A stretch of 64,000 bases of DNA. Origin: Lactobacillus sp. Sy-1. GTDB taxonomy: Bacteria; Bacillota; Bacilli; Lactobacillales; Lactobacillaceae. The stretch lies in contig NZ_JACCIU010000001.1 in assembly GCF_019303535.1 (NCBI RefSeq), positions 1,364,001 through 1,428,000 on the forward strand, read 5' to 3'. The notes beneath the pieces were generated by a model, which made no database searches, had not been told where the DNA came from, and worked only from the letters and a program-made list of their open reading frames with translations. The position numbers and the translations under genes are program-made. Below are positions 1 through 64,000 of the stretch, in pieces; position 1 is the stretch's first letter, and each line of letters begins with the position of its first letter.

Positions 1-1140
1 AGCAACACGGGTAGCATCGGCTTCCTTAAATCCACGGGTAGTGATTGCAGGAGTTCCGATTCTGATTCCACTGGTTTCTGTTGGCTTGCGCTTATCATTT
101 GGAAGCATTTCTTTATTAGTAGTAATCATAACTGATTCTAACATTTCTTGAAGTTCACGACCAGAGATATCAGTCTTACTGAGGTCTAGGTTTAATAAGT
201 GATTGTCAGTTCCACCAGAAACAACGCTTACGTTTTCAGAATCATTAAATACCTTAGCCATTGCCTTAGCATTCTTGATAATTTGTTCACAATAAGTCTT
301 GTATTCTGGTTGTAAATCTTCTCTGAATGTTTCTGCCTTGGCAGCAATCACGTGTTCTAGTGGACCCCCTTGGGTACCTGGAAACACAGCAGAGTTAATT
401 TTCTTAGCGTATTTTTCTTGGGATAAAATAAGTCCCCCACGAGGGCCACGAAGGGTCTTATGGGTAGTAGTAGTTACAACATCAGCAATGCCAACTGGAC
501 TTGGGTGTAAACCAGTAGCAACTAATCCGGCAATATGAGCCATATCAACCATTAAATATGCACCAACGGCATCAGCAATTTCTCTAAACTTCTTCCAATC
601 AATGATTCGGCTGTAAGCAGAAGCTCCTGCAACAATCATCTTAGGTTGAACTTCCTTAGCAGCTTCCATGATTGCATCATAATCTAATTCTTCACTATTT
701 GGATCCAGTCCGTAGGTAAAGGTATCATAAATCTTTCCAGAGAAGTTAAATTTAGCACCGTGGCTCAAGTGACCACCAGCATTTAGGTCCATTCCTAGAA
801 TCCGGTCACCAGGCTTTAAGAACGCAGCGTAAGCAGCTTGGTTAGCTTGTGATCCTGAATGTGGTTGAACGTTAGCAAATTCAGCCCCGAACAACTTCTT
901 AGCACGGTCAATCGCTAATTGTTCAACAACATCAATAAATTCACAACCACCATAGTAACGCTTGCCAGGAAGTCCTTCAGCATACTTATTAGTAAGGACA
1001 CTTCCTTGTGCAGCCATTACGGCGTCTGAAGTAATATTTTCAGAGGCAATCAATTCGATGTTATCTTGTTGCCGGTCTCGTTCATTGTCAATTGCTGCCC
1101 ATAATTCTGGATCTGCTTCGCGATAATCATATTTAATCAT
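1..1140 (-). CDS. glyA: Serine hydroxymethyltransferase, C-terminus cut by window edge
   Basis: This PLP enzyme interconverts serine and glycine while charging tetrahydrofolate to 5,10-methylene-THF in the cytosol. The reading frame is open from the ATG at 1140 (starting [14 protein letters not shown]) to the left edge, so about 380 of the usual ~410 residues are present. Visible family motifs are HSGSQAN near residue 92 and the PLP-lysine motif [14 protein letters not shown], with the Schiff-base lysine at about residue 228. It is the last gene of the tdk-prfA-prmC-ywlC-glyA cluster, 54 nt after ywlC. The only incompleteness is the window boundary. Confidence 0.97.
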
Positions 1141-1194
1141 TATTTATAAACCCCTCATGTTTTGATATTCTAAAACGACGCTGTCAACAACCAG

Positions 1195-2217
1195 TTATTT
1201 TTTAATCTCAAAATGCATCTGACCAGCTGATTTATTCAACCGGTTCATGTATGCTTCACCTAATCCATCCGTTCGAAAGCCTTCTGTTAAAATTGATTTG
1301 ACGTCGGGTTCATCGTCAAAATGCCGCAAGCCCTTAAATAACAAGTGACTAGCTGATTTAACATCTGCCCCCAGGCTAAACAATTCAACGTTTGCGGGCC
1401 AATTCGCACTGTTCAGCACTGAATCGGTAGTCATCACGCCCACCTTAGTGGGTTGTTCGGCTGCCCAGTGGCTGGCTTGTTGCCAATCTGAATCATGGTC
1501 AACGATGTAGACCTGTGCATTGGGCGCATAGTGCTTGTACTTCATTCCGGGGGCTTTGGGAGCTTCACTGCCAGAAACGCTGTGTTTTTCATCATTAACG
1601 GTGCCCAGAACCGCCCGCAGTTGATCGGCAGTTACCCCGCCTGGGCGTAGAATTGCGGGAACGTCAGTGGACATATCTAATACGGTTGATTCAACCCCAA
1701 TGTCAGTTGGGCCATCATCAATCACCCCGGCAATCTTTCCCTTTAAATCATGATAAACATGCTCAGCAACAGTCGGACTAGGCTTGCCAGAAGTATTCGC
1801 AGACGGGCCAACCAGTGGAACCCCAGCAGCCTTGATCAAATCGATCGTAACTTGATTTTTCGGATTCCGAAATGCTGCAGTATCTAGCCCACCAGTAACC
1901 GCCTTAGAAAGACTGCCTGGCTTTAATTTAAAGATTATTGTTAAAGGACCGGGCCAAAACGTATTAATCAACTGCTTGGCAGTATCTGAAAGTGGTTGGG
2001 CGTATTTTTCAACGGCTTCAATTCCAGATACATGGACAATCAGCGGATTATCACTAGGCCGCCCCTTTGCCGCATAAACTTTTTTAACGGCGGTTTCGTT
2101 GGTAGCATCCGCACCCAATCCATAAACGGTTTCGGTTGGGAATGCCACCAGGTCACCGCGCTTAATATCTTCAGCAGCCAATTGAACTTCACTTGGCTGA
2201 TAAATGTGAGTTTCCAA
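1195..2217 (-). CDS. ywlC: L-threonylcarbamoyladenylate synthase (Sua5/YwlC type)
   Basis: The enzyme makes threonylcarbamoyl-AMP from threonine, bicarbonate and ATP, the first step of t6A37 tRNA modification. A YrdC/Sua5 catalytic domain fills about residues 10-200 (motifs KGRPSDNPLIVHV and SANTSGKPSPT), followed by the smaller Sua5 C-terminal domain, making this the long Sua5 form rather than the short TsaC form. I chose the TTG at 2217, giving 340 residues, because an AGGAGGG ribosome binding site at 2232-2226 lies 8 nt upstream. The longer frame starting at 2235 would put that Shine-Dalgarno inside the coding sequence. The binding site overlaps the stop of prmC, indicating translational coupling. 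Confidence 0.93.
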   Translation of the reverse strand: METHIYQPSEVQLAAEDIKRGDLVAFPTETVYGLGADATNETAVKKVYAAKGRPSDNPLIVHVSGIEAVEKYAQPLSDTAKQLINTFWPGPLTIIFKLKPGSLSKAVTGGLDTAAFRNPKNQVTIDLIKAAGVPLVGPSANTSGKPSPTVAEHVYHDLKGKIAGVIDDGPTDIGVESTVLDMSTDVPAILRPGGVTADQLRAVLGTVNDEKHSVSGSEAPKAPGMKYKHYAPNAQVYIVDHDSDWQQASHWAAEQPTKVGVMTTDSVLNSANWPANVELFSLGADVKSASHLLFKGLRHFDDEPDVKSILTEGFRTDGLGEAYMNRLNKSAGQMHFEIKK

Positions 2218-2231
2218 ACTCGAATCCCTCC

Positions 2232-3074
2232 TCAATATTTGATTCTAACCATCCTTTGATTTCCATTAAAATCCTTACGGGTCTCGATTTTGGCATCGGG
2301 GACCGCCCGTTGAAAAATATCAACAACTGCGGACTCCTGATGAAAACCAATTTCCAAAAAGATTTCACCATGCGGCTTGGCGACGGATCTAAAATGATCA
2401 GCAATTCCTTGATAAAGCGCAAGACCGTTATCCTCAGCAAATAGTGCTAAGTGTGGTTCGAAATTAATAACGCTCTCATCCATATATTTTACCTCATTTT
2501 CCGAAATATATGGAGGGTTACTGACAATTAAATCGTATTTTTTATGAAAAATTGAAGAAAATAAGTCGCTCAACACCAATTTGGTTGGTAAATTACGAAC
2601 ATTAATGTTTTCACGAGCAATATTTAATGCCGCCGCCGAAACATCCGAACCAGTTATGTCCCACTTAGGGCGTTCGGATTGAAGGGCAATTGCAATCGCC
2701 CCACTCCCAGTCCCCAGGTCTAAAACCGTCTGCAAATCATCAGGGTGGGTTTCTAAGATCCAGTCCACCAATTCTTCGGTTTCTGGACGCGGGATTAATA
2801 CATCCGGGGAAACCTTTAAAACGTGACCGTAAAATTCAGCCGTCCCGATAATGTATTGGGGTGGCTGACCATCTAGGTAGCATTCAATATCCGAACGATA
2901 CTGTGCTAATTGGGGGGTGGTCATTAAATCACGGTAATGAAGTAATAGGTCTGTGTCAGACCAGTTTAACCGGTGAATCAACAGGTAGTGAGCCACGGTC
3001 GGATCCATTCCATGGTCCTTAATACACAAAGAAGCCCGTTTTTGGGCTTCAAAAAAAGTAATTGGATTAGCCAT
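2232..3074 (-). CDS. prmC: Peptide chain release factor N5-glutamine methyltransferase
   Basis: PrmC methylates the glutamine of the GGQ motif of release factors using S-adenosylmethionine. The 280-residue protein has the usual N-terminal helical domain, a SAM-binding motif [15 protein letters not shown] near residues 117-131 and the catalytic NPPY motif ([11 protein letters not shown]) near residue 187. Its start overlaps the end of prfA by 8 nt, so the enzyme and its substrate RF1 are translationally coupled, as in many Firmicutes. Nothing looks damaged. Confidence 0.96.
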
Positions 3075-4161
3075 TGCTTAATTGCTCCAATTTATGGGCT
3101 TGGTCTGAAATAATCAACGCGTCGATAATTTCTTCTAAGTCACCATTCATGATGCGATCCAATTTATTAAGGGTCAAACCGATTCGATGGTCGGTCACCC
3201 GATTTTGTGGGTAGTTGTAAGTCCGAATTCGTTCTGAACGATCACCAGTTCCCACCGCATTCTTACGTTGTTCGTCGTATGCAGCGGTTTCTTTTTGTTG
3301 GTAGTAATCATAAACCCGTGCCCGAAGGATTTGCATCGCTTTGGCCCGGTTTTGTTGTTGTGAACGTTGATCTTGCATTGTTACCACGATTCCAGTAGGT
3401 AAGTGGGTCATCCGAACGGCTGAGGAAGTTTTATTAATGTGTTGACCACCAGCTCCAGAAGAACGGTAAACATCCACCCGAATGTCCTTTGGATCAATAT
3501 CAATATCAACGTCTTCAGCTTCTGGCATTACCCCAACCGTAGCGGTAGAGGTATGGATCCGGCCTGCTGATTCAGTCGTTGGGATTCTTTGCACCCGATG
3601 CGCCCCATTTTCATACTTCAGCTTAGAATAAACCTTGTTTCCGGTAATCATAAGGGTAATTTCCTTAAAACCACCCACTTCGGTATCGTTCTTATCAATC
3701 ACTTCGATTTTCCAACCCTGTTTTTCAGCATACTTGGAGTACATGCTAAATAGATCAGCGGCAAAGAGGCTTCCTTCATCCCCACCGGCTGCTCCATGAA
3801 TTTCCATAATGATATTCTTATCATCATTAGGATCCTTCGGAAGCAACATAATCTTGATTTTCTCTTCAATCGCTTCGTCCTGCTGAGTTAAATCACTTAA
3901 TTCATCTTTAACCATTGCAGCCATTTCATCATCTAGCTTGTCTTCGAGCATGGCCTTATCTTCTTCAATTGCGTCGGTAATCTGCTTGTACTTATTGTAC
4001 GCAGCCACTAAATCACGCAGGCTCCCCTCTTCTTTAGAGAGCTTCATGAATCGGGGAGTGTCAGCAATTACTTCCGGATCACTAATTAATTCGTTTAGCT
4101 CGTCGTAACGGTCAACGGCGGCTTGAAGTCTATCAAAAATTTTATCAAAATCGCTACTCAT
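3067..4161 (-). CDS. prfA: Peptide chain release factor 1
   Basis: RF1 terminates translation at UAA and UAG. The 364-residue length is normal. The catalytic GGQ motif is in [17 protein letters not shown] and is followed by the typical release-factor C-terminal domain. At the codon-recognition tripeptide (PAT in E. coli, P[AV]T more widely) this protein reads PTT in [14 protein letters not shown], which is a mild variation. It lies 19 nt downstream of tdk and overlaps prmC. Confidence 0.97.
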
Positions 4162-4180
4162 TGGCGTTCAGCCTCACTTT

Positions 4181-4759
4181 CTATATTCTATCTAACGGTG
4201 GATTAAAGTAGTGTTTCCGGCAAACCGGATAGTATGATTCGTTTCCACCAACTTGAATTTGTTCACCTTCATAAACTGGATTGTGATCCTGAAACCGCAG
4301 TGGCATCGTTGCCTTACGATCACAGAACCAACAAACCGTCTTCATTTCCTCAATCTTATCCGCAAAAATCAACAATGCTTCGGAACCTTCAAATAGGTGA
4401 TTTTGGAAGTCGTTCTTAAGGCCAAATGCCATTACTGGAATATTTAACTCATCAACAATTTTGGCCAGTTCTAAAACGTGGTGCCGTTGTAAAAACTGGG
4501 CTTCATCCACTAATACACAGTTAGCGTTCGGATTGGTCGTCTTGACGTATTCAAAAACGTTCGTGTCATTCATGATTGGGGTTGCTTTGCGTTTCAACCC
4601 AATCCGGGATGCGACCATTCCAAAGCCATCACGAGTATCTAAACCACTCGTCATAATTATGACGGACTTACCCTCTTCTTCATAATTATGGGCCACCTTA
4701 ATAATTTCAATCGTCTTACCACTATTCATTGCCCCATAGCGGAAATAAAGCTGGGCCAT
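4181..4759 (-). CDS. tdk: Thymidine kinase
   Basis: This type II thymidine kinase phosphorylates thymidine to dTMP in the salvage pathway. The 192-residue protein has a Walker A motif GAMNSGKT at residues 8-15, the catalytic glutamate in VDEAQFL near residue 88, and a zinc-binding lasso with CWFC and CRKH near the C-terminus. It is the promoter-proximal gene of the tdk-prfA-prmC-ywlC-glyA cluster and is divergent from murT. Confidence 0.96.
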
Positions 4760-4796
4760 CTTAAAAATCCCTCTCTCGTAAATAAAGTACTATCCT

Positions 4797-4903
4797 ATTA
4801 TAGCTGATTTATAGTTGAATTTCGATAGCTATGTATTTTTGATTTTCTGTAAAATTAATTCGTTTTTAATTGGTTTAGTTTTAAAATATGTTAGAATTAT
4901 CAT
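4797..4903. promoter_or_regulatory. Divergent promoter region between tdk and murT
   Basis: On the minus strand a TATAAT box (4802-4797) sits 17 bp from a TCGAAA -35-like hexamer (4825-4820), suited to tdk. On the plus strand TTGGTT and TAGAAT with a 16-bp spacer lie about 40 nt before murT. Both assignments are by eye; the -35 elements are weak. Confidence 0.45.
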
Positions 4904-4933
4904 TTGATAAACTCAATTGGAGGAGTGGCGTAA

Positions 4934-6289
4934 ATGTCATTAAGAAGTGAAATTGCTACCTTAGTTGGTAAGTCATCGTATTGGTTCTTACACACCTTTT
5001 TAAAGGGTGGGAGCTCACTACCAGGAAAGCTTACCACTAAAATCGACCCGGAAGTCCTAAAATCAATGGGCCAAGACTATGACGTAATCATCATTACGGG
5101 AACCAACGGAAAAACGTTGACCACCGCCCTAACCGTCCAGGTCCTCAAACAAAAGTACCAAAACGTACTAACCAATCCCTCCGGATCCAATATGGAACAG
5201 GGAATTGTGACCACCTTTTTAAAGGCTCCCAAGCACAGTAATGAAAAGCCAATTGCGGTCTTAGAAGTGGACGAGGCCAATGTCATTAAAGTCACTAAGT
5301 ACATCAAACCCAAGATAATGGTCTTTACCAATATCTTTCGCGATCAAATGGATCGTTACGGAGAGATTTATACGACGTACAAAAAGATTTTAGACGGAGC
5401 TAAGCTCGCCCCCAATGCAACGATTGTTGCCAACGGCGATGCCCCCATTTTTCACTCTGACGACCTAAAGAACAAGCGCTTGTTCTACGGCTTTAACGAC
5501 CACCCCGAACTAGTTAATAATGACATTAAAGCTAAGCCAAATACCGACGGCATCCTATGCCCAAAGTGTGAGAGTATTCTTCACTACCACTCGATTACCT
5601 ACAGTAACTTGGGTGATTACTTCTGTCCTAATTGTGGATACCACCGTCCCCACCTGGACTTTGCCCTTACTAGGGTGACTGAATTACTGCCAACATCTTC
5701 TAAGTTTGACATTGATGGAAATCCCTTTCAAATCGACATTGGTGGGGTCTATAACATCTATAACGCCCTAGCAGCTTATTCTGTCGGTCGCATCATGGGA
5801 GTTAATCCAACTCAAGTTGCAGAAGCATTCCATAGTAATGAACACATTTTTGGTCGCCAGGAAATCATCAAGGTTGGCGATAAGGACGTTACCCTCATCC
5901 TGGTTAAAAATCCAGTTGGATTGAACCAAGTGATCGATATGATTTCAACCGATCAGCATCCCTTCTCATTTATCGGGTTATTAAACGCTAATTACGCTGA
6001 CGGAATTGATACTAGTTGGATCTGGGATGGTGACTTTGAGCGCCTTCCTAAGATGAATATTAAAAAATTCATCACCGGTGGAGAACGCTACAAGGACATC
6101 ACGTTCCGGCTTAAAATTGCTGGCGTACCAGATTCAATCCATGAAGTCCAACCCAGTTTGGAAAAAATCGTCGATGAAATCCCAAAGCTTCCAACTAAAA
6201 AGGTTTATATTTTAGCAACCTACACTGCAATGATTCAAATTAGAAATGATTTTGCAAACAAGGGATACATTAAAAAGGGGATTGAATAA
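4934..6289 (+). CDS. murT: Lipid II isoglutaminyl synthase, Mur-ligase subunit
   Basis: MurT with GatD amidates the alpha-carboxyl of D-Glu in the lipid II stem peptide, giving D-isoglutamine. The 451-residue protein carries the Mur-ligase ATP loop GTNGKT near residues 56-61, a MurT-specific zinc ribbon (CPKC near 208 and CPNC about 25 residues later), and a C-terminal DUF1727 domain. The AGGAG site 10 nt ahead of the ATG supports the start. Its stop TAA overlaps the ATG of gatD by one base, the usual coupling for this heterodimer. Confidence 0.96.
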   Translation: MSLRSEIATLVGKSSYWFLHTFLKGGSSLPGKLTTKIDPEVLKSMGQDYDVIIITGTNGKTLTTALTVQVLKQKYQNVLTNPSGSNMEQGIVTTFLKAPKHSNEKPIAVLEVDEANVIKVTKYIKPKIMVFTNIFRDQMDRYGEIYTTYKKILDGAKLAPNATIVANGDAPIFHSDDLKNKRLFYGFNDHPELVNNDIKAKPNTDGILCPKCESILHYHSITYSNLGDYFCPNCGYHRPHLDFALTRVTELLPTSSKFDIDGNPFQIDIGGVYNIYNALAAYSVGRIMGVNPTQVAEAFHSNEHIFGRQEIIKVGDKDVTLILVKNPVGLNQVIDMISTDQHPFSFIGLLNANYADGIDTSWIWDGDFERLPKMNIKKFITGGERYKDITFRLKIAGVPDSIHEVQPSLEKIVDEIPKLPTKKVYILATYTAMIQIRNDFANKGYIKKGIE

Positions 6290-6996
6290 TGGCAAATTAT
6301 GAATTACGAATTGCCCACCTCTATGGTGATTTAATGAATACCTATGGTGACTACGGCAATATTTTAGCACTTAAGTATTATGGCAAACAAATGGGGGTTC
6401 AAGTGGATTCCACCGTTGTTAGTCTCGATACTGATTTTAAGGCTGATGATTACGACCTTGCCGTTTTCGGTGGTGGTCAGGATTTCGAACAATCCATCGT
6501 TTCTAAGGACCTCCAGAAGAAAAAGCCCGAATTAATTAAGTACATTGAGGAAGGCAAACCAATGGTAGCCATCTGCGGTGGCTTCCAAATGCTAGGGAAA
6601 TACTATATCGATGCCAATGGTGATAAGATGCCTGGAATTGGAGCGTTGAATCACCATACCGAACAACAACACGATAACCGATTTATCGGGAACATTTCGA
6701 TCAAGAATGGTGACACTGGCGATACCTACAAGGGATTTGAAAATCACCAGGGGGTTACCTACCTGGGTGAAGGCGAAAAACCACTTGGCACGATCATTAA
6801 GGGATATGGTAACAATGGTAAGGATCAATCAGAAGGTGCTATTTACAAAAACGTCTATTGCACCTACTTCCACGGCCCAATTCTTGCTAGAAACGGCCAA
6901 CTAGCAAAGCGGATGCTTCTGACCGCATTACACAATAAATATCCAGACCAAGATTTCAGCAAACAGGCTGCAATCGAAGTTCCTGAATCATACTAA
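6289..6996 (+). CDS. gatD: Lipid II isoglutaminyl synthase, glutamine amidotransferase subunit
   Basis: GatD hydrolyses glutamine and channels ammonia to MurT. The 235-residue class I glutamine amidotransferase-like protein shows the nucleophile cysteine in AICGGFQMLG near residue 94 and the catalytic histidine in YFHGPIL near residue 190. It is coupled to murT through a TAATG overlap and followed by a strong terminator. Confidence 0.96.
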   Translation: MANYELRIAHLYGDLMNTYGDYGNILALKYYGKQMGVQVDSTVVSLDTDFKADDYDLAVFGGGQDFEQSIVSKDLQKKKPELIKYIEEGKPMVAICGGFQMLGKYYIDANGDKMPGIGALNHHTEQQHDNRFIGNISIKNGDTGDTYKGFENHQGVTYLGEGEKPLGTIIKGYGNNGKDQSEGAIYKNVYCTYFHGPILARNGQLAKRMLLTALHNKYPDQDFSKQAAIEVPESY

Positions 6997-7005
6997 AGTT
7001 ACTAT

Positions 7006-7045
7006 AAGGACCGTTGCCAATTAATATTGGTAACGGTCCTTTTTG
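7006..7045 (+). terminator. Terminator after murT-gatD
   Basis: AAGGACCGTTGCCAA pairs with TTGGTAACGGTCCTT around a short AT loop, followed by a T-run. It lies 10 nt past the gatD stop. Confidence 0.9.
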
Positions 7046-7062
7046 CAAATCAACTGCATATT

Positions 7063-7102
7063 TAAAGGCGGTTTCCCATCATCAGTCAATGGAAAATCGC
7101 CT
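7063..7102 (-). terminator. Terminator after the serine hydrolase gene
   Basis: Read on the minus strand, AGGCGATTTTCCAT pairs with ATGGGAAACCGCCTTT, immediately downstream of the gene ending at 7122. The U-tract is short. Confidence 0.7.
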
Positions 7103-7121
7103 GCATTAAGTTATTTTAATT

Positions 7122-8111
7122 TTAGGCATCCTTTAAAAACGATGCAATGATTTGATTGCGTCGCGGAATAAAAGTTTCGTTCGGCGCCTTTGGATGAATC
7201 CGATTCGTTAGTAAAATCATTGCCCGATCAGCAGCGCGATCTAACACAATCGCAGTTCCAGTATATCCCGTCTGCCAAAGATAATCATCTTTGAGGTGAT
7301 CAAACGCCCATCCATAAGAACGACCCAAGTGCCCATTAATTGTGTGATCGTGAAAAAGGTTAGCAATCGTGGCTGGTTGTAAAATCCGGTCGTTGGGATG
7401 GAGCATCTCATCAGTAAATTTGATTAAATCATCCATGGTTGCAAATAGGCCGGCCGAGCCACACTCACGGCCCAAAACCTGGGCCTTAGGGTCGTCAACT
7501 TGACCTTGCAAGATCTCACCATTGGCAAGCTGCTCCGTTGCAACACAATCTTCTGGCCGCGGCGTAAAGGTCGCATGGTTCATCTGAAGCGGTTGAAATA
7601 CCCGCTCAAAAGCAAGGGTTTGAATTGGCGCCCCCAAAATTCGTTGCGCAATCCAGCCCAATAATATGAAGTTAACATCCGCATACACCATCCGCCGGTT
7701 TAAATTCGGCCCCACATGCAATTGATGCAACAAGGCATCCTTGAGTTGATCGTGATTAAGCTGGTTACGATTAGGAATGTAGCCCTCGATCCCAGAGGTA
7801 TGAGTAAGTAAATTAGTCACCGTTACCTCCGGATAATTGCATTCAGGAAGGTATTTTACGATTGAATCAGTTAGGTTAATCCGGCCCACCTCAAATAGTT
7901 GTAAGATTATTGGCAGGGTCACAACCACCTTAGTCAATGAAGCGACATCATAGGTTAATCCACTGGTAAGCGGCACTGGTTTTGGAAGCCACTGGCGGTC
8001 ACCAACAACGTAATTTGTCCACCGAGTTCCGACACAAAAAGCAGCGGCTGCCCCAGGGACCACATGCTCATCAACTAGTTGGTTAATTAGTTGAATCGAA
8101 TTATTAAACAT
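7122..8111 (-). CDS. Serine hydrolase of the beta-lactamase/PBP (class C-like) family
   Basis: This 329-residue protein belongs to the AmpC-like serine hydrolase family (esterases, D-aminopeptidases, PBP4*-like proteins). The nucleophile motif SxxK is in DVASLTKVV near residue 62 and the second motif is YADVNF, in the position of the YxN element. No signal peptide is seen, so a cytoplasmic esterase or peptidase is more likely than a cell-wall enzyme. I chose the ATG at 8111 because GAAGGTGG precedes it at good spacing; an in-frame TTG at 8132 would overlap the upstream gene. It follows the VOC gene by 14 nt and is probably co-transcribed. Confidence 0.85.
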   Translation of the reverse strand: MFNNSIQLINQLVDEHVVPGAAAAFCVGTRWTNYVVGDRQWLPKPVPLTSGLTYDVASLTKVVVTLPIILQLFEVGRINLTDSIVKYLPECNYPEVTVTNLLTHTSGIEGYIPNRNQLNHDQLKDALLHQLHVGPNLNRRMVYADVNFILLGWIAQRILGAPIQTLAFERVFQPLQMNHATFTPRPEDCVATEQLANGEILQGQVDDPKAQVLGRECGSAGLFATMDDLIKFTDEMLHPNDRILQPATIANLFHDHTINGHLGRSYGWAFDHLKDDYLWQTGYTGTAIVLDRAADRAMILLTNRIHPKAPNETFIPRRNQIIASFLKDA

Positions 8112-8125
8112 CAGCGAGCCACCTT

Positions 8126-8983
8126 CTACCAAACTGAAAACGTTAGGTTAATTTGGTTCGGGTCAGTAACAAACAGGAGGTGGTCAATTTGGTCGTAGTG
8201 CACGCCATCGTCATTAGGGTCAATTTGACCGTACAAGTCATCTACATCCCGGTCCCGAATCATTTTGAAACTAATGTAATCAACCCCCAATCCTTCGTAA
8301 TCATGGTCATTATCCTCTGACTCCTCGGTCAAAACGACTTGTTGCGAGTGATCTTCGGGTAACACCAGTGTCTTAGTATCTTTACGGTCAGTTGGTAAAA
8401 TATCCAGCCCAATCGTGTCGTGGTAAAACGCCAGTGATTTATTAATGTCACTTACCCCCACTTCAATCCAGGATAGTTTGGCATCTTTTGGGATCCGCTT
8501 CAACCGGACCTCCTCATCCCGAAGGAATCGGTTAACGGTAATTACATCACCTTCTTCGTGGTGCCATTGAATTGAATGATCATCCACTAAGGTTACCCCG
8601 TTAATTTCAGCATATAACACAATGTGATTCTCTTCGGGGTCGACAAGTTCAATCCACTCAAAATTATGATTATATTGAATTTCAGATAATTTAACTCCAA
8701 GGTTTTTAACATGCAACAATAATTGCTTTAGAGTTCTACTAGAAGGAAATTTGAATGCAAAGCGGTTTACATTTGCAGTGCCAGTTTCTTTCACCGGCTG
8801 GTTCACTTTTCGCAGGGTTAAGGAAACTTCATGGTCATTAGTCCCTAAGTATGATATATTTTCGGTCCGCTTTACAGACGTCATCCCAACGATTTGAGTG
8901 TAAAAATCAATCATTGAATCAAGATCGTTTACACGGAGTGCTAATAATTTAACTTTAGCTCCTGCAGGCAATTGATATTTCAT
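8126..8983 (-). CDS. Two-domain VOC-family protein (glyoxalase/extradiol dioxygenase fold)
   Basis: The 285-residue protein contains two tandem vicinal-oxygen-chelate halves, about residues 10-125 (VNDLDSMIDFYTQIVGM) and 150-280 (VSDINKSLAFYHDTIGL). This resembles CatE-like or ring-cleaving dioxygenase-like proteins of Firmicutes; the substrate cannot be told. I chose the ATG at 8983, which has GGTGG 8 nt upstream; an in-frame extension to 9052 runs into the terminator of the preceding gene. It is probably co-transcribed with the serine hydrolase. Confidence 0.85.
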   Translation of the reverse strand: MKYQLPAGAKVKLLALRVNDLDSMIDFYTQIVGMTSVKRTENISYLGTNDHEVSLTLRKVNQPVKETGTANVNRFAFKFPSSRTLKQLLLHVKNLGVKLSEIQYNHNFEWIELVDPEENHIVLYAEINGVTLVDDHSIQWHHEEGDVITVNRFLRDEEVRLKRIPKDAKLSWIEVGVSDINKSLAFYHDTIGLDILPTDRKDTKTLVLPEDHSQQVVLTEESEDNDHDYEGLGVDYISFKMIRDRDVDDLYGQIDPNDDGVHYDQIDHLLFVTDPNQINLTFSVW

Positions 8984-9036
8984 TATGTAATCCACCATCC
9001 CTTTTCTATTATTATAACGATTTTGCCAAAATAAAT

Positions 9037-9067
9037 AAAAAAGAACGACCATAAGTCGTTCTTTTTT
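9037..9067 (-). terminator. Terminator after the ABC exporter operon
   Basis: AAAAAGAACGAC and GTCGTTCTTTTT form a 12-bp stem with a five-base loop, a few bases after the stop codon at 9074. A-runs and T-runs on both sides would let it work in either direction. Confidence 0.9.
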
Positions 9068-9073
9068 AATAAA

Positions 9074-10897
9074 TTATTGAGCTTTTAAGTCGTTACCAGC
9101 AAATTGAGCGTTATAAAGATCGGCATAGAAACCATTTTTAGCCAATAGTTGATTATGATTCCCAGTTTCAATAATGTGTCCCTGGTTCATAACCACGATT
9201 TTATCCGAATTTTGAATCGTTGAAAGCCGGTGGGCCACCACAAAACTAGTCCGCCCCTTAATCAAGCTATCCATTGCGTGTTGAATCAACATTTCGGTCC
9301 GCGTATCAACCGAACTGGTAGCCTCATCCAAAATTAAAATTTCCGGATTTGCAATGAAAGCTCGGGCAATTGTTAGCAATTGCCGTTGGCCTTGTGAAAT
9401 ATTGGAAGCACTTTCGTTTAGAATTGTGTCATATCCATCAGGGAGTTTGCGAATAAACTCATCGGCATGCGCTTCTTTGGATGCCTTATAAACATCGGCA
9501 TCGGAAGCATTCGCATTCCCGTATTTAATGTTGTCAAAGATGGTTCCTGTAAATAACCAAGTATCTTGAAGCACCATTGCAATGTGCGAACGAAGTTCAG
9601 GCCGCGTCATATGCTGAGTGTCTAGTCCGTCTAGGCGAACTGAACCCCCGTCCACATCGTAAAACCGTTCTAGTAGGTTAATGATGGTCGTCTTCCCAGC
9701 ACCAGTTGGACCAACAATGGCAACACTCGACCCCTTTGGAACATCAAGGTTAAAACCATCAATCAGCGGAATCTTAGGATCATATCTAAAATCAACGTTT
9801 GAAAATTGAATTTTGTCACCATTTTCAACCCGGTTTTGATTACTGGTATCGGAAGGCTTCATCTCAGGTTCATCTAGCACTTCAAAAATCCGTTCTGCAG
9901 ATGCAATTGTTGATTGAATCGTGTTCGTAATATTAGCTAGGGAAGTAATTGGCTGGGAGAACATATCAGTATATTGAAGAAATGCTTGCACATTCCCAAT
10001 TGTAACGCTCCCGGAAATCACCTGAACGGCCCCAATAATTGCAACGAAAACGTAGTCCAAGTTCTTAATGAAGTTCATCATTGGAAACATAAAACTAGAA
10101 ATGAACTGGGCCTTCCAAGCAGAATTATAGTAGGCTTCATTTTGTTTTTCGAAGTCCTCAATTACGTCTTGTTCGCGATTAAAAGTCTTTACAACATTAT
10201 GACCAGCAAAGTTTTCTTCAACCTGTCCATTAACCTGCCCTAAGTGTTTCTGTTGAGCAGTGAAGTAGCGTTGGGAGCGGGGCGCTAAAAAGCCAACCGC
10301 TAACAAGCTAAGTGGGACTGTCACAAATGCCCCTAAGGTTAGTTGCCAACTAATCGTCAGCATCATCACGATTACCCCTAGGAATAACACAATACTATTG
10401 ATTAACTGACTAAGGTTGGACTGGAGCATGGTAGAAATATTATCCATATCGTTTACCGCTCTGGACATGATGTCTCCCTTTGAATGTTGGTCGTAAAACG
10501 ATACCGGAAGGCGTTCCATCTTAGCTTTTAAATCTTTTCTGAGTCTATAAACCACTTTTTGAGAAAGGGTCGCCATAATGCGTTGAACCCCAATGTTTAA
10601 TCCACCAGAAATCAAAAACAAACTTCCGGTAAAAATTAAGATCCTAACGACGGCACTAAAGTCAATTGCGTAAAGGCCGCTTGAATTCTTAATTCCCTTT
10701 GAGACCCCTTCAAAAACAATTGTTGTCGCCTCCCCTAACATCTTAGGGGTCACGATATCAAGTGCAACTGAAAAGAAGACCATTATAAAAACACTAATCA
10801 GGCTAATTCGCCATGGCTTTAAATAACGCACCAGTCGAAAGGTCGATTGCCAAAAATTGTCAGCTCGTTGGCCCTTCTTGAAATTATTCTTTGGCAT
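9074..10897 (-). CDS. ABC exporter half-transporter with canonical ATPase site (BmrD/YheH-like)
   Basis: The 607-residue half-transporter has a six-helix exporter domain (about 35-320) and a C-terminal ATPase domain with Walker A GPTGAGKT near residue 390, a signature reading ISQGQRQ instead of LSGGQ, Walker B ILILDEATSSVD and H-loop VAHRLST. It is encoded directly after, and overlapping by 14 nt, a second half-transporter whose catalytic residues are degenerate. That asymmetry is characteristic of heterodimeric multidrug exporters such as BmrCD and LmrCD. The substrate is probably a drug or lipid, by family only. Confidence 0.9.
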   Translation of the reverse strand: MPKNNFKKGQRADNFWQSTFRLVRYLKPWRISLISVFIMVFFSVALDIVTPKMLGEATTIVFEGVSKGIKNSSGLYAIDFSAVVRILIFTGSLFLISGGLNIGVQRIMATLSQKVVYRLRKDLKAKMERLPVSFYDQHSKGDIMSRAVNDMDNISTMLQSNLSQLINSIVLFLGVIVMMLTISWQLTLGAFVTVPLSLLAVGFLAPRSQRYFTAQQKHLGQVNGQVEENFAGHNVVKTFNREQDVIEDFEKQNEAYYNSAWKAQFISSFMFPMMNFIKNLDYVFVAIIGAVQVISGSVTIGNVQAFLQYTDMFSQPITSLANITNTIQSTIASAERIFEVLDEPEMKPSDTSNQNRVENGDKIQFSNVDFRYDPKIPLIDGFNLDVPKGSSVAIVGPTGAGKTTIINLLERFYDVDGGSVRLDGLDTQHMTRPELRSHIAMVLQDTWLFTGTIFDNIKYGNANASDADVYKASKEAHADEFIRKLPDGYDTILNESASNISQGQRQLLTIARAFIANPEILILDEATSSVDTRTEMLIQHAMDSLIKGRTSFVVAHRLSTIQNSDKIVVMNQGHIIETGNHNQLLAKNGFYADLYNAQFAGNDLKAQ

Positions 10898-12626
10898 TTA
10901 ATTCACCCCCTGATTTAATTTGGGAACTAACGATGGATTGGTATGTCGGGTTGGTTGCCAATAATTCTTTATGGTTTCCTTGACCAACCACTTTTCCATC
11001 ATCTAATACGATAATTTGATCAGCATTGGCAATTGTGGAAACCCGTTGCGCAACAATTACTGAAATCGCCTTACTAATTTTATCATCAGCCTGTAAATCA
11101 GCTCGTAACTTAGCATCGGTTTTAAAATCAAGAGCAGAAAACGAATCGTCAAAGACGTAAATCTGAGCATCCTTAACGATTGTTCTAGCAATCGCTAACC
11201 GTTGCTTTTGGCCCCCAGAGAAGTTCTCGCCATTTTGTTCAACCTTGGTATCCAAACCGGATTCAGCCCTGATGAAATCAGCGGCTTGGGCAATTTCCAA
11301 CGCTCGCCAAATTTCATCGTCACTAGCGTGTTCGTTTCCAAACTGCATGTTGCTTCTAACCGTTCCTTGGAAGAGGACCGCTTTTTGTTGGGTAATGGAA
11401 ACTAATTTGTGTAGTTCCCGTTGACTCATTTGATTAACCGCTAATCCATCAATCTTAACCACACCCTTTTCAGGTTCGATTAAACGTGGAATGAGGTTAA
11501 CCAGTGTCGACTTCCCAGATCCAGTTCCGCCAATAATCGCCAGCGTTTGTCCCGAGTGAACTTGGAATGAAACGTTTGAAAGCGCACATTCTTCAGCATG
11601 TTCGTAACGGTAGCTAACGTCGTCAAATGCTAAGGTAGCCTGGGCACTTTCATTGGGTTGTACTGGTTTGGCAGGATCATTAATTGTGTCCTCGCTTTCT
11701 AGCACTTCGTTAATTCTAGCAGCAGAGGCTGAAGCACGTGGTAGAAATACAAAGATAAATGAAAGCATGGTAAAACTAATCAAAATTTGCGTAGAATAGC
11801 TCATAAATGCGACTAAGTTCCCGACTGCGAAGGTTTGGCCAGCAATTAACTGACTTCCAAACCAAACAATTGCAATGTTTGTAAAGTTAAGAATTACGGT
11901 CAGTGATGGAAATAACATCGCGGTGAGGCGGTAAACCTTGAGCCCAGTGTTCATGTAATTACGGTTATAATGGTCGAATCGTTTTTGTTCGTATTGATCC
12001 CGGTTAAACGCCCGAATTACCCGAACTCCGGTCAATCCCTCCCGAAAAGTCAGATTTAAATCATCAGTCTTAGTCTGAATACTCTTAAATAACGGAATGG
12101 CGCGGCGCATAATAAAATAAATAATAACCACTAAAACAATTAATGAAATTAAAAAGATCGTTGTTAACTTTGGACTCATTGTAAACGCTAGCACAATCGC
12201 TGTTACCAACATGATCGGTGACATAATCATCATCCGCAGCATATTAACCATTACGTTTTGAATCTGGACAACATCGTTAGTTGCCCGCGTAATTAATGAA
12301 GAATCGCCAAATTTATCAATATCTTGTTCGGAGAAGTAAATTACCTTTCGATAAATTGCCGAACGAATTTTCTTTCCCATTAACTGCGACTGGGTCGCTG
12401 CAAAGTAGATGTTCCCACCCGCAGCAATAACCGATAAAATGGAAAGGAAAAACATCAATGTCCCTTGAACAATGATGTAGTGCATATCATGCTTAGCAAT
12501 CCCCTGGTTGATAATGCCAGCGGTCAAAGTAGGTACGTATAGGAAGGCAATTACTTGAATTACCATAAATAAAACCGCCCCTAAGGCGGCCCACTTATTT
12601 AAAAATCGCTTTGCAAGTTTTATCAT
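10884..12626 (-). CDS. ABC exporter half-transporter with degenerate ATPase site (BmrC/YheI-like)
   Basis: The 580-residue half-transporter has an exporter membrane domain followed by an ATPase domain with Walker A GGTGSGKST and an intact signature FSGGQKQR. The Walker B reads IYVFDDSFSALD, with Asp at the catalytic Glu position, and the H-loop reads VAQRVST, with Gln instead of His. These changes mark the non-hydrolysing site of a heterodimeric exporter, complementary to the partner encoded downstream. It is the first gene of the operon and lies behind a MerR-type promoter at 12735-12765. Confidence 0.9.
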   Translation of the reverse strand: MIKLAKRFLNKWAALGAVLFMVIQVIAFLYVPTLTAGIINQGIAKHDMHYIIVQGTLMFFLSILSVIAAGGNIYFAATQSQLMGKKIRSAIYRKVIYFSEQDIDKFGDSSLITRATNDVVQIQNVMVNMLRMMIMSPIMLVTAIVLAFTMSPKLTTIFLISLIVLVVIIYFIMRRAIPLFKSIQTKTDDLNLTFREGLTGVRVIRAFNRDQYEQKRFDHYNRNYMNTGLKVYRLTAMLFPSLTVILNFTNIAIVWFGSQLIAGQTFAVGNLVAFMSYSTQILISFTMLSFIFVFLPRASASAARINEVLESEDTINDPAKPVQPNESAQATLAFDDVSYRYEHAEECALSNVSFQVHSGQTLAIIGGTGSGKSTLVNLIPRLIEPEKGVVKIDGLAVNQMSQRELHKLVSITQQKAVLFQGTVRSNMQFGNEHASDDEIWRALEIAQAADFIRAESGLDTKVEQNGENFSGGQKQRLAIARTIVKDAQIYVFDDSFSALDFKTDAKLRADLQADDKISKAISVIVAQRVSTIANADQIIVLDDGKVVGQGNHKELLATNPTYQSIVSSQIKSGGELNAKE

Positions 12627-12734
12627 TTAATCACCACTTTCTAATAATTCATGTCAAAACAATAATCTAATAATTATAGTGCTTTTTCTTATGAAAACAA
12701 AGTAAATTGACGTTTAATAAACACACTCAACATT

Positions 12735-12765
12735 TAGTATAGCAGTTGGAGTGAACTCAGGGTCA
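12735..12765 (-). promoter_or_regulatory. MerR-type promoter/operator for the ABC exporter operon
   Basis: On the minus strand, -35 TTGACC (12765-12760) and -10 TATACT (12740-12735) are separated by 19 bp, the over-long spacer typical of MerR-activated promoters. The spacer holds a dyad, GAGTTCACTC. Nearly the same element lies before the MerR-nitroreductase gene at 39661-39691. Confidence 0.75.
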
Positions 12766-12788
12766 ATCAAAAAGACCAACTAAAAGCC

Positions 12789-12828
12789 AAAAAATAAGCC
12801 ACTGCATTTTTAAATACAGCGGCTTATC
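12789..12828 (-). terminator. Terminator after tRNA-Gln
   Basis: On the minus strand ATAAGCCGCTGTATTT pairs with AAATGCAGTGGCTTAT and is followed by a T-run, just past the 3' end of the tRNA. Confidence 0.85.
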
Positions 12829-12834
12829 TATTGA

Positions 12835-12906
12835 TTGGGTATACTGGGCTCGAACCAGTAAATTAAGGATTCAGAGTCCTCTGCCTTACCATTTGGCGAA
12901 TACCCA
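12835..12906 (-). tRNA. tRNA-Gln (anticodon CUG)
   Basis: On the minus strand the sequence folds into a cloverleaf: acceptor TGGGTAT/ATACCCA, anticodon stem GAGGA/TCCTT with loop CTCTGAA, and a T-arm with loop TTCGAGC. The anticodon CUG reads CAG. The U1-A72 first pair fits bacterial tRNA-Gln. CCA is not encoded. A strong promoter and a terminator flank it. Coordinates are by hand and may be off by one base at either end. Confidence 0.88.
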
Positions 12907-12923
12907 AAAATAATTACCTAATT

Positions 12924-13008
12924 ATGATAACGTTTTTAAAAAAATCTGTCAAACAAAAATATAAATTAACCATCAGAATTGACAAACAGCTAGTTTTTAA
13001 ACTATACT
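12924..13008. promoter_or_regulatory. Divergent tRNA promoters
   Basis: For tRNA-Gln, TTGACA (12952-12947) and TATCAT (12929-12924) lie on the minus strand with a 17-bp spacer. For tRNA-Glu, TTGACA (12979-12984) and TATACT (13003-13008) lie on the plus strand with an 18-bp spacer. Both are close to consensus, as expected for stable RNA genes. Confidence 0.8.
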
Positions 13009-13026
13009 GATTGTTGTTCTAGTTTT

Positions 13027-13100
13027 TGCCCGCTGGTCAAACTGGTTTAAGACGTCGCCCTCTCAAGGCGGAGCTACGGGTTCGATCCCCGTGCGGGCGA
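13027..13100 (+). tRNA. tRNA-Glu (anticodon CUC)
   Basis: The D-arm, the anticodon stem TCGCC/GGCGG with loop CTCTCAA, and the T-arm ACGGG/CCCGT all resemble lactobacillar tRNA-Glu, but the anticodon is CUC, so it reads GAG. The acceptor pairs GCCCGC with GCGGGC. Counting seven pairs gives U1 opposite G72, where G1-C72 is expected in tRNA-Glu. CCA is not encoded. A promoter and a terminator flank it. Confidence 0.85.
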
Positions 13101-13114
13101 TATCAGATGATAGA

Positions 13115-13145
13115 GGTCGTTCCATTATTATGGAACGGCCTTTTA
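13115..13145 (+). terminator. Terminator after tRNA-Glu
   Basis: GGTCGTTCCAT and ATGGAACGGCC form an 11-bp stem (one wobble) followed by TTTTATT. Confidence 0.88.
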
Positions 13146-13247
13146 TTGTGATTTTATTAAATCATAATTATTAGAATTGACATTCCCTAGTAAAAACAAT
13201 ATTCTGAAAAACAGATATTGTAACCTTATATATGGGAGTTTTTAATA

Positions 13248-13718
13248 ATGAAAAAAATATTACTGCTCAGTGTTAGTTCACTAGCCCTCTTGTTATCCGC
13301 ATGTAGCTCGTCTACAACCAATAAATCAGCAACTAATCAGCCAAAGTATTCACAAATTAATACTGCTGAATATAAACCAATTAACGAAAGCATTTCAACT
13401 AAAAAATTAAAGCAATTAAAACCTAATAACACCAAGTATTTTCATAAAAAATACTCCATCAAGGGCGAAGTGGTGAAGGTCGGTAAGAAGTTCCAGGGAA
13501 GTGCCACTTACGTAATCAAGGACCTTAAGACGAAATTGACCTACGCTTCAGTAACCAGTGGCACTAAAACATTCAATGGCTTTAAAGTCGGCGATAAAGC
13601 CACTTTCGCAATTAATGGATTGACTAGAATTGCCAAGAAAAATAATTTAAACGGACTAACGACTAAGGATAATCCTAGTCGCTTGAGTACCGTCACAATT
13701 GCAATCGGTAAGTACTAA
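13248..13718 (+). CDS. Small secreted lipoprotein, unknown function
   Basis: The 156-residue protein starts with a lipoprotein signal peptide and lipobox LSAC (cysteine at residue 19), followed by a Ser/Thr/Asn linker. The C-terminal ~100 residues are basic and beta-rich (GEVVKVGKKFQG, FKVGDKATFAI), suggesting an OB-like fold. It should be anchored to the outer face of the membrane. GGGAG precedes the ATG, and TTGACA/TATTCT promoter elements lie about 50 nt upstream. I do not recognise a family. Confidence 0.85.
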   Translation: MKKILLLSVSSLALLLSACSSSTTNKSATNQPKYSQINTAEYKPINESISTKKLKQLKPNNTKYFHKKYSIKGEVVKVGKKFQGSATYVIKDLKTKLTYASVTSGTKTFNGFKVGDKATFAINGLTRIAKKNNLNGLTTKDNPSRLSTVTIAIGKY

Positions 13719-13748
13719 AAAAAACGGGCTCTAAGAGCTCGTTTTTTT
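13717..13748. terminator. Bidirectional terminator
   Basis: AACGGGCTC pairs with GAGCTCGTT around a TAA loop, with an A-run before and a T-run after. It lies between the convergent lipoprotein and C39-like genes and overlaps both ends. Confidence 0.9.
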
Positions 13749-14439
13749 AATAGCTAATTGCAAGAAAGTTAGCTGCTTTCCAACGTTTTAACAGTTGTTT
13801 TTTAGCAATCGTATTAACAGTTCCAGTTTGGGGATCAATATAGAAAAATAACTTCTTATTAAAACCCGTCAATAAGATCGAAGTCCCAAGGCTCCCATGA
13901 AGGCCCCCCACCCACATCATAATTGGTCGTTCACGGCGCAAGTGCTTCCGCAATCGACGTAACTTTTTATTCGATAGGTTTTTAAAGGAGCCCGCCTGTT
14001 GAACAATAATTGTAAAGAAATCTGCAGGCAATGGGATTTCCATTTGTGAATTATTAAATAATGAACTTAGCGTAGCAATGGTGACATCACTACCGGCATA
14101 CCGCAATAGCATTAACGCTGTCGTCGCGTAACTACTTTGGGCGTCGTCAGCAGGCTGCTTAACGGCACTAACTGCCAGACGGCGGTAGTTATTCCGGACA
14201 CTCTTAAGCGGCAACCAGCCGGTAACTGGATCATCATTAAAGAAGTACCAAGCGTGCTTATTGAAATAACCGAACCTAGAAATTTTAAATTCACCCTTAG
14301 CGACCTGACGTGGAATTTTAATTTTACGGATTTTAACTTGGTGTTCTAACTCGGGAACGAACCAGTCTGCCATTGGTGACCGCTTTAACTTAACGTAAAA
14401 TGAGCGGGTCTCCTCGCTGGCAATCGTAGTCGATTTCAC
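13747..14439 (-). CDS. Cytoplasmic C39-like (papain-fold) protein lacking the catalytic cysteine
   Basis: The 230-residue protein has no signal peptide. Its C-terminal part resembles the peptidase C39-like (C39_2) fold: QSSYATTALMLLRYAG stands where the family has a Q..x..C[GA] motif, and GGLHGSLGTSILLTGF followed by YIDPQTG resembles the His and Asp block. No cysteine is present at the nucleophile position, so it is probably a pseudopeptidase. The N-terminal ~75 residues look SH3-like (HAWYFFNDDPVTGWLPL). The GTG start at 14439 is supported by GGGGTGA. The family assignment is tentative. Confidence 0.65.
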   Translation of the reverse strand: MKSTTIASEETRSFYVKLKRSPMADWFVPELEHQVKIRKIKIPRQVAKGEFKISRFGYFNKHAWYFFNDDPVTGWLPLKSVRNNYRRLAVSAVKQPADDAQSSYATTALMLLRYAGSDVTIATLSSLFNNSQMEIPLPADFFTIIVQQAGSFKNLSNKKLRRLRKHLRRERPIMMWVGGLHGSLGTSILLTGFNKKLFFYIDPQTGTVNTIAKKQLLKRWKAANFLAISY

Positions 14440-14541
14440 TTATTTCACCCCATTAAAAATTAGATGCTTAATATTTCTATTATATCTTAAATCACCACTC
14501 AAATGGTGAAATTTGTGGCTTACTAATAAAAGCTTATCATT

Positions 14542-14569
14542 TTGACATTGGTTTCAATTATGCTAATAT
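14542..14569 (+). promoter_or_regulatory. ssrA promoter
   Basis: TTGACA (14542-14547) and TAATAT (14564-14569) with a 16-bp spacer lie just before the tmRNA 5' end at 14586. Confidence 0.65.
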
Positions 14570-14585
14570 ATATTAGTACTATATC

Positions 14586-14957
14586 GGGGTCGTTATGGAT
14601 TCGACGGGTATAGGTTGAGCCTGAATTGCGCTCCGTGGCATCGACCACGTTAAAAACGCTCAGTTTTCTATTATAACTGCAAACAATAATACAAACAACT
14701 ACGCCGTAGCTGCCTAAACAGTATGCTCAGCGTGATCCGTCTAGCCTCGTCCATGGGTTAGTGCCGGGTCCTAAATTAAGTGGACTTACGCTAGTTGCTC
14801 ACACCTGAAGTGACTAGAAGAGACTAATCAGGTTAGCTAGCCATGCATGCCCTGGAATACGGCGTTTTGGCTAGTGAATGCGCAAATAGTATCCCTATGA
14901 ACGTAGATATTCGGGTGGCAATATGCTCGGACGCGGGTTCGACTCCCGCCGACTCCA
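14586..14957 (+). ncRNA. ssrA: Transfer-messenger RNA
   Basis: The 372-nt RNA rescues stalled ribosomes and tags the nascent chain for proteolysis. The 5' end GGGGTCGTTATGGATTCGAC and the 3' end (T-arm GGGTTCGACTCCC, then CGACTCC) form the tRNA-like domain, with GGGGTCG/CGACTCC as the acceptor stem. The tag reading frame runs from the GCA resume codon at 14679 to TAA at 14715-14717 and encodes ANNNTNNYAVAA, close to known Lactobacillaceae tags. CCA is not encoded. The 3' end of ssrA is a classical integration site, and remnants of a mobile element follow. Confidence 0.97.
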
Positions 14958-14970
14958 TTGCTACGAAAGT

Positions 14971-15018
14971 GCCTGCTATTATTCAATGGTTAAATCGTTG
15001 ATGTAGCGGGCCTTTTCT
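14971..15018 (+). terminator. ssrA terminator
   Basis: GCCTGCTA pairs with TAGCGGGC, with an inner TCAA/TTGA helix, followed by CTTTTCTTT. Confidence 0.75.
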
Positions 15019-15059
15019 TTACTTTGATAGGTATATATAAATAAAATCAAATATTAAAA

Positions 15060-15100
15060 CGTAGTCATTTCCGTAGCCAACCGTAGTCAAAACCGTATTC
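15060..15100 (+). repeat. Four phased direct repeats, possible integrase arm sites
   Basis: Copies of the consensus CCGTAGTCAA begin near 15059, 15071, 15081 and 15093, about one helical turn apart. The copies read CGTAGTCAT, CCGTAGCCAA, CCGTAGTCAA and CCGTATTCAA. They lie about 100 nt beyond the ssrA 3' end. Arm-type binding sites of tyrosine integrases are short direct repeats next to att sites, which fits the integrase remnant at 17 kb. This interpretation is inferred. Confidence 0.5.
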
Positions 15101-15149
15101 AAAAATAGTAAGCAATTTAAAATAATATCGTGGGTGTAGTGGGATGTAG

Positions 15150-15176
15150 GGTTACTCTTAATTGAGTAGCCTTTTC
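15150..15176 (+). terminator. Orphan terminator-like hairpin
   Basis: GGTTACTC pairs with GAGTAGCC around TTAATT and is followed by TTTTC. No gene lies directly upstream, so it may belong to a lost gene of the element. Confidence 0.55.
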
Positions 15177-15958
15177 ATTTTGACTAATTAAAGAGGAGTC
15201 CAATCACTACCCTTTAAATTTTGAGCATAGATTATAATAATAGTAATTTATCCATCATATTAAAACATTGATATATCAGTAATCATCAAAAATATGAAGA
15301 ATGTAAATTGTAATCTTGGCGTTCGCATCATTTTTAGTAAAAACTATCATATTATGAAATCATTTTATTAAACATTTTGACTAAAGTAGTGTTAACAATA
15401 GTGTGCACTGTCATAAGCGGATTAATCCTAAATTTTTTAATTCACTAATAGGTAGTTAAGAATAAGGACACAATTGGTTAATTACTGCTTGTGTTTTTAT
15501 TTTACCATTTTTATGGAATTAAATGTAATTGCAGTAATTCATTTTATGTCAGTAAAAAAGTACAACAATCATGATCCTCCTCTGTCACGTTGGTTATTAA
15601 TATTACTATTATCGATTTGATCGATTAGTTCATCGAAAGTATCCATGGCGTTCTCATTAAGTATTAATATATTTACACATGAATAAATAAAAAATGCTAA
15701 CGTTTTGCACTGCGGGACATGTTTTTAGCAACCTTGTTCACCAGCGATTTTATCTATCGTTGGATCTTCCACCAATGGGCATGCCCCCACTGAAGCTCTT
15801 AAAGTGTTGATTTACTTAAAAATCCTCGCTTGTTCTTTCGTCAAGTTAACATAAGTGCTAAATCAATAAAAATTTGTTAAAATTATCTTAAATATTAAAT
15901 ATATATTTTGTATTTACAATCAAGTTTTGCCAACAAAATAAACAGCAGGTGATTACAT

Positions 15959-16915
15959 ATGAAAAAATCAATTATTTATTTAGCAACCCTTTCTACTTTA
16001 GTAGTGGGGAGCAGTGCAATTGTTCACACGGTTAACTCTAATTTTACTTTTAGCTACGTTGCACACGCTGGCGTTCCTAATCGCTCAATGTTAGTTGCAC
16101 CAATTTCTGATAACGATGCTAAATACGTTACGTTTTATAACGGCCAAGACGGTAGTCCTGAACTAACGGATGAAGGTTCAAACTACTACCAAGATGTGAT
16201 TGGTGGCAACGGGACTTTAGTCCGTTATGCCATTCGTAGTACCGCACCCTATGTTTTAAAGGTCTATGATAGTTCTAGCCCCAGTGAGCCAGTTAATAAT
16301 GACAACTACACCGAGGCTAGCGAAGCCAATGATAAAGATTTCTTAGACACCCTCTATCAATTTACATTTATCCCTAAGCCGGAATACGCTAGCACGATGC
16401 AGCCAATCACAGTATCCTTTATTGCTTTCGGTGCCGATGCTAATGGAGTAAACGACTTTTATAGTAAGTATGTCCAAAGTCCAAACACCTATTCGATCAA
16501 AGATTTAAAGACCGATGTTTTGAACATGGATGCTAGTTCATATTCACAAGTTGGATTTGGAACTGGAACGCCTGACTCACAGTCTGAGGACCGTAATAAA
16601 TTTGTAAATGAATTGAATATTATTTTAAAGAACTACCTAAATGAAAACGTTGATACTAACGATACCCCATCAACGGCTCCTAGCACTTCAGCAAGTAATA
16701 GTTCTTCAAACAATGCTAATAGTGATAATAGTAATAACAAAACCAAGGATAAAAAGGCTCAACGAAGTAAAGTCAAGCAAGCTAAGCAGAAGGTTAAGAA
16801 TACTCAAAAAAACGTCAAAAAAGCTAAAAAAGATGGCGGTAAAAAGCTAGCTAAGGCTGAGCGCGCATTGAAGCAAGCTAAAAAACAATTGTACAAGTTA
16901 GAAAACCATTCATAG
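15959..16915 (+). CDS. Secreted protein with lysine-rich C-terminal tail
   Basis: The 318-residue protein has a Sec signal peptide with a likely cleavage after AHA near residue 37. A globular region of about 190 residues of unknown family follows, then a Ser/Asn/Thr-rich linker (about 235-265) and a ~55-residue lysine-rich, probably coiled-coil tail (KQAKQKVKNTQKNVKKAKKD region). There is no LPxTG motif or membrane anchor. Such a basic tail may hold the protein to wall teichoic acids electrostatically, which is an inference. The same architecture recurs in the protein at 20400-21683, on the other side of the reverse transcriptase. The AGGTGA site supports the start. Confidence 0.82.
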   Translation: MKKSIIYLATLSTLVVGSSAIVHTVNSNFTFSYVAHAGVPNRSMLVAPISDNDAKYVTFYNGQDGSPELTDEGSNYYQDVIGGNGTLVRYAIRSTAPYVLKVYDSSSPSEPVNNDNYTEASEANDKDFLDTLYQFTFIPKPEYASTMQPITVSFIAFGADANGVNDFYSKYVQSPNTYSIKDLKTDVLNMDASSYSQVGFGTGTPDSQSEDRNKFVNELNIILKNYLNENVDTNDTPSTAPSTSASNSSSNNANSDNSNNKTKDKKAQRSKVKQAKQKVKNTQKNVKKAKKDGGKKLAKAERALKQAKKQLYKLENHS

Positions 16916-17030
16916 ACGTACAAAACGACTTTTCACTCTCCCTAATTTATTACGAAACAATAAAGCCGAAAAATAAATTTATTATCCTTCTTACATACCA
17001 AATCCAGTGGATATCAAGGAGGAAATAATT

Positions 17031-17446
17031 ATGGCATGTATCACTTCATACTTCGCTAAAAGTGGGGGAAAAGATATAAGTTTCAAATATATACAGGAAT
17101 CGATCAACAAACTGGTAAGCAAAAGCAAACAACCAGAAGAGGTTTCAAAACAAAAAAGGAAGCCTCATTAGGAGTTTCTAGGTTAACAGCTAAAATATCT
17201 AGTGGAGAATCTGATAGCGATAATAACATCACATTTGAAAAAGTATATAAACAATGGTATCAGGCTTACATTAATACTGTTCGTGAATCTACTTATGTCA
17301 GAACATACGTAATGTTTAGAAATCATATTCTAAAGCACTTTGGAAATAAGAGAATTCGTACTATGTAAAATAAATGAAATTCAAAATGCTGTTAAAAATT
17401 AAATTATGGAAAATGGAACTGCAACCCGTCAGATGAACATCAGATG
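17031..17446 (+). pseudogene. Decayed tyrosine recombinase (phage-type integrase)
   Basis: An excellent AGGAGG site precedes the ATG at 17031, but the frame breaks after about 12 codons near the G-run at 17061-17066. The shifted frame reads WGKRYKFQIYTGIDQQTGK, then TTRRGFKTKKEA, then FEKVYKQWYQAYINTVRE and FGNKRIRTM. This is the arm-binding and core-binding N-terminus of a phage or ICE integrase. A second shift then gives KINEIQNAVKN, and further stops follow. The catalytic domain is absent. Two frameshifts and the truncation mark a dead gene of the ssrA-linked element. Confidence 0.85.
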
Positions 17447-17482
17447 GCCATTTTGCTATCATTTTTTGCTGATGGCAGTTTC

Positions 17483-17511
17483 TTGATTTCAAACTCGATT
17501 CTCTGTATATT
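17483..17511 (+). promoter_or_regulatory. Promoter of the RT-associated RNA
   Basis: TTGATT (17483-17488) and TATATT (17506-17511) are separated by 17 bp and would start transcription near 17518. The next gene start is over 300 nt away, so the transcript would begin with the structured RNA. Confidence 0.6.
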
Positions 17512-17517
17512 AGATAT

Positions 17518-17809
17518 ACTTAATGCAATAGTACTTCCAGCGGTACTAGTTTTCCTTCGGGAATGAAGCGTTGAACTACTTTAATTTTAGTAAGTCATTA
17601 TGTCGATCTTAATGATATTAAATTTAGAAGGTGCGAAAAGCTTTCGTACCCGGATAGCGAAATTGATTATCGGAGCTCCACGGGCTGGAATTATTTTGAT
17701 TAATAATTGTGCCATAGCATTAGACACTGTCAGCTACTTTTTGCGATTCTATCCGTCGTATGTTGACAGATGATTTCCGATGGGCCTGCATTTTGTGGGC
17801 CTTTTTTTA
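17518..17809 (+). ncRNA. Structured non-coding RNA preceding the reverse transcriptase
   Basis: About 290 nt without a credible gene carry many helices: TAGTAC/GTACTA (17529-17548); TTCC/GGAA closed by a UUCG tetraloop (17552-17563); TCATT/AATGA (17595-17615); a 9-bp helix GGTGCGAAA/TTTCGTACC with a 3-nt loop (17630-17650); a long-range helix CGGATAG/CTATCCG (17651-17657 with 17749-17755); AATTATT/AATAATT (17689-17708); and CTGTCA/TGACAG (17727-17732 with 17764-17769). The RNA ends with a terminator hairpin GGCCTGCA/TGTGGGCC plus T7 (17783-17808). The RT ribosome binding site follows at once. It may be the template or cofactor RNA of the RT, by analogy with DRT2, DRT9 and retrons. Ends are estimated. 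Confidence 0.65.
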
Positions 17810-17828
17810 TTTTCTAGGGGTGAATAAT

Positions 17829-19316
17829 ATGGATAAAACAAAGTCGAAGCCAAACATCGGTCAAAAGTGGTATAAGCATTTTGATCGGATTTTAAGTGAC
17901 AAAACCGCTAACCAGTTTTACGAATCCGTTGTACTAGATGCGGATAAAGTAGTTAAGTACCGATTTCACCCGTTCATTTTACGTTATCAAGAAAGCAAGA
18001 TTTACCATCGGGCCCAGCGGAATCACCGTTCTTACGTTGATTATAAAAAGCGCCCGATTTCATTGGTTGCTCACCACGATGAGTTAGTTTATTCGCACTA
18101 TTCAGCTACGTTAAACGACAGCTACGAAGATTATCTTGACCGAAACCACCTCTTCAAAGTTCCAACCGCCTACCGGAAACGACTTAAGGGGTCTAACATC
18201 ACCGCCGCCAAGGAAATTTTTGATGCAATCGTGAACCTGGATGACTGTTGGATCATCAAGGGCGACTTCAAGCATTTTTTCGACAACATTAGGCATTCAA
18301 TTTTACGCAAGAACCTTTGTAAGGTTCTAAACGTCACGAAATTACCAGCCGATTGGGCGGCAATTTTTAAATCATTGACCAAGTACCGGTATGTCAAAAA
18401 AACCGAGCTAGAACCCGCTATGAAGGTAGTTTTTCCTGAGCGTAACAAAAGTGATTACTACACCAAAAGTCACCAGGAGCTAGGCACCTTGCTGCATTCT
18501 GGACAGGTAAAATTGTACGGTCCAAACCAACTAGGCATCCCCCAAGGTACCGCCATCAGCGCCGTCCTCGCAAACATCTACATGGTTGAATTAGATGCCA
18601 AGATTAACCAACTAGTTGCCGCAGCTGGCGGAATCTACCGCCGCTACTCCGATGACTTCGTGATCGTTATTCCTAAGGCCGCCCATCAAACAGAAGCCGC
18701 ACTAGATGATTTTATCACTACCGTTAAGACAGTTTGTAGCACCGCGACCAAGTTGACGATTGAAACGCATAAAACTAAGGTGTTTAGCTACCGTTCAGTT
18801 GACGGGATTAACCGCAAGTTCGATCACCAGTTCCACCCCGCATGGTTTGACTACCTGGGTTTCTTATTCAACGGCAAAGTTGTTAGAATGCGTCCTAAAT
18901 CAATTTATAAGTTCCACTATAAAAGTAAGAAAATGTTGCGCCACATCCGCAAATCACAAGTCGATCGGTTCAAGTTCGAAAACCAAAAAAGTTTCGATTG
19001 GAACGTTCACTTTCACAAGGTCTGGTTTAAAAACGCAATTGTGGATTGTGAAAATTCGGAATTTAAGCAGCTGCTAGTTAAGACCCGCATCAATAAGGAT
19101 CGGCAAATCCTATCCCATAACATTCCACAAAAAAGGATTGCCACTAAAATGTACCTCACCCACAGGCGGTATGGCGAAAAATACTCAATGGTGGGTTACG
19201 CCAAACGGGCTCAGCGAATAATGAGTTCCCAAAATAATAAGTACCAGGTCCAAATTTGGCAACCAATTAGTGATCAGATTACCAAGAATCAGAGGTATAG
19301 GAAAGGTCTGTTTTAG
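17829..19316 (+). CDS. Reverse transcriptase, stand-alone, candidate antiphage RT (unknown group)
   Basis: The 495-residue protein has all core RT motifs: motif A DFKHFFDNI near residue 145, motif B GIPQGTAISAVLANIYM near 240, the catalytic box YRRYSDDFVIVI near 280 (YSDD, a variant of YxDD), and motif E FDYLGFLFNGKVVRMRPKS near 340. About 140 basic C-terminal residues without a recognised domain follow. It lacks the maturase/HNH parts of group II intron RTs and has no retron-type VTG landmark that I can see. The ATG at 17829 has AGGGGTGA upstream; an in-frame start at 17760 would run through the RNA terminator. Its setting (structured RNA upstream, integrase remnant, ssrA) fits the UG/DRT class of defence RTs. 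Group membership cannot be settled by eye. Confidence 0.88.
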   Translation: MDKTKSKPNIGQKWYKHFDRILSDKTANQFYESVVLDADKVVKYRFHPFILRYQESKIYHRAQRNHRSYVDYKKRPISLVAHHDELVYSHYSATLNDSYEDYLDRNHLFKVPTAYRKRLKGSNITAAKEIFDAIVNLDDCWIIKGDFKHFFDNIRHSILRKNLCKVLNVTKLPADWAAIFKSLTKYRYVKKTELEPAMKVVFPERNKSDYYTKSHQELGTLLHSGQVKLYGPNQLGIPQGTAISAVLANIYMVELDAKINQLVAAAGGIYRRYSDDFVIVIPKAAHQTEAALDDFITTVKTVCSTATKLTIETHKTKVFSYRSVDGINRKFDHQFHPAWFDYLGFLFNGKVVRMRPKSIYKFHYKSKKMLRHIRKSQVDRFKFENQKSFDWNVHFHKVWFKNAIVDCENSEFKQLLVKTRINKDRQILSHNIPQKRIATKMYLTHRRYGEKYSMVGYAKRAQRIMSSQNNKYQVQIWQPISDQITKNQRYRKGLF

Positions 19317-19370
19317 AATTAAAAACTGATAACGTCCAATTTGTTCACTACTAAGTCTTTAACCACAAAA

Positions 19371-19415
19371 CCCTCATTCAACGAACGTAAAGTTCAAAGA
19401 ATGAGGGCTTTATTT
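19371..19415 (+). terminator. Terminator after the RT gene
   Basis: CCCTCATTC pairs with GAATGAGGG, with an inner GAAC/GTTC helix, followed by CTTTATTTT. Confidence 0.85.
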
Positions 19416-19431
19416 TACTAGAATCAATTTA

Positions 19432-19889
19432 ATCATCAAACTTCAATATTCTAGTCTGAAAATCATGCTCACTTAATTCAATCACTCTAACTCCACGATC
19501 AAGCGATCCGTAACAGTTATACCCGGTTACATTACCATAATCCAGGTAAACCCCATTATATTGAGCAGTAAAGTTATTATCATGATCATGACCAGTAAAT
19601 AGTGCCTTAACGTTTCCCTTTCTTAAGACACTATATAAAAAGCCAGAGTTTATTTCAGACGAGCATACTGCTTCATCATTGACTCCAGAAATAATATTTT
19701 TGAGCCGCAAGTTTGTACTCTGGAAGCGGAATGTGTAGAAACCCTAAATCTAAATTAGATGCATTCCGAAATAATTGTTTGTTCATTATTAGAAGTTTTA
19801 CCTCCTTGAGAACTACTACTGGAACAACCTGCAAGAGTCATAGCGATAGAAAGTCCTGAGACCAAAGTTAAAACTTTATGTTTGAACAT
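19432..19889 (-). pseudogene. Broken secreted metallophosphoesterase lipoprotein
   Basis: The ATG at 19889 (AGGAG upstream) begins a good lipoprotein signal peptide with lipobox LAGC and a Ser-rich linker, but the frame stops at about 19755 after only ~45 residues. Other frames then give LGFLHIPLPEYKLAA and, after another shift, the C-terminal end GNVKALFTGHDHDNNF with NGVYLDYGNVTGYNCYG. That is the GHDH metal-binding end of a purple-acid-phosphatase-like phosphoesterase. The middle, including the N-terminal metal motifs, is deleted. It is a remnant with at least one large deletion and one frameshift. Confidence 0.8.
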
Positions 19890-19979
19890 GTCATTGACAC
19901 TCCTAAAATAATTTATTTTTAGATATGAGTATCGAATCAAATTTAAATCACTTTTCATAGCCAAAAACAATATTATCAT

Positions 19980-20399
19980 TGGCTTGTAAATTTATCATCA
20001 AATATTCAAAAGGTATAAAAATTAATGGTAATAACTTGTTTCAATGCAAAAAATGAATAACATTACTTAATTAATGCTTTTTATTCACTATTTTTCAATT
20101 TAAAACTAATAAATATTAATTTTAGCATCAAAAAAGTTTGTTTTTTTGCTGATTGTTCTTATTTAAAAATTATACTTTTGTAACATCAATGTAATTTTTA
20201 AAATTATTAACTTTGCAAATAAGGATTATAAACACCTGGATTTAAGGCTTTTTAATGTAAAAATATCATTACAAAAGTTAATTTATGGTTCAATTACATC
20301 TTTTGATTCAATTTTATAATAAAAACTACAAGTATAATTTGATATAATAGTACTATCTGTTTAAAATATCAAAAAATAATTATTAGGTGGTATCCTTAT
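19980..20399. other. Long AT-rich intergenic region
   Basis: No gene is seen over about 420 nt. The stretch is extremely AT-rich with repeated ATTACAAAAGTTAAT-like words and carries a TATAAT-like box near 20343 that may serve the downstream secreted protein gene. Confidence 0.4.
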
Positions 20400-21683
20400 A
20401 TGAATCCAATTAGAAAACAATTCTTTAAGAAAAGCAAAAAAATTACGTTTGCCATAATTGCAATCTCTTCAATTTACACAACTACAGCGTGGTCTTTTGA
20501 ACATCCCGTCATTTCATCAGCAAACACGATTGATATTAATAATAATGGCTATGGTAATGTTGCTAATAGTGCGGCTAGTGCTGCCGATAGCTATAATAGT
20601 AAAATTCACGGCCTTAGTGATTTCCCTTATATGCTAAGTGGAGATTTATCTGATGCAATGAAGTTTAATGAAGAGGCGCAAAGCGCTGCCGAAAGAGCTA
20701 ATAATCCAGGCGCTAGTGATAGTGAGAAATACTCCGCAGCTTATACTGCTCTTTTCAAATTAAAAATTTTAGAAAATCTTTATAACAGAGATTCACAAAC
20801 GATCCAAAATCTAAATGAAGCGGGTGGGATTGATGCTAATAGATTTTATCTAGAACGTGGTGGTATATACAGCTTTATTCCTCATAGTGCTGTCGAGGTC
20901 TATTCAGATGGTAGAAAAGCTGAAGAGGTAGAAATCACTAACCAACTCGATCAAATCAAAAATAAATTACAAAGTGAGTCTAAAGTCAATAGTCAAAGTA
21001 GTAGTGTAGAGAATAACTCATCTACAAACCATTCCGAATTCAATTACCAACCTAGATCCGCTGTTAGTTCATATTCAGAGTATGATGATTTCGACTATCA
21101 AAGTTCCTCAGCCCCTGCATCTTATGTTTACCAAAATACTAGTAACGAATGGACTTCTCACAGCAATCCAGCTACTTCGTTACAAAATCACTCCAATCCT
21201 GATAATTTCATGAACAACCAATATCAACTAAATAACAACTTCATGAATACTACAAACCAACCAAATCCTAATGATTCTACAAATAACCAAAATCAAACAA
21301 ACGTTACCAATCCAGCTCCATCAAATAACGAAGCCCAATCAGATAATCATTCATTAACTCCGCAGCCATCTAATTCTGCAACCCAACATTCAAGTACAAG
21401 TCAAGTTAATAGCAAAGCTAGCGTTGATACCCATAGTTCTGGAAATCGTAAACAGATAATTAAAGATGTTAACAAATCTAAAGCTAAGCAGCAGACAAAA
21501 GCTAAGCAACAAGCAAAGTCGAAACAGAATGCTATTAACAGTCAAATTAAAAAGTTCCAAGGTCAACTTAATAAGTTAAAACAACAACTTAAGAAGGCCA
21601 AGGGTAAGCAACAATCAAAAAAGATTAACGCCCAATTGATCAAGATTACCCAAAAGATTCAAAATCTAATTAAACAAAGATAA
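20400..21683 (+). CDS. Secreted Asn/Ser-rich protein with lysine-rich coiled-coil tail
   Basis: The 427-residue protein has a signal peptide (basic start, hydrophobic core to about residue 40), an Ala/Asn-rich helical segment of about 150 residues, a long low-complexity Asn/Ser/Pro/Gln linker (about 195-345) and a ~75-residue Lys/Gln-rich coiled-coil tail. No LPxTG or transmembrane anchor is present. Its layout parallels the 318-residue protein at 15959-16915, although the globular parts do not obviously align. AGGTGG supports the start. It is AT-rich like the rest of the island. The function is unknown; a surface-associated or biofilm role is only a guess. Confidence 0.82.
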   Translation: MNPIRKQFFKKSKKITFAIIAISSIYTTTAWSFEHPVISSANTIDINNNGYGNVANSAASAADSYNSKIHGLSDFPYMLSGDLSDAMKFNEEAQSAAERANNPGASDSEKYSAAYTALFKLKILENLYNRDSQTIQNLNEAGGIDANRFYLERGGIYSFIPHSAVEVYSDGRKAEEVEITNQLDQIKNKLQSESKVNSQSSSVENNSSTNHSEFNYQPRSAVSSYSEYDDFDYQSSSAPASYVYQNTSNEWTSHSNPATSLQNHSNPDNFMNNQYQLNNNFMNTTNQPNPNDSTNNQNQTNVTNPAPSNNEAQSDNHSLTPQPSNSATQHSSTSQVNSKASVDTHSSGNRKQIIKDVNKSKAKQQTKAKQQAKSKQNAINSQIKKFQGQLNKLKQQLKKAKGKQQSKKINAQLIKITQKIQNLIKQR

Positions 21684-21692
21684 TTACAATTA

Positions 21693-21739
21693 AAAAGGAG
21701 TTAGCTGTTCACTTAATAGTGAGCAACTAACTCCTTTTC
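21693..21739 (+). terminator. Terminator
   Basis: AAAAGGAGTTAG pairs with CTAACTCCTTTT, extended by TGTTCAC/GTGAGCA in the inner stem. It follows the secreted protein gene. Confidence 0.9.
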
Positions 21740-21893
21740 CTATCTAAATGGATTCATGCAAATGAACTCAACCAAATTCACCATATTAATACCGTTACCA
21801 ACTGATTCAAACCTCTTAACAATATTTTAAGTGCTTCATAATTACGCAACGATAGCTCCAACCAAATAGTTACGGTTTTCTATCTAACCTATC

Positions 21894-23000
21894 TCAATGG
21901 TTAGATTCCCTCAATTTATGCAAAAACACCTTTTCAAACAATTCAGCTCGCTGCAAAAATTGAGCGTTACTGACATTCATCGATAAATTAGGATTACCCC
22001 AAAATGCCATTGTGGAACCAATCAAGTTCTTACTATTATCATTTTGATCAAGAGTGGGATTCCATGTTTGAACCGACCAAGAATTTAAGCGGTTCCTAAA
22101 ATAATTCAATGAAAAATTATTCATCCCCTTCTTACTACCACTAACATAATTACTTTCGCCATTCATATTTATAACATTAAAATCATTATTAGTTAACTGT
22201 GGCATGGTGGCATGATTATTTTTATCTTCTAACTGGCGTTGCGTGGGCGACCACGGATCATAATATGACCAATAATTAATTGTAATATCTTTATCATAGT
22301 GACTCAATAAACTACTGTTAAATGAATCGTTATAAAGCATTAATTTCAATCCATTTTGTTTTACAAACTGATTCAACTGATTATCAAAATTAACCGCCTG
22401 CATTTGATTATATTCACTATTACCAATTGCATATTCATCTCCACCAAAACTAAAATAGTTTCTTTTGGGGGTTAACTTCAAATATTCATCCGTTAAACGC
22501 ATTAAGTATTCAACCGTTTCCGAATTATTGATATTAAACTGTGTATCATCGTAAAGTAATTTCTTTTGTTGCGAAACCGTTGTGTGCCGCTTTATTAATT
22601 TAATCCACTCTTGACTATGCCCTGGTAAATCAATTTCTGGCACCACTTGCACGCCCTGACGTTTCCCAAAGCTAATTACCTGCTTCAATTGTTGTAATGA
22701 CCATCGTTTGTCGTCTGCCTTTAAACCTAAAAAATGATTTTCAACCATAATTTTTTGATTATCACTTAAATGCAGAATTACTAGATTACCTCCCTGATGC
22801 TTAATTTCATTTAGATTTGCTTCTACCGTTTTGGGTGTAAGTTGCATTCTTGAGACATCAATTAAAACGCCCCTAACTAGGTTAGGACTTGATTCCGCTT
22901 TTGTGTAACCAGTAAATAAAATCAATATCGTTACAGCCATAGTAGTTAACAATAATTGCCAGGTACTAATTAAACCACGTCTTTTACCAGTCATTCCCAT
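21894..23000 (-). CDS. GH20 beta-N-acetylhexosaminidase, dispersin B-like, membrane-anchored or secreted
   Basis: The 368-residue protein begins with a hydrophobic segment (about residues 13-32) serving as signal or anchor. It then shows the GH20 landmarks HLSDNQ (77-82), PEIDLPGH (121-128) and the catalytic Asp-Glu pair in GGDEY (D188, E189). Single-domain length, the order of these motifs and NYWSYYDPWSP resemble dispersin B, which cleaves poly-beta-1,6-N-acetylglucosamine. The likely role is hydrolysis of GlcNAc-containing exopolysaccharide or glycans at the cell surface. GGAGG at proper distance supports the ATG at 23000. Confidence 0.88.
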   Translation of the reverse strand: MGMTGKRRGLISTWQLLLTTMAVTILILFTGYTKAESSPNLVRGVLIDVSRMQLTPKTVEANLNEIKHQGGNLVILHLSDNQKIMVENHFLGLKADDKRWSLQQLKQVISFGKRQGVQVVPEIDLPGHSQEWIKLIKRHTTVSQQKKLLYDDTQFNINNSETVEYLMRLTDEYLKLTPKRNYFSFGGDEYAIGNSEYNQMQAVNFDNQLNQFVKQNGLKLMLYNDSFNSSLLSHYDKDITINYWSYYDPWSPTQRQLEDKNNHATMPQLTNNDFNVINMNGESNYVSGSKKGMNNFSLNYFRNRLNSWSVQTWNPTLDQNDNSKNLIGSTMAFWGNPNLSMNVSNAQFLQRAELFEKVFLHKLRESNH

Positions 23001-23135
23001 TTCTATCCTCCAATGAATAAGAAACTACCCTCAAAATAAAATCGCGTTCAAAGTAAAAAAATAATTCAAGACCCTTAATCAATCCAAAGTGTTAATTAGT
23101 TACTTGGACATGTTTTCGAGTTAACTCCTTAAACA

Positions 23136-23173
23136 AAAAAGTCCCTTATCAAAAAGACGAAAGGACTTTTAGC
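23136..23173 (-). terminator. Terminator after the UPF0145 gene
   Basis: On the minus strand AAAAGTCCTT pairs with AAGGGACTTTTTT around an AT-rich loop. Confidence 0.8.
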
Positions 23174-23247
23174 GCATAAATAGCTACACTTAAATTAGCA
23201 ATCACAATCCAAATTAAATAGCTGAAAATAATCAAATTAATAAATCG

Positions 23248-23559
23248 CTATTCCACAAACTTAACCGCCGTCCCATACGCCGCCACCGTCTGCATATCAT
23301 TTCCAATCGATCCAGAATCAAACCGCATCACTACGACTGCATCCGCACCCATCTTTTCAGCATTATCCTTCAATCGTTGAACCGATTCGTCCCGAGCATC
23401 TTCTAACATCTTAGTGTATCCCTTAATTTCACCACCAAATAAATTCTTAACGCCAGCGGCCATGTTACTTCCGATGTTCCGCGATTGCGTTGTCATACCA
23501 AAGACTTCACCAATTACTTCGTACTTCTTGCCAATATTTTCAGTAGTTGATACTAACAT
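23248..23559 (-). CDS. YbjQ/UPF0145 family protein
   Basis: The 103-residue protein has the family start ([21 protein letters not shown]), the [11 protein letters not shown] segment and the terminal [13 protein letters not shown]...AYGTAVKF. These are small pentameric-ring cytosolic proteins of unknown function, sometimes called heavy-metal-binding domain proteins. It stands alone with its own terminator. Confidence 0.92.
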
Positions 23560-23671
23560 CTAAACCATTCCAATCTATGTAAATTATTAATTCATAAGCT
23601 TATTTTCAACCAGCCACCACCCTAAGTCAATTATTTTCAAAAAATATTTTTATTATTTATTTATAATTATA

Positions 23672-23700
23672 TTGCAATTATTTTCTAACTGGAATATAAT
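23672..23700 (+). promoter_or_regulatory. Promoter of the leader peptide/PEP-mutase operon
   Basis: TTGCAA (23672-23677) and TATAAT (23695-23700) with a 17-bp spacer place the transcription start near 23707, giving a ~320-nt leader before the first structural gene. Confidence 0.75.
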
Positions 23701-23733
23701 CAATTTCAACAAATCAGAAAAGAGGTTTTTACT

Positions 23734-23871
23734 ATGTTAAATCAAATTCATAAATCAATTTCAAAAATGAATGCCTCCGCAGCTTCAGTCGTCGTCTCAG
23801 TTCAAGTCGTCGTGTCAGTCGTTAACGATCATGATCTGAGCAAGCCGAAGATGAGGACTATTTTAGCATAG
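23734..23871 (+). CDS. Valine-rich leader peptide (45 aa)
   Basis: AGAGG precedes an ATG that opens a 45-codon frame ending with TAG at 23869-23871. Its centre reads ASVVVSVQVVVSVVND, with nine valines in sixteen residues, most of them GTC codons. The stop lies 12 nt before the first of four mutually complementary RNA strands that end in an intrinsic terminator. This arrangement looks like a classical attenuation leader sensing charged tRNA-Val. Alternatively it is a small hydrophobic peptide with its own function. No homologue is known to me. Confidence 0.6.
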   Translation: MLNQIHKSISKMNASAASVVVSVQVVVSVVNDHDLSKPKMRTILA

Positions 23872-23882
23872 TCAAAATCAAA

Positions 23883-23991
23883 ATCCGCACAGGTCATGTA
23901 ATAAGAGCTGTGTGGATAAATTCTGAAAATCGATCGTTTTAAGGGAATTTATAATCCGTACAGCTACTTAATAGCCTGTACGGATTTTTTG
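23883..23991 (+). promoter_or_regulatory. Four-strand transcription attenuator
   Basis: Strand 1 ATCCGCACAG (23883-23892) pairs with strand 2 CTGTGTGGAT (23908-23917). Strand 3 ATCCGTACAG (23954-23963) pairs perfectly with strand 4 CTGTACGGAT (23976-23985), which is followed by T6 and forms a terminator. Strands 2 and 3 can also pair over all ten positions (two G-U), giving a mutually exclusive antiterminator. In addition AACGATC (in the leader gene) can pair with GATCGTT (23932-23938). The pairings are seen in the sequence; the regulatory role is inferred. Confidence 0.65.
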
Positions 23992-24029
23992 TTTGCTAAA
24001 AATTATTAATTCTAAAGGACGTGGTGATT

Positions 24030-24629
24030 ATGAAATCAAAATCAGTGTTAGCAATTGCAAAGGCAAAGTCAGTTTTATCAGCACCCGAAGTCTTAAACAA
24101 CGAAGATAGCGAAGCCTTCTTATTATCGGGAAGCGCCCTATCATATCAATTACTGGGTGAACATAACGAGGGGTTACTATCCCTTTCCGAAATGCTCAGA
24201 TACTTCGACTATCTAAGAATTTTAACGGATAAACCATTCATCATCGATGGGCAAGCTGGATTTGGCAATCCACTTAATACCTTCTATTCAGTTAAAGCAA
24301 TGGAAAACCACGGTGCCGACATAATTTTAATCAACGACCAAAAACATCCATCACATAGCTCCACCAACAAACAAATTCATGAAACCCTTCCCGAGCTAGC
24401 CGGTAAATTAAAAGCCGCTCTCGACTCACATAGTTCCAAATATTCTGCCATTTGGCTCAAACTTGACTGCTTAGCCGAATATCGCACCACCGAAGCAAAA
24501 CAACGAATTCAACTAGCGCAAGCATTAGGAATTCACGACATATTAATTGATCAAAGTGCCGACTTCCCGACATATGAAGGAATCAAATTCCACCACTTTG
24601 ATTATCAAAACCAATCCATCTTAGACTAA
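24030..24629 (+). CDS. Degenerate isocitrate lyase/PEP mutase family protein
   Basis: The 199-residue protein resembles the PEP-mutase/isocitrate-lyase barrel in its central part: FIIDGQAGFGNPLNTFYSV matches the family D.DTGYG...N block, and GADIILINDQKHPSHSS occupies the EDQ..PK+CGH block. The metal-binding EDQ glutamate reads Asn and the KRCGH catalytic loop is absent. It is also shorter than the usual ~290 residues, so it is probably a non-catalytic partner or a decaying paralogue of the next gene. The ATG at 24030 has AAAGGA upstream; in-frame GTG codons at 24021 and 24024 are alternatives. It is the first gene after the attenuator. Confidence 0.7.
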   Translation: MKSKSVLAIAKAKSVLSAPEVLNNEDSEAFLLSGSALSYQLLGEHNEGLLSLSEMLRYFDYLRILTDKPFIIDGQAGFGNPLNTFYSVKAMENHGADIILINDQKHPSHSSTNKQIHETLPELAGKLKAALDSHSSKYSAIWLKLDCLAEYRTTEAKQRIQLAQALGIHDILIDQSADFPTYEGIKFHHFDYQNQSILD

Positions 24630-24648
24630 TCGACAAGGAGTGATCAAC

Positions 24649-25563
24649 ATGCGTGACTACAGTGAAAAACGAGCAGCATTCAAACATTTAATTTACGATT
24701 CCAAAATATTGAGCATGGCAGTCGCCCCCGATGCTCTGGCAGCTAAGATTGCTGAACAGACTGGTTTCAAAGCCGTCTTTGTTGCTGGTTATGCAACGTC
24801 AGCTAGCACCCTGGGCTTGCCAGACCGGGGCATCTTAGACTTCGGTCAAATGCTCCAAAAGCTCAAGGAAATCATCGATGCGGTTAACATCCCCGTCTTC
24901 GTTGATGGCGATACCGGATACGGCGACATTGAAAACGTTGCTCGAACGGTCCGCTGCTATGAAGCCGCTGGTGCTGCCGGGATCTTCTTGGAAGACCAAG
25001 TCTGGCCGAAGCGTTGTGGACACATGGCCGGCAAGAGCGTGGTCCCCGCAGCCGAATTAGCTGCCAAAATTAAAATGGCTTCCGCTGCCCGTCGCCATGA
25101 CGACTTCCTAATTATGTCTCGAACGGATGCACGCCAAATGAACGGATTACAGAACGCAATTGACCGCAGCAAACTTTATCAACATTCGGGAGCCGACATG
25201 GTATTCATTGAAGCGCCCCAAAGTAAGGCGGAATTAGCAACCATTGCCGCTGAATTTCCCGATACCCCGTTAATGGCCAACATGATTGAGGATGGTGCTA
25301 CCCCGATGCTACCAATTGAAGAGCTAGAAGCCATGGGCTACAGCTTCGTTGTCCATCCCACTGCCCTTACCTACGCAAATGCATACGCGGACAAAGCCGT
25401 TTTAAAGGAGCTCCACGACCTTGGGCGGACCGATAAAACTAAGCAGCACATGGTAACGTTCAACGACTTCAATCAACTAGTGGGGCTGGATTCCCTTAAT
25501 GACCTCGAGAAACGATACTCCGCTCAACCAATGGCGGCAATGATTAACGAAATTGGATTGTAA
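24649..25563 (+). CDS. Isocitrate lyase/PEP mutase family carbon-carbon lyase (methylisocitrate or dimethylmalate lyase-like)
   Basis: The 304-residue protein has the family motifs VFVAGYATSAS, FVDGDTGYGDIENVARTV (metal/substrate site), the loop EDQVWPKRCGHM with the catalytic cysteine, and IMSRTDAR. This superfamily includes methylisocitrate lyase (PrpB), 2,3-dimethylmalate lyase and oxaloacetate decarboxylase. No other prp genes are nearby, so a methylcitrate cycle is not supported and a 2-methyl- or dimethylmalate-type substrate is equally possible. It lies 19 nt after the degenerate paralogue and 20 nt before an MFS carrier. AAGGAG supports the ATG at 24649. Confidence 0.88.
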   Translation: MRDYSEKRAAFKHLIYDSKILSMAVAPDALAAKIAEQTGFKAVFVAGYATSASTLGLPDRGILDFGQMLQKLKEIIDAVNIPVFVDGDTGYGDIENVARTVRCYEAAGAAGIFLEDQVWPKRCGHMAGKSVVPAAELAAKIKMASAARRHDDFLIMSRTDARQMNGLQNAIDRSKLYQHSGADMVFIEAPQSKAELATIAAEFPDTPLMANMIEDGATPMLPIEELEAMGYSFVVHPTALTYANAYADKAVLKELHDLGRTDKTKQHMVTFNDFNQLVGLDSLNDLEKRYSAQPMAAMINEIGL

Positions 25564-25583
25564 CCACGAAAGGATGATTTATT

Positions 25584-26873
25584 ATGATGAGTAGCAAAGA
25601 ATTAACCTTAAACCAACGAATGAACACCGCTAAGGAATCACCACTGTTCTTCAAAGTTTTCATGCTCGTTGGTGCCGGGCTACTATTAGATAGCTCTGAT
25701 GTTTACATGGCGAGTAATATCAACTCAACCATTGTTGCTAACAAGTTTGCGACCATTTCACAGGGTTCGCTCTTCCTCTCATCCGGATTTTTAGGCTTAT
25801 TTATCGGATCAATTATTTCCGGATACCTAGGTGACTACCTTGGTCGGCGCAAAACATTTCAATGGAACCTGCTATTGTTTGGGGCAGCAACCTTCCTTGC
25901 CGCATTCTCACCCAACATTTACTTTCTAATTGCAATGCGCTTCATCTCCGCAATTGGATTGGGCGCAGAAGTTGTTACTGGTTTTGCCATGATCAGTGAA
26001 TTCGCACCGGTTAAGAACCGTGGCCGTTGGAGTGGGTCCGCATCCGTATTTGCGAACCTAGGCGCTCCATTTGGCTTCCTCCTCTCCACCATTTTAATCA
26101 CTAACTTCGGTTGGCGCTCAATGTTCATCGCATTAGGGACATTTGCAATCCTGTTGTCATTCTTACGTAGACACCTCCCAGAATCACCAAGATGGTTAAT
26201 GATACATAATCGAGAAGCAGAAGCAAAGGCCATCATTCAAAAACTAGAACAAAATGGCTACTATGATCACCAAGCAATTAAAACTGATGATTCTGCCAAA
26301 GCAAGCCGTAGTCGGGGACTATTCATTGCCATCATTGCCGTTTCAGCAACCTTACTTTGCCAATACATGTTTACTTCATGGGTCCCAACCCTGCTCTTAG
26401 GAAAGGGCTTAAACATCGTTCACTCCATGTGGTTCGCAACCCTCATGATGACCGGGGCTCCACTAGGCGCAATGATTGGAATGCTATTGGTTGATAAAAT
26501 CGGCCGCAAGCGGACAATCGTTCCTGGATTTATCCTTACCGCCATTGCCGGCATCTGCTATGCTTTCCAAAGCACCAACGCTGGAATCTTAATTAATGGT
26601 TTCATTCTAACCATGATTATGTATCTATCAATGGCTAGTACGATTTCAGTTTACGCCCCAGAATTATTCCCCACTAGCTTTAGGTTCAGGGGAACTGGTT
26701 ACGCAAATGGAGTTGCCAAGTTATTAACAACCCTCTCGCCCTACATCGTACTTTGGTTGATGACGTCATTTGGTCAAACGACCCTCTTCACCGTAATTGC
26801 AGCAATCGCTTTAATTGCTGCCCTAGTAGTGGGCCTCTTTGGACCAGAAACGAAGCGCGCAACGATTGGATAA
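25584..26873 (+). CDS. MFS transporter, sugar-porter/organic-acid type
   Basis: The 429-residue protein has about 12 membrane segments. The repeated loop signatures are GDYLGRRKTF after helix 2 and VDKIGRKRTIV after helix 8. RHLPESPRWLM follows helix 6 and GPETKRATIG ends the protein, all typical of the SP/SV2/aromatic-acid branch of the MFS. As the last gene of the operon with the lyase, it probably imports that enzyme's substrate, a carboxylic acid. AAAGGATG precedes the start and a terminator follows. Confidence 0.88.
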   Translation: MMSSKELTLNQRMNTAKESPLFFKVFMLVGAGLLLDSSDVYMASNINSTIVANKFATISQGSLFLSSGFLGLFIGSIISGYLGDYLGRRKTFQWNLLLFGAATFLAAFSPNIYFLIAMRFISAIGLGAEVVTGFAMISEFAPVKNRGRWSGSASVFANLGAPFGFLLSTILITNFGWRSMFIALGTFAILLSFLRRHLPESPRWLMIHNREAEAKAIIQKLEQNGYYDHQAIKTDDSAKASRSRGLFIAIIAVSATLLCQYMFTSWVPTLLLGKGLNIVHSMWFATLMMTGAPLGAMIGMLLVDKIGRKRTIVPGFILTAIAGICYAFQSTNAGILINGFILTMIMYLSMASTISVYAPELFPTSFRFRGTGYANGVAKLLTTLSPYIVLWLMTSFGQTTLFTVIAAIALIAALVVGLFGPETKRATIG

Positions 26874-26891
26874 ACAGAATTAGTATATATT

Positions 26892-26933
26892 TAAAAATCC
26901 CACTGGAATTTGATGCCAGCGGGATTTTTAATT
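26892..26933 (+). terminator. Terminator of the PEP-mutase/MFS operon
   Basis: AAAAATCCCACTGG pairs with CCAGCGGGATTTTT around a 9-nt loop. Confidence 0.92.
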
Positions 26934-27009
26934 TCTAAGTTATTATTCCAAATTGAATGGCCAACAATTTGGAGTAAAATTAAGTTAATAAATCAAGTGG
27001 GGGATTATT

Positions 27010-27717
27010 TTGATATCAAATCGATTAAAACAATTAATGAAAGCACAGCACCTATCAACTAAGGATGTCACAGAAGGAACTGGCTTACCCAATTCCACCA
27101 TTAATAAGCTATTGAGCTGTGACATTAACGCTGCTGTTAGCTTTCAAGATTTAAGTGCCCTTTGCATGTTTTTAGAAGTGGATCTAAATCGGTTTTTAAT
27201 GTATTCACCAGATGACATTCGATTTAACGTTAGCCAAATTCCAGCGGAAAAGAAACGCTGTGACGAATATAAAGCTGGTGAATATCTAGCAACCCTAAAA
27301 ACAACGATTCGCACCAAAGAGAAGCGTTTTGAGACTTACGATAATATCTACTTAATTCCAAATTATTACCATAAAGATAATGAGTCGACTAATTCTTACG
27401 TGGTGGTCCTAACCGATGAAGAATATAAAAAGAGCTACCGTTCAAAGTTCTTTGGCACTCAGGGCGAGATTGAATTAATGGCGGAATTGGGTCAGAATTA
27501 CTCCATCAACAATTTCATGCTCGATGAAGCAGATATGAACTCGATGAGAATCATCAGAAAAATCATTGAGAGTCCCGTTAAAAAATACGTTGAATCCGTT
27601 AAAAAAATCCACCCCGTTAATGAACTGGCGTGGAAGCAATCTGCGCATCAAATATTAATTGATTTCGATTATAATTTTGCAAGGGAAACGGAATTGTACC
27701 TACCCATTTCGGAATGA
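27010..27717 (+). CDS. XRE-type DNA-binding regulator
   Basis: The 235-residue protein opens with a helix-turn-helix of the Cro/CI type (about residues 4-62: LKQLMKAQHLSTKDVTEGTG, then STINKLLS). A ~170-residue domain I do not recognise follows. The start is a TTG at 27010 with GTGGGGG upstream. It directly follows the lyase/MFS operon and may regulate it, but no operator was identified. Its TGA abuts the stop codon of the convergent GNAT gene with no intervening base. Confidence 0.85.
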   Translation: MISNRLKQLMKAQHLSTKDVTEGTGLPNSTINKLLSCDINAAVSFQDLSALCMFLEVDLNRFLMYSPDDIRFNVSQIPAEKKRCDEYKAGEYLATLKTTIRTKEKRFETYDNIYLIPNYYHKDNESTNSYVVVLTDEEYKKSYRSKFFGTQGEIELMAELGQNYSINNFMLDEADMNSMRIIRKIIESPVKKYVESVKKIHPVNELAWKQSAHQILIDFDYNFARETELYLPISE

Positions 27718-28209
27718 TTAAATTGTCTTGACCATGTTGTACCAAACTTCATTAGCGTGTGATGAACTAGACTCTCCCTCATTCACGTACCCGTTCCGTT
27801 CGTAAAACGGAATTAACCGTTCCAAACAGGTCAAAGTAATTGCTTTGCGCCCGGCACGTTCAGCAACCAACTGAATTTGATTCAACAGCTCACTAGCAAT
27901 TCCGTTGCCACGTTCACTAGGTGCCACTGCAATGCTCAAGATGGTTTGATACTGGTCGTCCGGTTGATTAGGAATCGACTTCTCATATAGTGAATCGTTT
28001 AAGTAGCGTTGATTATAAGCTGCCCCAACTACGAAGCCGACAATTTGATCAGCCCGTTGAGCCACAATAAACGTATCCGGAACGTTTGCGATACGACTCT
28101 GCATTGCTTCAACCGTAGAGGCTTCTGCCGGACTGAATCCCGCACGTTCAATTTCCATTAATGCATTTAAATCATTGGTTTTCACATCTCGAAATGTGAC
28201 TGTATTCAT
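27718..28209 (-). CDS. GNAT-family N-acetyltransferase
   Basis: The 163-residue protein shows the acetyl-CoA binding motif A (LSIAVAPSERGNGIASELL, about residues 90-108) and motif B (ERLIPFYERNGYVNEGE). It resembles the arylalkylamine-acetyltransferase-like GNATs of lactobacilli. The substrate is unknown. It is convergent with, and immediately adjacent to, the XRE regulator gene. Confidence 0.9.
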   Translation of the reverse strand: MNTVTFRDVKTNDLNALMEIERAGFSPAEASTVEAMQSRIANVPDTFIVAQRADQIVGFVVGAAYNQRYLNDSLYEKSIPNQPDDQYQTILSIAVAPSERGNGIASELLNQIQLVAERAGRKAITLTCLERLIPFYERNGYVNEGESSSSHANEVWYNMVKTI

Positions 28210-28238
28210 AATAATTCGCTCTCCTATAAATGGTAAGT

Positions 28239-28275
28239 AAAAGCATGGACTGAAAATAATTCGTCCATGCTTTTG
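28239..28275 (-). terminator. Terminator after the secreted protein gene
   Basis: AAAAGCATGGAC pairs with GTCCATGCTTTT. It lies 4 nt past the stop codon at 28279 on the minus strand. Confidence 0.88.
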
Positions 28276-28278
28276 TAG

Positions 28279-28815
28279 CTACGTCAAAAGATTGATTTTA
28301 GAACCACTCGAGTTTTTAGTTTGATTTTGCTTAGCTAATTGCTTAGTTTGGTAGTATTCTCCACTATTAACGTTTTCTTGAGTGGAGCGCACTGTTAACT
28401 GGTTATTCTTCTTAACCTGCTTCACCTGGAAGTAACTCCCGGCTCCGTATTCTTGACCCCAGCCATAAGTTTCTAGCCAGCCGGCGCTATTCCATGCATA
28501 AAGCCAATTTTCTTGGGCCTTAGTGATGTTCTTAGCATTGTGGGCCTGATATTCGTTTAAGGTCAGATTAGCTTTTTGCTTCCCATTCTTAGTCACCGTC
28601 AATTTATTACTAGTAATCTTGATTTGGGTATAACCAGTCTTCTTACTATAAGTGTACCAAGATGATCTCATTGTTTTTGGGAATGTCTTAACGTACTTTT
28701 TGGTACTGGCTGCATTAGCAGTAGTACTAGTAGGCACCGTTAAAGCTGTAACGCCAAATCCGCCCAGTATCAATGCTGATGATAGCGCAGCAACAACCAT
28801 CCGTTTGATTTTCAT
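28279..28815 (-). CDS. Small secreted protein, unknown family
   Basis: The 178-residue protein has a Sec signal peptide with likely cleavage after ANA near residue 35. The mature part is basic and rich in Tyr, Trp, Asn and Lys (YKKT, WYTYSKKTGYTQIKI, WLETYGWGQEYGAG). Proteins of this style are common in lactobacilli, but I do not recognise the family. There is no wall anchor. It is a monocistronic gene with its own terminator. Confidence 0.85.
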   Translation of the reverse strand: MKIKRMVVAALSSALILGGFGVTALTVPTSTTANAASTKKYVKTFPKTMRSSWYTYSKKTGYTQIKITSNKLTVTKNGKQKANLTLNEYQAHNAKNITKAQENWLYAWNSAGWLETYGWGQEYGAGSYFQVKQVKKNNQLTVRSTQENVNSGEYYQTKQLAKQNQTKNSSGSKINLLT

Positions 28816-28942
28816 TTAAATCAACTCCCTTAATCAGTTCAGTTAATAAGATTACTAAATGAACTGGTTAATTATTTTAGAATAGTTAGTCAATTAAATC
28901 AAAGATTGAATCCATTCTTAGCATTTATATTAACACATCCAA

Positions 28943-29602
28943 TTAAGAACGGAAATTTAAGTTCACCCTTCGAACTAATCTTTCCCAAACGTTAATCAAC
29001 TGCCCCACTAGTAGGACCGCCGCAACCGTGCCGATGCCAATTGCTTCAATGTGATCAAAGAACACAAAGCTTAACACCAGTGAAATTACAATCGTTGATA
29101 GGTCAAAGCAAAATTTAATCATCCCAAATTGACGTTTAGACAGTCCACTAATAACGTGCACCAGTCCATCAGGTGGAATTAAGATTAGATCCATTTTAAC
29201 CATCATAAAAATCCCCACCGACGTGCATACAATTGCCGCCAACGTCACCAGTGCTTTTAGGGTAAAATTAACTGGCAACAGCCGCTCCATTCCCAATGTA
29301 ATTCCGTAAAAATCAACTAAACTTCCGAAAATAAATGCCAGAACTAGTTGTAAAAGAATTTGTAACTTTATTTTTCGAATTAGTAGTAATTCGATTATAA
29401 TGAGAATAATAAAAAAATAAGTGGTTGCCTGCCCTAAAGTAATTGGCAGGAGTAACGATATAATCTGCGGAACTGATACTAAGGCACTCACCCCTAGTCG
29501 TCCGGATTTAAACAGGACCGTTCCAATCGCTAGGATATTTAATCCAATCAGATAAATAATTATGTTTGATAACTTCAACTTTCGATTAATATTAATCACC
29601 AT
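28943..29602 (-). CDS. YczE/YitT-like integral membrane protein
   Basis: The 219-residue protein has about five to six hydrophobic segments and the YczE-like features NILAIGTVLFKSGRLGVSAL and ILIPPDGLVHVISG. The molecular function of the family is not established. It is transcribed divergently from a TetR regulator, and its promoter overlaps a perfect palindrome, so it is the likely TetR target. Confidence 0.82.
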   Translation of the reverse strand: MVININRKLKLSNIIIYLIGLNILAIGTVLFKSGRLGVSALVSVPQIISLLLPITLGQATTYFFIILIIIELLLIRKIKLQILLQLVLAFIFGSLVDFYGITLGMERLLPVNFTLKALVTLAAIVCTSVGIFMMVKMDLILIPPDGLVHVISGLSKRQFGMIKFCFDLSTIVISLVLSFVFFDHIEAIGIGTVAAVLLVGQLINVWERLVRRVNLNFRS

Positions 29603-29619
29603 CCTTAATCACAAGCTAA

Positions 29620-29647
29620 ATTATATCATTAACTGACAAGTTGTCAA
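29620..29647. promoter_or_regulatory. yczE-like promoter overlapped by a TetR operator
   Basis: On the minus strand TTGACA (29647-29642) and TATAAT (29625-29620) have a 16-bp spacer. The perfect palindrome TGACAAGTTGTCA (29634-29646) covers the -35 box. A half-copy TTGTCA recurs at 29664-29669 toward the tetR gene. Repression by the divergently encoded TetR protein is the likely function. Confidence 0.7.
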
Positions 29648-29690
29648 TTATTAATAAACATATTGTCAGCTAAAAAGCGAGGTTTTTACT

Positions 29691-30314
29691 ATTTCATTTC
29701 AACGTGCCAGATCAGCAGCCCAAGTTAATAGCCGCCAGTTAAATATTATGAATTCGGCTAAACAAATCATTGAAAAAGAGTCCTTCAAATCAGTAACCTT
29801 TTCGAATATCGCAAAGCTTACTAAACTATCCAGACCCTCAATTTATAAGTATTATCAATTTCCAGAAGAAATTCTTTCTAACATCTTGGAAATAGAATTT
29901 TCAGCGTTCAATGATGAATTAGCGGCCCTAAAGCCCACCACACTGGCTGAATTACAAACCGCATTAGTAAGTAACATCTTAAAGCGGGATTTAATGATGA
30001 AGCTTTTGGCCATCAACTTTTCCATCATCGAAGATAACATTCGTGAGGAACCATTTTTAGCATTCAAGCAACAAATTTTTCGCTTTATGAATATCATCGA
30101 AACACAAATTAAATTGGTAACCACCACCATGAAGCACAGTGAAATTGAACGCATTAAATATTCACTGCTTACCATGATGGCCGCTATTTATCCGGTTACT
30201 CACGATGATGGTAACCACGTTGCACTAATGCAGAATACCAATCCCCAATTTTACAAGCCCGATTACGAGGAACTCCTTACGGAAAATATTGCGCAGATTT
30301 TTAAAGTGCTCTAA
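29691..30314 (+). CDS. TetR-family regulator, probable ATT start
   Basis: The 207-residue regulator has a TetR helix-turn-helix (FSNIAKLTKLSRPSIYKYY) and a variable C-terminal ligand domain. The first ATG (29748) would remove part of helix 1 and has no ribosome binding site. In frame upstream, GCGAGG is followed after 8 nt by an ATT at 29691, adding SFQRARSAAQVNSRQLNI, which restores a normal TetR N-terminus. ATT initiation as in infC is therefore the best reading, though unproven. Its stop abuts that of the convergent gene at 30315. Confidence 0.8.
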   Translation: MSFQRARSAAQVNSRQLNIMNSAKQIIEKESFKSVTFSNIAKLTKLSRPSIYKYYQFPEEILSNILEIEFSAFNDELAALKPTTLAELQTALVSNILKRDLMMKLLAINFSIIEDNIREEPFLAFKQQIFRFMNIIETQIKLVTTTMKHSEIERIKYSLLTMMAAIYPVTHDDGNHVALMQNTNPQFYKPDYEELLTENIAQIFKVL

Positions 30315-30665
30315 TTACTTAGCCCGCACAATAAAATAGTTTCTTTTCCCACCCGCAATCACAAAATTATCATTCACGGAATTAGTTAAGTAGATATCAT
30401 AATGGTTCACAAACTGATTCGCAATTGGGGTAATTGCAGTGTTTGTAGCAACCCCGAACAATTCCCGATCAGCAGTAAATGATTGGTTGACTACGTCATC
30501 ATGGGTGTAGGTTCTCCCAACGTAAAAGCTAGCTAACCCTTGATAAAAAATTGCTGATAATAGGTCCGCAACCCGGGTGGATGGTGTGAGATTTAAACCA
30601 TCGAACCGGTGCAGGTCCGCCAAATAAGCTGACCGTGCCGAGTTAGTGATCTTTTTTAGTTTCAT
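30315..30665 (-). CDS. Unknown small protein
   Basis: The 116-residue protein starts at an ATG with GGAGG upstream (30665). It is soluble, with no signal peptide or membrane segment, and contains LADLHRFDGLNLTPSTRVADLL near the start. I do not recognise it. It is convergent with tetR with zero spacing and is probably transcribed alone behind the terminator of the next upstream gene. Confidence 0.7.
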   Translation of the reverse strand: MKLKKITNSARSAYLADLHRFDGLNLTPSTRVADLLSAIFYQGLASFYVGRTYTHDDVVNQSFTADRELFGVATNTAITPIANQFVNHYDIYLTNSVNDNFVIAGGKRNYFIVRAK

Positions 30666-30688
30666 TTCATTCCTCCGTATAAATAATA

Positions 30689-30720
30689 AAAACGGCTGTC
30701 CGATGGACACCCGTTTTTAT
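30689..30720 (-). terminator. Terminator
   Basis: AAAAACGGCTGTCC pairs with GGACACCCGTTTTT, downstream of the gene ending at 30720. Confidence 0.88.
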
Positions 30721-31010
30721 TATTTAAAGCTAATTTCAAATTTCTTATCGGCCCATTCAAAGTTAATCTTAGTTTCAAACACCTGACTCATGTAGAAAAC
30801 GGTCGAACTAACTTCATCGTCACCAGCAGTGATTTCAAATCTTAATTCGTCATCATCAGCAGGATCCTTAATCAGTTCTTCGTTCGTCTTATTCACCCCA
30901 GCAAGTTCAATTGTGAGACCTTCTAAGTCATCAGTTCCGGTAAACACTTCGTCGGGCTTGAATTTTTCGCGTCTTAGACACATTAAAAATGGCATAACTA
31001 ATTTTTTCAC
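30720..31010 (-). CDS. Unknown acidic small protein
   Basis: The 96-residue protein has no signal peptide or membrane segment. The middle is acidic (KDPADDDELRFEITAGDDEV). I do not recognise a family. It has its own terminator. Confidence 0.7.
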   Translation of the reverse strand: MKKLVMPFLMCLRREKFKPDEVFTGTDDLEGLTIELAGVNKTNEELIKDPADDDELRFEITAGDDEVSSTVFYMSQVFETKINFEWADKKFEISFK

Positions 31011-31049
31011 AGCTTTTCACTCCTATTAAATAATACCTATATAATATCA

Positions 31050-32342
31050 TTATTTGGCGCGTTTGGTGAGAAATTGATCGTCTCTTTTAATATCACGCAC
31101 AAACATTGGGATACTAACACAGGCATAAATGATCATTAAAACTCCACTAACGACCATGACGTAACTCCCGTTTTTAAAAACGTCAAACAGGAACGTATAA
31201 ACTAACGTCCCCACCGGCATAATCGCAAAACTAGCAGTATAGAGGGTGGAACTCACCCGCCCTAAAATTCTGGTGTGAACGGTACTTTGCAATCGAATTT
31301 CAATTGCCAAGTCAAAAATAGCAAATGCAAAGTCCATTAGCAACGCTAACAAGAGTCCAAAGATACAAACCATCAATGAACTGGGGTGGGATGCAAATAA
31401 GACCCCCAACCCAAATAACGCAAAGCCGACGGTAACCATTGACACCAATACCTTGGCAGCAAAGTGGCGTTGCCGCTTCAATAAGCTGGTCACTAGGCTC
31501 CCCAATAAATAACCAATCGAATAGCCGGTTTCAACGAACGCGACCGTTTGGTTACTCATGTGCAGTTCATTTACGATGATAAACGGACTCCCGGTAACGA
31601 TTGCGGTAAAGAAGAAGTTCACCACGATTTCAGCGATAATCGTGTCCCGAATGAACGGCCGCTTCTTCATATAGTGAATGGTTTCTTTAAACTGCTCTAG
31701 CTGTGAAGCATTTTGCGCTGTTTTTTCAATCGGTTCGTTATCGTAGAACTGTAACGACATCATAATCGCTAGTGCAATCATTGTTGCCACCATTTCAACA
31801 ACAATCAGGCCTTCCACACTAATCAATGAATATAGAATTACCCCGAAAATGGGCGACAAGATTCGCGATGCTGAAGAGCAAGCCGTATTCAACGAAGTCA
31901 ACTTGGCAACCTGGCTGGTATTAACCAACTGCTTAATTGACGCCATGTAGGCAGTATTGCGAATGTTTACCAATAGTGAATCGACCGCAATGAAGATTCC
32001 GACCGGAATCAACAACCCAATTCCGTGAAAATGCGGTAATGCAATGGCTAGTAACGCAAACCCAATCAACCGTAGTAAAAAACCCCAAAAGATAATTCGC
32101 TTGTGATTGTGCGTATCAACGAAATTACCGATTGGGATGAAGAATAGTAAACTCATTAACGGTGCTACGATCAGTCCCATTCCAAAACTGAGCGGTGATT
32201 TAGTTGCGTGTAACAACATAAAACTAATCCCGTATTCAAAAATCCCGAAGCTAAACGCTCCTAATCCATTACTAGCAATTGCCTTAAGAATTTGTAAGTT
32301 AGATTCTTTATCAGACAACGCTAGTCCCGACTGATTATCCAT
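31050..32342 (-). CDS. MFS efflux-type transporter
   Basis: The 430-residue protein has about 12 membrane segments and the topology of the DHA3/MefE-like drug efflux branch of the MFS. Features are FFIPIGNFVDTHNHKRIIFWG after helix 2 and MASIKQLVNTSQVAKLTSLN between helices. The substrate is unknown. It is monocistronic and lies downstream of eno on the same strand, separated by a terminator. Confidence 0.87.
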   Translation of the reverse strand: MDNQSGLALSDKESNLQILKAIASNGLGAFSFGIFEYGISFMLLHATKSPLSFGMGLIVAPLMSLLFFIPIGNFVDTHNHKRIIFWGFLLRLIGFALLAIALPHFHGIGLLIPVGIFIAVDSLLVNIRNTAYMASIKQLVNTSQVAKLTSLNTACSSASRILSPIFGVILYSLISVEGLIVVEMVATMIALAIMMSLQFYDNEPIEKTAQNASQLEQFKETIHYMKKRPFIRDTIIAEIVVNFFFTAIVTGSPFIIVNELHMSNQTVAFVETGYSIGYLLGSLVTSLLKRQRHFAAKVLVSMVTVGFALFGLGVLFASHPSSLMVCIFGLLLALLMDFAFAIFDLAIEIRLQSTVHTRILGRVSSTLYTASFAIMPVGTLVYTFLFDVFKNGSYVMVVSGVLMIIYACVSIPMFVRDIKRDDQFLTKRAK

Positions 32343-32405
32343 TTCAACCCCTCCCTAAAAAAGTGTTGTTCTACTATTTTAGTGGGTTCAGCCTTAAAAC
32401 ACAAT

Positions 32406-32438
32406 AAAAAACCCCAGAATCATCATTCTGAGGTTTTA
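32406..32438 (-). terminator. eno terminator
   Basis: On the minus strand AAAACCTCAGAAT pairs with ATTCTGGGGTTTT, followed by T-rich sequence. Confidence 0.88.
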
Positions 32439-32452
32439 AAACGATTTAATGA

Positions 32453-33745
32453 TTAATCTAAATCAACGTTATTTGGATAGTGAGCAACTGGTGTTAAGTT
32501 ATGCATTTCTTCTTCAATTCTCAAAATGTCGTTGTACTTTTCAACCCGTTCTGAACGCGCCATTGCACCAGCCTTTAATTCCCCACCATCAACAGCAACT
32601 GCAAAATCAGCAACAAACGTATCACCAGTTTCACCGGAGCGGTGGCTAATCATGGTTCTAAAACCGTTCTTTCGGGCGAGCCGAACTGCTTCAAGGGTTT
32701 CTGAAACCGTTCCGATTTGGTTCAACTTAATTAAGAACGTATTTCCAGCACCCATCTTAATGGCTTTCCGAATGAATTTAGGGTTCGTAACGATTAAGTC
32801 GTCATCAACGATTTGAACCCGGTCTCCCAAACGTTTCGTAGCGGTTACGAAATCATCCCATGAATTTTCATCCATTGGGTCTTCCACCGACATAATTGCG
32901 GGGTACTTATCAATCAAGTCGCTTACGTAATCAATAAATTGTTCAGGGGTATACGTCTTGCCTTCAAAGTTGTAGTTACCGCTGTCCTTATCGTAGAAGT
33001 ATGATGCTGCAAAGTCCATTGCAATTCCAATGTCTTCGCCTGGTACGTATCCAGCTTCCTTAATTGCCTTATATAGCGCTTCAACAGCTTCTTCGGTATG
33101 CTTCATGTTAGGTGCAAAACCACCTTCATCACCAACCCCAGTTTCAAAGCCTTCGCTTTCCAAAACTTTCTTTAAGATATGGTAAACATCAGCAATCTTA
33201 TTGATTCCATCACGGAAAGAACTCTTCTTAAGTGGAGTAATCATGAATTCTTGAGCATCGATATCATTATCAGCATGTTCACCACCGTTAATTACATTAT
33301 GAAATGATTGTGGTAACTCAATGTCAACTCCACCCAGGTAGCGGAATAATGGTTCGTTGAAGTATTCAGCAGCAGCCCGTGCGGTCGCCATTGACACTCC
33401 TAGAATTGCATTGGCCCCTAACTTCGCTTTATTAGGCGTCCCATCTAATTCAATCATGATTTGGTCAACTTGACGTTGGTCAAATGGACTCACGCCATGC
33501 AATGCGTTATTGATTTCATTATTAACGTGGGCAACGGCCTTAGTGACACCCTTTCCTAATAACCGTTTTCCACCATCACGTAGTTCAATTGCTTCGTTTT
33601 CACCAGTAGAAGCTCCGGATGGAACTTCAGCTCTTCCTACCGTTCCATCAGTTAAAATCACGTCTGCTTCAACCGTTGGATTTCCACGGGAATCAAATAC
33701 TTCCCGCCCCTTAACTCGATCAATATAAACTTCGTTTAAACGCAT
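32453..33745 (-). CDS. eno: Enolase
   Basis: Enolase converts 2-phosphoglycerate to PEP in glycolysis. The 430-residue protein shows EVFDSRGNPTVEADV at the N-terminus, GDEGGFAPN, the metal ligands in SVEDPMDENSWD and VDDDLIVTN, the catalytic lysine region FLIKLNQIGTVSE, and SHRSGETGD. The length is normal. Enolases are also common moonlighting surface proteins. The gene is monocistronic. Confidence 0.98.
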   Translation of the reverse strand: MRLNEVYIDRVKGREVFDSRGNPTVEADVILTDGTVGRAEVPSGASTGENEAIELRDGGKRLLGKGVTKAVAHVNNEINNALHGVSPFDQRQVDQIMIELDGTPNKAKLGANAILGVSMATARAAAEYFNEPLFRYLGGVDIELPQSFHNVINGGEHADNDIDAQEFMITPLKKSSFRDGINKIADVYHILKKVLESEGFETGVGDEGGFAPNMKHTEEAVEALYKAIKEAGYVPGEDIGIAMDFAASYFYDKDSGNYNFEGKTYTPEQFIDYVSDLIDKYPAIMSVEDPMDENSWDDFVTATKRLGDRVQIVDDDLIVTNPKFIRKAIKMGAGNTFLIKLNQIGTVSETLEAVRLARKNGFRTMISHRSGETGDTFVADFAVAVDGGELKAGAMARSERVEKYNDILRIEEEMHNLTPVAHYPNNVDLD

Positions 33746-33911
33746 AACACCAAATCCTCTCGTTTTTATATTTTTAACTTTTAGATTTAATTCATAATTA
33801 TATTAAAGCACGGGGGATTATAATTCAAAAATAACGTCCCTAATGTTAAGTAAGTTTAAAGGAAATGGGGTAAGATAATAGTTAGTTCATAATATTAAGG
33901 AGATTTTACAA

Positions 33912-34826
33912 TTGCCATTTTTAATTGGAATCATTGCGGGACTGGTTCTGCCGGTCCAAACTTCCATTAATACTAAGCTCAAAAACACCATGCAGGGATC
34001 ACCATTTCTAGCGTCCATGGTGTCGTTCACGATCGGAACCGTCGCCTTATTAATTGCTAACCTGGTCCAAGGAAATTCAATCTTAATTGCACCTAACGTA
34101 TTTACCACCCAACCAGCGTGGATTTGGTTGGGTGGTGCTTTAGGAGTCATTGGATTGACCGCTAACATCGTGATTTTCCCATATCTAGGGGCGGTACAAA
34201 CCGTTGTGATGCCCATTTTAGGTCAGATCTTGATGGGGATGATCATTGATAACTTTGGGTTATTTAAAGCCCCGGTTCAACCATTTACCCTAATGCGGCT
34301 ATTGGGGATCATCGTTCTCCTCGCCGGCATCTTTATGATTGTAATCAAGAAACACGAACAAACAGAATCCCAACGGGGAAAGCATATTTGGCAACTTGTT
34401 GGGTTGCTAGCGGGAATGTTTCAAGCTTCTCAAACCCCAATTAACGGTCATTTAGGCGTAATCTTGGGGTCGTCTGGTCATGCCGCCTTAATTTCATTTT
34501 TGGTTGGTACTGTAATCTTATTCATTATCGCTGGAATTACCGACCACGGTTACTTTAAAGTTAAAAATGCCTTCGGAAGTGGTCATCCCTGGTGGATCTG
34601 GATTGGTGGCGCCCTAGGAGCCATCTACGTAATGTCCAACGCCTACCTCAGTCCCGTCATTGGTGCTGGCACTGCCGTCATCTTAACCCTTCTGGGTAAC
34701 CTATTCGGTGGGGTCGTTTTTGACCGTTTTGGAATCATGGGAGCAACTAAGAAGCACATCACGATAATTCAATATGCTGGGATTGTGGTCATGTTTTGTG
34801 GAGTCGTAATTATAAAACTATTCTAA
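33912..34826 (+). CDS. DMT-superfamily (DUF606/YdcZ) membrane protein, duplicated
   Basis: The 304-residue protein consists of two homologous halves of about five helices each. Each half has the YdcZ pattern: NTKLKNTMQGSPFLASMVSF with WIWLGGALGVIG in the first, and NGHLGVILGSSGHAALISF with WWIWIGGALGAIYVMSNAYL in the second. Single YdcZ proteins usually act as pairs, so this is a fused form. The transport substrate is not known. The start is a TTG at 33912 with AAGGAG upstream. Confidence 0.87.
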   Translation: MPFLIGIIAGLVLPVQTSINTKLKNTMQGSPFLASMVSFTIGTVALLIANLVQGNSILIAPNVFTTQPAWIWLGGALGVIGLTANIVIFPYLGAVQTVVMPILGQILMGMIIDNFGLFKAPVQPFTLMRLLGIIVLLAGIFMIVIKKHEQTESQRGKHIWQLVGLLAGMFQASQTPINGHLGVILGSSGHAALISFLVGTVILFIIAGITDHGYFKVKNAFGSGHPWWIWIGGALGAIYVMSNAYLSPVIGAGTAVILTLLGNLFGGVVFDRFGIMGATKKHITIIQYAGIVVMFCGVVIIKLF

Positions 34827-34828
34827 TC

Positions 34829-34869
34829 AAAAAGTGATCCGTAATTGGTTAATTACGGATCACTTTTTA
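34829..34869. terminator. Bidirectional terminator
   Basis: AAAAAGTGATCCGTAATT pairs perfectly with AATTACGGATCACTTTTT around GGTT, between two convergent genes. Confidence 0.93.
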
Positions 34870-34875
34870 GTCTCA

Positions 34876-35481
34876 TTATTTATTTGCATCAAACGGGTGG
34901 TCTTTGAATAAATTAGTGTAAAAGACAATTCGTTTAGCAGTTTGCAAGAGTTTCTTTCCATAGTATGCTCCCGATGGTGCGTCTGGCAGAACGGCCCCGT
35001 CTGCTGCAAAGTTATCTTGCACGCTACCAATTAACACTTGGGGTGGCAATATAAATACCCCCAGTCGCGTTAATACCGGTCCTAATTCAAGGCCCCCGAA
35101 CTGGCCTCCACGACCGTTACTAGAATAAGAAACAATTACGGCTGGCTTGCCATTAACTTCACCAGCAATGTAGTCAACCGCATTCTTCAATACCGCTGGA
35201 AACGAATGGTTATATTCAGGCGTTAAGAAAACATATCCATCAGCGGCATTCATATCATCCAACCACTTTTGTTCATTTGGCTTTAAATGGCGATCAGGGT
35301 TATTTAGCGGTGCAAAATCTTCATAGAAAAATGGTAAATCGTAGCTCCCCACTTCTAGAAAGTTAAATTGGGCGCCGGTTGCTTGTTCATATTCACCTTG
35401 ATGGGCCTTTAAATAGTTCAATAAATTCTTTCCCAGGGATACATTTCGGGAACTCCCCAGAATAACGTTGATTTTAGTCAT
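34876..35481 (-). CDS. NADPH-dependent FMN reductase
   Basis: The 201-residue flavodoxin-fold protein begins INVILGSSRNVSLGKNL, the phosphate-binding loop of the family. It contains FLTPEYNHSFPAVLKNAVDYI and a glycine-rich segment near NGRGGQFGGLELGP. It reduces flavins or quinones with NAD(P)H. It is transcribed divergently from a MarR regulator whose two palindromic operators lie in the shared promoter region, so it is probably in the MarR regulon. Confidence 0.92.
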   Translation of the reverse strand: MTKINVILGSSRNVSLGKNLLNYLKAHQGEYEQATGAQFNFLEVGSYDLPFFYEDFAPLNNPDRHLKPNEQKWLDDMNAADGYVFLTPEYNHSFPAVLKNAVDYIAGEVNGKPAVIVSYSSNGRGGQFGGLELGPVLTRLGVFILPPQVLIGSVQDNFAADGAVLPDAPSGAYYGKKLLQTAKRIVFYTNLFKDHPFDANK

Positions 35482-35582
35482 ATTAATTCCTCCACTAATT
35501 TGAATTAAATAGTCATTTTAAATGCTAAATTATGCTTATAGTTGCATGCTTCTAATAATTAAATTGATTTCGTTATTAGTTT

Positions 35583-35656
35583 TATATTCACATGAATATA
35601 TTTTCAGTATATCATTAGATTATCAAAAAGCAAGTTTTTATTCACATGAATAAAAA
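35583..35656. promoter_or_regulatory. Twin MarR operators
   Basis: Two palindromes share the core ATTCACATGAAT: TATATTCA-CA-TGAATATA (35583-35600, 8-bp arms) and TTTTTATTCA-CA-TGAATAAAAA (35635-35656, 10-bp arms). Their centres are 54 bp apart. The second overlaps the first in-frame ATG and lies just before the ribosome binding site of marR. Autoregulation and control of the divergent reductase are likely. Confidence 0.75.
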
Positions 35657-35669
35657 GAAAGGATTACTT

Positions 35670-36143
35670 ATGAATAACTCAGAACAGGTAATGAAAATTA
35701 TCGGCCAACTAATTACTCAGGATTCAAAGGACGACAACGAAAAGCAATGGCTGAAACAACACGCTCCTAATCCAGCAATTGCGGAACACATCAATAGCCT
35801 TACCACGCGGGATATGAACGTCATTGCGGCAGTTAACAAGTCGCATCGCATCTATGCCAAACAGTTGCCAGAACTCCTGCATCTTTCACAGCCAACGATT
35901 TCACGCGCAATTAAAAAATTAAACGAACGTGCAGTCATCAAGCGCTACTCTACGCCACAAAACACCAAGGATATTATCCTGGAACTGACCCCGAGCGGCC
36001 TTGAAATTGCAAAGGTTCAAATAAAATTACGAAAACAAATCCAAGCTAAAATTAGTGCAATTATGGCAGAACTATCGAAATCCGAAGCAGAACAATTTAT
36101 CACCACGCTCACTAAAATTAAAAACATGGATATTTTTAACTAG
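35670..36143 (+). CDS. MarR-family regulator
   Basis: The 157-residue winged-helix regulator shows KQLPELLHLSQPTISRAIKKL (recognition helix) and a wing near KRYSTPQNTKDIILELTP. I chose the ATG at 35670 because AAAGGA lies 6 nt upstream; an ATG 24 nt earlier lies inside the operator. It is divergent from an FMN reductase and followed by a quinone oxidoreductase. MarR proteins in such settings often sense quinones or electrophiles. Confidence 0.9.
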   Translation: MNNSEQVMKIIGQLITQDSKDDNEKQWLKQHAPNPAIAEHINSLTTRDMNVIAAVNKSHRIYAKQLPELLHLSQPTISRAIKKLNERAVIKRYSTPQNTKDIILELTPSGLEIAKVQIKLRKQIQAKISAIMAELSKSEAEQFITTLTKIKNMDIFN

Positions 36144-36232
36144 CTTTTTTTATACTAATGATTTGACAATCCCCCTGCAAAAAGCTAATGTATTTTAAAA
36201 GTAAAATATTATTTAGTAAAGGAGTTAACACC

Positions 36233-37189
36233 ATGAAAGCAGTTACTATTCACAGTTTAAAACAAGCTAATCCAATCGTTGATGTTCCAAATCCAGCCGT
36301 TCCAGAGGGCAACGTGTTGATTAAGGTCCATGCCACCGGCGTAAACCACGTTGATTTGGCATGGGCAAATGGGAAACGCAAAGCTGATGACACCATTTTT
36401 GGACTAGAGGTTGCTGGTGAAGTGATTGAATCTAACTCCAATCTCAAAGTTGGTCAACGGGTAGCTGCACTGGTTGACGAAGGTGGTTACGCCGAATTCG
36501 TTTCTGTTCCGGCCGGCCGGGTAATTCCACTGCCTGACGACTTTAGTTATTCGCAAGGTGCTAGCCTCCCTGAAAGCTACATCACTGCTTATCAAACCCT
36601 CTTTTGGATTGGGAACTTACAAGATCACCAAACGGTGTTGATTCATGCCGGGGCTAGTGGAGTGGGAACCGCAGCCATCCAACTGGCTAAGGCGTTAAAG
36701 AATGCCACCGTGATCACGACTTCTAGTAAGGCTAAAACCGCGGTCTGCAAGCAAAACGGTGCGGACTACGCAATTGATTATGAAAATGAGGATTTTGAAA
36801 CTGAAGTGGATCAAATTACCGATCACAAAGGAGTAGACTTAATCCTCGACTTTATCGGTGCGGATTATTTCCAAGGTAACCTCAATGCAGTGGCTACCGA
36901 TGGTCACATCGTTTTAATTGGTGACTTAAGTGGTAGTATCGTCGACCACGTTAACCTCCGTTACATCATGATCAAGCGGGTCAGCATTACAGGCACACTG
37001 CTTGCTCCCCGTTCTACCGAGTATAAGGAAAAGTTAATTGCCGACTTCATTGATAAAACCAGCCCCCTCTTTACTGCTGGAAAAATTAAGCCAGTAGTAA
37101 GTGAAGTGTTCGATTTACAGGATGCTAAAGCGGCCCAACAGTTCATGCTAGATAAGAAAAACGTTGGTAAGATCGTTGTGAAGGTCTAA
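36233..37189 (+). CDS. NADPH:quinone oxidoreductase (medium-chain dehydrogenase family, zinc-free)
   Basis: The 318-residue MDR-family protein has the GroES-like N-terminal domain (VTGVNHVDLAWANGKRK-like region) and a Rossmann NADPH domain with VLIHAGASGVGTAAIQLAK near residue 140 and YRYIMIKRVSITGT later. No zinc-ligand cysteines are visible, as in QOR enzymes. The ATG at 36233 has AAAGGAG upstream, and a TTGACA promoter element lies near 36163. It sits right after marR and probably belongs to the same quinone/electrophile response. Confidence 0.9.
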   Translation: MKAVTIHSLKQANPIVDVPNPAVPEGNVLIKVHATGVNHVDLAWANGKRKADDTIFGLEVAGEVIESNSNLKVGQRVAALVDEGGYAEFVSVPAGRVIPLPDDFSYSQGASLPESYITAYQTLFWIGNLQDHQTVLIHAGASGVGTAAIQLAKALKNATVITTSSKAKTAVCKQNGADYAIDYENEDFETEVDQITDHKGVDLILDFIGADYFQGNLNAVATDGHIVLIGDLSGSIVDHVNLRYIMIKRVSITGTLLAPRSTEYKEKLIADFIDKTSPLFTAGKIKPVVSEVFDLQDAKAAQQFMLDKKNVGKIVVKV

Positions 37190-37191
37190 TT

Positions 37192-37238
37192 AAAAGTGTT
37201 GAATGCCATAATTATTTGGGATTCAACACTTTTTTTTG
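37192..37238 (+). terminator. Terminator
   Basis: AAAAGTGTTGAAT pairs with ATTCAACACTTTT around a 16-nt loop, followed by a T-run. Confidence 0.9.
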
Positions 37239-37273
37239 ATAACATGTTATAATTTTTAAGGGAGGTGAATAAT

Positions 37274-37621
37274 ATGAAAATAAGGACTAGCGCAGTAATT
37301 ATTGCTGCATTGTTATTTGGTAGTCTTACATATCCGAGCGTTGCAAGAGCAGCCACTGGCTATGGTTACGCTAGTACAGCTAACCACCAGGTGAAAACTA
37401 CTAAAACCGTAAGTGTCTATAAAGTACGGGTGGGTAAGGATGAAGCTGATAATCACTTCACCAAGGCTGGCAAGATTAAAAAGGGCACCCATTTATCAGT
37501 GAGTGACTGGGTCATGAGTACCGGTGGCGGGTACGTGGTTACTGGTAAGTATCATTGGAAGCCAACTAGTAAGACCTTCTACTTTGTATTCGATCAAAGT
37601 CAAAAGAAATGGTTTAAATAA
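37274..37621 (+). CDS. Small secreted SH3-like protein
   Basis: The 115-residue protein has a signal peptide ending near ARAA (about residue 28). A basic mature domain with KTVSVYKVRVGKDEADNHF and KKGTHLSVSDWV follows, resembling the SH3-like surface-layer-associated modules of lactobacilli. GGGAGGTG supports the ATG at 37274. It lies 39 nt before another secreted protein gene on the same strand and is probably co-transcribed with it. Confidence 0.8.
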   Translation: MKIRTSAVIIAALLFGSLTYPSVARAATGYGYASTANHQVKTTKTVSVYKVRVGKDEADNHFTKAGKIKKGTHLSVSDWVMSTGGGYVVTGKYHWKPTSKTFYFVFDQSQKKWFK

Positions 37622-37660
37622 AAATTATTCCCACAAACTAAATTCGTTTGGAGTGATTTT

Positions 37661-38449
37661 GTGAAAAATTATAATTGGATATTCTTAGTTGTTTTTACGA
37701 TTTTTGTTAGCTATCATTTTACTAACCATGAAGCACGTGCAGACAATAGCATCCTAGCTACATATATTGACGGTGGTTACACTGATTTTTCTAATGTTAT
37801 TAAAAATGCTAAAAATCCAAACTACTTTGATGCTAAAAATTCAAGTGATTACTATACTAAGGTTCCAAAGGGATACCACTTCTTGATGGTTAGAAAAAAT
37901 GCTATCATTGGTGAATCTAAAAAAATAAATGGATTACCAATTTACCCTGCTCCATATGGTGATACATTCATAGTTAATAAGGTTATCGTTAACAATGGAA
38001 AATACCGTTTTAAGGTCCGTAATGAAAGCCCATTTTCCACCCGTAACTACCGATACATTTCTGCTAATCGGAAACTAGTGAAATTTATTCCTGATTCACT
38101 TAGGGTTAATCTTGGTGGGGTTGCTGATCCACGGGAAACAAAGAATCCAGGTAAGTACTACCCAACCATTGCAGTTCCAACTGTCATTCTAGAGGCCCTT
38201 TCAAATCGTGACTATGGTAATCCGCCATACACAGCTAAAACTTACCAGCGAGTTAAGAAGCGGGCCCCTGGCGAACAAAAACTACTAGTTCGGTACTTTA
38301 AAAATCACGAAGTTAAGCCAATTAGCTACTATGTAAGCCATCATAAATTTTTTGATAAATATTTTGGCCTAAAGGGGAGTTCATCATTAGTGAACTATCG
38401 TAAGTACGTTCCAAAGACGTTCTTAGACATTAAAAACTACCTAAAATAA
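37661..38449 (+). CDS. Secreted protein, unknown family
   Basis: The 262-residue protein starts at a GTG with GGAGTG upstream. It has a signal peptide with a likely cleavage after ARA near residue 27. The mature part is basic and Tyr/Asn-rich (YFDAKNSSDYYTKVPKGYHF, RNESPFSTRNYRYISANRKL). No wall anchor is present. It follows the small SH3-like secreted protein, suggesting joint expression. The function is unknown. Confidence 0.8.
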   Translation: MKNYNWIFLVVFTIFVSYHFTNHEARADNSILATYIDGGYTDFSNVIKNAKNPNYFDAKNSSDYYTKVPKGYHFLMVRKNAIIGESKKINGLPIYPAPYGDTFIVNKVIVNNGKYRFKVRNESPFSTRNYRYISANRKLVKFIPDSLRVNLGGVADPRETKNPGKYYPTIAVPTVILEALSNRDYGNPPYTAKTYQRVKKRAPGEQKLLVRYFKNHEVKPISYYVSHHKFFDKYFGLKGSSSLVNYRKYVPKTFLDIKNYLK

Positions 38450-38530
38450 TATCCAAAATATTTTAAAATGATAATAGCGGCACCAAAAATTATAAATACA
38501 GCGATGCAGCTACACACCATCATAAATAAT

Positions 38531-38573
38531 AAAAATTGCCCCCGGAAATTAATTCCAGGGGCAATTTTTTATT
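38531..38573. terminator. Bidirectional terminator
   Basis: AAAAATTGCCCCCGGAA pairs with TTCCAGGGGCAATTTTT, between convergent genes. Confidence 0.92.
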
Positions 38574-39632
38574 TTATAGTAACCTAAAAGTGTCTTCTGA
38601 CTTCATTCGATCAGCACTTAATTGATTTAATTCAAACTCAGCATCTCGATATCCCAATCCAACCGCAAAGATTGGTAACTCCCCTTCAGGCAGTTCCAAA
38701 TGCTTAGCTAGTTGAGCTGGATACTTAATAAATTCAAACGCTGGAATTGAATCAATGCCGAGGTCAAAAGCGGCTAACATAATGCTTTGGGCCAATAACC
38801 CCATGTCAATCAATGACCACTCTGAGTAGTTCACTGGTAGTGAGAGGTAGACAATTGCTTGAGCGTCAAATAAACGGTTTGACTGCTGACCAGCCGTCTT
38901 CATCCAGCTCTCACCCAACTGTTTTTGAGCATTTGCTACCCAGCCCATCATGTTCTTCTGGGAGCGTTCATCCCACTTATCCATTCCGTCATAACTAATT
39001 ACCGAACTTGTGTGAACATTTTCGTCATTATTCAATTCTGCATGTTGCTTTCTAATTTCTTCAAGGCGCGCTCCTCTAACAACCGTTACCCGTACTGATT
39101 GGGCATTGATCCAAGATGGTGCATGCTTAGCTACATCAATAATGCGCTTAAGATCATCATCTGAAACTGGTCGGTCATTAAATTTACGGATTGATTTCCG
39201 TTGTAAAATTGCGTCGATTGTATTCATTAATAATTTCCTCTTCTTTCTGTCGCTTAAATCCGCTTCATTTTCCCTGATAAAACCACTTTGATAGAGTCTA
39301 ATCGTTTTGTTAATTTCACGAAGCGATTCATTGATATCACGCTGCTTTTTCAATAACGTTTGGCGTTGATCCTTCAGTAACTGTTCTCGCTGTTCCAAAG
39401 TGTCACTCCCGTTTTGGAATAACTCAATGTATCGCTTTAACGATTTAATGCTAATTCCAGCATTCCGTAGACATAAAATCATCTCAATTCGATCCTGCAA
39501 ACGATCATCATAGTAACGATTGCCATTTGCGCTACGGGGGACATTGGTTAAAATCCCGATTCGCTCATAGTATCTAATTGTATCCATCGGTACGTTCAAC
39601 CGATTACTTAACTGCGTAATTGTTAAATTCAA
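38574..39632 (-). CDS. MerR regulator fused to a nitroreductase
   Basis: The 352-residue protein joins a MerR DNA-binding domain (about 1-70: ITQLSNRLNVPMDTIRYYER, then NGNRYYDDRLQDRIEMIL) and a coiled-coil dimerisation helix (about 75-120) to a nitroreductase domain (about 138-352). The latter begins LQRKSIRKFNDRPVSDDDLK and continues KHAPSWINAQSVRV, an FMN-binding NfnB-like enzyme fold. A sensor in which the flavin enzyme domain is the ligand or redox receiver is an attractive idea, but inferred. Its promoter carries a MerR operator (39661-39691) that is nearly identical to that of the ABC exporter operon, suggesting autoregulation and control of the exporter. Confidence 0.9.
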   Translation of the reverse strand: MNLTITQLSNRLNVPMDTIRYYERIGILTNVPRSANGNRYYDDRLQDRIEMILCLRNAGISIKSLKRYIELFQNGSDTLEQREQLLKDQRQTLLKKQRDINESLREINKTIRLYQSGFIRENEADLSDRKKRKLLMNTIDAILQRKSIRKFNDRPVSDDDLKRIIDVAKHAPSWINAQSVRVTVVRGARLEEIRKQHAELNNDENVHTSSVISYDGMDKWDERSQKNMMGWVANAQKQLGESWMKTAGQQSNRLFDAQAIVYLSLPVNYSEWSLIDMGLLAQSIMLAAFDLGIDSIPAFEFIKYPAQLAKHLELPEGELPIFAVGLGYRDAEFELNQLSADRMKSEDTFRLL

Positions 39633-39660
39633 ATAACCACCTCTCTGTTATCTTTTTAAT

Positions 39661-39691
39661 ATTATATTGGTTGGAGTTAACTCAGAGTCAA
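39661..39691 (-). promoter_or_regulatory. MerR-type promoter/operator of the MerR-nitroreductase gene
   Basis: On the minus strand TTGACT (39691-39686) and TATAAT (39666-39661) are separated by 19 bp. The spacer contains the perfect dyad GAGTTAACTC. Compared with 12735-12765 the -35/spacer block differs at only about two positions. Confidence 0.8.
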
Positions 39692-39813
39692 ATATTTTTA
39701 CAAAAAGAAAACGTTTAATTTACATTAAAATTACAAGACTGTGTTATAATCATTTTATAATTAGATTTTAATTATATGTTGCTTTTGGTACTGAACGAAT
39801 TGGAGGTTTTATT

Positions 39814-39960
39814 ATGAAAGAAAATCATCATAGTGAATCTTTTTGGAAACAACTAAGTAAGTTACTATCCTCAATGGTCGTCACTGCTTCAGTTGCTACA
39901 GTTGGTGAGTTTGCTAGTCAATCATTCCATCAGGCCAATGCCAATAATGGTGGAGATTAA
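39814..39960 (+). CDS. 48-aa peptide with signal-peptide-like core
   Basis: GGAGG precedes an ATG opening 48 codons. The peptide has a charged start (KENHHSESFWKQLSK), a hydrophobic stretch (LLSSMVVTASVATVG) and an ANA signal-peptidase-like site that would release only the residues NNGGD. A terminator hairpin follows at 40101-40131. It could be a secreted signalling peptide precursor or a small membrane peptide; nothing here decides. It is divergent from the MerR-nitroreductase gene. Confidence 0.6.
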   Translation: MKENHHSESFWKQLSKLLSSMVVTASVATVGEFASQSFHQANANNGGD

Positions 39961-40273
39961 TGATTAGATATGTTCCATCTGCTAATAAATGATTCAGCGA
40001 AGTCAAATTTAGATTAATTCAGGACAATAATTTAAATTCATAGAAATCACACTCATTTATAAATTAAAATCACCCTTTACTTTATCTACAACCCACTAGC
40101 AGGATGCATCGTTCCCCCTTTGCATCCTTTTAGTTTGCTTCAAATCATTAAATTATATTAATAGTAGCATTTAATATTGATAGGCCCATTTATGATATCA
40201 TTCCCCTATTTACTTTTGAACTTAAAGTATAGTATGATTAATAGTATTGTTAATCATATTTTGGAGGAAAATA
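39961..40273. other. Intergenic region with one terminator
   Basis: About 310 nt without a gene. Apart from the hairpin at 40101-40131 it is plain AT-rich sequence; a promoter for the Ltp-like gene presumably lies near 40210-40245. Confidence 0.4.
40101..40131 (+). terminator. Terminator after the 48-aa peptide gene
   Basis: GGATGCA (40102-40108) pairs with TGCATCC (40121-40127), followed by TTTTAG. It is 140 nt beyond the stop. Confidence 0.65.
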
Positions 40274-40921
40274 ATGAAAAGAAAAAAATGGTACCAGGCA
40301 TGGTGGTTATGGCTGGTAGTAGTCTCAATCTCAATGTTCAGCATTGGCGCAATTGTTGGTGGTCGCGATCGGGATAATGAAGCTAGCAGTTCTCAAGAAG
40401 CAGCTAGTTCCCAGGTGGATCACGATGATGATGATGACAGCACCGATGAAGATCGTTCTGACGAGGATTCGGTATCAGATGCGGATGTTGATTCAAGCGA
40501 TGATAGTGATGACGACGTTACTGATGATTTAGACGATGAATCGGATGATGATTCAGATGCCGTTAATGACGATGGCAATTCTGCTTCCAACAGCAGTAGT
40601 ACCAAGAGTAGTGTTCCAGTTGAATACCAGAATGCTTTAGACCGGGCCGAAGATTATTCAGAGGATATGCACCTATCCAAAGCCGGTCTATACGACCAAC
40701 TCACTTCAAAATACGGTGAAAAGTTTAGTGCAAAGGCTGCCAATTACGCAATTGAAAACATAAATGCTAATTGGAATCAAAACGCACTTGCCAAGGCGCA
40801 ATCATACCAAAAAGATATGAAGATGTCTAAAGAAGCAATCAAAGATCAATTAATGTCTAGCTATGGTGAAAAGTTTACGGAAAGTGAAGCTACCTATGCT
40901 GTAAACCATTTAGGGAACTAA
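40274..40921 (+). CDS. Ltp-family (superinfection-exclusion-like) surface protein
   Basis: The 215-residue protein starts at the ATG at 40274 (GGAGG upstream). It has a membrane anchor (about residues 9-28), a striking Asp/Ser-rich acidic linker (about 40-112) and two tandem Ltp repeats: ALDRAEDYSEDMHLSKAGLY with LTSKYGEKF, and ALAKAQSYQKDMKMSKEAI with LMSSYGEKF. Ltp of phage TP-J34 blocks DNA injection of other phages, although most chromosomal Ltp proteins are uncharacterised. It uses a transmembrane anchor rather than a lipobox. Its neighbours in this island include possible defence genes. Confidence 0.87.
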   Translation: MKRKKWYQAWWLWLVVVSISMFSIGAIVGGRDRDNEASSSQEAASSQVDHDDDDDSTDEDRSDEDSVSDADVDSSDDSDDDVTDDLDDESDDDSDAVNDDGNSASNSSSTKSSVPVEYQNALDRAEDYSEDMHLSKAGLYDQLTSKYGEKFSAKAANYAIENINANWNQNALAKAQSYQKDMKMSKEAIKDQLMSSYGEKFTESEATYAVNHLGN

Positions 40922-40932
40922 AAAATAATCAA

Positions 40933-40971
40933 GCCCCAGAAAGGAATCGCCCTCCTTTCTGGGTTTTTTAT
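40933..40971 (+). terminator. Terminator
   Basis: CCCCAGAAAGGA pairs with TCCTTTCTGGG, followed by TTTTTTA. Confidence 0.9.
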
Positions 40972-41065
40972 ATTGCATCCCGAATACATTAATTGACACA
41001 ACTGCCACCAATTAATATAATAAAGCTGTTTTTTACTATTTTTTAACAAGGGGGTAATCGCTAAA

Positions 41066-41554
41066 ATGGATTTAAATGATGAAAGTATTTCAAACGCCCT
41101 CAGTGAGCTTAAGAAACACCTCGTCCCTGGTTATGAGTACCTATTTTGTTCTGAAACCACCTACGAATATAAAAACACATCACTGCCAGCCTACTTGGTT
41201 GAAATGGAGCAAAAGACATTCCCGTTCAATTCTCAAAAGGATCATTATGCACATACGGCTGTATTCTTGATTCAGATGGATAAAAGCCATGTAATCGTGC
41301 TAGATGCTAGCTCCGATTATTACCAATTTGATAGTACATACGAAACCATCTGCAAGATGCTCAATCGGACGGTTAGTGTGGAAGAATTTAAAACGATGTG
41401 TAATGCAATTGAACCAATTGTTAATCATAGCTATTCTGTCGATGATAACGGTAACCTAATCACCCAAAAGTCACTGGTGGATAACGCCAGCCTGGTTGAT
41501 GGCATCAACGCCATTTTAAGTTTGCGAATCGCACTAATGGCATCGGTACTATAA
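41066..41554 (+). CDS. Unknown protein, first of a paralogous pair
   Basis: The 162-residue soluble protein has no recognised family. It shares its layout with the next gene: a Phe/Tyr-rich middle (EQKTFPFNSQKD versus FSQRMFPYFNDV), a beta-strand block (HTAVFLIQMDKSHVIVLDAS versus NTEIAIYFHGSNFIISEIAV) and a hydrophobic C-terminus (VDGINAILSLRIALMASVL versus LYGINELLGARSLILTMGL). A duplication is therefore likely. GGGGG lies upstream of the ATG. Confidence 0.75.
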   Translation: MDLNDESISNALSELKKHLVPGYEYLFCSETTYEYKNTSLPAYLVEMEQKTFPFNSQKDHYAHTAVFLIQMDKSHVIVLDASSDYYQFDSTYETICKMLNRTVSVEEFKTMCNAIEPIVNHSYSVDDNGNLITQKSLVDNASLVDGINAILSLRIALMASVL

Positions 41555-41580
41555 AATTAAATGGAAGGAAATGATGCCAA

Positions 41581-42081
41581 TTGTTTTTAAAACCAGAACA
41601 ATTAAGCTTTATTAATAACCGCCTTCAAGAAGACACCATCATTGGATACACATACGATGGATGTGGCATGTTTAATCTTCAAGTTGATGAATATACAAAG
41701 ATTGACGCCACCATTTTTAAATTCTCGCAACGGATGTTCCCGTATTTTAATGATGTTCGCAAGGATAACGTCACGAATACTGAAATCGCCATTTACTTCC
41801 ACGGAAGCAACTTTATCATTTCAGAAATTGCGGTTCACGATGATGCTCCCACTACGGTTCAATTTCTAAAATCATTGCGGGAGTATAAAAACACCTTTTT
41901 CGACATGCAGGCCTTTAAGGAATCGCTCCCCTTAGCGTTAGATGACCGCTTTTATTTTAACGAAACGTTTGAGACGTTGAACTTGAAGTCAGAAAACTAT
42001 TTAAATTCACTTCTGTATGGAATTAATGAACTTCTGGGCGCGCGGTCGTTGATTTTGACGATGGGATTGAAGTTGCAGTAG
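41581..42081 (+). CDS. Unknown protein, second of a paralogous pair
   Basis: The 166-residue protein starts at a TTG (41581) with GGAAGGAA upstream, 26 nt after its paralogue, so the two form an operon and could form a hetero-oligomer. No signal peptide is present. The family is unknown. A bidirectional terminator separates the pair from the convergent GIY-YIG/helicase genes. Confidence 0.75.
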   Translation: MFLKPEQLSFINNRLQEDTIIGYTYDGCGMFNLQVDEYTKIDATIFKFSQRMFPYFNDVRKDNVTNTEIAIYFHGSNFIISEIAVHDDAPTTVQFLKSLREYKNTFFDMQAFKESLPLALDDRFYFNETFETLNLKSENYLNSLLYGINELLGARSLILTMGLKLQ

Positions 42082-42088
42082 AGATATT

Positions 42089-42130
42089 AAAAAGGGTTAA
42101 TTCCAACTAATTTTGGAGTTAACCCTTTTG
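42089..42130. terminator. Bidirectional terminator
   Basis: AAAAGGGTTAATTCCAA pairs with TTGGAGTTAACCCTTTT, between convergent operons. Confidence 0.93.
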
Positions 42131-42138
42131 TGTGTAAA

Positions 42139-43848
42139 TTACTTAATCCCCATGAATCGCTCAAAATAATCTCTTAATTTTTCATCTTCAAAATAAATTC
42201 TAACTCCGTTAATTCCCCTCGTTAATAGTACATAATAAATATTCTTGATAAAACTATTAAAACCAGTTTCATCAAAATCATCCTTCTTGAATTTTCCATT
42301 AGTATCCAAATAATTATCTTTTAAAGCAATGATCTTCCCATTATTAGTAACAGTAATATCATTAGAAATAATCACTCCAGCATAGTTTAAATCAATTCCC
42401 TGAACAGCATGAATCGAACCTATTTCATTTCTAGAGTTTTTCTTGTTTAGCCAATTCTTATTTCCTGAATTCCAACGCCATTTTGAATTGTCAGATTCAA
42501 CCCAGTCATATTGAGTCTTATCCTTCTTACTAATCCATTTTCTAGTGTAACCTGCCATCACTCTATTTTGAGTCCCCGGTTCATAGTTTTCATTGTAATC
42601 TAAATATTCGAACAATTCAGAAATGGAGTTAACCACTCCAAAGTAACAATCATAATTAGGTTGATCACCCTTTAAATATTCAGTAAAAATCCCCTTATTA
42701 AAGGGTAAACTATCAATTTGTAAAAATGTTAAAATTCCATTCATAAAGTCTTCACTAGTATATTGATTACAAGATTGATTAGAAACATTAATTCGATATT
42801 CTGTTTTAAGAGTAATCTTTTTAAAATGATGGGTTCTAGTGTACTTATCATAATCTAACTTGGGAATATCATTTGGCCTAATTTGTTGGGAAGGATCATA
42901 CATCAAAATTAAATTATTAGTTAATTCACCTAATAATTTTAATTCATTCGTATCTTTATCATAGTTCCCATTAGCATCCTTAAAAATATCCATCGTCATG
43001 TGTTGTCCCTTAGAATAATACCTTCGCAAACGATGGGATTCATCAACAATTATAAAATCATAATGCCGCTGAGAACGAATCAATGTCAAGGCACTTAATA
43101 CTTCAATGTTATTCACGTTATACGATTTAAATATTTTTTGTCCAGTATCTATCCAATTACTTTTAACGACAATCCCAATTTTGGAATCGGGAAATTTTTT
43201 ATTAATTAAAGCAGCTAAGTTAGTTAAAATAACTGTCTTTCCAGTACCAGCAAGCCCTTGAATTAAGTAATTTCCAGGATCATTAGCAATCCTATTAATG
43301 ATACTAACTTTATCTTTGGGCAAAGAGTTAAATGGTGAATACTTAAATAAGATGGATTTCTGTACATCAGTTAATGACTGATGTCGAACATATCCTCGTT
43401 CGTATAGAATTTGCCAAAACGGCTTTACAATGTTAAAAAACACGTCGTCCTTGCCTGAATATGATTCTGAAGTGTTTCCACTAGTGTTATTATCAATTAT
43501 CATATTGGCCCCATCATAGTCGGATGTAACATAAGTAATTAATTGCTTTTCAATATCATCTAGTGACTGCTGATTAATAAGTTTCCCAAAATCAATCATT
43601 ACCTCTAGGTATTTACCATCAACATACCTATGATTAGGTTCCTTTAAATGTTCAGCATGCCGAGCCTTAAAGTGTTTAGTTTGGCCAACATAAATGTTTT
43701 TATTCCCATGATAAACATAGATAATATCCCCAGTAACCAATTTAAGCTCATCGCGATTAGTAATTTTATCATGGTAGGGAATTAGCTTCCCATCACCCTT
43801 TTTTATCTTAAATTCTTTTGCTACAAAATTTCTCCTCATTTCATTCAC
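42139..43848 (-). CDS. GIY-YIG nuclease fused to DUF2075 SF1 helicase (second of tandem pair)
   Basis: The 569-residue protein has an N-terminal GIY-YIG-like module (about 40-130: DIIYVYHGNKNIYVGQTKHF with ARHAEHL, and a later acidic IEKQLITYV). The DUF2075/Schlafen-type helicase part follows, with Walker A GLAGTGKT near residue 200, Walker B IIVDESHRL near 270, and the conserved GSIHAVQGIDLNYAGVIIS near 490. DUF2075 fused to nucleases occurs in prokaryotic defence genes, so DNA or RNA cleavage driven by ATP is plausible. It lies 9 nt downstream of a paralogue and is surely co-transcribed. The start at 43848 (GTG) or 43839 (ATG) is uncertain. Confidence 0.85.
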   Translation of the reverse strand: MNEMRRNFVAKEFKIKKGDGKLIPYHDKITNRDELKLVTGDIIYVYHGNKNIYVGQTKHFKARHAEHLKEPNHRYVDGKYLEVMIDFGKLINQQSLDDIEKQLITYVTSDYDGANMIIDNNTSGNTSESYSGKDDVFFNIVKPFWQILYERGYVRHQSLTDVQKSILFKYSPFNSLPKDKVSIINRIANDPGNYLIQGLAGTGKTVILTNLAALINKKFPDSKIGIVVKSNWIDTGQKIFKSYNVNNIEVLSALTLIRSQRHYDFIIVDESHRLRRYYSKGQHMTMDIFKDANGNYDKDTNELKLLGELTNNLILMYDPSQQIRPNDIPKLDYDKYTRTHHFKKITLKTEYRINVSNQSCNQYTSEDFMNGILTFLQIDSLPFNKGIFTEYLKGDQPNYDCYFGVVNSISELFEYLDYNENYEPGTQNRVMAGYTRKWISKKDKTQYDWVESDNSKWRWNSGNKNWLNKKNSRNEIGSIHAVQGIDLNYAGVIISNDITVTNNGKIIALKDNYLDTNGKFKKDDFDETGFNSFIKNIYYVLLTRGINGVRIYFEDEKLRDYFERFMGIK

Positions 43849-43857
43849 CTAAAATAA

Positions 43858-45600
43858 TTATTTCAAAATATGCTTACCAGCAGATGCCCTTAATAACGCT
43901 GCCCTTAATTCTTCATCCACCGCATAGATGTAAAGACCATGAACCCCACGTTTCATCAAAACGTTTAATTCGTTTTGTAACAGCTCTTCAGATACATCGA
44001 CTTTTTTACCGTTAATTGAACGTCGATTTGTTGCTTTAGAATTCTTACTACTCTTTGAATCAAAAATAATTTTACCATTGCGGTATTTAACGGAGGGCCC
44101 AATAATCAATCCGGCATAGTTAAGATCAAATCCTTGAATCGTAAATGTAGAACCAATTTCATCAATCGTCTGTGGTTGTTCAACCCATGGTAGTTTAGAC
44201 ACCCTCCGTTTCTTAGATAATTGTAAATTCCAGGGTAGTGATAGATTTCCAGCTCTGACTAGCCAGTTACTCCCATCTGGTTTTTTCTTTTGTTTATAGT
44301 CCCAATCAAAAGTTGCAATCATTCTAGACAAGCCATTGTTCTCATTTTCATCCTTAGAATTATGGCTTTTAATTGCTCTATATACGCTTTTAGCATCAGC
44401 AGCAATTTCTAAGTCATAGCTACTATCTTCGGGGATTGGGTTCACTTCTCGGTTAAAAATTAAATCATCAATCCATTTGATGGTATCGTTTGATGCCTGC
44501 ATCCTAATTTGACTACTTAACTTGATTAAATTGTTATTAGCAAGAGCTTTTGTCTCTATTTTTTGAATGGTTTCGTTACTAACGTAACCAGTGGTGGTCA
44601 AAATTTGGTGTGGATCAAAAACCGCAACCACTACCTTTGCACGCTGCAATAGTTCATTTAATTGGTTATTTCCCCGGTACGCTTGAATGCTTTGCGTCCA
44701 CAATAAGTGGGCCTCATCTACTAATACCACATCTACCTTAGGGCTTCCTAACGGATGTTTATTAATAAAATTAGACGGATTATTAGCAATATCAGGATCT
44801 AATTTGTTTAACCCTAATTTCTCGGCAATTCGACGATAAACATGCTGCTGTTCCTTGTGATTTACTAACAGGTACGCCTTAGGATGATCATGGTTACTTT
44901 CTTGTTGGGTTTTATTTAAGTTATTAAAAATTTGACTTAATAAAACAGTCTTTCCAGTTCCTGCAGCCCCTTCAACTAAAATGAGGGTCCCGGAATCTTG
45001 CTTATCATTGAATTGAGTCAATCTATCATTGATTTGCTTTTCAATCCGAGTAGCCGCTAAATATTGTCCAGGCTTTAGTTTATGAAATGGAGAGGATTTA
45101 AATAGGGCTGATAGTTTAATCGTTTCTTCAGCTGGAAAGATATCCCCATCCATACGGTGAAGCTGACGCCAAATTTTGGAAAAAATTGGATTTAATTCAT
45201 TAGATGTATAGTACTCATCTTGATCATTAGTTCTTCGGTTATTTAGGCGTTTAATTTGATTCGAACTCAGTAAATACATCATCATTCTATTTTCAATATC
45301 TAAAGTTAGCGACTTATTAAAATGATTATGACCAATTACAAGTAAATTAGTATTATCCTGATTCAGTTCAATAAAATCATCCCGTTGTTCAACCAAATGC
45401 TGGTTCGTTCTTCTATCAATATCATTAGTTTCTCCAACGTACGCATGGTAGCCAGAATTTACCTTGTCAATAATGATGTAGACCGTAGGAAACCTAAAAA
45501 TAACCCGGTAAGCGTCTGGATCATTAATAAGTTCCTGATTTAATTCGGATAGTCCATTTTTATTATACCTAACCCGTTTAATAATTGGATAGTCACTCAT
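43858..45600 (-). CDS. GIY-YIG nuclease fused to DUF2075 SF1 helicase (first of tandem pair)
   Basis: The 580-residue protein has the same architecture as its neighbour: GIY-YIG module (about 35-140: TVYIIIDKVNSGYHAYVGET, then RRTNQHL and a glutamate in LDIENRMMMYL), Walker A GAAGTGKT near residue 220, Walker B VVLVDEAHLLW near 300, and GSTFTIQGFDLNYAGLIIG near 490. The two proteins are clearly paralogous but well diverged, which suggests a functional heteromer rather than a recent duplication. The GIY-YIG tyrosines are partly retained (VYI and YVG). No methyltransferase or restriction partner is nearby. Confidence 0.85.
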   Translation of the reverse strand: MSDYPIIKRVRYNKNGLSELNQELINDPDAYRVIFRFPTVYIIIDKVNSGYHAYVGETNDIDRRTNQHLVEQRDDFIELNQDNTNLLVIGHNHFNKSLTLDIENRMMMYLLSSNQIKRLNNRRTNDQDEYYTSNELNPIFSKIWRQLHRMDGDIFPAEETIKLSALFKSSPFHKLKPGQYLAATRIEKQINDRLTQFNDKQDSGTLILVEGAAGTGKTVLLSQIFNNLNKTQQESNHDHPKAYLLVNHKEQQHVYRRIAEKLGLNKLDPDIANNPSNFINKHPLGSPKVDVVLVDEAHLLWTQSIQAYRGNNQLNELLQRAKVVVAVFDPHQILTTTGYVSNETIQKIETKALANNNLIKLSSQIRMQASNDTIKWIDDLIFNREVNPIPEDSSYDLEIAADAKSVYRAIKSHNSKDENENNGLSRMIATFDWDYKQKKKPDGSNWLVRAGNLSLPWNLQLSKKRRVSKLPWVEQPQTIDEIGSTFTIQGFDLNYAGLIIGPSVKYRNGKIIFDSKSSKNSKATNRRSINGKKVDVSEELLQNELNVLMKRGVHGLYIYAVDEELRAALLRASAGKHILK

Positions 45601-45784
45601 TTAATCTCCTCCACATAAAGTATAATCGGTAGCCAAGCTAATCCTTAGTTTGAATATATGCTTATCATTATATGTAAAATTATTAATATATTTATTTTAT
45701 CATTGTTTAACAAATGGTGGTTGACATTTTCATAATCAGATTCTACATTTAAAATGTATTTAAATTATTTCAGGAGGAATCAAT

Positions 45785-46339
45785 ATGAAATTCAGAAACC
45801 TTACTTTATCAATTGCTACTCTATTATTAATGGCTAGCACCCTATCGTTATTAACCACCACTAAGGCTAATGCTGCAACTTGGAAGACTGGTGTTCCACC
45901 GGTAATTAGCAAATCTACGTCCTGGCGGAGTGACTTTATAAAGGCCCCTGCCAAGTATCGGACCAACAAATATTACTACACGCGAGTATTCACTCCGTTG
46001 TCCAAAACAGCTGGTTTTAACCCTGTTACTGCTATCTACACCAAGAGTAAAAAATTTGTTGGTAATGGTGGAAATGCTGGTGTTGATGCTTCAATTTACC
46101 CACACTATCAATCAATAGGTCATGGTTATTACAAAGTTACCGCTGGTGGAGAGAGCCATAATAATAAGAAGAGCCTATCCTACGAATTACACAGTACTCT
46201 TAATCATGATGATGGTGAAACTGTTTTAATCAAAGTTCATAATAGCAAGCAAATTTCAATATGGTCATATGAAAATAAAACGACTGGTAAGCAGGACTAC
46301 CGGGGATTATTCAGACCATACAATGGTAATATTAACTAA
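45785..46339 (+). CDS. Secreted protein, unknown family
   Basis: The 184-residue protein has a signal peptide with cleavage after ANA (about residue 31). The basic mature part is rich in Tyr, Ser, Thr and Asn (WKTGVPPVISKSTSWRSDF, YYTRVFTPLSKTAGF). AGGAGG supports the ATG. A TTGACA element lies at 45721. It resembles other small exported proteins of lactobacilli, but the function is unknown. Confidence 0.82.
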   Translation: MKFRNLTLSIATLLLMASTLSLLTTTKANAATWKTGVPPVISKSTSWRSDFIKAPAKYRTNKYYYTRVFTPLSKTAGFNPVTAIYTKSKKFVGNGGNAGVDASIYPHYQSIGHGYYKVTAGGESHNNKKSLSYELHSTLNHDDGETVLIKVHNSKQISIWSYENKTTGKQDYRGLFRPYNGNIN

Positions 46340-46496
46340 TCTGAATCATTGTTTTCACAATTAATTAGCAGTTTTTGCTTCCAATTCAGACTTTCCGTTC
46401 ATTTATACTGTATATTATTTCATTGACAACCCTACCACATCAGGAATACACTTATTTAAATTCATAAAAATTCATCATAAATTGGAAGTGTTGGTA

Positions 46497-47303
46497 ATGG
46501 TAACAAGTTCTAAATGGGATATTTTTAAGTCTGGTTGGCAGTTAGCTAGTCATCCAAATCAGTTAGTTTCGGCAATTAAAAACATGCGTAAACCACTGTT
46601 AATTGAATTAGTAGTGCTGCTCATCCTGCAAGTTTGTTCATGGTTTTTGATTTTCAATAATCACCGGATTTCAATTGCCCCAGACCTCACCATCATTGGA
46701 ATCGTCAGTTTATTTTCGGGGGTCACCAACATCATGAGCGTGGTGTTGGATTCAGACGGGAACATGACGAACTTCTTTTGGGGAATGTTAAACAACATCA
46801 CCTACGTTTACGTTTCATTCAACGCTCACTTGTATGGTGAAGTCTATCTCTATACATACTTCTTTATCTCCCAGTTCATTGGCATTTATTCCTGGAATAA
46901 ACGAAATATTGAACATCCGATTGGTGATAAAAACGAAGTCCAAGTCAAGGAACTTTCGGCTCGGGGCTGGGTGTTACTAACGATTGCGGTACTAATTAGT
47001 TGGGTCATCCTAGCAATGTTTTTACAACGGGTCCCTCTAATCACGCCGACTTTGGATCCGCATCCATGGATTGATGCCCTCAGCACGGTTGTTCAAGTCA
47101 TCGCCCAAATCCTGTTAATTTGCCGGTTCAGTAGTAGCCAGTTCATCCTTTGGATTATCGGTAACACCCTTGAGATTATTTTATGGACGGTTAGTTTCAA
47201 CCCCATCATGATTATGCTATTTATTGCCTGCAACGTGAACTCATTCTTTGGTTGGTATGTATGGAACCAAAAGCTAAAGCAACAAACAGAAATTGAATCA
47301 TAA
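46497..47303 (+). CDS. pnuC: Nicotinamide riboside/nicotinamide mononucleotide transporter
   Basis: The 268-residue protein has seven to eight hydrophobic segments and PnuC landmarks: FSGVTNIMSVVLDSDGNMTN, FWGMLNNITYVYVSF, the loop FISQFIGIYSWNKRN, and the C-terminal FGWYVWNQK (the W..W pattern). It imports an NAD precursor by facilitated diffusion. I chose the ATG at 46497 (GGAAG upstream) over the TTG at 46482. No NAD riboswitch was recognised upstream. Confidence 0.9.
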   Translation: MVTSSKWDIFKSGWQLASHPNQLVSAIKNMRKPLLIELVVLLILQVCSWFLIFNNHRISIAPDLTIIGIVSLFSGVTNIMSVVLDSDGNMTNFFWGMLNNITYVYVSFNAHLYGEVYLYTYFFISQFIGIYSWNKRNIEHPIGDKNEVQVKELSARGWVLLTIAVLISWVILAMFLQRVPLITPTLDPHPWIDALSTVVQVIAQILLICRFSSSQFILWIIGNTLEIILWTVSFNPIMIMLFIACNVNSFFGWYVWNQKLKQQTEIES

Positions 47304-47305
47304 CT

Positions 47306-47337
47306 AAAAAGGGATTCCGCGATGGAATCCTTTTTTT
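47306..47337. terminator. Bidirectional terminator
   Basis: AAAAAGGGATTCC pairs with GGAATCCTTTTT, between convergent pnuC and the phosphoesterase gene. Confidence 0.9.
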
Positions 47338-48202
47338 AAGCCTTCGAAAACATTTTCCGATCTACAAAGTTGGTATTGGCAATCTTCATGTGCCCATTCA
47401 CATTATCAGAAAAACGATTATCACTAACTAATGACACGCTGCTAACCCCTACATTATCATGATCGATATTAATAATGTTATAACTAGTAGAATCCTTGTA
47501 TAGATGATCATGGTCATTTCGACAGTCAATGTGGTAAGCCGTAGAATCGCAAACTACGTTTAAAACGCCATCCCTAACGAATGAAGCTGGAAAATGAACG
47601 TGTCCGCTAAATATCCCTAAAATTCGGTGACCGCGAATTACATCATAGAGCTCCTCACTATTTTGCAGGATACTAAAGTTCATGTTGTCCAACACCACCC
47701 CCGCAGATGGATGGTGCATAAACATCAATGCCGGTTTGTCAGAAGCAGCGAGTTCTTTTTTCACCCAGTCCAATTGCTGCCGGTCTAAGTAGCCCTGTGG
47801 TAAATCCTTAAACGTTGTATCTAAGCAGTAGATATCGTAATCTGCCAAGCCCACTTTATAGTAATAATGGTTTTGGGCCGGTTCATTCAAATAGCCAGTA
47901 AAAAATGCATCCGTGCGGTCATGATTTCCTAATGTAACAAAGATGGGCACCCCAATCCGATCCCGTTGCTTATTTAAATACTTCCGTAAACGCTTGTAAT
48001 CTAGTTTATTTCCTTCATGAATTAAATCACCTGTTATGACAATCAGTGATGCATTATAGTCTAGGCGGTGCTTATAAATATCATCAAATACTAACTGTAA
48101 TTTATCATTCGGACTAAATTGTTGGAGCATTTCCTTCACACCATTGCTATTATGGAGGTGCGAATCGCTAATTTGAATTATTTTATATGGCAATTTATCC
48201 AC
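47336..48202 (-). CDS. Metallophosphoesterase (CpdA/class III phosphodiesterase-like)
   Basis: The 288-residue calcineurin-like enzyme shows all metal motifs in order: ISDSHLH (near residue 11), VITGDLIHEG, TLGNHDRTD, MFMHHPSAG and FSGHVHFP. This is the class III cyclic-nucleotide phosphodiesterase/GpdQ arrangement; the physiological substrate is unknown. There is no signal peptide. It appears intact, in contrast to the phosphoesterase remnant at 19.4-19.9 kb. Confidence 0.9.
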   Translation of the reverse strand: MDKLPYKIIQISDSHLHNSNGVKEMLQQFSPNDKLQLVFDDIYKHRLDYNASLIVITGDLIHEGNKLDYKRLRKYLNKQRDRIGVPIFVTLGNHDRTDAFFTGYLNEPAQNHYYYKVGLADYDIYCLDTTFKDLPQGYLDRQQLDWVKKELAASDKPALMFMHHPSAGVVLDNMNFSILQNSEELYDVIRGHRILGIFSGHVHFPASFVRDGVLNVVCDSTAYHIDCRNDHDHLYKDSTSYNIINIDHDNVGVSSVSLVSDNRFSDNVNGHMKIANTNFVDRKMFSKA

Positions 48203-48299
48203 GCTTCCTTCTTTTAGTAGAAAAGTTTATCACACTAAAAGATTATCATTCTTACTTATAAATAAAGTAAAATGAATGTATTTTTTTGGTAATAACTAA

Positions 48300-48335
48300 A
48301 AATGATGGTTATCCACATGTGGATAACCATCATTT
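48300..48335 (-). terminator. Long perfect palindrome, probable terminator
   Basis: The 36-nt palindrome AAATGATGGTTATCCACA/TGTGGATAACCATCATTT has 18-bp arms and no spacer, followed on the minus strand by TTTAG. It lies 4 nt after the stop at 48340. Confidence 0.8.
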
Positions 48336-48339
48336 CAAA

Positions 48340-49518
48340 TTATTGTTTATGCCCCGTTAGCACATCCTTCAAATGAATAATTTCATTTGGCAGGAACTGA
48401 GTCAACGTAGCGCTTTGCTTCGGATACAAAGTTAGCACTAAATCGCCATTTAAAATTTGCCCTAGGTAAACATCTTTAATGTCATGATGTTGTTGCTTTA
48501 ACAGGTTCATTAACCATTCCTGACTCTTATTGATGTGTTCCAAGACATCGTCATTAACGTTCCCATCAGTGATCACTGGTAGATTAGTGGTCGTATCATG
48601 GTAGTTATTAATGTTTAACTCACCGTTTTGTTCCAAGGTGACCTTACTAACCTGCTGGAGGTCAGTAACCCCGGAATTATTGAGCTTAAATACCAAATCA
48701 CTAGCTGAAACGCCACTCCGCAATGCGGTCGCAACGTCAATCCGGCCCTTGTTGATCAAGACCTTCGGACTTCCGTTCATCAGGTTCTTGAAGAAATCAC
48801 TCGAATTAATCAAAACCTTACTGCTAAAGATAATCATCGTCCAAATCAGCACAATAACGATGAACTCTAGAATTGAAATACTGAGGTTAAAGACGGTCCC
48901 ACCGACAATTCCCCCTAATACATAGTTTTGGAGTTCATCGACAGCATTTGAAGGGTCCAGATTGCCCTTTCCAGACAGGTTAATTTGAAATACCAACATT
49001 AAGAAACCAATCAGAAGCTTTCCAGCAATATTAATATACTGGCTTCCGCTAATGCTGAGGTTCAATCCGCCCCGCTGGACATACTCAATTTTATTCGCAA
49101 ATGGATGTACCTTCTTCGTTGAATAAACGTCCGTAGTTGAATTAATATCCACTTCGTAGTACTTATCATGCACCTTTAAGACTAGCTGCTTACTAATCGT
49201 TGGCGAACTAGAATAAATCTCAGAGAGCGGAACATCTTTTTCCTTACTAATTTTTTGCATGATTCGTGCAATTTGGGTTGCATCACTTTGTGTAGATGCC
49301 TGATTTTGTAGTTTACCAATCTCTAGGCAGATCACGGCTGCCGCAAAGGCAAACATCACAATTAAAATGTTGCGAAATTTAAGGTTAGTGCGATCCTTAG
49401 AATATTTAATTCCAATTATAATAATAATGGCACTAATTAATAATCCAACTCCAATGAATAAGTAATCCAATAGGTGTGAATTTTGGGTTAAGTATTGATA
49501 CGAATAAAATTTGATAAT
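48340..49518 (-). CDS. DUF3290-DUF421 fusion membrane protein, probable non-ATG start
   Basis: The protein joins a DUF3290 domain (two N-terminal membrane helices, then an extracytoplasmic-type domain to about residue 160) to a DUF421 domain (membrane segments about 165-240 and a soluble C-terminal part, including SGVSASDLVFKLNNSGVTDLQ). In many lactobacilli these are two adjacent genes. The first conventional start (TTG at 49470) cuts off the DUF3290 start. An ATT at 49518, followed by IKFYSYQYLTQNSHL, gives the family-like N-terminus of 392 residues in all. The function of both domains is unknown. Confidence 0.78.
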   Translation of the reverse strand: MIKFYSYQYLTQNSHLLDYLFIGVGLLISAIIIIIGIKYSKDRTNLKFRNILIVMFAFAAAVICLEIGKLQNQASTQSDATQIARIMQKISKEKDVPLSEIYSSSPTISKQLVLKVHDKYYEVDINSTTDVYSTKKVHPFANKIEYVQRGGLNLSISGSQYINIAGKLLIGFLMLVFQINLSGKGNLDPSNAVDELQNYVLGGIVGGTVFNLSISILEFIVIVLIWTMIIFSSKVLINSSDFFKNLMNGSPKVLINKGRIDVATALRSGVSASDLVFKLNNSGVTDLQQVSKVTLEQNGELNINNYHDTTTNLPVITDGNVNDDVLEHINKSQEWLMNLLKQQHHDIKDVYLGQILNGDLVLTLYPKQSATLTQFLPNEIIHLKDVLTGHKQ

Positions 49519-49604
49519 TAATCACTTCTTAAATTAAATTTTAATTTTATTATAATCCAAAAGTGAAATGAATTGATACTAAATAACCCCAATTGGAAAT
49601 ATTT

Positions 49605-50075
49605 TTAGGCCTTAAAACTATTTTCATTCAATGAAATCATTTCTAACAATCCTTGAGCTGCATCGTACCCCTTATTCCCAGCCTTAGTTCCAGATCTTTC
49701 AACTGCTTGTTCAATGTTTTCAGTGGTTAAGACTCCAAACATCACTGGAATTGGTGAGTTTAACTCAATTTGAGCAACGCCCTTGGCCACTTCACCGCTT
49801 ACCAATTCGTAGTGGCTGGTTGCCCCCCTAATAACCGCCCCGAGCGTAATTATTCCGTCGTATTGACCTAAGCTGACCACCTTTTTGGTTGCAAATGGAA
49901 TTTCAAATGCTCCTGGAACCCAGTAAACATAAATATCTTGGTCGGCAACGCCATGTCGTAATAGGTTATCGCGGGCCCCACCCAATAGATTCGAAGTAAT
50001 CGCGTCATTAAACCGAGCGATTACAATTGCGACCTTCTTGTTTTTACCTTCAAATTGTCCTTCATGAATATTCAT
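49605..50075 (-). CDS. ribH: 6,7-dimethyl-8-ribityllumazine synthase
   Basis: RibH condenses the RibBA product 3,4-dihydroxybutanone phosphate with the pyrimidine intermediate to form lumazine. The 156-residue protein has the family patterns [28 protein letters not shown] and [14 protein letters not shown], with the catalytic histidine. It is the last gene of ribD-ribE-ribBA-ribH, 13 nt after ribBA. Confidence 0.97.
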
Positions 50076-50088
50076 TGTTTAATCTCCT

Positions 50089-51270
50089 TTATAGTGCGTG
50101 GTTAAAGCGTTCCCGCTTTGTTTTTAAGTAGTTTTTATTTTCTGGATAGACGTTAACGATTAGCGGGAGTCGTTCCACAATTTGAATCCCGTCGGCTTCC
50201 AATTGGGAGTCCTTTTCTGGATTATTGGTTAATAACTTAACTTGGTCCCATCCAAAGAATTTTAAGATTTTTGCCGCAACGTCGTAATTCCGTTCGTCCG
50301 CCTCAAATCCAAGTTCGAGGTTCGCATCCACCGTATCCAGGCCGGCTTCTTGTAATTGGTAAGCCATTAACTTATTGGCTAACCCAATTCCACGCCCTTC
50401 CTGCCGCAGATAAATCACCGCACCGTAACCGTAGTCAGCAATTTCCTTCATCGCTTGATCTAACTGTTCCCCACAATCACACCGGTGTGAACCCAAGACA
50501 TCTCCAGTTAAACATTCAGAATGAACCCGGATCAACGGAACCTTATCGCTAGGTTGACTTAAATCACCGTAAGTTAATGCGAGGTGGTCCTTGCCATCAT
50601 ACTTATTGAATAGGCTTAGCTTAAAATCGCCATACTGATTGGGTAAATTAACCGTCACGGTTGGTTCAACTACGTCTTGGTGCAGGTAGCTAATTAAGTC
50701 AGCAATCGTAATTGCGGTTAACCCCCATTCAGTTGCCTTCTGGAACAACCGGTGTTTTCTAGCCATGTGTCCATCATCATCAACAATTTCACAGATGTAT
50801 GCAGCGTCGGTTCCTGCTAGTTGCGCTAACTCAATCGATGCTTCAGTATGGCCCTGTCGTTCCGCTAAACCGTTTTGCCGGGCCCGAAGCGGAAAAACGT
50901 GTCCGGGCTTGTAAAAATCATTCGGCTGGGCGGTGTCACTACCAATTGCTTGGATTGTAATGCTTCGATCATAGGCAGAAATGCCGGTCGTGGTTTGTTT
51001 ATGGTCAACCCCGGTTAAGAAGGCGGTGCCAAAAGCATCTTCACTGCCATCAGCAGCCATTGGTTTAAAGTTTAAACGGTCAGCCTTATCACCAGTAACT
51101 GGCACACAAATCAATCCCCGTGCGTTTTTAATCACGAAGTTGATGTTTTCAGGAGTGGCATCTTTAGCCAGTCCGACCAAATCCCCCTCAGCCTCACGGT
51201 CATCATCATCAATCAGCACAATTAACTTACCGTTCTTGAGGTCCTCAATTGCTTGTTTTACATTTGTCAT
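50089..51270 (-). CDS. ribBA: Bifunctional 3,4-dihydroxy-2-butanone-4-phosphate synthase / GTP cyclohydrolase II
   Basis: The ~393-residue protein fuses RibB (about 1-200: VLIDDDDREAEGDLVGLA, and GHTEASIELAQLAG) to RibA (about 205-393: VHSECLTGDVLGSHRCDCGE with three zinc cysteines, and YLRQEGRGIGLANK). It supplies both precursors of riboflavin. I chose the ATG at 51270; a TTG at 51282 is an alternative with poorer spacing. It is the third gene of the rib operon. Confidence 0.96.
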   Translation of the reverse strand: MTNVKQAIEDLKNGKLIVLIDDDDREAEGDLVGLAKDATPENINFVIKNARGLICVPVTGDKADRLNFKPMAADGSEDAFGTAFLTGVDHKQTTTGISAYDRSITIQAIGSDTAQPNDFYKPGHVFPLRARQNGLAERQGHTEASIELAQLAGTDAAYICEIVDDDGHMARKHRLFQKATEWGLTAITIADLISYLHQDVVEPTVTVNLPNQYGDFKLSLFNKYDGKDHLALTYGDLSQPSDKVPLIRVHSECLTGDVLGSHRCDCGEQLDQAMKEIADYGYGAVIYLRQEGRGIGLANKLMAYQLQEAGLDTVDANLELGFEADERNYDVAAKILKFFGWDQVKLLTNNPEKDSQLEADGIQIVERLPLIVNVYPENKNYLKTKRERFNHAL

Positions 51271-51287
51271 TATTACAACCAACCCTT

Positions 51288-51878
51288 CTATCCCATGATT
51301 CGGTTAACATACTTACTTAAAATATCAGTTTCCAGATTTACAAATTCACCATTTAACACCGTTGCAAGATTGGTATTATCAGCCGTATGTGGAATTAGTG
51401 ATACCGTAAAAGTGGCCGGAGTGCACTTTTGAATCGTCAGGCTAATGCCGTTAATAGCAATCGAACCCTGTGCAACGATTCCGTATGCTAATTCAGCTGG
51501 AAACGTAAATTGGTAAAGAATTGCATTTCCCAGCGGCATTCTTTTTAAGAGGCGCCCCACTCCATCGACATGCCCAGATACAATGTGGCCCTCAAAGCGT
51601 TCGCTCACTAGCAACGCCCGTTCTAAATTGACGACTTTCCCGATTCGCCAATTATTCATCGTTGTTTTATTAAAGGTTGCGGGCATTACATCTAAGTCAA
51701 ACTGGTCTGCTACCACATTGGTTGCGGTTAGACAAATGCCATCCACCGCCAGGCTGTCGCCAATTCGGTACCCATCTAATATTTGTGAATCATTAACTCT
51801 AATCGTTAATTTAACGCTATCGCCAGTTCGGTTAAACCTTTGTACCGTCCCAGTTCCATGAATTAATCCAGTAAACAT
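51288..51878 (-). CDS. ribE: Riboflavin synthase, alpha subunit
   Basis: The 196-residue enzyme dismutates two lumazines into riboflavin. It has two lumazine-binding barrels starting MFTGLIHGTGTVQ and FEGHIVSGHVDGVG, with the SLAVDGICLT and SIAINGISLT repeats. It overlaps ribD by one base (TAATG). Confidence 0.96.
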   Translation of the reverse strand: MFTGLIHGTGTVQRFNRTGDSVKLTIRVNDSQILDGYRIGDSLAVDGICLTATNVVADQFDLDVMPATFNKTTMNNWRIGKVVNLERALLVSERFEGHIVSGHVDGVGRLLKRMPLGNAILYQFTFPAELAYGIVAQGSIAINGISLTIQKCTPATFTVSLIPHTADNTNLATVLNGEFVNLETDILSKYVNRIMG

Positions 51879-52927
51879 TATTTCACCTGCTCGCTAACAA
51901 TTCGTAAATCAGGTCCTACCTGCTCAACGCTTTTAAACCGGAGGGCAACGGAATGATCTAAATGCACCATTGGTAATCCCGCTTTTGGAAATAACTTCGG
52001 CGCAACGTAGGTAATCATTTCATCGTATTCACCAGCATTTAAAAACTGAGAGTTAACGTGTTGGCCCCCTTCAACGTAGATCGATTGGATGCCTAATTCA
52101 CCAATTGTCTTAGTAATTGTTTTAATTTCAAAATCGGCTGGTTTAACCACCTGCACGTGTTCAGGTAGCGTAACGTCAGCCAGCTGATCTGAAAAAATCA
52201 CTACTGGCCCGGCCGTTTTAAAAATTTGATTCTCTAAATAATTTTTTAATCGTCCACCACGATCTAGAATGATTCTGGTGGGTGGGAAATCAACCTCACC
52301 ACTTGGTAACAATAATGGGTCATCAACCATCACGGTCTGCGCTCCCACTAAAATTGCTTGGTAATCCATTCGTTCGTGATGAACTAATTGATTCACTTCG
52401 TTTGCGGTCACCGCTGTCCGTTGGTCAGGAGCAGCGGTGATCTGGCCGTTCATGCTAATTGCCTGCTTTAATGTAACGAACGGCCGGTGGTGTTGATAAA
52501 AGAAATTGTAGTGTTCATTTAACGCCCGGCTTGCTGATTCCAAGACAGGTCCGACCACTTCAATCCCATGGTCCTTAAGAATTTGAATTCCCTTTCCATG
52601 CACAAGTGGGTTCGGATCGAACTGACCCACGACCACTTTTTGAATGCCACTTTCAATCACTGCATTTACACACGGTGGCTGTTTACCAAAGTGCGCACAC
52701 GGTTCAAGAGTGACGTATAAAGTTGAATTTTTTAGTTTTTCGGGGGTTTTACAGTTATCAATTGCCATTCGTTCAGCATGCTTATCACCATAACGTCTGT
52801 GATAGCCAGTCGCTATGATTTGATTATCGTTAACGATTACAGCCCCCACCAACGGATTGCGATAGGTGTGGTAACGGCCCTTTTCGGCTTCTGTAATCGC
52901 TAAGCGCATTATTTGTTCATCGTTCAA
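51878..52927 (-). CDS. ribD: Bifunctional riboflavin-specific deaminase/reductase
   Basis: The 349-residue protein has an N-terminal zinc deaminase domain (HAERMAID, then TLYVTLEPCAHFGKQPPC) and a C-terminal reductase domain (from about 145: PFVTLKQAISMNGQI, SIYVEGGQHVNSQFL). It carries out steps two and three of riboflavin synthesis. The start is a TTG at 52927 with AAAGGGGG about 10 nt upstream. It is the first gene after the FMN riboswitch. Confidence 0.96.
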   Translation of the reverse strand: MNDEQIMRLAITEAEKGRYHTYRNPLVGAVIVNDNQIIATGYHRRYGDKHAERMAIDNCKTPEKLKNSTLYVTLEPCAHFGKQPPCVNAVIESGIQKVVVGQFDPNPLVHGKGIQILKDHGIEVVGPVLESASRALNEHYNFFYQHHRPFVTLKQAISMNGQITAAPDQRTAVTANEVNQLVHHERMDYQAILVGAQTVMVDDPLLLPSGEVDFPPTRIILDRGGRLKNYLENQIFKTAGPVVIFSDQLADVTLPEHVQVVKPADFEIKTITKTIGELGIQSIYVEGGQHVNSQFLNAGEYDEMITYVAPKLFPKAGLPMVHLDHSVALRFKSVEQVGPDLRIVSEQVK

Positions 52928-52950
52928 GCTCTTTATTCCCCCTTTAGACC

Positions 52951-52985
52951 CAAAAAAAGCCCTGTAGAAAGTATTCTACAGGGCC
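52951..52985 (-). terminator. Riboswitch-controlled terminator
   Basis: On the minus strand GGCCCTGTAGAA pairs with TTCTACAGGGC, followed by T7. It lies between the FMN aptamer and ribD and is the likely expression platform. Confidence 0.88.
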
Positions 52986-53040
52986 TTTAAATCCAATTTT
53001 AATGACACAAAAAGCATCCACTCATTGTGTCCGATTAAAT

Positions 53041-53180
53041 TCTTCTCCCATCCAGACTATCACTGTCGGTCTCAGATTTGCACTGAGTCAACTAGCTAGG
53101 AACCCTAACTAGGTCACGGACTTTAGACATTCACTGCCTATCACCGTCGGTCGGGAATTTCACCCTGCCCCGAAGAATAT
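53041..53180 (-). promoter_or_regulatory. FMN riboswitch (RFN element)
   Basis: On the minus strand the conserved RFN blocks appear in order: CTTCGGGGCAGGGTGAAATT, CCCGACCGACGGT, AGTCCGTGACC, TTGACTCAGTGCAAATCTGA, GACCGACAGT and GGATGGGAGAAG. FMN binding should favour the downstream terminator and shut off ribDEBAH. Confidence 0.97.
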
Positions 53181-53245
53181 GCTATTCAACTTTAAAATAA
53201 GTATATTATAGCTTCTGTTAAATCGCAACTAGAATGTTCTCAAAA

Positions 53246-53286
53246 TAAAAAGCCGCCCCGAATTAAATCGAGCCGACCCTTTAAAA
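53246..53286 (-). terminator. Probable terminator after the 858-aa adhesin
   Basis: On the minus strand GGGTCGGCTCGA and TCGGGGCGGC form an imperfect stem followed by TTTTTATTTTG. The hairpin has mismatches. Confidence 0.6.
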
Positions 53287-53297
53287 ATGAATGTTAA

Positions 53298-55874
53298 TTA
53301 GTTTCTTTTCCGTCTGTAAAGGCCACCAAAGATTCCAGCGAATGAAAGCATGATCATCCCAAGTAAAATTTCTGCTTGAACGTCATTATTTTCACCGGTT
53401 TGTGGTAACTTACTCTTCTTGTTAGATTTAGAAGCACTGGCGTCTTTGCTACTACCATTCTTAGAGGTAGCACTGGTTCCTGTACCATCTGTTGAGCTAG
53501 TCTTGGAACTAGTGGAGCTTGAATTAGTACCTGAGTCATCAGAGCTATCACCATTCTTAAGCTTACTATTAGCTCCTAATACCTTTGTGGAGCCATTAGA
53601 ATTGGTAGAATCAGATGCATCATCATCACTAGTGGTAGTACTATCATCGGCAGATGATGAACCGGTGGTGTCATCATCACTCGTACTAGTAGTATCAGTG
53701 GCACTATCTGAACTAGCGTCATCTGAAGTGCTAGTTGCATCGGATGAACTAGTAGCAGCGGTTGCATCACTAGTGGTACTTGAAGCATCTGATGAACTAG
53801 TGGAGCTGCTGGTAGTACTTGATGAACTAGTGGCACTAGAAGTTGCTGAGGAGCTAGCTGATGTGGCACTGCTGCTTGAAGCACTATCATTAGCATAAGT
53901 TACCGATTTGTAAGCAAATAGTGAATTTGTGTTATTAGTTAAATCATTAACAATTGCTTGCCAATTACTTAGAATATCAAATTGATAATTACTCCCAAAT
54001 CTGTTAATTAAGTCACTTTGCGTAACTGAAGTAGCATTAGTGAACCATTCAGCATCGTTACTCCCCGTTGAATCAACTGGAGTGTTATCAGTAGCGGTAG
54101 TACTCCGGTCGAGTGCATACCCCTTGAACGATCCATTTTCATAAACGGCGGAACGATAGTAAGTAACTGGGACTGAAACCTGCTTAAGAACCTGACCAGA
54201 GTTATTGTACAAGCTAAATGACTTGTAGAATACCCGGGTCAAATCAGAAGCATTTAAACCACTTGGTAAACTGGATGAGTTGTAAGTGTAAACAGCATAA
54301 GAATTAGTGCTGGCAGATGACGAGCTGGCACTAGAACTAGCTGATGAGCTCGAACTAGAAGTCGTAGCAGAACTCGTGGATGAGCTACTGGATGACGAAC
54401 TTGTGGATGAGGACGAAGTGCTACTGGTAGAGCTACTGGAAGTACTGGTACTTGTTGAAGTAGAACTGCTGGTAGAACTACTAGAAGTACTAGTGCTTGT
54501 TGAAGTAGAACTGTTAGTAGAACTTGCTGAACTATTACTAGAGCTACTGGATGAGGTAGGATTTGCACTATAATAAACATTGATTGTTGGAACGCTGCTA
54601 CCAGTAGCTAAAAATGAAAGTGACGTGTTATTTGTGGTGTCTCCTGAGATCGAAACAGAACCACCAACATTGTTGCTAGCACTGTAAGGGGTGTATCCAC
54701 TAGGCGCTGCAATCGCAACTGAATATGAGTTTCCAGAATAAATATTATCACCAGTAACGTACTGGGCACTGGCGACTGAACTACCATTATTGTCAAGATA
54801 GTTAATTTGAGTTGGAACCAATGAAGTCGTTCCAGCAGCAACCAAGTATCCGGGAGTTGAAGTCCCATTAAATGCTGAATTAGTAACTAGATCAAATGAC
54901 CACCATAAATCGTCGCCACCATAGTAAGCGTTGTTACTGGTTGATAAAGGTCCATTCTTTAGTGTTAAAATTGCAAATGATGTAACTGCTGAACCATTAC
55001 TTGCTAACAATGCTGGGGTACTTGAAGTTGATGAAGCACTAGCAACAAAGGTGGCATAGCTAGCGGAATCTACGGCAGAAGACGTAATCGATCCATCTAC
55101 TTCACGGTATTGAACTAAGTTTTTAATGCCTGTAATTGGTGCAACCCCATTGCTTAAGGCATATTCAATTACAGTGGGAACGTTAAAACGACCGTCATTA
55201 AAAGTTTGAACGGTTGCATGGTAAGTAGCTGAATTATCACCACTAACTGAGAAACCAATCTTAACGTTATTACTGCTATCAGTTGACATATATGGAACCG
55301 CACTCAAGGTATTAGCGCTAGCGGGTTTACTTGCAACTAGTGAAATATTACTTGCCGTAGAAGCAGTTGGTCTAGAACTAGCACTAGCAGTAGTTTCAAC
55401 AGCCCCTAATTTGTAGGAAAGTCCATCATCATCACTGGCTTGAGTATCACTACTGTCAGTGGTTAATGATTGGGTGTCATTACTGCTTTGCGTATCGCTA
55501 TCAGCACTAACAGATTGAGCAGAAACGCTACTGCTTTGCGTATCACTACTTGAGGCAGTAGATTGTGCGGAATCGCTACCACTTTGCGTGTCACTACTGG
55601 ATGCAGTAGATTGTACACTTGCATCACTACTTGCAGTCGTTGATTGAGGAGTCTCATCATTTGACGGATTCGTGGACTCAATCGTAGCGTTGCTATCACT
55701 ATTAGTTGTGACTCCATTAGAACTAGAATTGTTAGAATCAGCATGAGCAGCTTCTGGAGCAACTCCAGCTGCTAGTAATGCTAAAGCGGCAGTTCCCATT
55801 ACAACCCATTGTTTCTTTACTTTATGTAATATTTTCTTTTCATTTACTTTACGATATCTCATTTTATTAGCCAT
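53298..55874 (-). CDS. Serine-rich LPxTG surface adhesin, KxYKxGKxW-like signal peptide (858 aa)
   Basis: The protein starts with a long signal peptide containing KILHKVKKQWVVMGTAAL, a variant of the KxYKxGKxW motif of accessory-Sec glycoprotein adhesins. A Ser/Thr/Asp/Gln-rich segment (about 46-150, with SSDTQSS-type repeats) is followed by a folded region (about 155-435) that ends in a MucBP-like YVTGDNIYSGNSYSV block. Next come a pure Ser/Thr repeat (about 440-565), a second folded domain (about 565-690), a second Ser/Thr/Asp repeat, and the anchor LPQTGENN with a membrane helix and RRKRN tail. Sortase should attach it to the wall, and the Ser/Thr repeats are likely glycosylated. It is the first of three paralogues in a row along the window. 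Confidence 0.9.
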   Translation of the reverse strand: MANKMRYRKVNEKKILHKVKKQWVVMGTAALALLAAGVAPEAAHADSNNSSSNGVTTNSDSNATIESTNPSNDETPQSTTASSDASVQSTASSSDTQSGSDSAQSTASSSDTQSSSVSAQSVSADSDTQSSNDTQSLTTDSSDTQASDDDGLSYKLGAVETTASASSRPTASTASNISLVASKPASANTLSAVPYMSTDSSNNVKIGFSVSGDNSATYHATVQTFNDGRFNVPTVIEYALSNGVAPITGIKNLVQYREVDGSITSSAVDSASYATFVASASSTSSTPALLASNGSAVTSFAILTLKNGPLSTSNNAYYGGDDLWWSFDLVTNSAFNGTSTPGYLVAAGTTSLVPTQINYLDNNGSSVASAQYVTGDNIYSGNSYSVAIAAPSGYTPYSASNNVGGSVSISGDTTNNTSLSFLATGSSVPTINVYYSANPTSSSSSSNSSASSTNSSTSTSTSTSSSSTSSSTSTSTSTSSSSTSSTSSSSTSSSSSSSSTSSATTSSSSSSASSSASSSSASTNSYAVYTYNSSSLPSGLNASDLTRVFYKSFSLYNNSGQVLKQVSVPVTYYRSAVYENGSFKGYALDRSTTATDNTPVDSTGSNDAEWFTNATSVTQSDLINRFGSNYQFDILSNWQAIVNDLTNNTNSLFAYKSVTYANDSASSSSATSASSSATSSATSSSSTTSSSTSSSDASSTTSDATAATSSSDATSTSDDASSDSATDTTSTSDDDTTGSSSADDSTTTSDDDASDSTNSNGSTKVLGANSKLKNGDSSDDSGTNSSSTSSKTSSTDGTGTSATSKNGSSKDASASKSNKKSKLPQTGENNDVQAEILLGMIMLSFAGIFGGLYRRKRN

Positions 55875-55944
55875 AATTAATTCACAATCCTTTCATACTT
55901 TGTTATATATGATTTTATAATATTTGTAAAACAAATGACACCAA

Positions 55945-55997
55945 AAGGCACAAAAAAACACCCATTCAGTAAATTAATATTGAATGGATGTGCTTTT
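55945..55997 (-). terminator. Terminator after the 1088-aa adhesin
   Basis: On the minus strand GCACATCCATTCA pairs with TGAATGGGTGT, followed by a T-run. Confidence 0.82.
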
Positions 55998-56008
55998 AAA
56001 TTAGTTAA

Positions 56009-59000
56009 TTATTTTTGACGCTTGTATAATCCGAATAGTAATCCAGAAAATGCAAGTGCAGTTAACCCAACTAATGAAGCTTGTTTTGCAACGCTATTTT
56101 CACTAGTTTGTGGTAACTTAGCCTTATTGTATCTAGCATTAACACGGTAATGCTTAGATTTGTTTACAGCCTTGAAGTGGTGACCAAATTTAGCTTTAGC
56201 ACCCTGAACGTGCTTACCATGCTTATTAGCATCCTTATAGCCACTGTATTTCTTGGCAGTCTTCTTTTCTTGAACTTCCTGTTTAGCCTTTTTCTTCTTA
56301 GCTTGTTCCTTAGCAAACTTATCCCTTGCACCCTTAATTGAAGTGGTACCACCTGGTTTCTTTTTGCTGGTGGTAGTCTTCTTATTGGACTTGGAACTAG
56401 TTGTAGTTCCCTTGTCTGAATCATCACTGGTTACGAGAATCGTCACAGGAGCGTAACTAGCAACCACGCTCCGGGAAGCAGATGATGATGGAGCAGTAGA
56501 AGATGAAACCACTGATGAAGATGAAGAAGCAGAGCTAGTTACAACTGAGGCACTGGAACTAGCAACTGAGCTAGCACTCACCAAACTAACCAATACCGTT
56601 GTCGAACTAGGCACATAGCTGACTACGTAAGTAGGAGTGGCTACACTACTCGTAGCAGTTGAAGTTGAGGAACTGCTGGTTGATGACGAGGAACTGCTAG
56701 TTGATGATGAAGGGGCAGCACTTGGCTTGGTAACGTAAACAGTGTAGGTTGCATTAGATGATCCCAATGTGTATGAACTGGATAGTGCCCCACTGGTTAG
56801 TTCATAGCCAGCTGGCACGGCAGCGGATACTGCGGATGAAGCCAGCGAGCTTCCCTGGGTTCCGGTTGCAGTAAATGATCCAACGGTTGCCTTAGTTGCT
56901 GAATCAACGTAAACGAAGGTATCAGTAGTCGATTTAGCTTCAGCAGTGACGTATACCTTGTAGCCACTGTTATCACTGCTACCAAATGCTAACGATGTAT
57001 TTAGATATGCATTGGAAGCGTTGCTTGAGTCATATTCATAGCCGCTTGGTACGTTTAATTTAACGGTACTGGTGTCAACATTGCTATTTGGTTCACCTGA
57101 AGTTGAGTAGGCTGAACCCACTTGTGAGCCAGTTGAGGCATCGTAGTAGGTAAATGTATCAGTTACGCTACTGGCTGCAGGAGTGGCATTCTTAACGTAG
57201 TGTAATGTCACTGAGACAGAAGTTGAACTTCCGTTAGCATCAGGAGTGACAGTGGTTGCATCAGCACTGGATGTATCTGCAGATGACAAAGTATACCCCT
57301 CAATTGAAGTTGGCGCTGCTGAGAAATTGGCACTGTCTGGAGTCCAATTACCATAGCTAGTTACGCTATGGGTTACCGCATCATATGAAGTTGCCGTTCT
57401 GGTGAAGTTCACTGCTGATGATGAGGCCGCACTTACGGTACTACCCTTTTCATCAACAAAGTTGACCGTTCTGGTGTAAGTTTGTGATTCAGTGGCACTA
57501 TCAACCCCACTTGTCCCATCAGAGTATGGCAAGATTTGGTGCTTAAGGTAAACATTGTAACTAGCGTTTGAAGTCCCAAACGAGAAGTTAGAGAATTTAC
57601 TATCTGCGAATTCATAACCAGCAGGGACTGCGACGCTGTAGGAAGATGCTGGAGAACCACTGACGGTGGCAGAAGATACTTGCGAGTTGTTGTTATCTGC
57701 ATCGTAGTAGGTAAACGTGTCGGTTACAGAAGAATCAAGGTCATAAGTAAGCGTTACCCCCTGAGCATAGTAAGCACCAGAATCATTATATGAAGCATTA
57801 AAGGTTCCGTTAATATAAGAAGATCCAGAATCTGTCGTCGAAGTACTAATATTATCAAAGTTATTATTATTAGCTGAAGCACTAGCAAATTTATATCCAG
57901 CAACAGATGGTACAGCAACGGAAAAAGTATTCCCTGGATAAATATTATCCCCAGTTAGATACTGAGAGGTAGGAAGATTATTAGTTAATGAACCACCATT
58001 ATACTGATAGTTAAACTTTATTGGAGCATTTAATGTATTATAACTAGTTTTAATCAAAAGTGAACTCATACCGGATTCGTTTGAAGATGATATATATTTT
58101 GGATTAAGTGCTTTATTATTAACATCAAATGATAAAGATAAAGTTCCCCCGACTGCCAAATTATCTAAATATTCACTAGGTAAATTAAAGAGAATCGCTG
58201 ATACATTGCTTGTAAAAAGACTAGAACTATTAACTGGATACTGTAAACTACTATCAGAAGTAGAACTAATATAACTAACATAATTACTTAACTGATCATT
58301 AGAAATAGAGAGACTATTTTTATTACCGTTATTTGCATCATAGTTGATTGTTAGGTTAGAAATATTACTTAAAACGTCACCTTCAAAATATGAACTACTA
58401 TTATTAGAGAATGCAATTGCATTTGTAAATGAGTAACTTGAACCATTTGAATTAATAGTTTGAGTTTTAATCGTCAAATATGCGTTATAAGCACTACTTT
58501 TATATTGGTTTGTCGAAACAAAGGAAGCATTATATTTCGTATAGCCATCATCATCATTTACGCTAGTAGAAGTAGAAGTAGAAGTAGAACCACCAAAAAG
58601 AACAGCAGGAGCACTATCAACCAACGACACATTCGTCGCTTCATTCGAGTTTGGAGTACTATCTAGCCCCATCCGATAATCTAATCCATCCTCAGTTGCG
58701 CCTAACTGAGTGGCCGCACTACTTTGGGTGTCAGCATTTGCATTCGTGGAAGTAGAACTCGTTGTAGATTCATCCCCACTCTTGCTATCGTTCGCACTAG
58801 TGGTTGAACTGGAATCAGTTGAATTAGCGCTACTTGACGTGGTGGAGTTATCACCACTTGAGGCAGCATCAGTCTTTGAATCTGATCCCGAAGCATTGGA
58901 ATTCGCGCCTGAAGTATTTGAATCATTACTAGCACTTGCAGAAGTTGTATCACTTGAACTATTAGTACTAGAAGTTGTCGACTTTGAATCCGTAGTAGTT

Positions 59001-59275
59001 GAAGAATCATTAGCAGCACTAGCTGTCCCAGAGTTAGCAGTGTTTTGCATAGCATTAGTGTCTGAAACAGAAGGTGTCGCACTTTCGGGTTCATTCGTGG
59101 CGGCCTTTGCTACCACTTCAGTCCCCACTAAGCTGTGGTTTGCTAGCACTTGCGGTGCCGTCTCAGCAGCTAAGAACGTTAGTGCAGCAGTACCTAAAAC
59201 CACCCACTGTTTTTTGACCTTATGTAACACTTTTCTTTCTTTTGTTTTCCGATATTTGAACTTATTAACCATCAT
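56009..59275 (-). CDS. Serine-rich surface adhesin with mutated sorting motif LPQTS (1088 aa)
   Basis: The protein has the same variant signal peptide (VLHKVKKQWVVLGTAAL) and a Ser/Thr/Asn repeat to about residue 205. A folded region like its neighbours follows, with YLTGDNIYPGNTFSV. Several MucBP/mub-like repeats come next (VTDTFTYYDA, STTDTFVYVDS, TRTVNFVDEKGSTV), then a Ser repeat and an unusual ~100-residue lysine-rich stretch (from about 955). The sorting signal reads LPQTSENS where the paralogues have LPQTGEN; the Gly codon GGT has become AGT. A membrane helix and KRQK tail follow. Sortase A attachment may fail, and the basic stretch might offer charge-based wall binding. Confidence 0.9.
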   Translation of the reverse strand: MMVNKFKYRKTKERKVLHKVKKQWVVLGTAALTFLAAETAPQVLANHSLVGTEVVAKAATNEPESATPSVSDTNAMQNTANSGTASAANDSSTTTDSKSTTSSTNSSSDTTSASASNDSNTSGANSNASGSDSKTDAASSGDNSTTSSSANSTDSSSTTSANDSKSGDESTTSSTSTNANADTQSSAATQLGATEDGLDYRMGLDSTPNSNEATNVSLVDSAPAVLFGGSTSTSTSTSVNDDDGYTKYNASFVSTNQYKSSAYNAYLTIKTQTINSNGSSYSFTNAIAFSNNSSSYFEGDVLSNISNLTINYDANNGNKNSLSISNDQLSNYVSYISSTSDSSLQYPVNSSSLFTSNVSAILFNLPSEYLDNLAVGGTLSLSFDVNNKALNPKYISSSNESGMSSLLIKTSYNTLNAPIKFNYQYNGGSLTNNLPTSQYLTGDNIYPGNTFSVAVPSVAGYKFASASANNNNFDNISTSTTDSGSSYINGTFNASYNDSGAYYAQGVTLTYDLDSSVTDTFTYYDADNNNSQVSSATVSGSPASSYSVAVPAGYEFADSKFSNFSFGTSNASYNVYLKHQILPYSDGTSGVDSATESQTYTRTVNFVDEKGSTVSAASSSAVNFTRTATSYDAVTHSVTSYGNWTPDSANFSAAPTSIEGYTLSSADTSSADATTVTPDANGSSTSVSVTLHYVKNATPAASSVTDTFTYYDASTGSQVGSAYSTSGEPNSNVDTSTVKLNVPSGYEYDSSNASNAYLNTSLAFGSSDNSGYKVYVTAEAKSTTDTFVYVDSATKATVGSFTATGTQGSSLASSAVSAAVPAGYELTSGALSSSYTLGSSNATYTVYVTKPSAAPSSSTSSSSSSTSSSSTSTATSSVATPTYVVSYVPSSTTVLVSLVSASSVASSSASVVTSSASSSSSVVSSSTAPSSSASRSVVASYAPVTILVTSDDSDKGTTTSSKSNKKTTTSKKKPGGTTSIKGARDKFAKEQAKKKKAKQEVQEKKTAKKYSGYKDANKHGKHVQGAKAKFGHHFKAVNKSKHYRVNARYNKAKLPQTSENSVAKQASLVGLTALAFSGLLFGLYKRQK

Positions 59276-59440
59276 TTTATATCACGTCCTTTACACAATT
59301 AATTGTAATTATTTTTAAAAAAAAGTAAAACTTTATGAACCGCAATCTAATCAAATTAACGATCGATATGTGCCACCAAAGTTTCATAAATTAACATTTA
59401 TTGGATTAACAAATCATATATTTAGATAATGAGTCCAAAT

Positions 59441-59480
59441 AAAAATGGCCTTCCGAATTAAATCAGAAGGCCACTTTTAT
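59441..59480 (-). terminator. Terminator after the 665-aa adhesin
   Basis: On the minus strand AAAGTGGCCTTCTGATT pairs with AATTCGGAAGGCCATTTTT around a short loop. Confidence 0.88.
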
Positions 59481-59495
59481 TAACTTTAGATTAGT

Positions 59496-61493
59496 TTACT
59501 TTTGCCGTTTATAAAGGCCAAATAGTAATCCAGAAACTGCGATTGCTGCTAGGCCAACTAGTGCGGCCCCCTTAGCGAAATTATTTTCACCAGTTTGTGG
59601 TAATTTAGATTCATCATTTTTAAATGAAGCTTTTTGACTCTTTTGAGTGGTTGTAGCAACCCCTGCTTTATCGCTACTTTCAGACTTTGTAGTAGCAGTA
59701 CTTCCAGTTCCATTGTCATCAGTATCAGTGGTGTCTCCGGTATCATTAGTATCGGTATCATTAGTATCAGTATCACTAGTGTCATCATCGGCACTACTGT
59801 CTGCACTGCTGTCAGTGTCATTATCAGTATCGGTATCATTGTCATCTGAAGCAGCCGATGAGTCACTACTACTATCAGAGCTAGAAACTACTGATGCGCT
59901 AGAACTACTTTCAGCAGTGCTTGATGCAGATGCACTACTTGCTGCGGAAGAAGCCGTCGAAGATGCGGATGCACTACTTGATGCGGTTGCACTATTTGAT
60001 ACAGAGGAACTAACCACTACATAGGTAGTAGTTGTAGATGAAGCTGGCGTAGTTACATAGGTAGATGCAGCATAGGTTTCATTTGAAGTACTAGTGCTGG
60101 TGCTAGTGCTAGTTCCAGCATTAGTTGGTGTGTCCGATTTGTAATAAAGAACAAGACCACTAACACCCGTATTATTCTTTGAACTACTATCTGGCAATGT
60201 TCCAAATAATTGTCCGGCCGAAGTTGCAACGTTTCCGCTGACTGCACTGGCACCGCTATAGGTATATCCAGCAAACGAACTAGGGCTAAGTACGAATGAG
60301 TTTCCAGGGTAGAAGTTAGAACCAGTTAAGTAACCATTAGTAGCACCACTAACTGAGCTACCACTTGTCGTTGCAAAACTAACTTGAACTGGAACACTAA
60401 ATGCAGTAGCTGAATATGGGGCTACTGATGTGGATACTGAATATGAGTTAACGGATGATTGAGTAGTAGCATCATCTACAGAGTTTAAGTAACTAGCGTT
60501 AAATGCTGAACTTGTACTTGGAAGTTCATACGATACCCTTAGCACATCGCCCTTCTTAAAGTTATAACTTTGAAAGTCAGATGGTAAGCTAAATAGTAAT
60601 GCAGATGCTGCACTAGATTTACCATCAGAAGCAGCAACTGAAAAGCCGTTAGCAAAGAGCACAAAGCTACTTACAGAGCCACTTGGAACACTATATGAAG
60701 TCACTTGGTTATTAACTGAATCATTATAGTAGTAAACCAAGCTTGTCACTTCGCTAGCTGCTGAAGACGTTAATGGTGAATTACCATTACTATCGTTTGC
60801 GTAGGTTACAGCAACCGCGTAGTTAAAGCTTGAATTGGAACTTCCTCCATTAGAAGTAGGAACTGAATATGAATAAGTTGATGAAGGTGCGCTTGCCACC
60901 GCATGATAGGTGTAACTAGCACTGGATCCAGCTGAGCCGGTTTCACCAAAAGATACAGTTGCATCGTAAGAACTTAAATTAGTGGTTGATACTGATTTGG
61001 AATCTGATGAAGGATCAGAGGTAGCACTAGAACTGGAACTAGTTGTTGAGGTGCTACTCCCCTTAGAATCATAAGTGGTAGTGGTAGTACTGGTACTAGT
61101 GGTTTTGGTTCCATTTGAAGTTACAGTGGTAGTAGTCGTAGAAACTTCAGCTGAACTAACACTCACGCTTGATGTAACGCTAGTTGCCACCGTTGGAACA
61201 GAAGTAGTAACTGAAACGTTATTAGTTGCTGGCAACTTTCCAGCATCATTAGTAGAGACAGATGTTGGGGTACTACTTGAGGTAGTAGCTGCTGGCGCAT
61301 TAGTTGCTGGCGAAGCCGTATCCGCCTTCGCCACCACCCCAAAGCTAACGCTGTGGTTATCCAATACCTCTGGTGCTGCCCCGGCCGCTAAGAATGCTAA
61401 CGCAGTCGTGCCCATAATCATCCACTGCTTCTTTACCTTATGTAAAACTTTTTTCGCTTGAGTCTTCCGATATTTATTCTTATTAACTAACAT
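59496..61493 (-). CDS. Serine-rich LPxTG surface adhesin (665 aa)
   Basis: The protein has the variant signal peptide (VLHKVKKQWMIMGTTAL), a Ser/Thr/Val-rich segment to about residue 180 and a folded region of about 270 residues ending in YLTGSNFYPGNSFVL. A Ser/Ala repeat and then a Ser/Asp/Thr repeat (SADDDTSDTDTND) follow, then LPQTGENN, a membrane helix and KRQK. It is probably a sortase-anchored, glycosylated adhesin. The three adhesins share the region around Y(V/L)TG(D/S)N(I/F)Y and were probably made by duplication followed by change in the repeat parts. Each gene has its own AAAGGA(T/C)GTGA-type ribosome binding site. Confidence 0.9.
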   Translation of the reverse strand: MLVNKNKYRKTQAKKVLHKVKKQWMIMGTTALAFLAAGAAPEVLDNHSVSFGVVAKADTASPATNAPAATTSSSTPTSVSTNDAGKLPATNNVSVTTSVPTVATSVTSSVSVSSAEVSTTTTTVTSNGTKTTSTSTTTTTYDSKGSSTSTTSSSSSATSDPSSDSKSVSTTNLSSYDATVSFGETGSAGSSASYTYHAVASAPSSTYSYSVPTSNGGSSNSSFNYAVAVTYANDSNGNSPLTSSAASEVTSLVYYYNDSVNNQVTSYSVPSGSVSSFVLFANGFSVAASDGKSSAASALLFSLPSDFQSYNFKKGDVLRVSYELPSTSSAFNASYLNSVDDATTQSSVNSYSVSTSVAPYSATAFSVPVQVSFATTSGSSVSGATNGYLTGSNFYPGNSFVLSPSSFAGYTYSGASAVSGNVATSAGQLFGTLPDSSSKNNTGVSGLVLYYKSDTPTNAGTSTSTSTSTSNETYAASTYVTTPASSTTTTYVVVSSSVSNSATASSSASASSTASSAASSASASSTAESSSSASVVSSSDSSSDSSAASDDNDTDTDNDTDSSADSSADDDTSDTDTNDTDTNDTGDTTDTDDNGTGSTATTKSESSDKAGVATTTQKSQKASFKNDESKLPQTGENNFAKGAALVGLAAIAVSGLLFGLYKRQK

Positions 61494-61617
61494 TGACAGT
61501 CACATCCTTTTTTAGTTTGGCTAAAGTATAATCAATAAAAATAAAAAAGTAAATCTTTTTATTGTAAAAAATATATGTTTTATATGTAAAATTGATTCGT
61601 CAAAATAAATCATTCAA

Positions 61618-61655
61618 AAAAAACAACAGTCCTCACAAAAGTAAGGACTGTTATT
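61618..61655 (-). terminator. Terminator after the VOC gene
   Basis: On the minus strand AACAGTCCTTAC and GTGAGGACTGTT pair around TTTT, followed by T8. Confidence 0.92.
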
Positions 61656-61663
61656 TTAATTTA

Positions 61664-62053
61664 TTATTGTTTGTAATTTGCAATTTCAACTAAGTTATTA
61701 TCCGGATCCCTTAAATAGATTGATTCAATCGGTCCCATGGCGCCATGCTTGGTTTCTGGGCCTTCAATAATTGGAATTTGTTTTTGCTTCAAAGTCGCAA
61801 TAACATCCTTGATTGCTGTTTTGGTAATCAAACAGAAGTCGCCCGACCCCGGTGTCGGAACGGCCGCCTTTGGTTCAAACTCATGGTCAGTCTGATGAAG
61901 GTTAATCTTCATTGACCCGAACCGTAGTGCCCTTCGATTACCGTTTGCAAATTCAACCACTTCCATTCCCAGAACTTCATGGTAAAATTGACAACTCTTT
62001 TCAATATCTTGAACCGTCAAAACAAAGTGATCCACATGGTCAATATTAAACAT
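61664..62053 (-). CDS. VOC-family protein (glyoxalase-like)
   Basis: The 129-residue protein is a single VOC module beginning IDHVDHFVLTVQDIEKSCQF and ending SIYLRDPDNNLVEIANY. It resembles small glyoxalase/fosfomycin-resistance-like proteins; the true substrate is unknown. It follows the aldo/keto reductase gene by 10 nt, so the two form an operon that may handle reactive aldehydes. Confidence 0.9.
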   Translation of the reverse strand: MFNIDHVDHFVLTVQDIEKSCQFYHEVLGMEVVEFANGNRRALRFGSMKINLHQTDHEFEPKAAVPTPGSGDFCLITKTAIKDVIATLKQKQIPIIEGPETKHGAMGPIESIYLRDPDNNLVEIANYKQ

Positions 62054-62063
62054 TTAATTCCCC

Positions 62064-62912
62064 CTAAATGATATCAAGTGATTGTTTGCTAGTGGGCTTG
62101 GGAAATGCTGAATCAAGCAACTGCAAATCATCATTAGTCAACCCAATTTTAGCAGCATCAATATTTTCCTGCATGTGTTGTTCGCTGCTGGTTTGGGGAA
62201 TCGCAATCGTTTGGCCATCACGAATTGACCACGCTAGCATAATTTGAAAGGGCGTTGCAGAATGCCGATTAGCAACTTCAACCAAGGCCCGTTGCTTAGT
62301 GATGTCGAGTCCCCGACTATCAGCTTCATCGACTGGAGCATAAGCAATCAACGGAATCTGGTGATCCCGTTGCCATGGTAATAAGTCATAATCAATCCCC
62401 CGCGAACCAATGTTGTACAAGTCTTCGTTAGCAGCCACATTCTGTCCCTCTGGGACTGACCAGAGCGATTGCATATCACTGAGGTCAAAGTTTGAAACGC
62501 CCCAGTGCTTAATTTTGCCACTTTGCTGCATTGCTTCCATGTTCGCAACCACTTCAGCAAGTGGAGTCCTGCCCGGCCAATGGTATAAATAAAGATCCAG
62601 ATAATCAGTCCCTAAGCGTTGCAAACTGTTATCAAGTGCTTTTTCCATCTGCTGACGTTCGGCGTGAAACGGATAAAACTTAGAAATCACGAATAATTGA
62701 TTTCGGTCAAAATCACTAATCGCATCCCCCACTAAGCGTTCTGAATCTCCCTCACCATATTGTTCAGCAGTATCAATCACCGTTGCTCCATGTTCAATTC
62801 CATATTGAAGAGTGGCCTTTTGCTGGGCGTAGGTCTTTTGATCACTACCCATGTGCCAGGTTCCCATCCCAATTGCTGGAATCTGAACCCCATTCCAATC
62901 GATTGATTTCAT
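62064..62912 (-). CDS. Aldo/keto reductase
   Basis: The 282-residue TIM-barrel NADPH reductase shows GTWHMGSD, DTAEQYGEGDSERLVGDAI, a catalytic lysine in VISKFYPFHA, LYLYHWPGRTPL and GVSNFDLSDMQ. I chose the ATG at 62912, with AGGGGGA 5-10 nt upstream; the longer frame to 62990 crosses a terminator. Together with the VOC protein it may detoxify methylglyoxal-like aldehydes, an inference from the family. Confidence 0.92.
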   Translation of the reverse strand: MKSIDWNGVQIPAIGMGTWHMGSDQKTYAQQKATLQYGIEHGATVIDTAEQYGEGDSERLVGDAISDFDRNQLFVISKFYPFHAERQQMEKALDNSLQRLGTDYLDLYLYHWPGRTPLAEVVANMEAMQQSGKIKHWGVSNFDLSDMQSLWSVPEGQNVAANEDLYNIGSRGIDYDLLPWQRDHQIPLIAYAPVDEADSRGLDITKQRALVEVANRHSATPFQIMLAWSIRDGQTIAIPQTSSEQHMQENIDAAKIGLTNDDLQLLDSAFPKPTSKQSLDII

Positions 62913-62937
62913 CACTAGTCCCCCTATCGTTGTAATA

Positions 62938-62964
62938 AAAAAGGACCGCGAATGCGGCCCTTGT
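62938..62964 (-). terminator. Terminator
   Basis: On the minus strand GGGCCGC pairs with GCGGTCC around ATTC, followed by T6. It ends the transcript of the gene at 63002-63361. Confidence 0.85.
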
Positions 62965-63001
62965 CCTAACCAATGACCATTTAAGATCAAGCTAGCTTTA
63001 A

Positions 63002-63361
63002 TTATTCACCCTTATCAAATTTAAGGGTTCCGTAACGGGCTTCCCCAAATTGCGTTAACATCAAATTGGTGTTATCAGCACTTTGTTTAAAGTCCGGCAC
63101 TACATATCCGTATTCTTCGACGTTAATTGCGAAGTTAAAAATTCCCTTAGGATGGTTACAGTCTAATTTAACGAGCTCTGCAACGTAGTCCTCACGACTA
63201 ATATCATCTTCGTATTCAGCATGAATTCCCTTTGCTAAATTAATAAACTCTTCATTTGCCAGGGTCACGGCGATTCTACTATCAGTGTTTGGCTTTTGTT
63301 GGTTGTAGAGCTTGTCCATAAAATCTTCTTCTACTTTTTCAATTACCTTTTCTTTGTACAT
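63002..63361 (-). CDS. Unknown small protein
   Basis: The 119-residue soluble, acidic protein begins MYKEKVIEKVEEDFMDKLY, without a signal peptide. AAGGA precedes the ATG by about 10 nt. I do not recognise a family. It is transcribed alone. Confidence 0.75.
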   Translation of the reverse strand: MYKEKVIEKVEEDFMDKLYNQQKPNTDSRIAVTLANEEFINLAKGIHAEYEDDISREDYVAELVKLDCNHPKGIFNFAINVEEYGYVVPDFKQSADNTNLMLTQFGEARYGTLKFDKGE

Positions 63362-63449
63362 TAATAATCATTCCTTTACTTATAAATATATTATAACAAG
63401 GAATGATTGTGAGGTGCTTAAATATGCTTATCCTTAACCCTTTAATAAT

Positions 63450-63480
63450 AAAATCCGTCAATTTCACAATCAACGGATTC
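63450..63480 (-). terminator. Terminator after the hexulose-phosphate isomerase gene
   Basis: On the minus strand AATCCGT pairs with ACGGATT around an AT-rich loop, followed by TTATT. Confidence 0.75.
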
Positions 63481-63485
63481 AGTAG

Positions 63486-64000
63486 TTATTCTAAATTAGC
63501 ATGGTTTTTTTGCATTTCAGATTCAGTAATTTGATATTGGTGCATGTAAGCTAGGGTAAAGGCATCCCCAAACAGCCACACCGCCTGTTCAAATAGCGAT
63601 CCCATCGGCTGAACCGTGTTGGTCCGGTTCGTGAACTTTCCCTTCCCTGGTAGCAGGGTCGTGTGATTCACTAGTCGGGCTAAATCGCTATCAGCAGTGG
63701 CGGTTAGTAGCCAACCCTGTCCACCCAGTTTGGTTGCCTTTTCGACCAGTGCCACAATCGAGGGCGTACTAGCGGATCCCGATGCGACAATCAATAAATC
63801 AGCAGCGGTAAATGCGGGCGCCGTGGTCTCACCCACAACGGTGACCGGCTTGCCCAGTTGACCAAGCCGCATTGCAAACGCTTGAATCGCCAGCCCAGAG
63901 CGACCTGCTCCGGCTACGAAAACCCGGTTTGCGGAATGAACTAACGCTAGGGCAGCTGGACTAACGGACACGTCAGCGGATGATAATTCGCCCACTACCG
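63486..64000 (-). CDS. hxlB: 6-phospho-3-hexuloisomerase, N-terminus beyond window edge
   Basis: The SIS-domain enzyme interconverts arabino-3-hexulose-6-phosphate and fructose-6-phosphate (ribulose monophosphate pathway). About 170 residues are visible, with the SIS phosphosugar motifs FVAGAGRSGLAIQAFAMRL and LIVASGSASTPSIVAL and the family C-terminus GSLFEQAVWLFGDAFTL. The frame is still open at the right edge and the protein is normally ~185 residues with a helical N-terminus, so the apparent GTG at 63995 is probably internal. Its partner hxlA may lie just outside. Confidence 0.9.
   Translation of the reverse strand, partial: VVGELSSADVSVSPAALALVHSANRVFVAGAGRSGLAIQAFAMRLGQLGKPVTVVGETTAPAFTAADLLIVASGSASTPSIVALVEKATKLGGQGWLLTATADSDLARLVNHTTLLPGKGKFTNRTNTVQPMGSLFEQAVWLFGDAFTLAYMHQYQITESEMQKNHANLE

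What the first reader, a model, noticed from the sequence alone, without database searches (positions are those of the whole stretch)
17483..19316. Reverse transcriptase paired with a ~290-nt structured RNA: candidate ncRNA-guided defence system
A stand-alone RT (YSDD box, GIPQG motif, basic C-terminal extension) is preceded by its own -10/-35, a dense set of helices including a 9-bp hairpin, a UUCG tetraloop and a long-range 7-bp closing helix, and an intrinsic terminator ending 21 nt before the RT start. This order (promoter, ncRNA, terminator, RT) is the organisation known for DRT2 and DRT9 antiphage RTs. The cassette sits beside a dead integrase downstream of ssrA. The elements are seen in the sequence; the function is inferred. 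I know of no characterised lactobacillar member with this RNA.
Basis: partly seen in the sequence, partly recalled or inferred. Interest (0 to 1): 0.85.

Follow-up and report, generated by a model that had tools for sequence, protein, structure and literature searches.

The report
DRT2 antiphage locus missing neo
A lactobacillus chromosome carries an intact DRT2-type antiphage reverse transcriptase and its folded RNA, but the stretch of RNA that should be copied into the toxic 'neo' gene has shrunk from about 150-180 letters to 38 and can no longer encode the toxin, so it is either a disarmed defence system or a new toxin-free version.

Summary
In detail: an intact 495-aa RT (17829-19316) is preceded by promoter, structured RNA and terminator. 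The RT is DRT2 (PADLOC Drt2 7e-110; the next family scores 86 bits against 366). It lies in a 100/100-supported clade with five lactobacillar relatives, one of them on a 22.8-kb plasmid-like contig of the same genome. The RNA is the DRT2 ncRNA: the 5' handle, pseudoknotted 3' scaffold and promoter position recur in all six, and helix H2 is rebuilt with different sequences. It is a template, not a guide. New here: all five relatives carry a neo-type template antisense to the RNA (153-180 nt, multiple of 3, stop-free, hydrophobic, promoter formed across the jump junction). The window's template zone is 55 nt against 170-200. It keeps a jump repeat (AAATT) at the conserved positions, giving a 38-nt unit (TCGACA-16-TTTAAT across the junction; 0 of 5000 shuffles match), but 38 is not a multiple of 3 and every frame has stops. 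Most likely this is a DRT2 system whose neo template lost about 115-145 nt internally, leaving an RNP that cannot make Neo. A functional neo-less variant making 38-nt repeats is not excluded. No closer relative was found, so the case rests on one genome.

The parts
17060..17416 (+). Remnant of a tyrosine-recombinase (phage) integrase, N-terminal third only, frame-shifted and with stops
   Evidence: Pfam Arm-DNA-bind_4 and Phage_int_SAM_3; tblastn with intact phage integrases
17483..17511 (+). Promoter of the ncRNA: TTGATT-17-TATATT
   Evidence: Scan; -10 sits 6 nt before the RNA start motif as in all five relatives (sequences)
17518..17574 (+). 5' handle of the DRT2 ncRNA: closing helix P1 (17520-17526/17568-17574), inner hairpin Hp1 (17529-17534/17543-17548), UUCG hairpin
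   Evidence: Same architecture in six loci, 7/7 pairs in P1 in each
17575..17629 (+). Template zone, 55 nt (170-200 nt in relatives); no neo
17583..17587 (+). Jump repeat A (AATTT), 8 nt after P1 (7-8 in relatives)
17621..17625 (+). Jump repeat A' (AATTT), 4 nt before HpA (5-6 in four of the five relatives); unit between A and A' is 38 nt
17601..17606 (-). -35-like TCGACA of the promoter that would form across the jump junction
17617..17622 (-). -10-like TTTAAT of the same junction promoter (spacing 16)
17630..17650 (+). Hairpin A (HpA), first element of the 3' scaffold
   Evidence: Paired in 6/6 loci
17651..17781 (+). Pseudoknotted 3' scaffold: H2 17651-17657/17749-17755, H3 17669-17674/17776-17781, H4 17727-17732/17764-17769; H2 crosses H3
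   Evidence: Each helix re-formed in relatives with changed sequences
17782..17809 (+). Intrinsic terminator of the ncRNA
17829..19316 (+). DRT2 (UG2) reverse transcriptase, 495 aa, GIPQG and YSDD present, no frameshift or internal stop

Best explanation
This is a DRT2 antiphage locus whose RNA has lost the neo gene by an internal deletion of the template. Shown: the RT is an intact DRT2 enzyme; the ncRNA keeps its promoter, 5' handle, pseudoknotted scaffold and terminator; the template between them is 55 nt instead of 170-200 nt; the two ends that set the jump are still there and define a 38-nt unit with a weak promoter across the junction; that unit cannot be read as an endless ORF in any frame. 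Inferred: the RT still binds the RNA, primes on the template end and, after infection, could run around the 38-nt unit to make concatemeric cDNA, but no toxic repetitive Neo protein can follow. The classical defence step is therefore most likely lost here (a Neo-null allele, probably fairly recent because RT and RNA are otherwise intact), while the plasmid-like contig of the same strain carries a copy with a full neo template.
For: RT family: PADLOC Drt2 366 bits, next 86; best solved relatives are Klebsiella Drt2 chains, 1e-40. Tree: window inside a 6-row clade at 100/100, next to the plasmid copy. RNA: P1, Hp1, HpA, H2, H3, H4 pair in all six loci (one unmatched pair in Hp1 of C3; H3 of C3 needs a gap); H2 strands are CGGATAG/CTATCCG (window), GAACAAG/CTTGTTC, GATCTAA/TTAGGTC, CGGTCAG/CTGACCG, each pairing 7/7 with its own partner and 2-7 with others'. 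Neo in relatives: all five have jump repeat + 17-18 nt-spaced promoter across the junction + open unit of 153-180 nt, multiple of 3; 17 of 26 loci overall against about 6% of shuffles per locus. Window: no such solution. Template 55 against 170, 186, 183, 198, 200 nt. Positioned A/A' of 5 nt plus junction promoter: 0 of 5000 shuffles; relaxed to 4 nt, 7 of 5000. Unit 38 nt, stops in all frames. RT keeps 60 of 62 family-invariant columns and differs at 11 of 149 subclade-invariant columns, within the range of its relatives, 4-12.
Against: RT, handle, scaffold, promoter and jump repeat all look intact, which is unusual for a dead system unless the loss is recent. N = 1: no closer homologue was found to date or confirm the deletion. 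The unit boundaries come from sequence rules, not from cDNA reads. Promoter-like matches are common in AT-rich DNA; one (TCGACA-17-TAAAGT) is present even without a jump. The NCBIfam Drt2 equivalog cut-off is not met, though all five lactobacillar members scanned also fall short of it.
Confidence: 0.6

Rival explanations
1. A functional neo-less DRT2 variant: the RT makes long arrays of 38-nt repeats whose effect does not need translation (titration of RNA polymerase by dense promoters, nucleotide drain, or the DNA itself), convergent with DRT9 or DRT10.
For: RT, handle, scaffold and A/A' repeat are maintained; A and A' have both changed from the relatives' sequences yet still match each other at the conserved positions. 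Short-unit repeat synthesis is known in DRT10 (9-nt units, PMC12632851).
Against: Single genome; the -10 (TTTAAT) lacks the conserved A; the pattern is also what a recent internal deletion would leave behind.
Confidence: 0.2
2. A canonical neo is present but laid out differently, for example with a unit that runs into the scaffold or that gains bases at each jump.
For: A 48-codon hydrophobic antisense ORF runs from the scaffold into the template zone (17590-17733).
Against: It overlaps HpA and the pseudoknot, which must stay folded in DRT2 (PMC12039810); it is not conserved in relatives; every frame of the 38-nt unit holds a stop, and the main frame stays closed with one extra base per jump.
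Confidence: 0.1
3. An ordinary, fully working DRT2 defence system.
For: RT and RNA architecture.
Against: No neo in any frame; stop codons in neo abolish defence in KpDRT2 (PMC12039810, PMC11100668).
Confidence: 0.05
4. Group II intron, retron or Abi RT with an unrelated leader RNA.
For: Generic RVT_1 match.
Against: Drt2 366 bits; group II maturase 86, retron St85 54; DRT2-type RNA.
Confidence: 0.02

Closest known systems
DRT2 of Klebsiella pneumoniae (KpDRT2; PMC12039810, PMC11100668)
   Same: RT without extra domains preceded by a ~280-nt ncRNA; 5' handle, template, pseudoknotted 3' scaffold; jump repeat; relatives of the window rebuild a sigma-70 promoter across the junction and encode an antisense stop-free neo
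   Different: RT longer (495 against 425 aa) and divergent; jump repeat AAATT instead of ACA; template unit 38 nt instead of 120; no neo
Lactobacillar DRT2 clade found here (C3 copy, L005, L006, L007, pEM7)
   Same: 43-48% RT identity over the alignment, same promoter spacing, handle, scaffold and jump geometry
   Different: They have 170-200-nt template zones with neo of 51-60 codons; the window has 55 nt and none
DRT10 / UG17 (PMC12632851)
   Same: Short A-B-A' template that would give short tandem repeats
   Different: RT belongs to DRT2, not UG17 (83 bits against 366); different RNA; DRT10 is protein-primed and tripartite
DRT9 (PMC12483538, PMC12489045)
   Same: RT plus upstream ncRNA
   Different: Poly-U template and poly-A product; the window has neither, and the RT scores 66 bits to Drt9

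Membership tests
DRT2 (UG2) RT | RT sequence matches the Drt2 profile above all other RT groups | tested here: met
   PADLOC Drt2 7e-110, next RT_UG39 8e-25
DRT2 (UG2) RT | NCBIfam Drt2 equivalog cut-off (390 bits) | tested here: not met
   297 bits; five lactobacillar relatives 284-313, Photobacterium drt2 567: a divergent clade; this is an annotation threshold, not a biological defining feature
DRT2 (UG2) RT | Intact catalytic motifs (YxDD, GIPQG) | tested here: met
   YSDD, GIPQG; invariant columns
DRT2 system | Adjacent upstream ncRNA with 5' handle and pseudoknotted 3' scaffold | tested here: met
   Six loci, covarying helices, H2 crosses H3
DRT2 system | Repeat pair that lets the RT jump from template end to start | tested here: met
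   AAATT at conserved positions; sequence differs from the ACA of KpDRT2
DRT2 system | Sigma-70 promoter formed across the repeat junction | tested here: inconclusive
   TCGACA-16-TTTAAT, 10 of 12 matches but without the conserved A of the -10
DRT2 system | Repeat unit a multiple of 3 with one stop-free frame (neo) | tested here: not met
   38-nt unit, stops in all frames; met in all five relatives. Hence filed as a DRT2-family RT and ncRNA, not as a complete DRT2 defence system
DRT2 system | Concatemeric cDNA, Neo protein and phage defence | not testable with these tools
   Needs experiments
Group II intron RT | Matches group II maturase profile above cut-off | tested here: not met
   86 bits, cut-off 300
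DRT10 (UG17) | RT of the UG17 group | tested here: not met
   83 bits against 366 for Drt2

The most novel reading that the evidence does not exclude
A natural DRT2 system that works without Neo: its RT rolls around a 38-nt RNA unit and the resulting short-repeat, promoter-bearing DNA is itself the effector.
Probability: 0.18. Interest if true: 0.85.

Novelty: new variant of a known kind. Interest (0 to 1): 0.5.

Why it matters
DRT2 is the textbook case of a gene built by reverse transcription. Tang et al. could predict the RNA but had trouble finding Neo in divergent DRT2 clades (PMC11100668). Here a divergent lactobacillar clade is predicted to encode neo with its own jump repeat and a recurrent Cys-Tyr-Asn junction, which gives new systems to test in Gram-positive hosts. 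The window copy is a natural knock-out of neo in an otherwise intact RT-RNA complex, with a neo-bearing copy in the same strain. It lets one ask directly whether repeat synthesis without Neo does anything.

Tried and rejected
Rfam at gathering and relaxed thresholds: no match to the RNA. The first idea that the 5' handle had been replaced by the integrase remnant was wrong: aligning with C3, L005 and pEM7 showed the handle is intact. MAFFT misaligned the scaffold, so helices were matched by hand and checked by script. Closer homologues: none in 398 family, 395 order, 399 class, 21 and 8 congeneric genomes, nor in phages, plasmids, genome contigs or viral contigs at more than about 50% identity; nothing by DNA beyond a 26-nt match in one of 60 relatives. 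ssrA attachment site: no second copy.

Full report
OBSERVATION. The window holds an intact 495-aa RT (17829-19316) with GIPQG and YSDD. Upstream lie a promoter (TTGATT-17-TATATT, 17483-17511), a structured stretch and an intrinsic terminator. By energy alone the fold is modest (z -2.0), and Rfam has nothing. An N-terminal integrase remnant precedes it; ssrA has no second attachment copy.

THE RT IS DRT2. PADLOC Drt2 scores 366 and 240 bits, the next group 86; group II maturase 86 bits with cut-off 300, retron St85 54 with cut-off 235. The best solved relatives are Klebsiella Drt2 chains. The NCBIfam equivalog cut-off (390) is missed at 297 bits, but five lactobacillar relatives also score 284-313 while Photobacterium drt2 reaches 567, so this is a divergent DRT2 clade. 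25 of 398 Lactobacillaceae genomes hold a match. The tree puts the window in a 100/100 clade of six with L007, the C3 copy, pEM7, L005 and L006. The window's own genome has a second copy on contig C3. C3 is 22.8 kb with ParA, replication and single-strand-binding genes and a type II restriction-modification set, hence probably a plasmid. The C3 RT runs across the contig ends and is one base short there, so its intactness is not proven.

THE RNA IS THE DRT2 RNA. In all six loci the -10 sits 6 nt before the start motif AC(T/C)(T/C)A (7 nt in C3, by eye). A handle (P1, Hp1) is followed by the template, hairpin HpA, and helices H2, H3, H4, with H2 crossing H3 as a pseudoknot. All helices pair in every locus apart from one pair in Hp1 of C3 and a gap in H3 of C3; H2 is re-made with different sequences. 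KpDRT2 has the same order: 5' handle, template, pseudoknotted 3' part bound to the thumb (PMC12039810). The pair counts come from a hand-made structural match of six sequences and carry no covariation p-value.

NEO IN THE RELATIVES. In KpDRT2 neo is antisense to the RNA, the unit is a multiple of 3, and a promoter forms across the jump (PMC12039810, PMC11100668). A scan for a jump repeat of at least 4 nt, junction promoter spaced 16-18, and an open 3n unit gives hits in 17 of 26 lactobacillar loci, against about 6% of shuffles per locus. All five clade members hit: C3 153 nt, TTGAAA-17-TATAAT; L005 168 nt, TTGACA-17-TACAAT; L006 165 nt, TAGACA-17-TATAAT; L007 180 nt, TTTAGA-18-TATAAT; pEM7 165 nt, TTGACA-17-TATAAT. 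The predicted Neo is hydrophobic and crosses the junction as Cys-Tyr-Asn in most (Trp-Tyr-Asn in pEM7). Loci that miss the strict rule mostly still show a long hydrophobic antisense ORF.

NEO IS MISSING IN THE WINDOW. From P1 to HpA there are 55 nt, against 170, 186, 183, 198 and 200. The only pair that meets the rule is AAATT, 8 nt after P1 and 4 nt before HpA, where relatives have 7-8 and 5-6 (pEM7 has an extra hairpin before HpA). It gives a 38-nt unit with TCGACA-16-TTTAAT across the junction. Positioned repeats of 5 nt occur in 85 of 5000 shuffles, with the promoter in 0; with 4 nt plus promoter in 7. The unit is not a multiple of 3 and all frames have stops; in the main frame the stop TAA would remain even if one base were added per jump. 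The rules were taken from the relatives before the final test, but the search for a short unit was prompted by looking at the window, so these shuffle counts are a guide rather than a strict p-value.

MECHANISM. Shown: intact RT, conserved RNA scaffold, shortened template, no neo. Inferred: the ancestor had neo, since all five clade mates do; an internal deletion of roughly 115-145 nt removed the coding middle and kept both ends. The RNP may still make 38-nt-repeat cDNA but cannot make Neo, so the classical defence is probably lost. The RT shows no sign of decay, which points to a recent loss or to a Neo-independent role; one genome cannot separate these.

NOVELTY. A new variant of a known kind. 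The library searched held no paper found on a lactobacillar DRT2 or a neo-less DRT2, though only open-licence papers were searched and supplements were not readable.

Noticed in passing
L003:1-600 and L002 (G000 contig C3, minus strand, across contig ends): Second DRT2 copy in the same strain on a plasmid-like contig, with a full 153-nt neo template (TTGAAA-17-TATAAT); its RT reads one base short at the contig ends, perhaps an assembly edge.
   Followed up: partly
L040:15982-19565: The same contig carries two type II DNA methyltransferases and a restriction enzyme next to each other, so it is a defence-rich plasmid.
   Followed up: partly
window 17590-17733, minus strand: A 48-codon hydrophobic antisense ORF runs through the scaffold into the template remnant; not seen in relatives.
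   Followed up: partly
L027 and L029 (G256 C32, about 5.7 kb apart): One Lactobacillaceae genome has two similar DRT2 loci in a row, the RT at L029 much shorter than the one at L027.
   Followed up: no
L028: A DRT2 RT with an in-frame TAA early in the gene, while its RNA and long antisense ORF look intact.
   Followed up: no
window 15959-16915 and 20400-21683: Two secreted-looking proteins with lysine-rich C-terminal tails flank the cassette on both sides; no convincing Pfam family.
   Followed up: no
window 19429-19710, minus strand: ORF that resembles the end of a metallophosphoesterase (GHDHDN motif), without a Pfam match; with the broken integrase it suggests a decaying insertion site.
   Followed up: no
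window 53036-53181, minus strand: FMN riboswitch, well above the Rfam cut-off.
   Followed up: no
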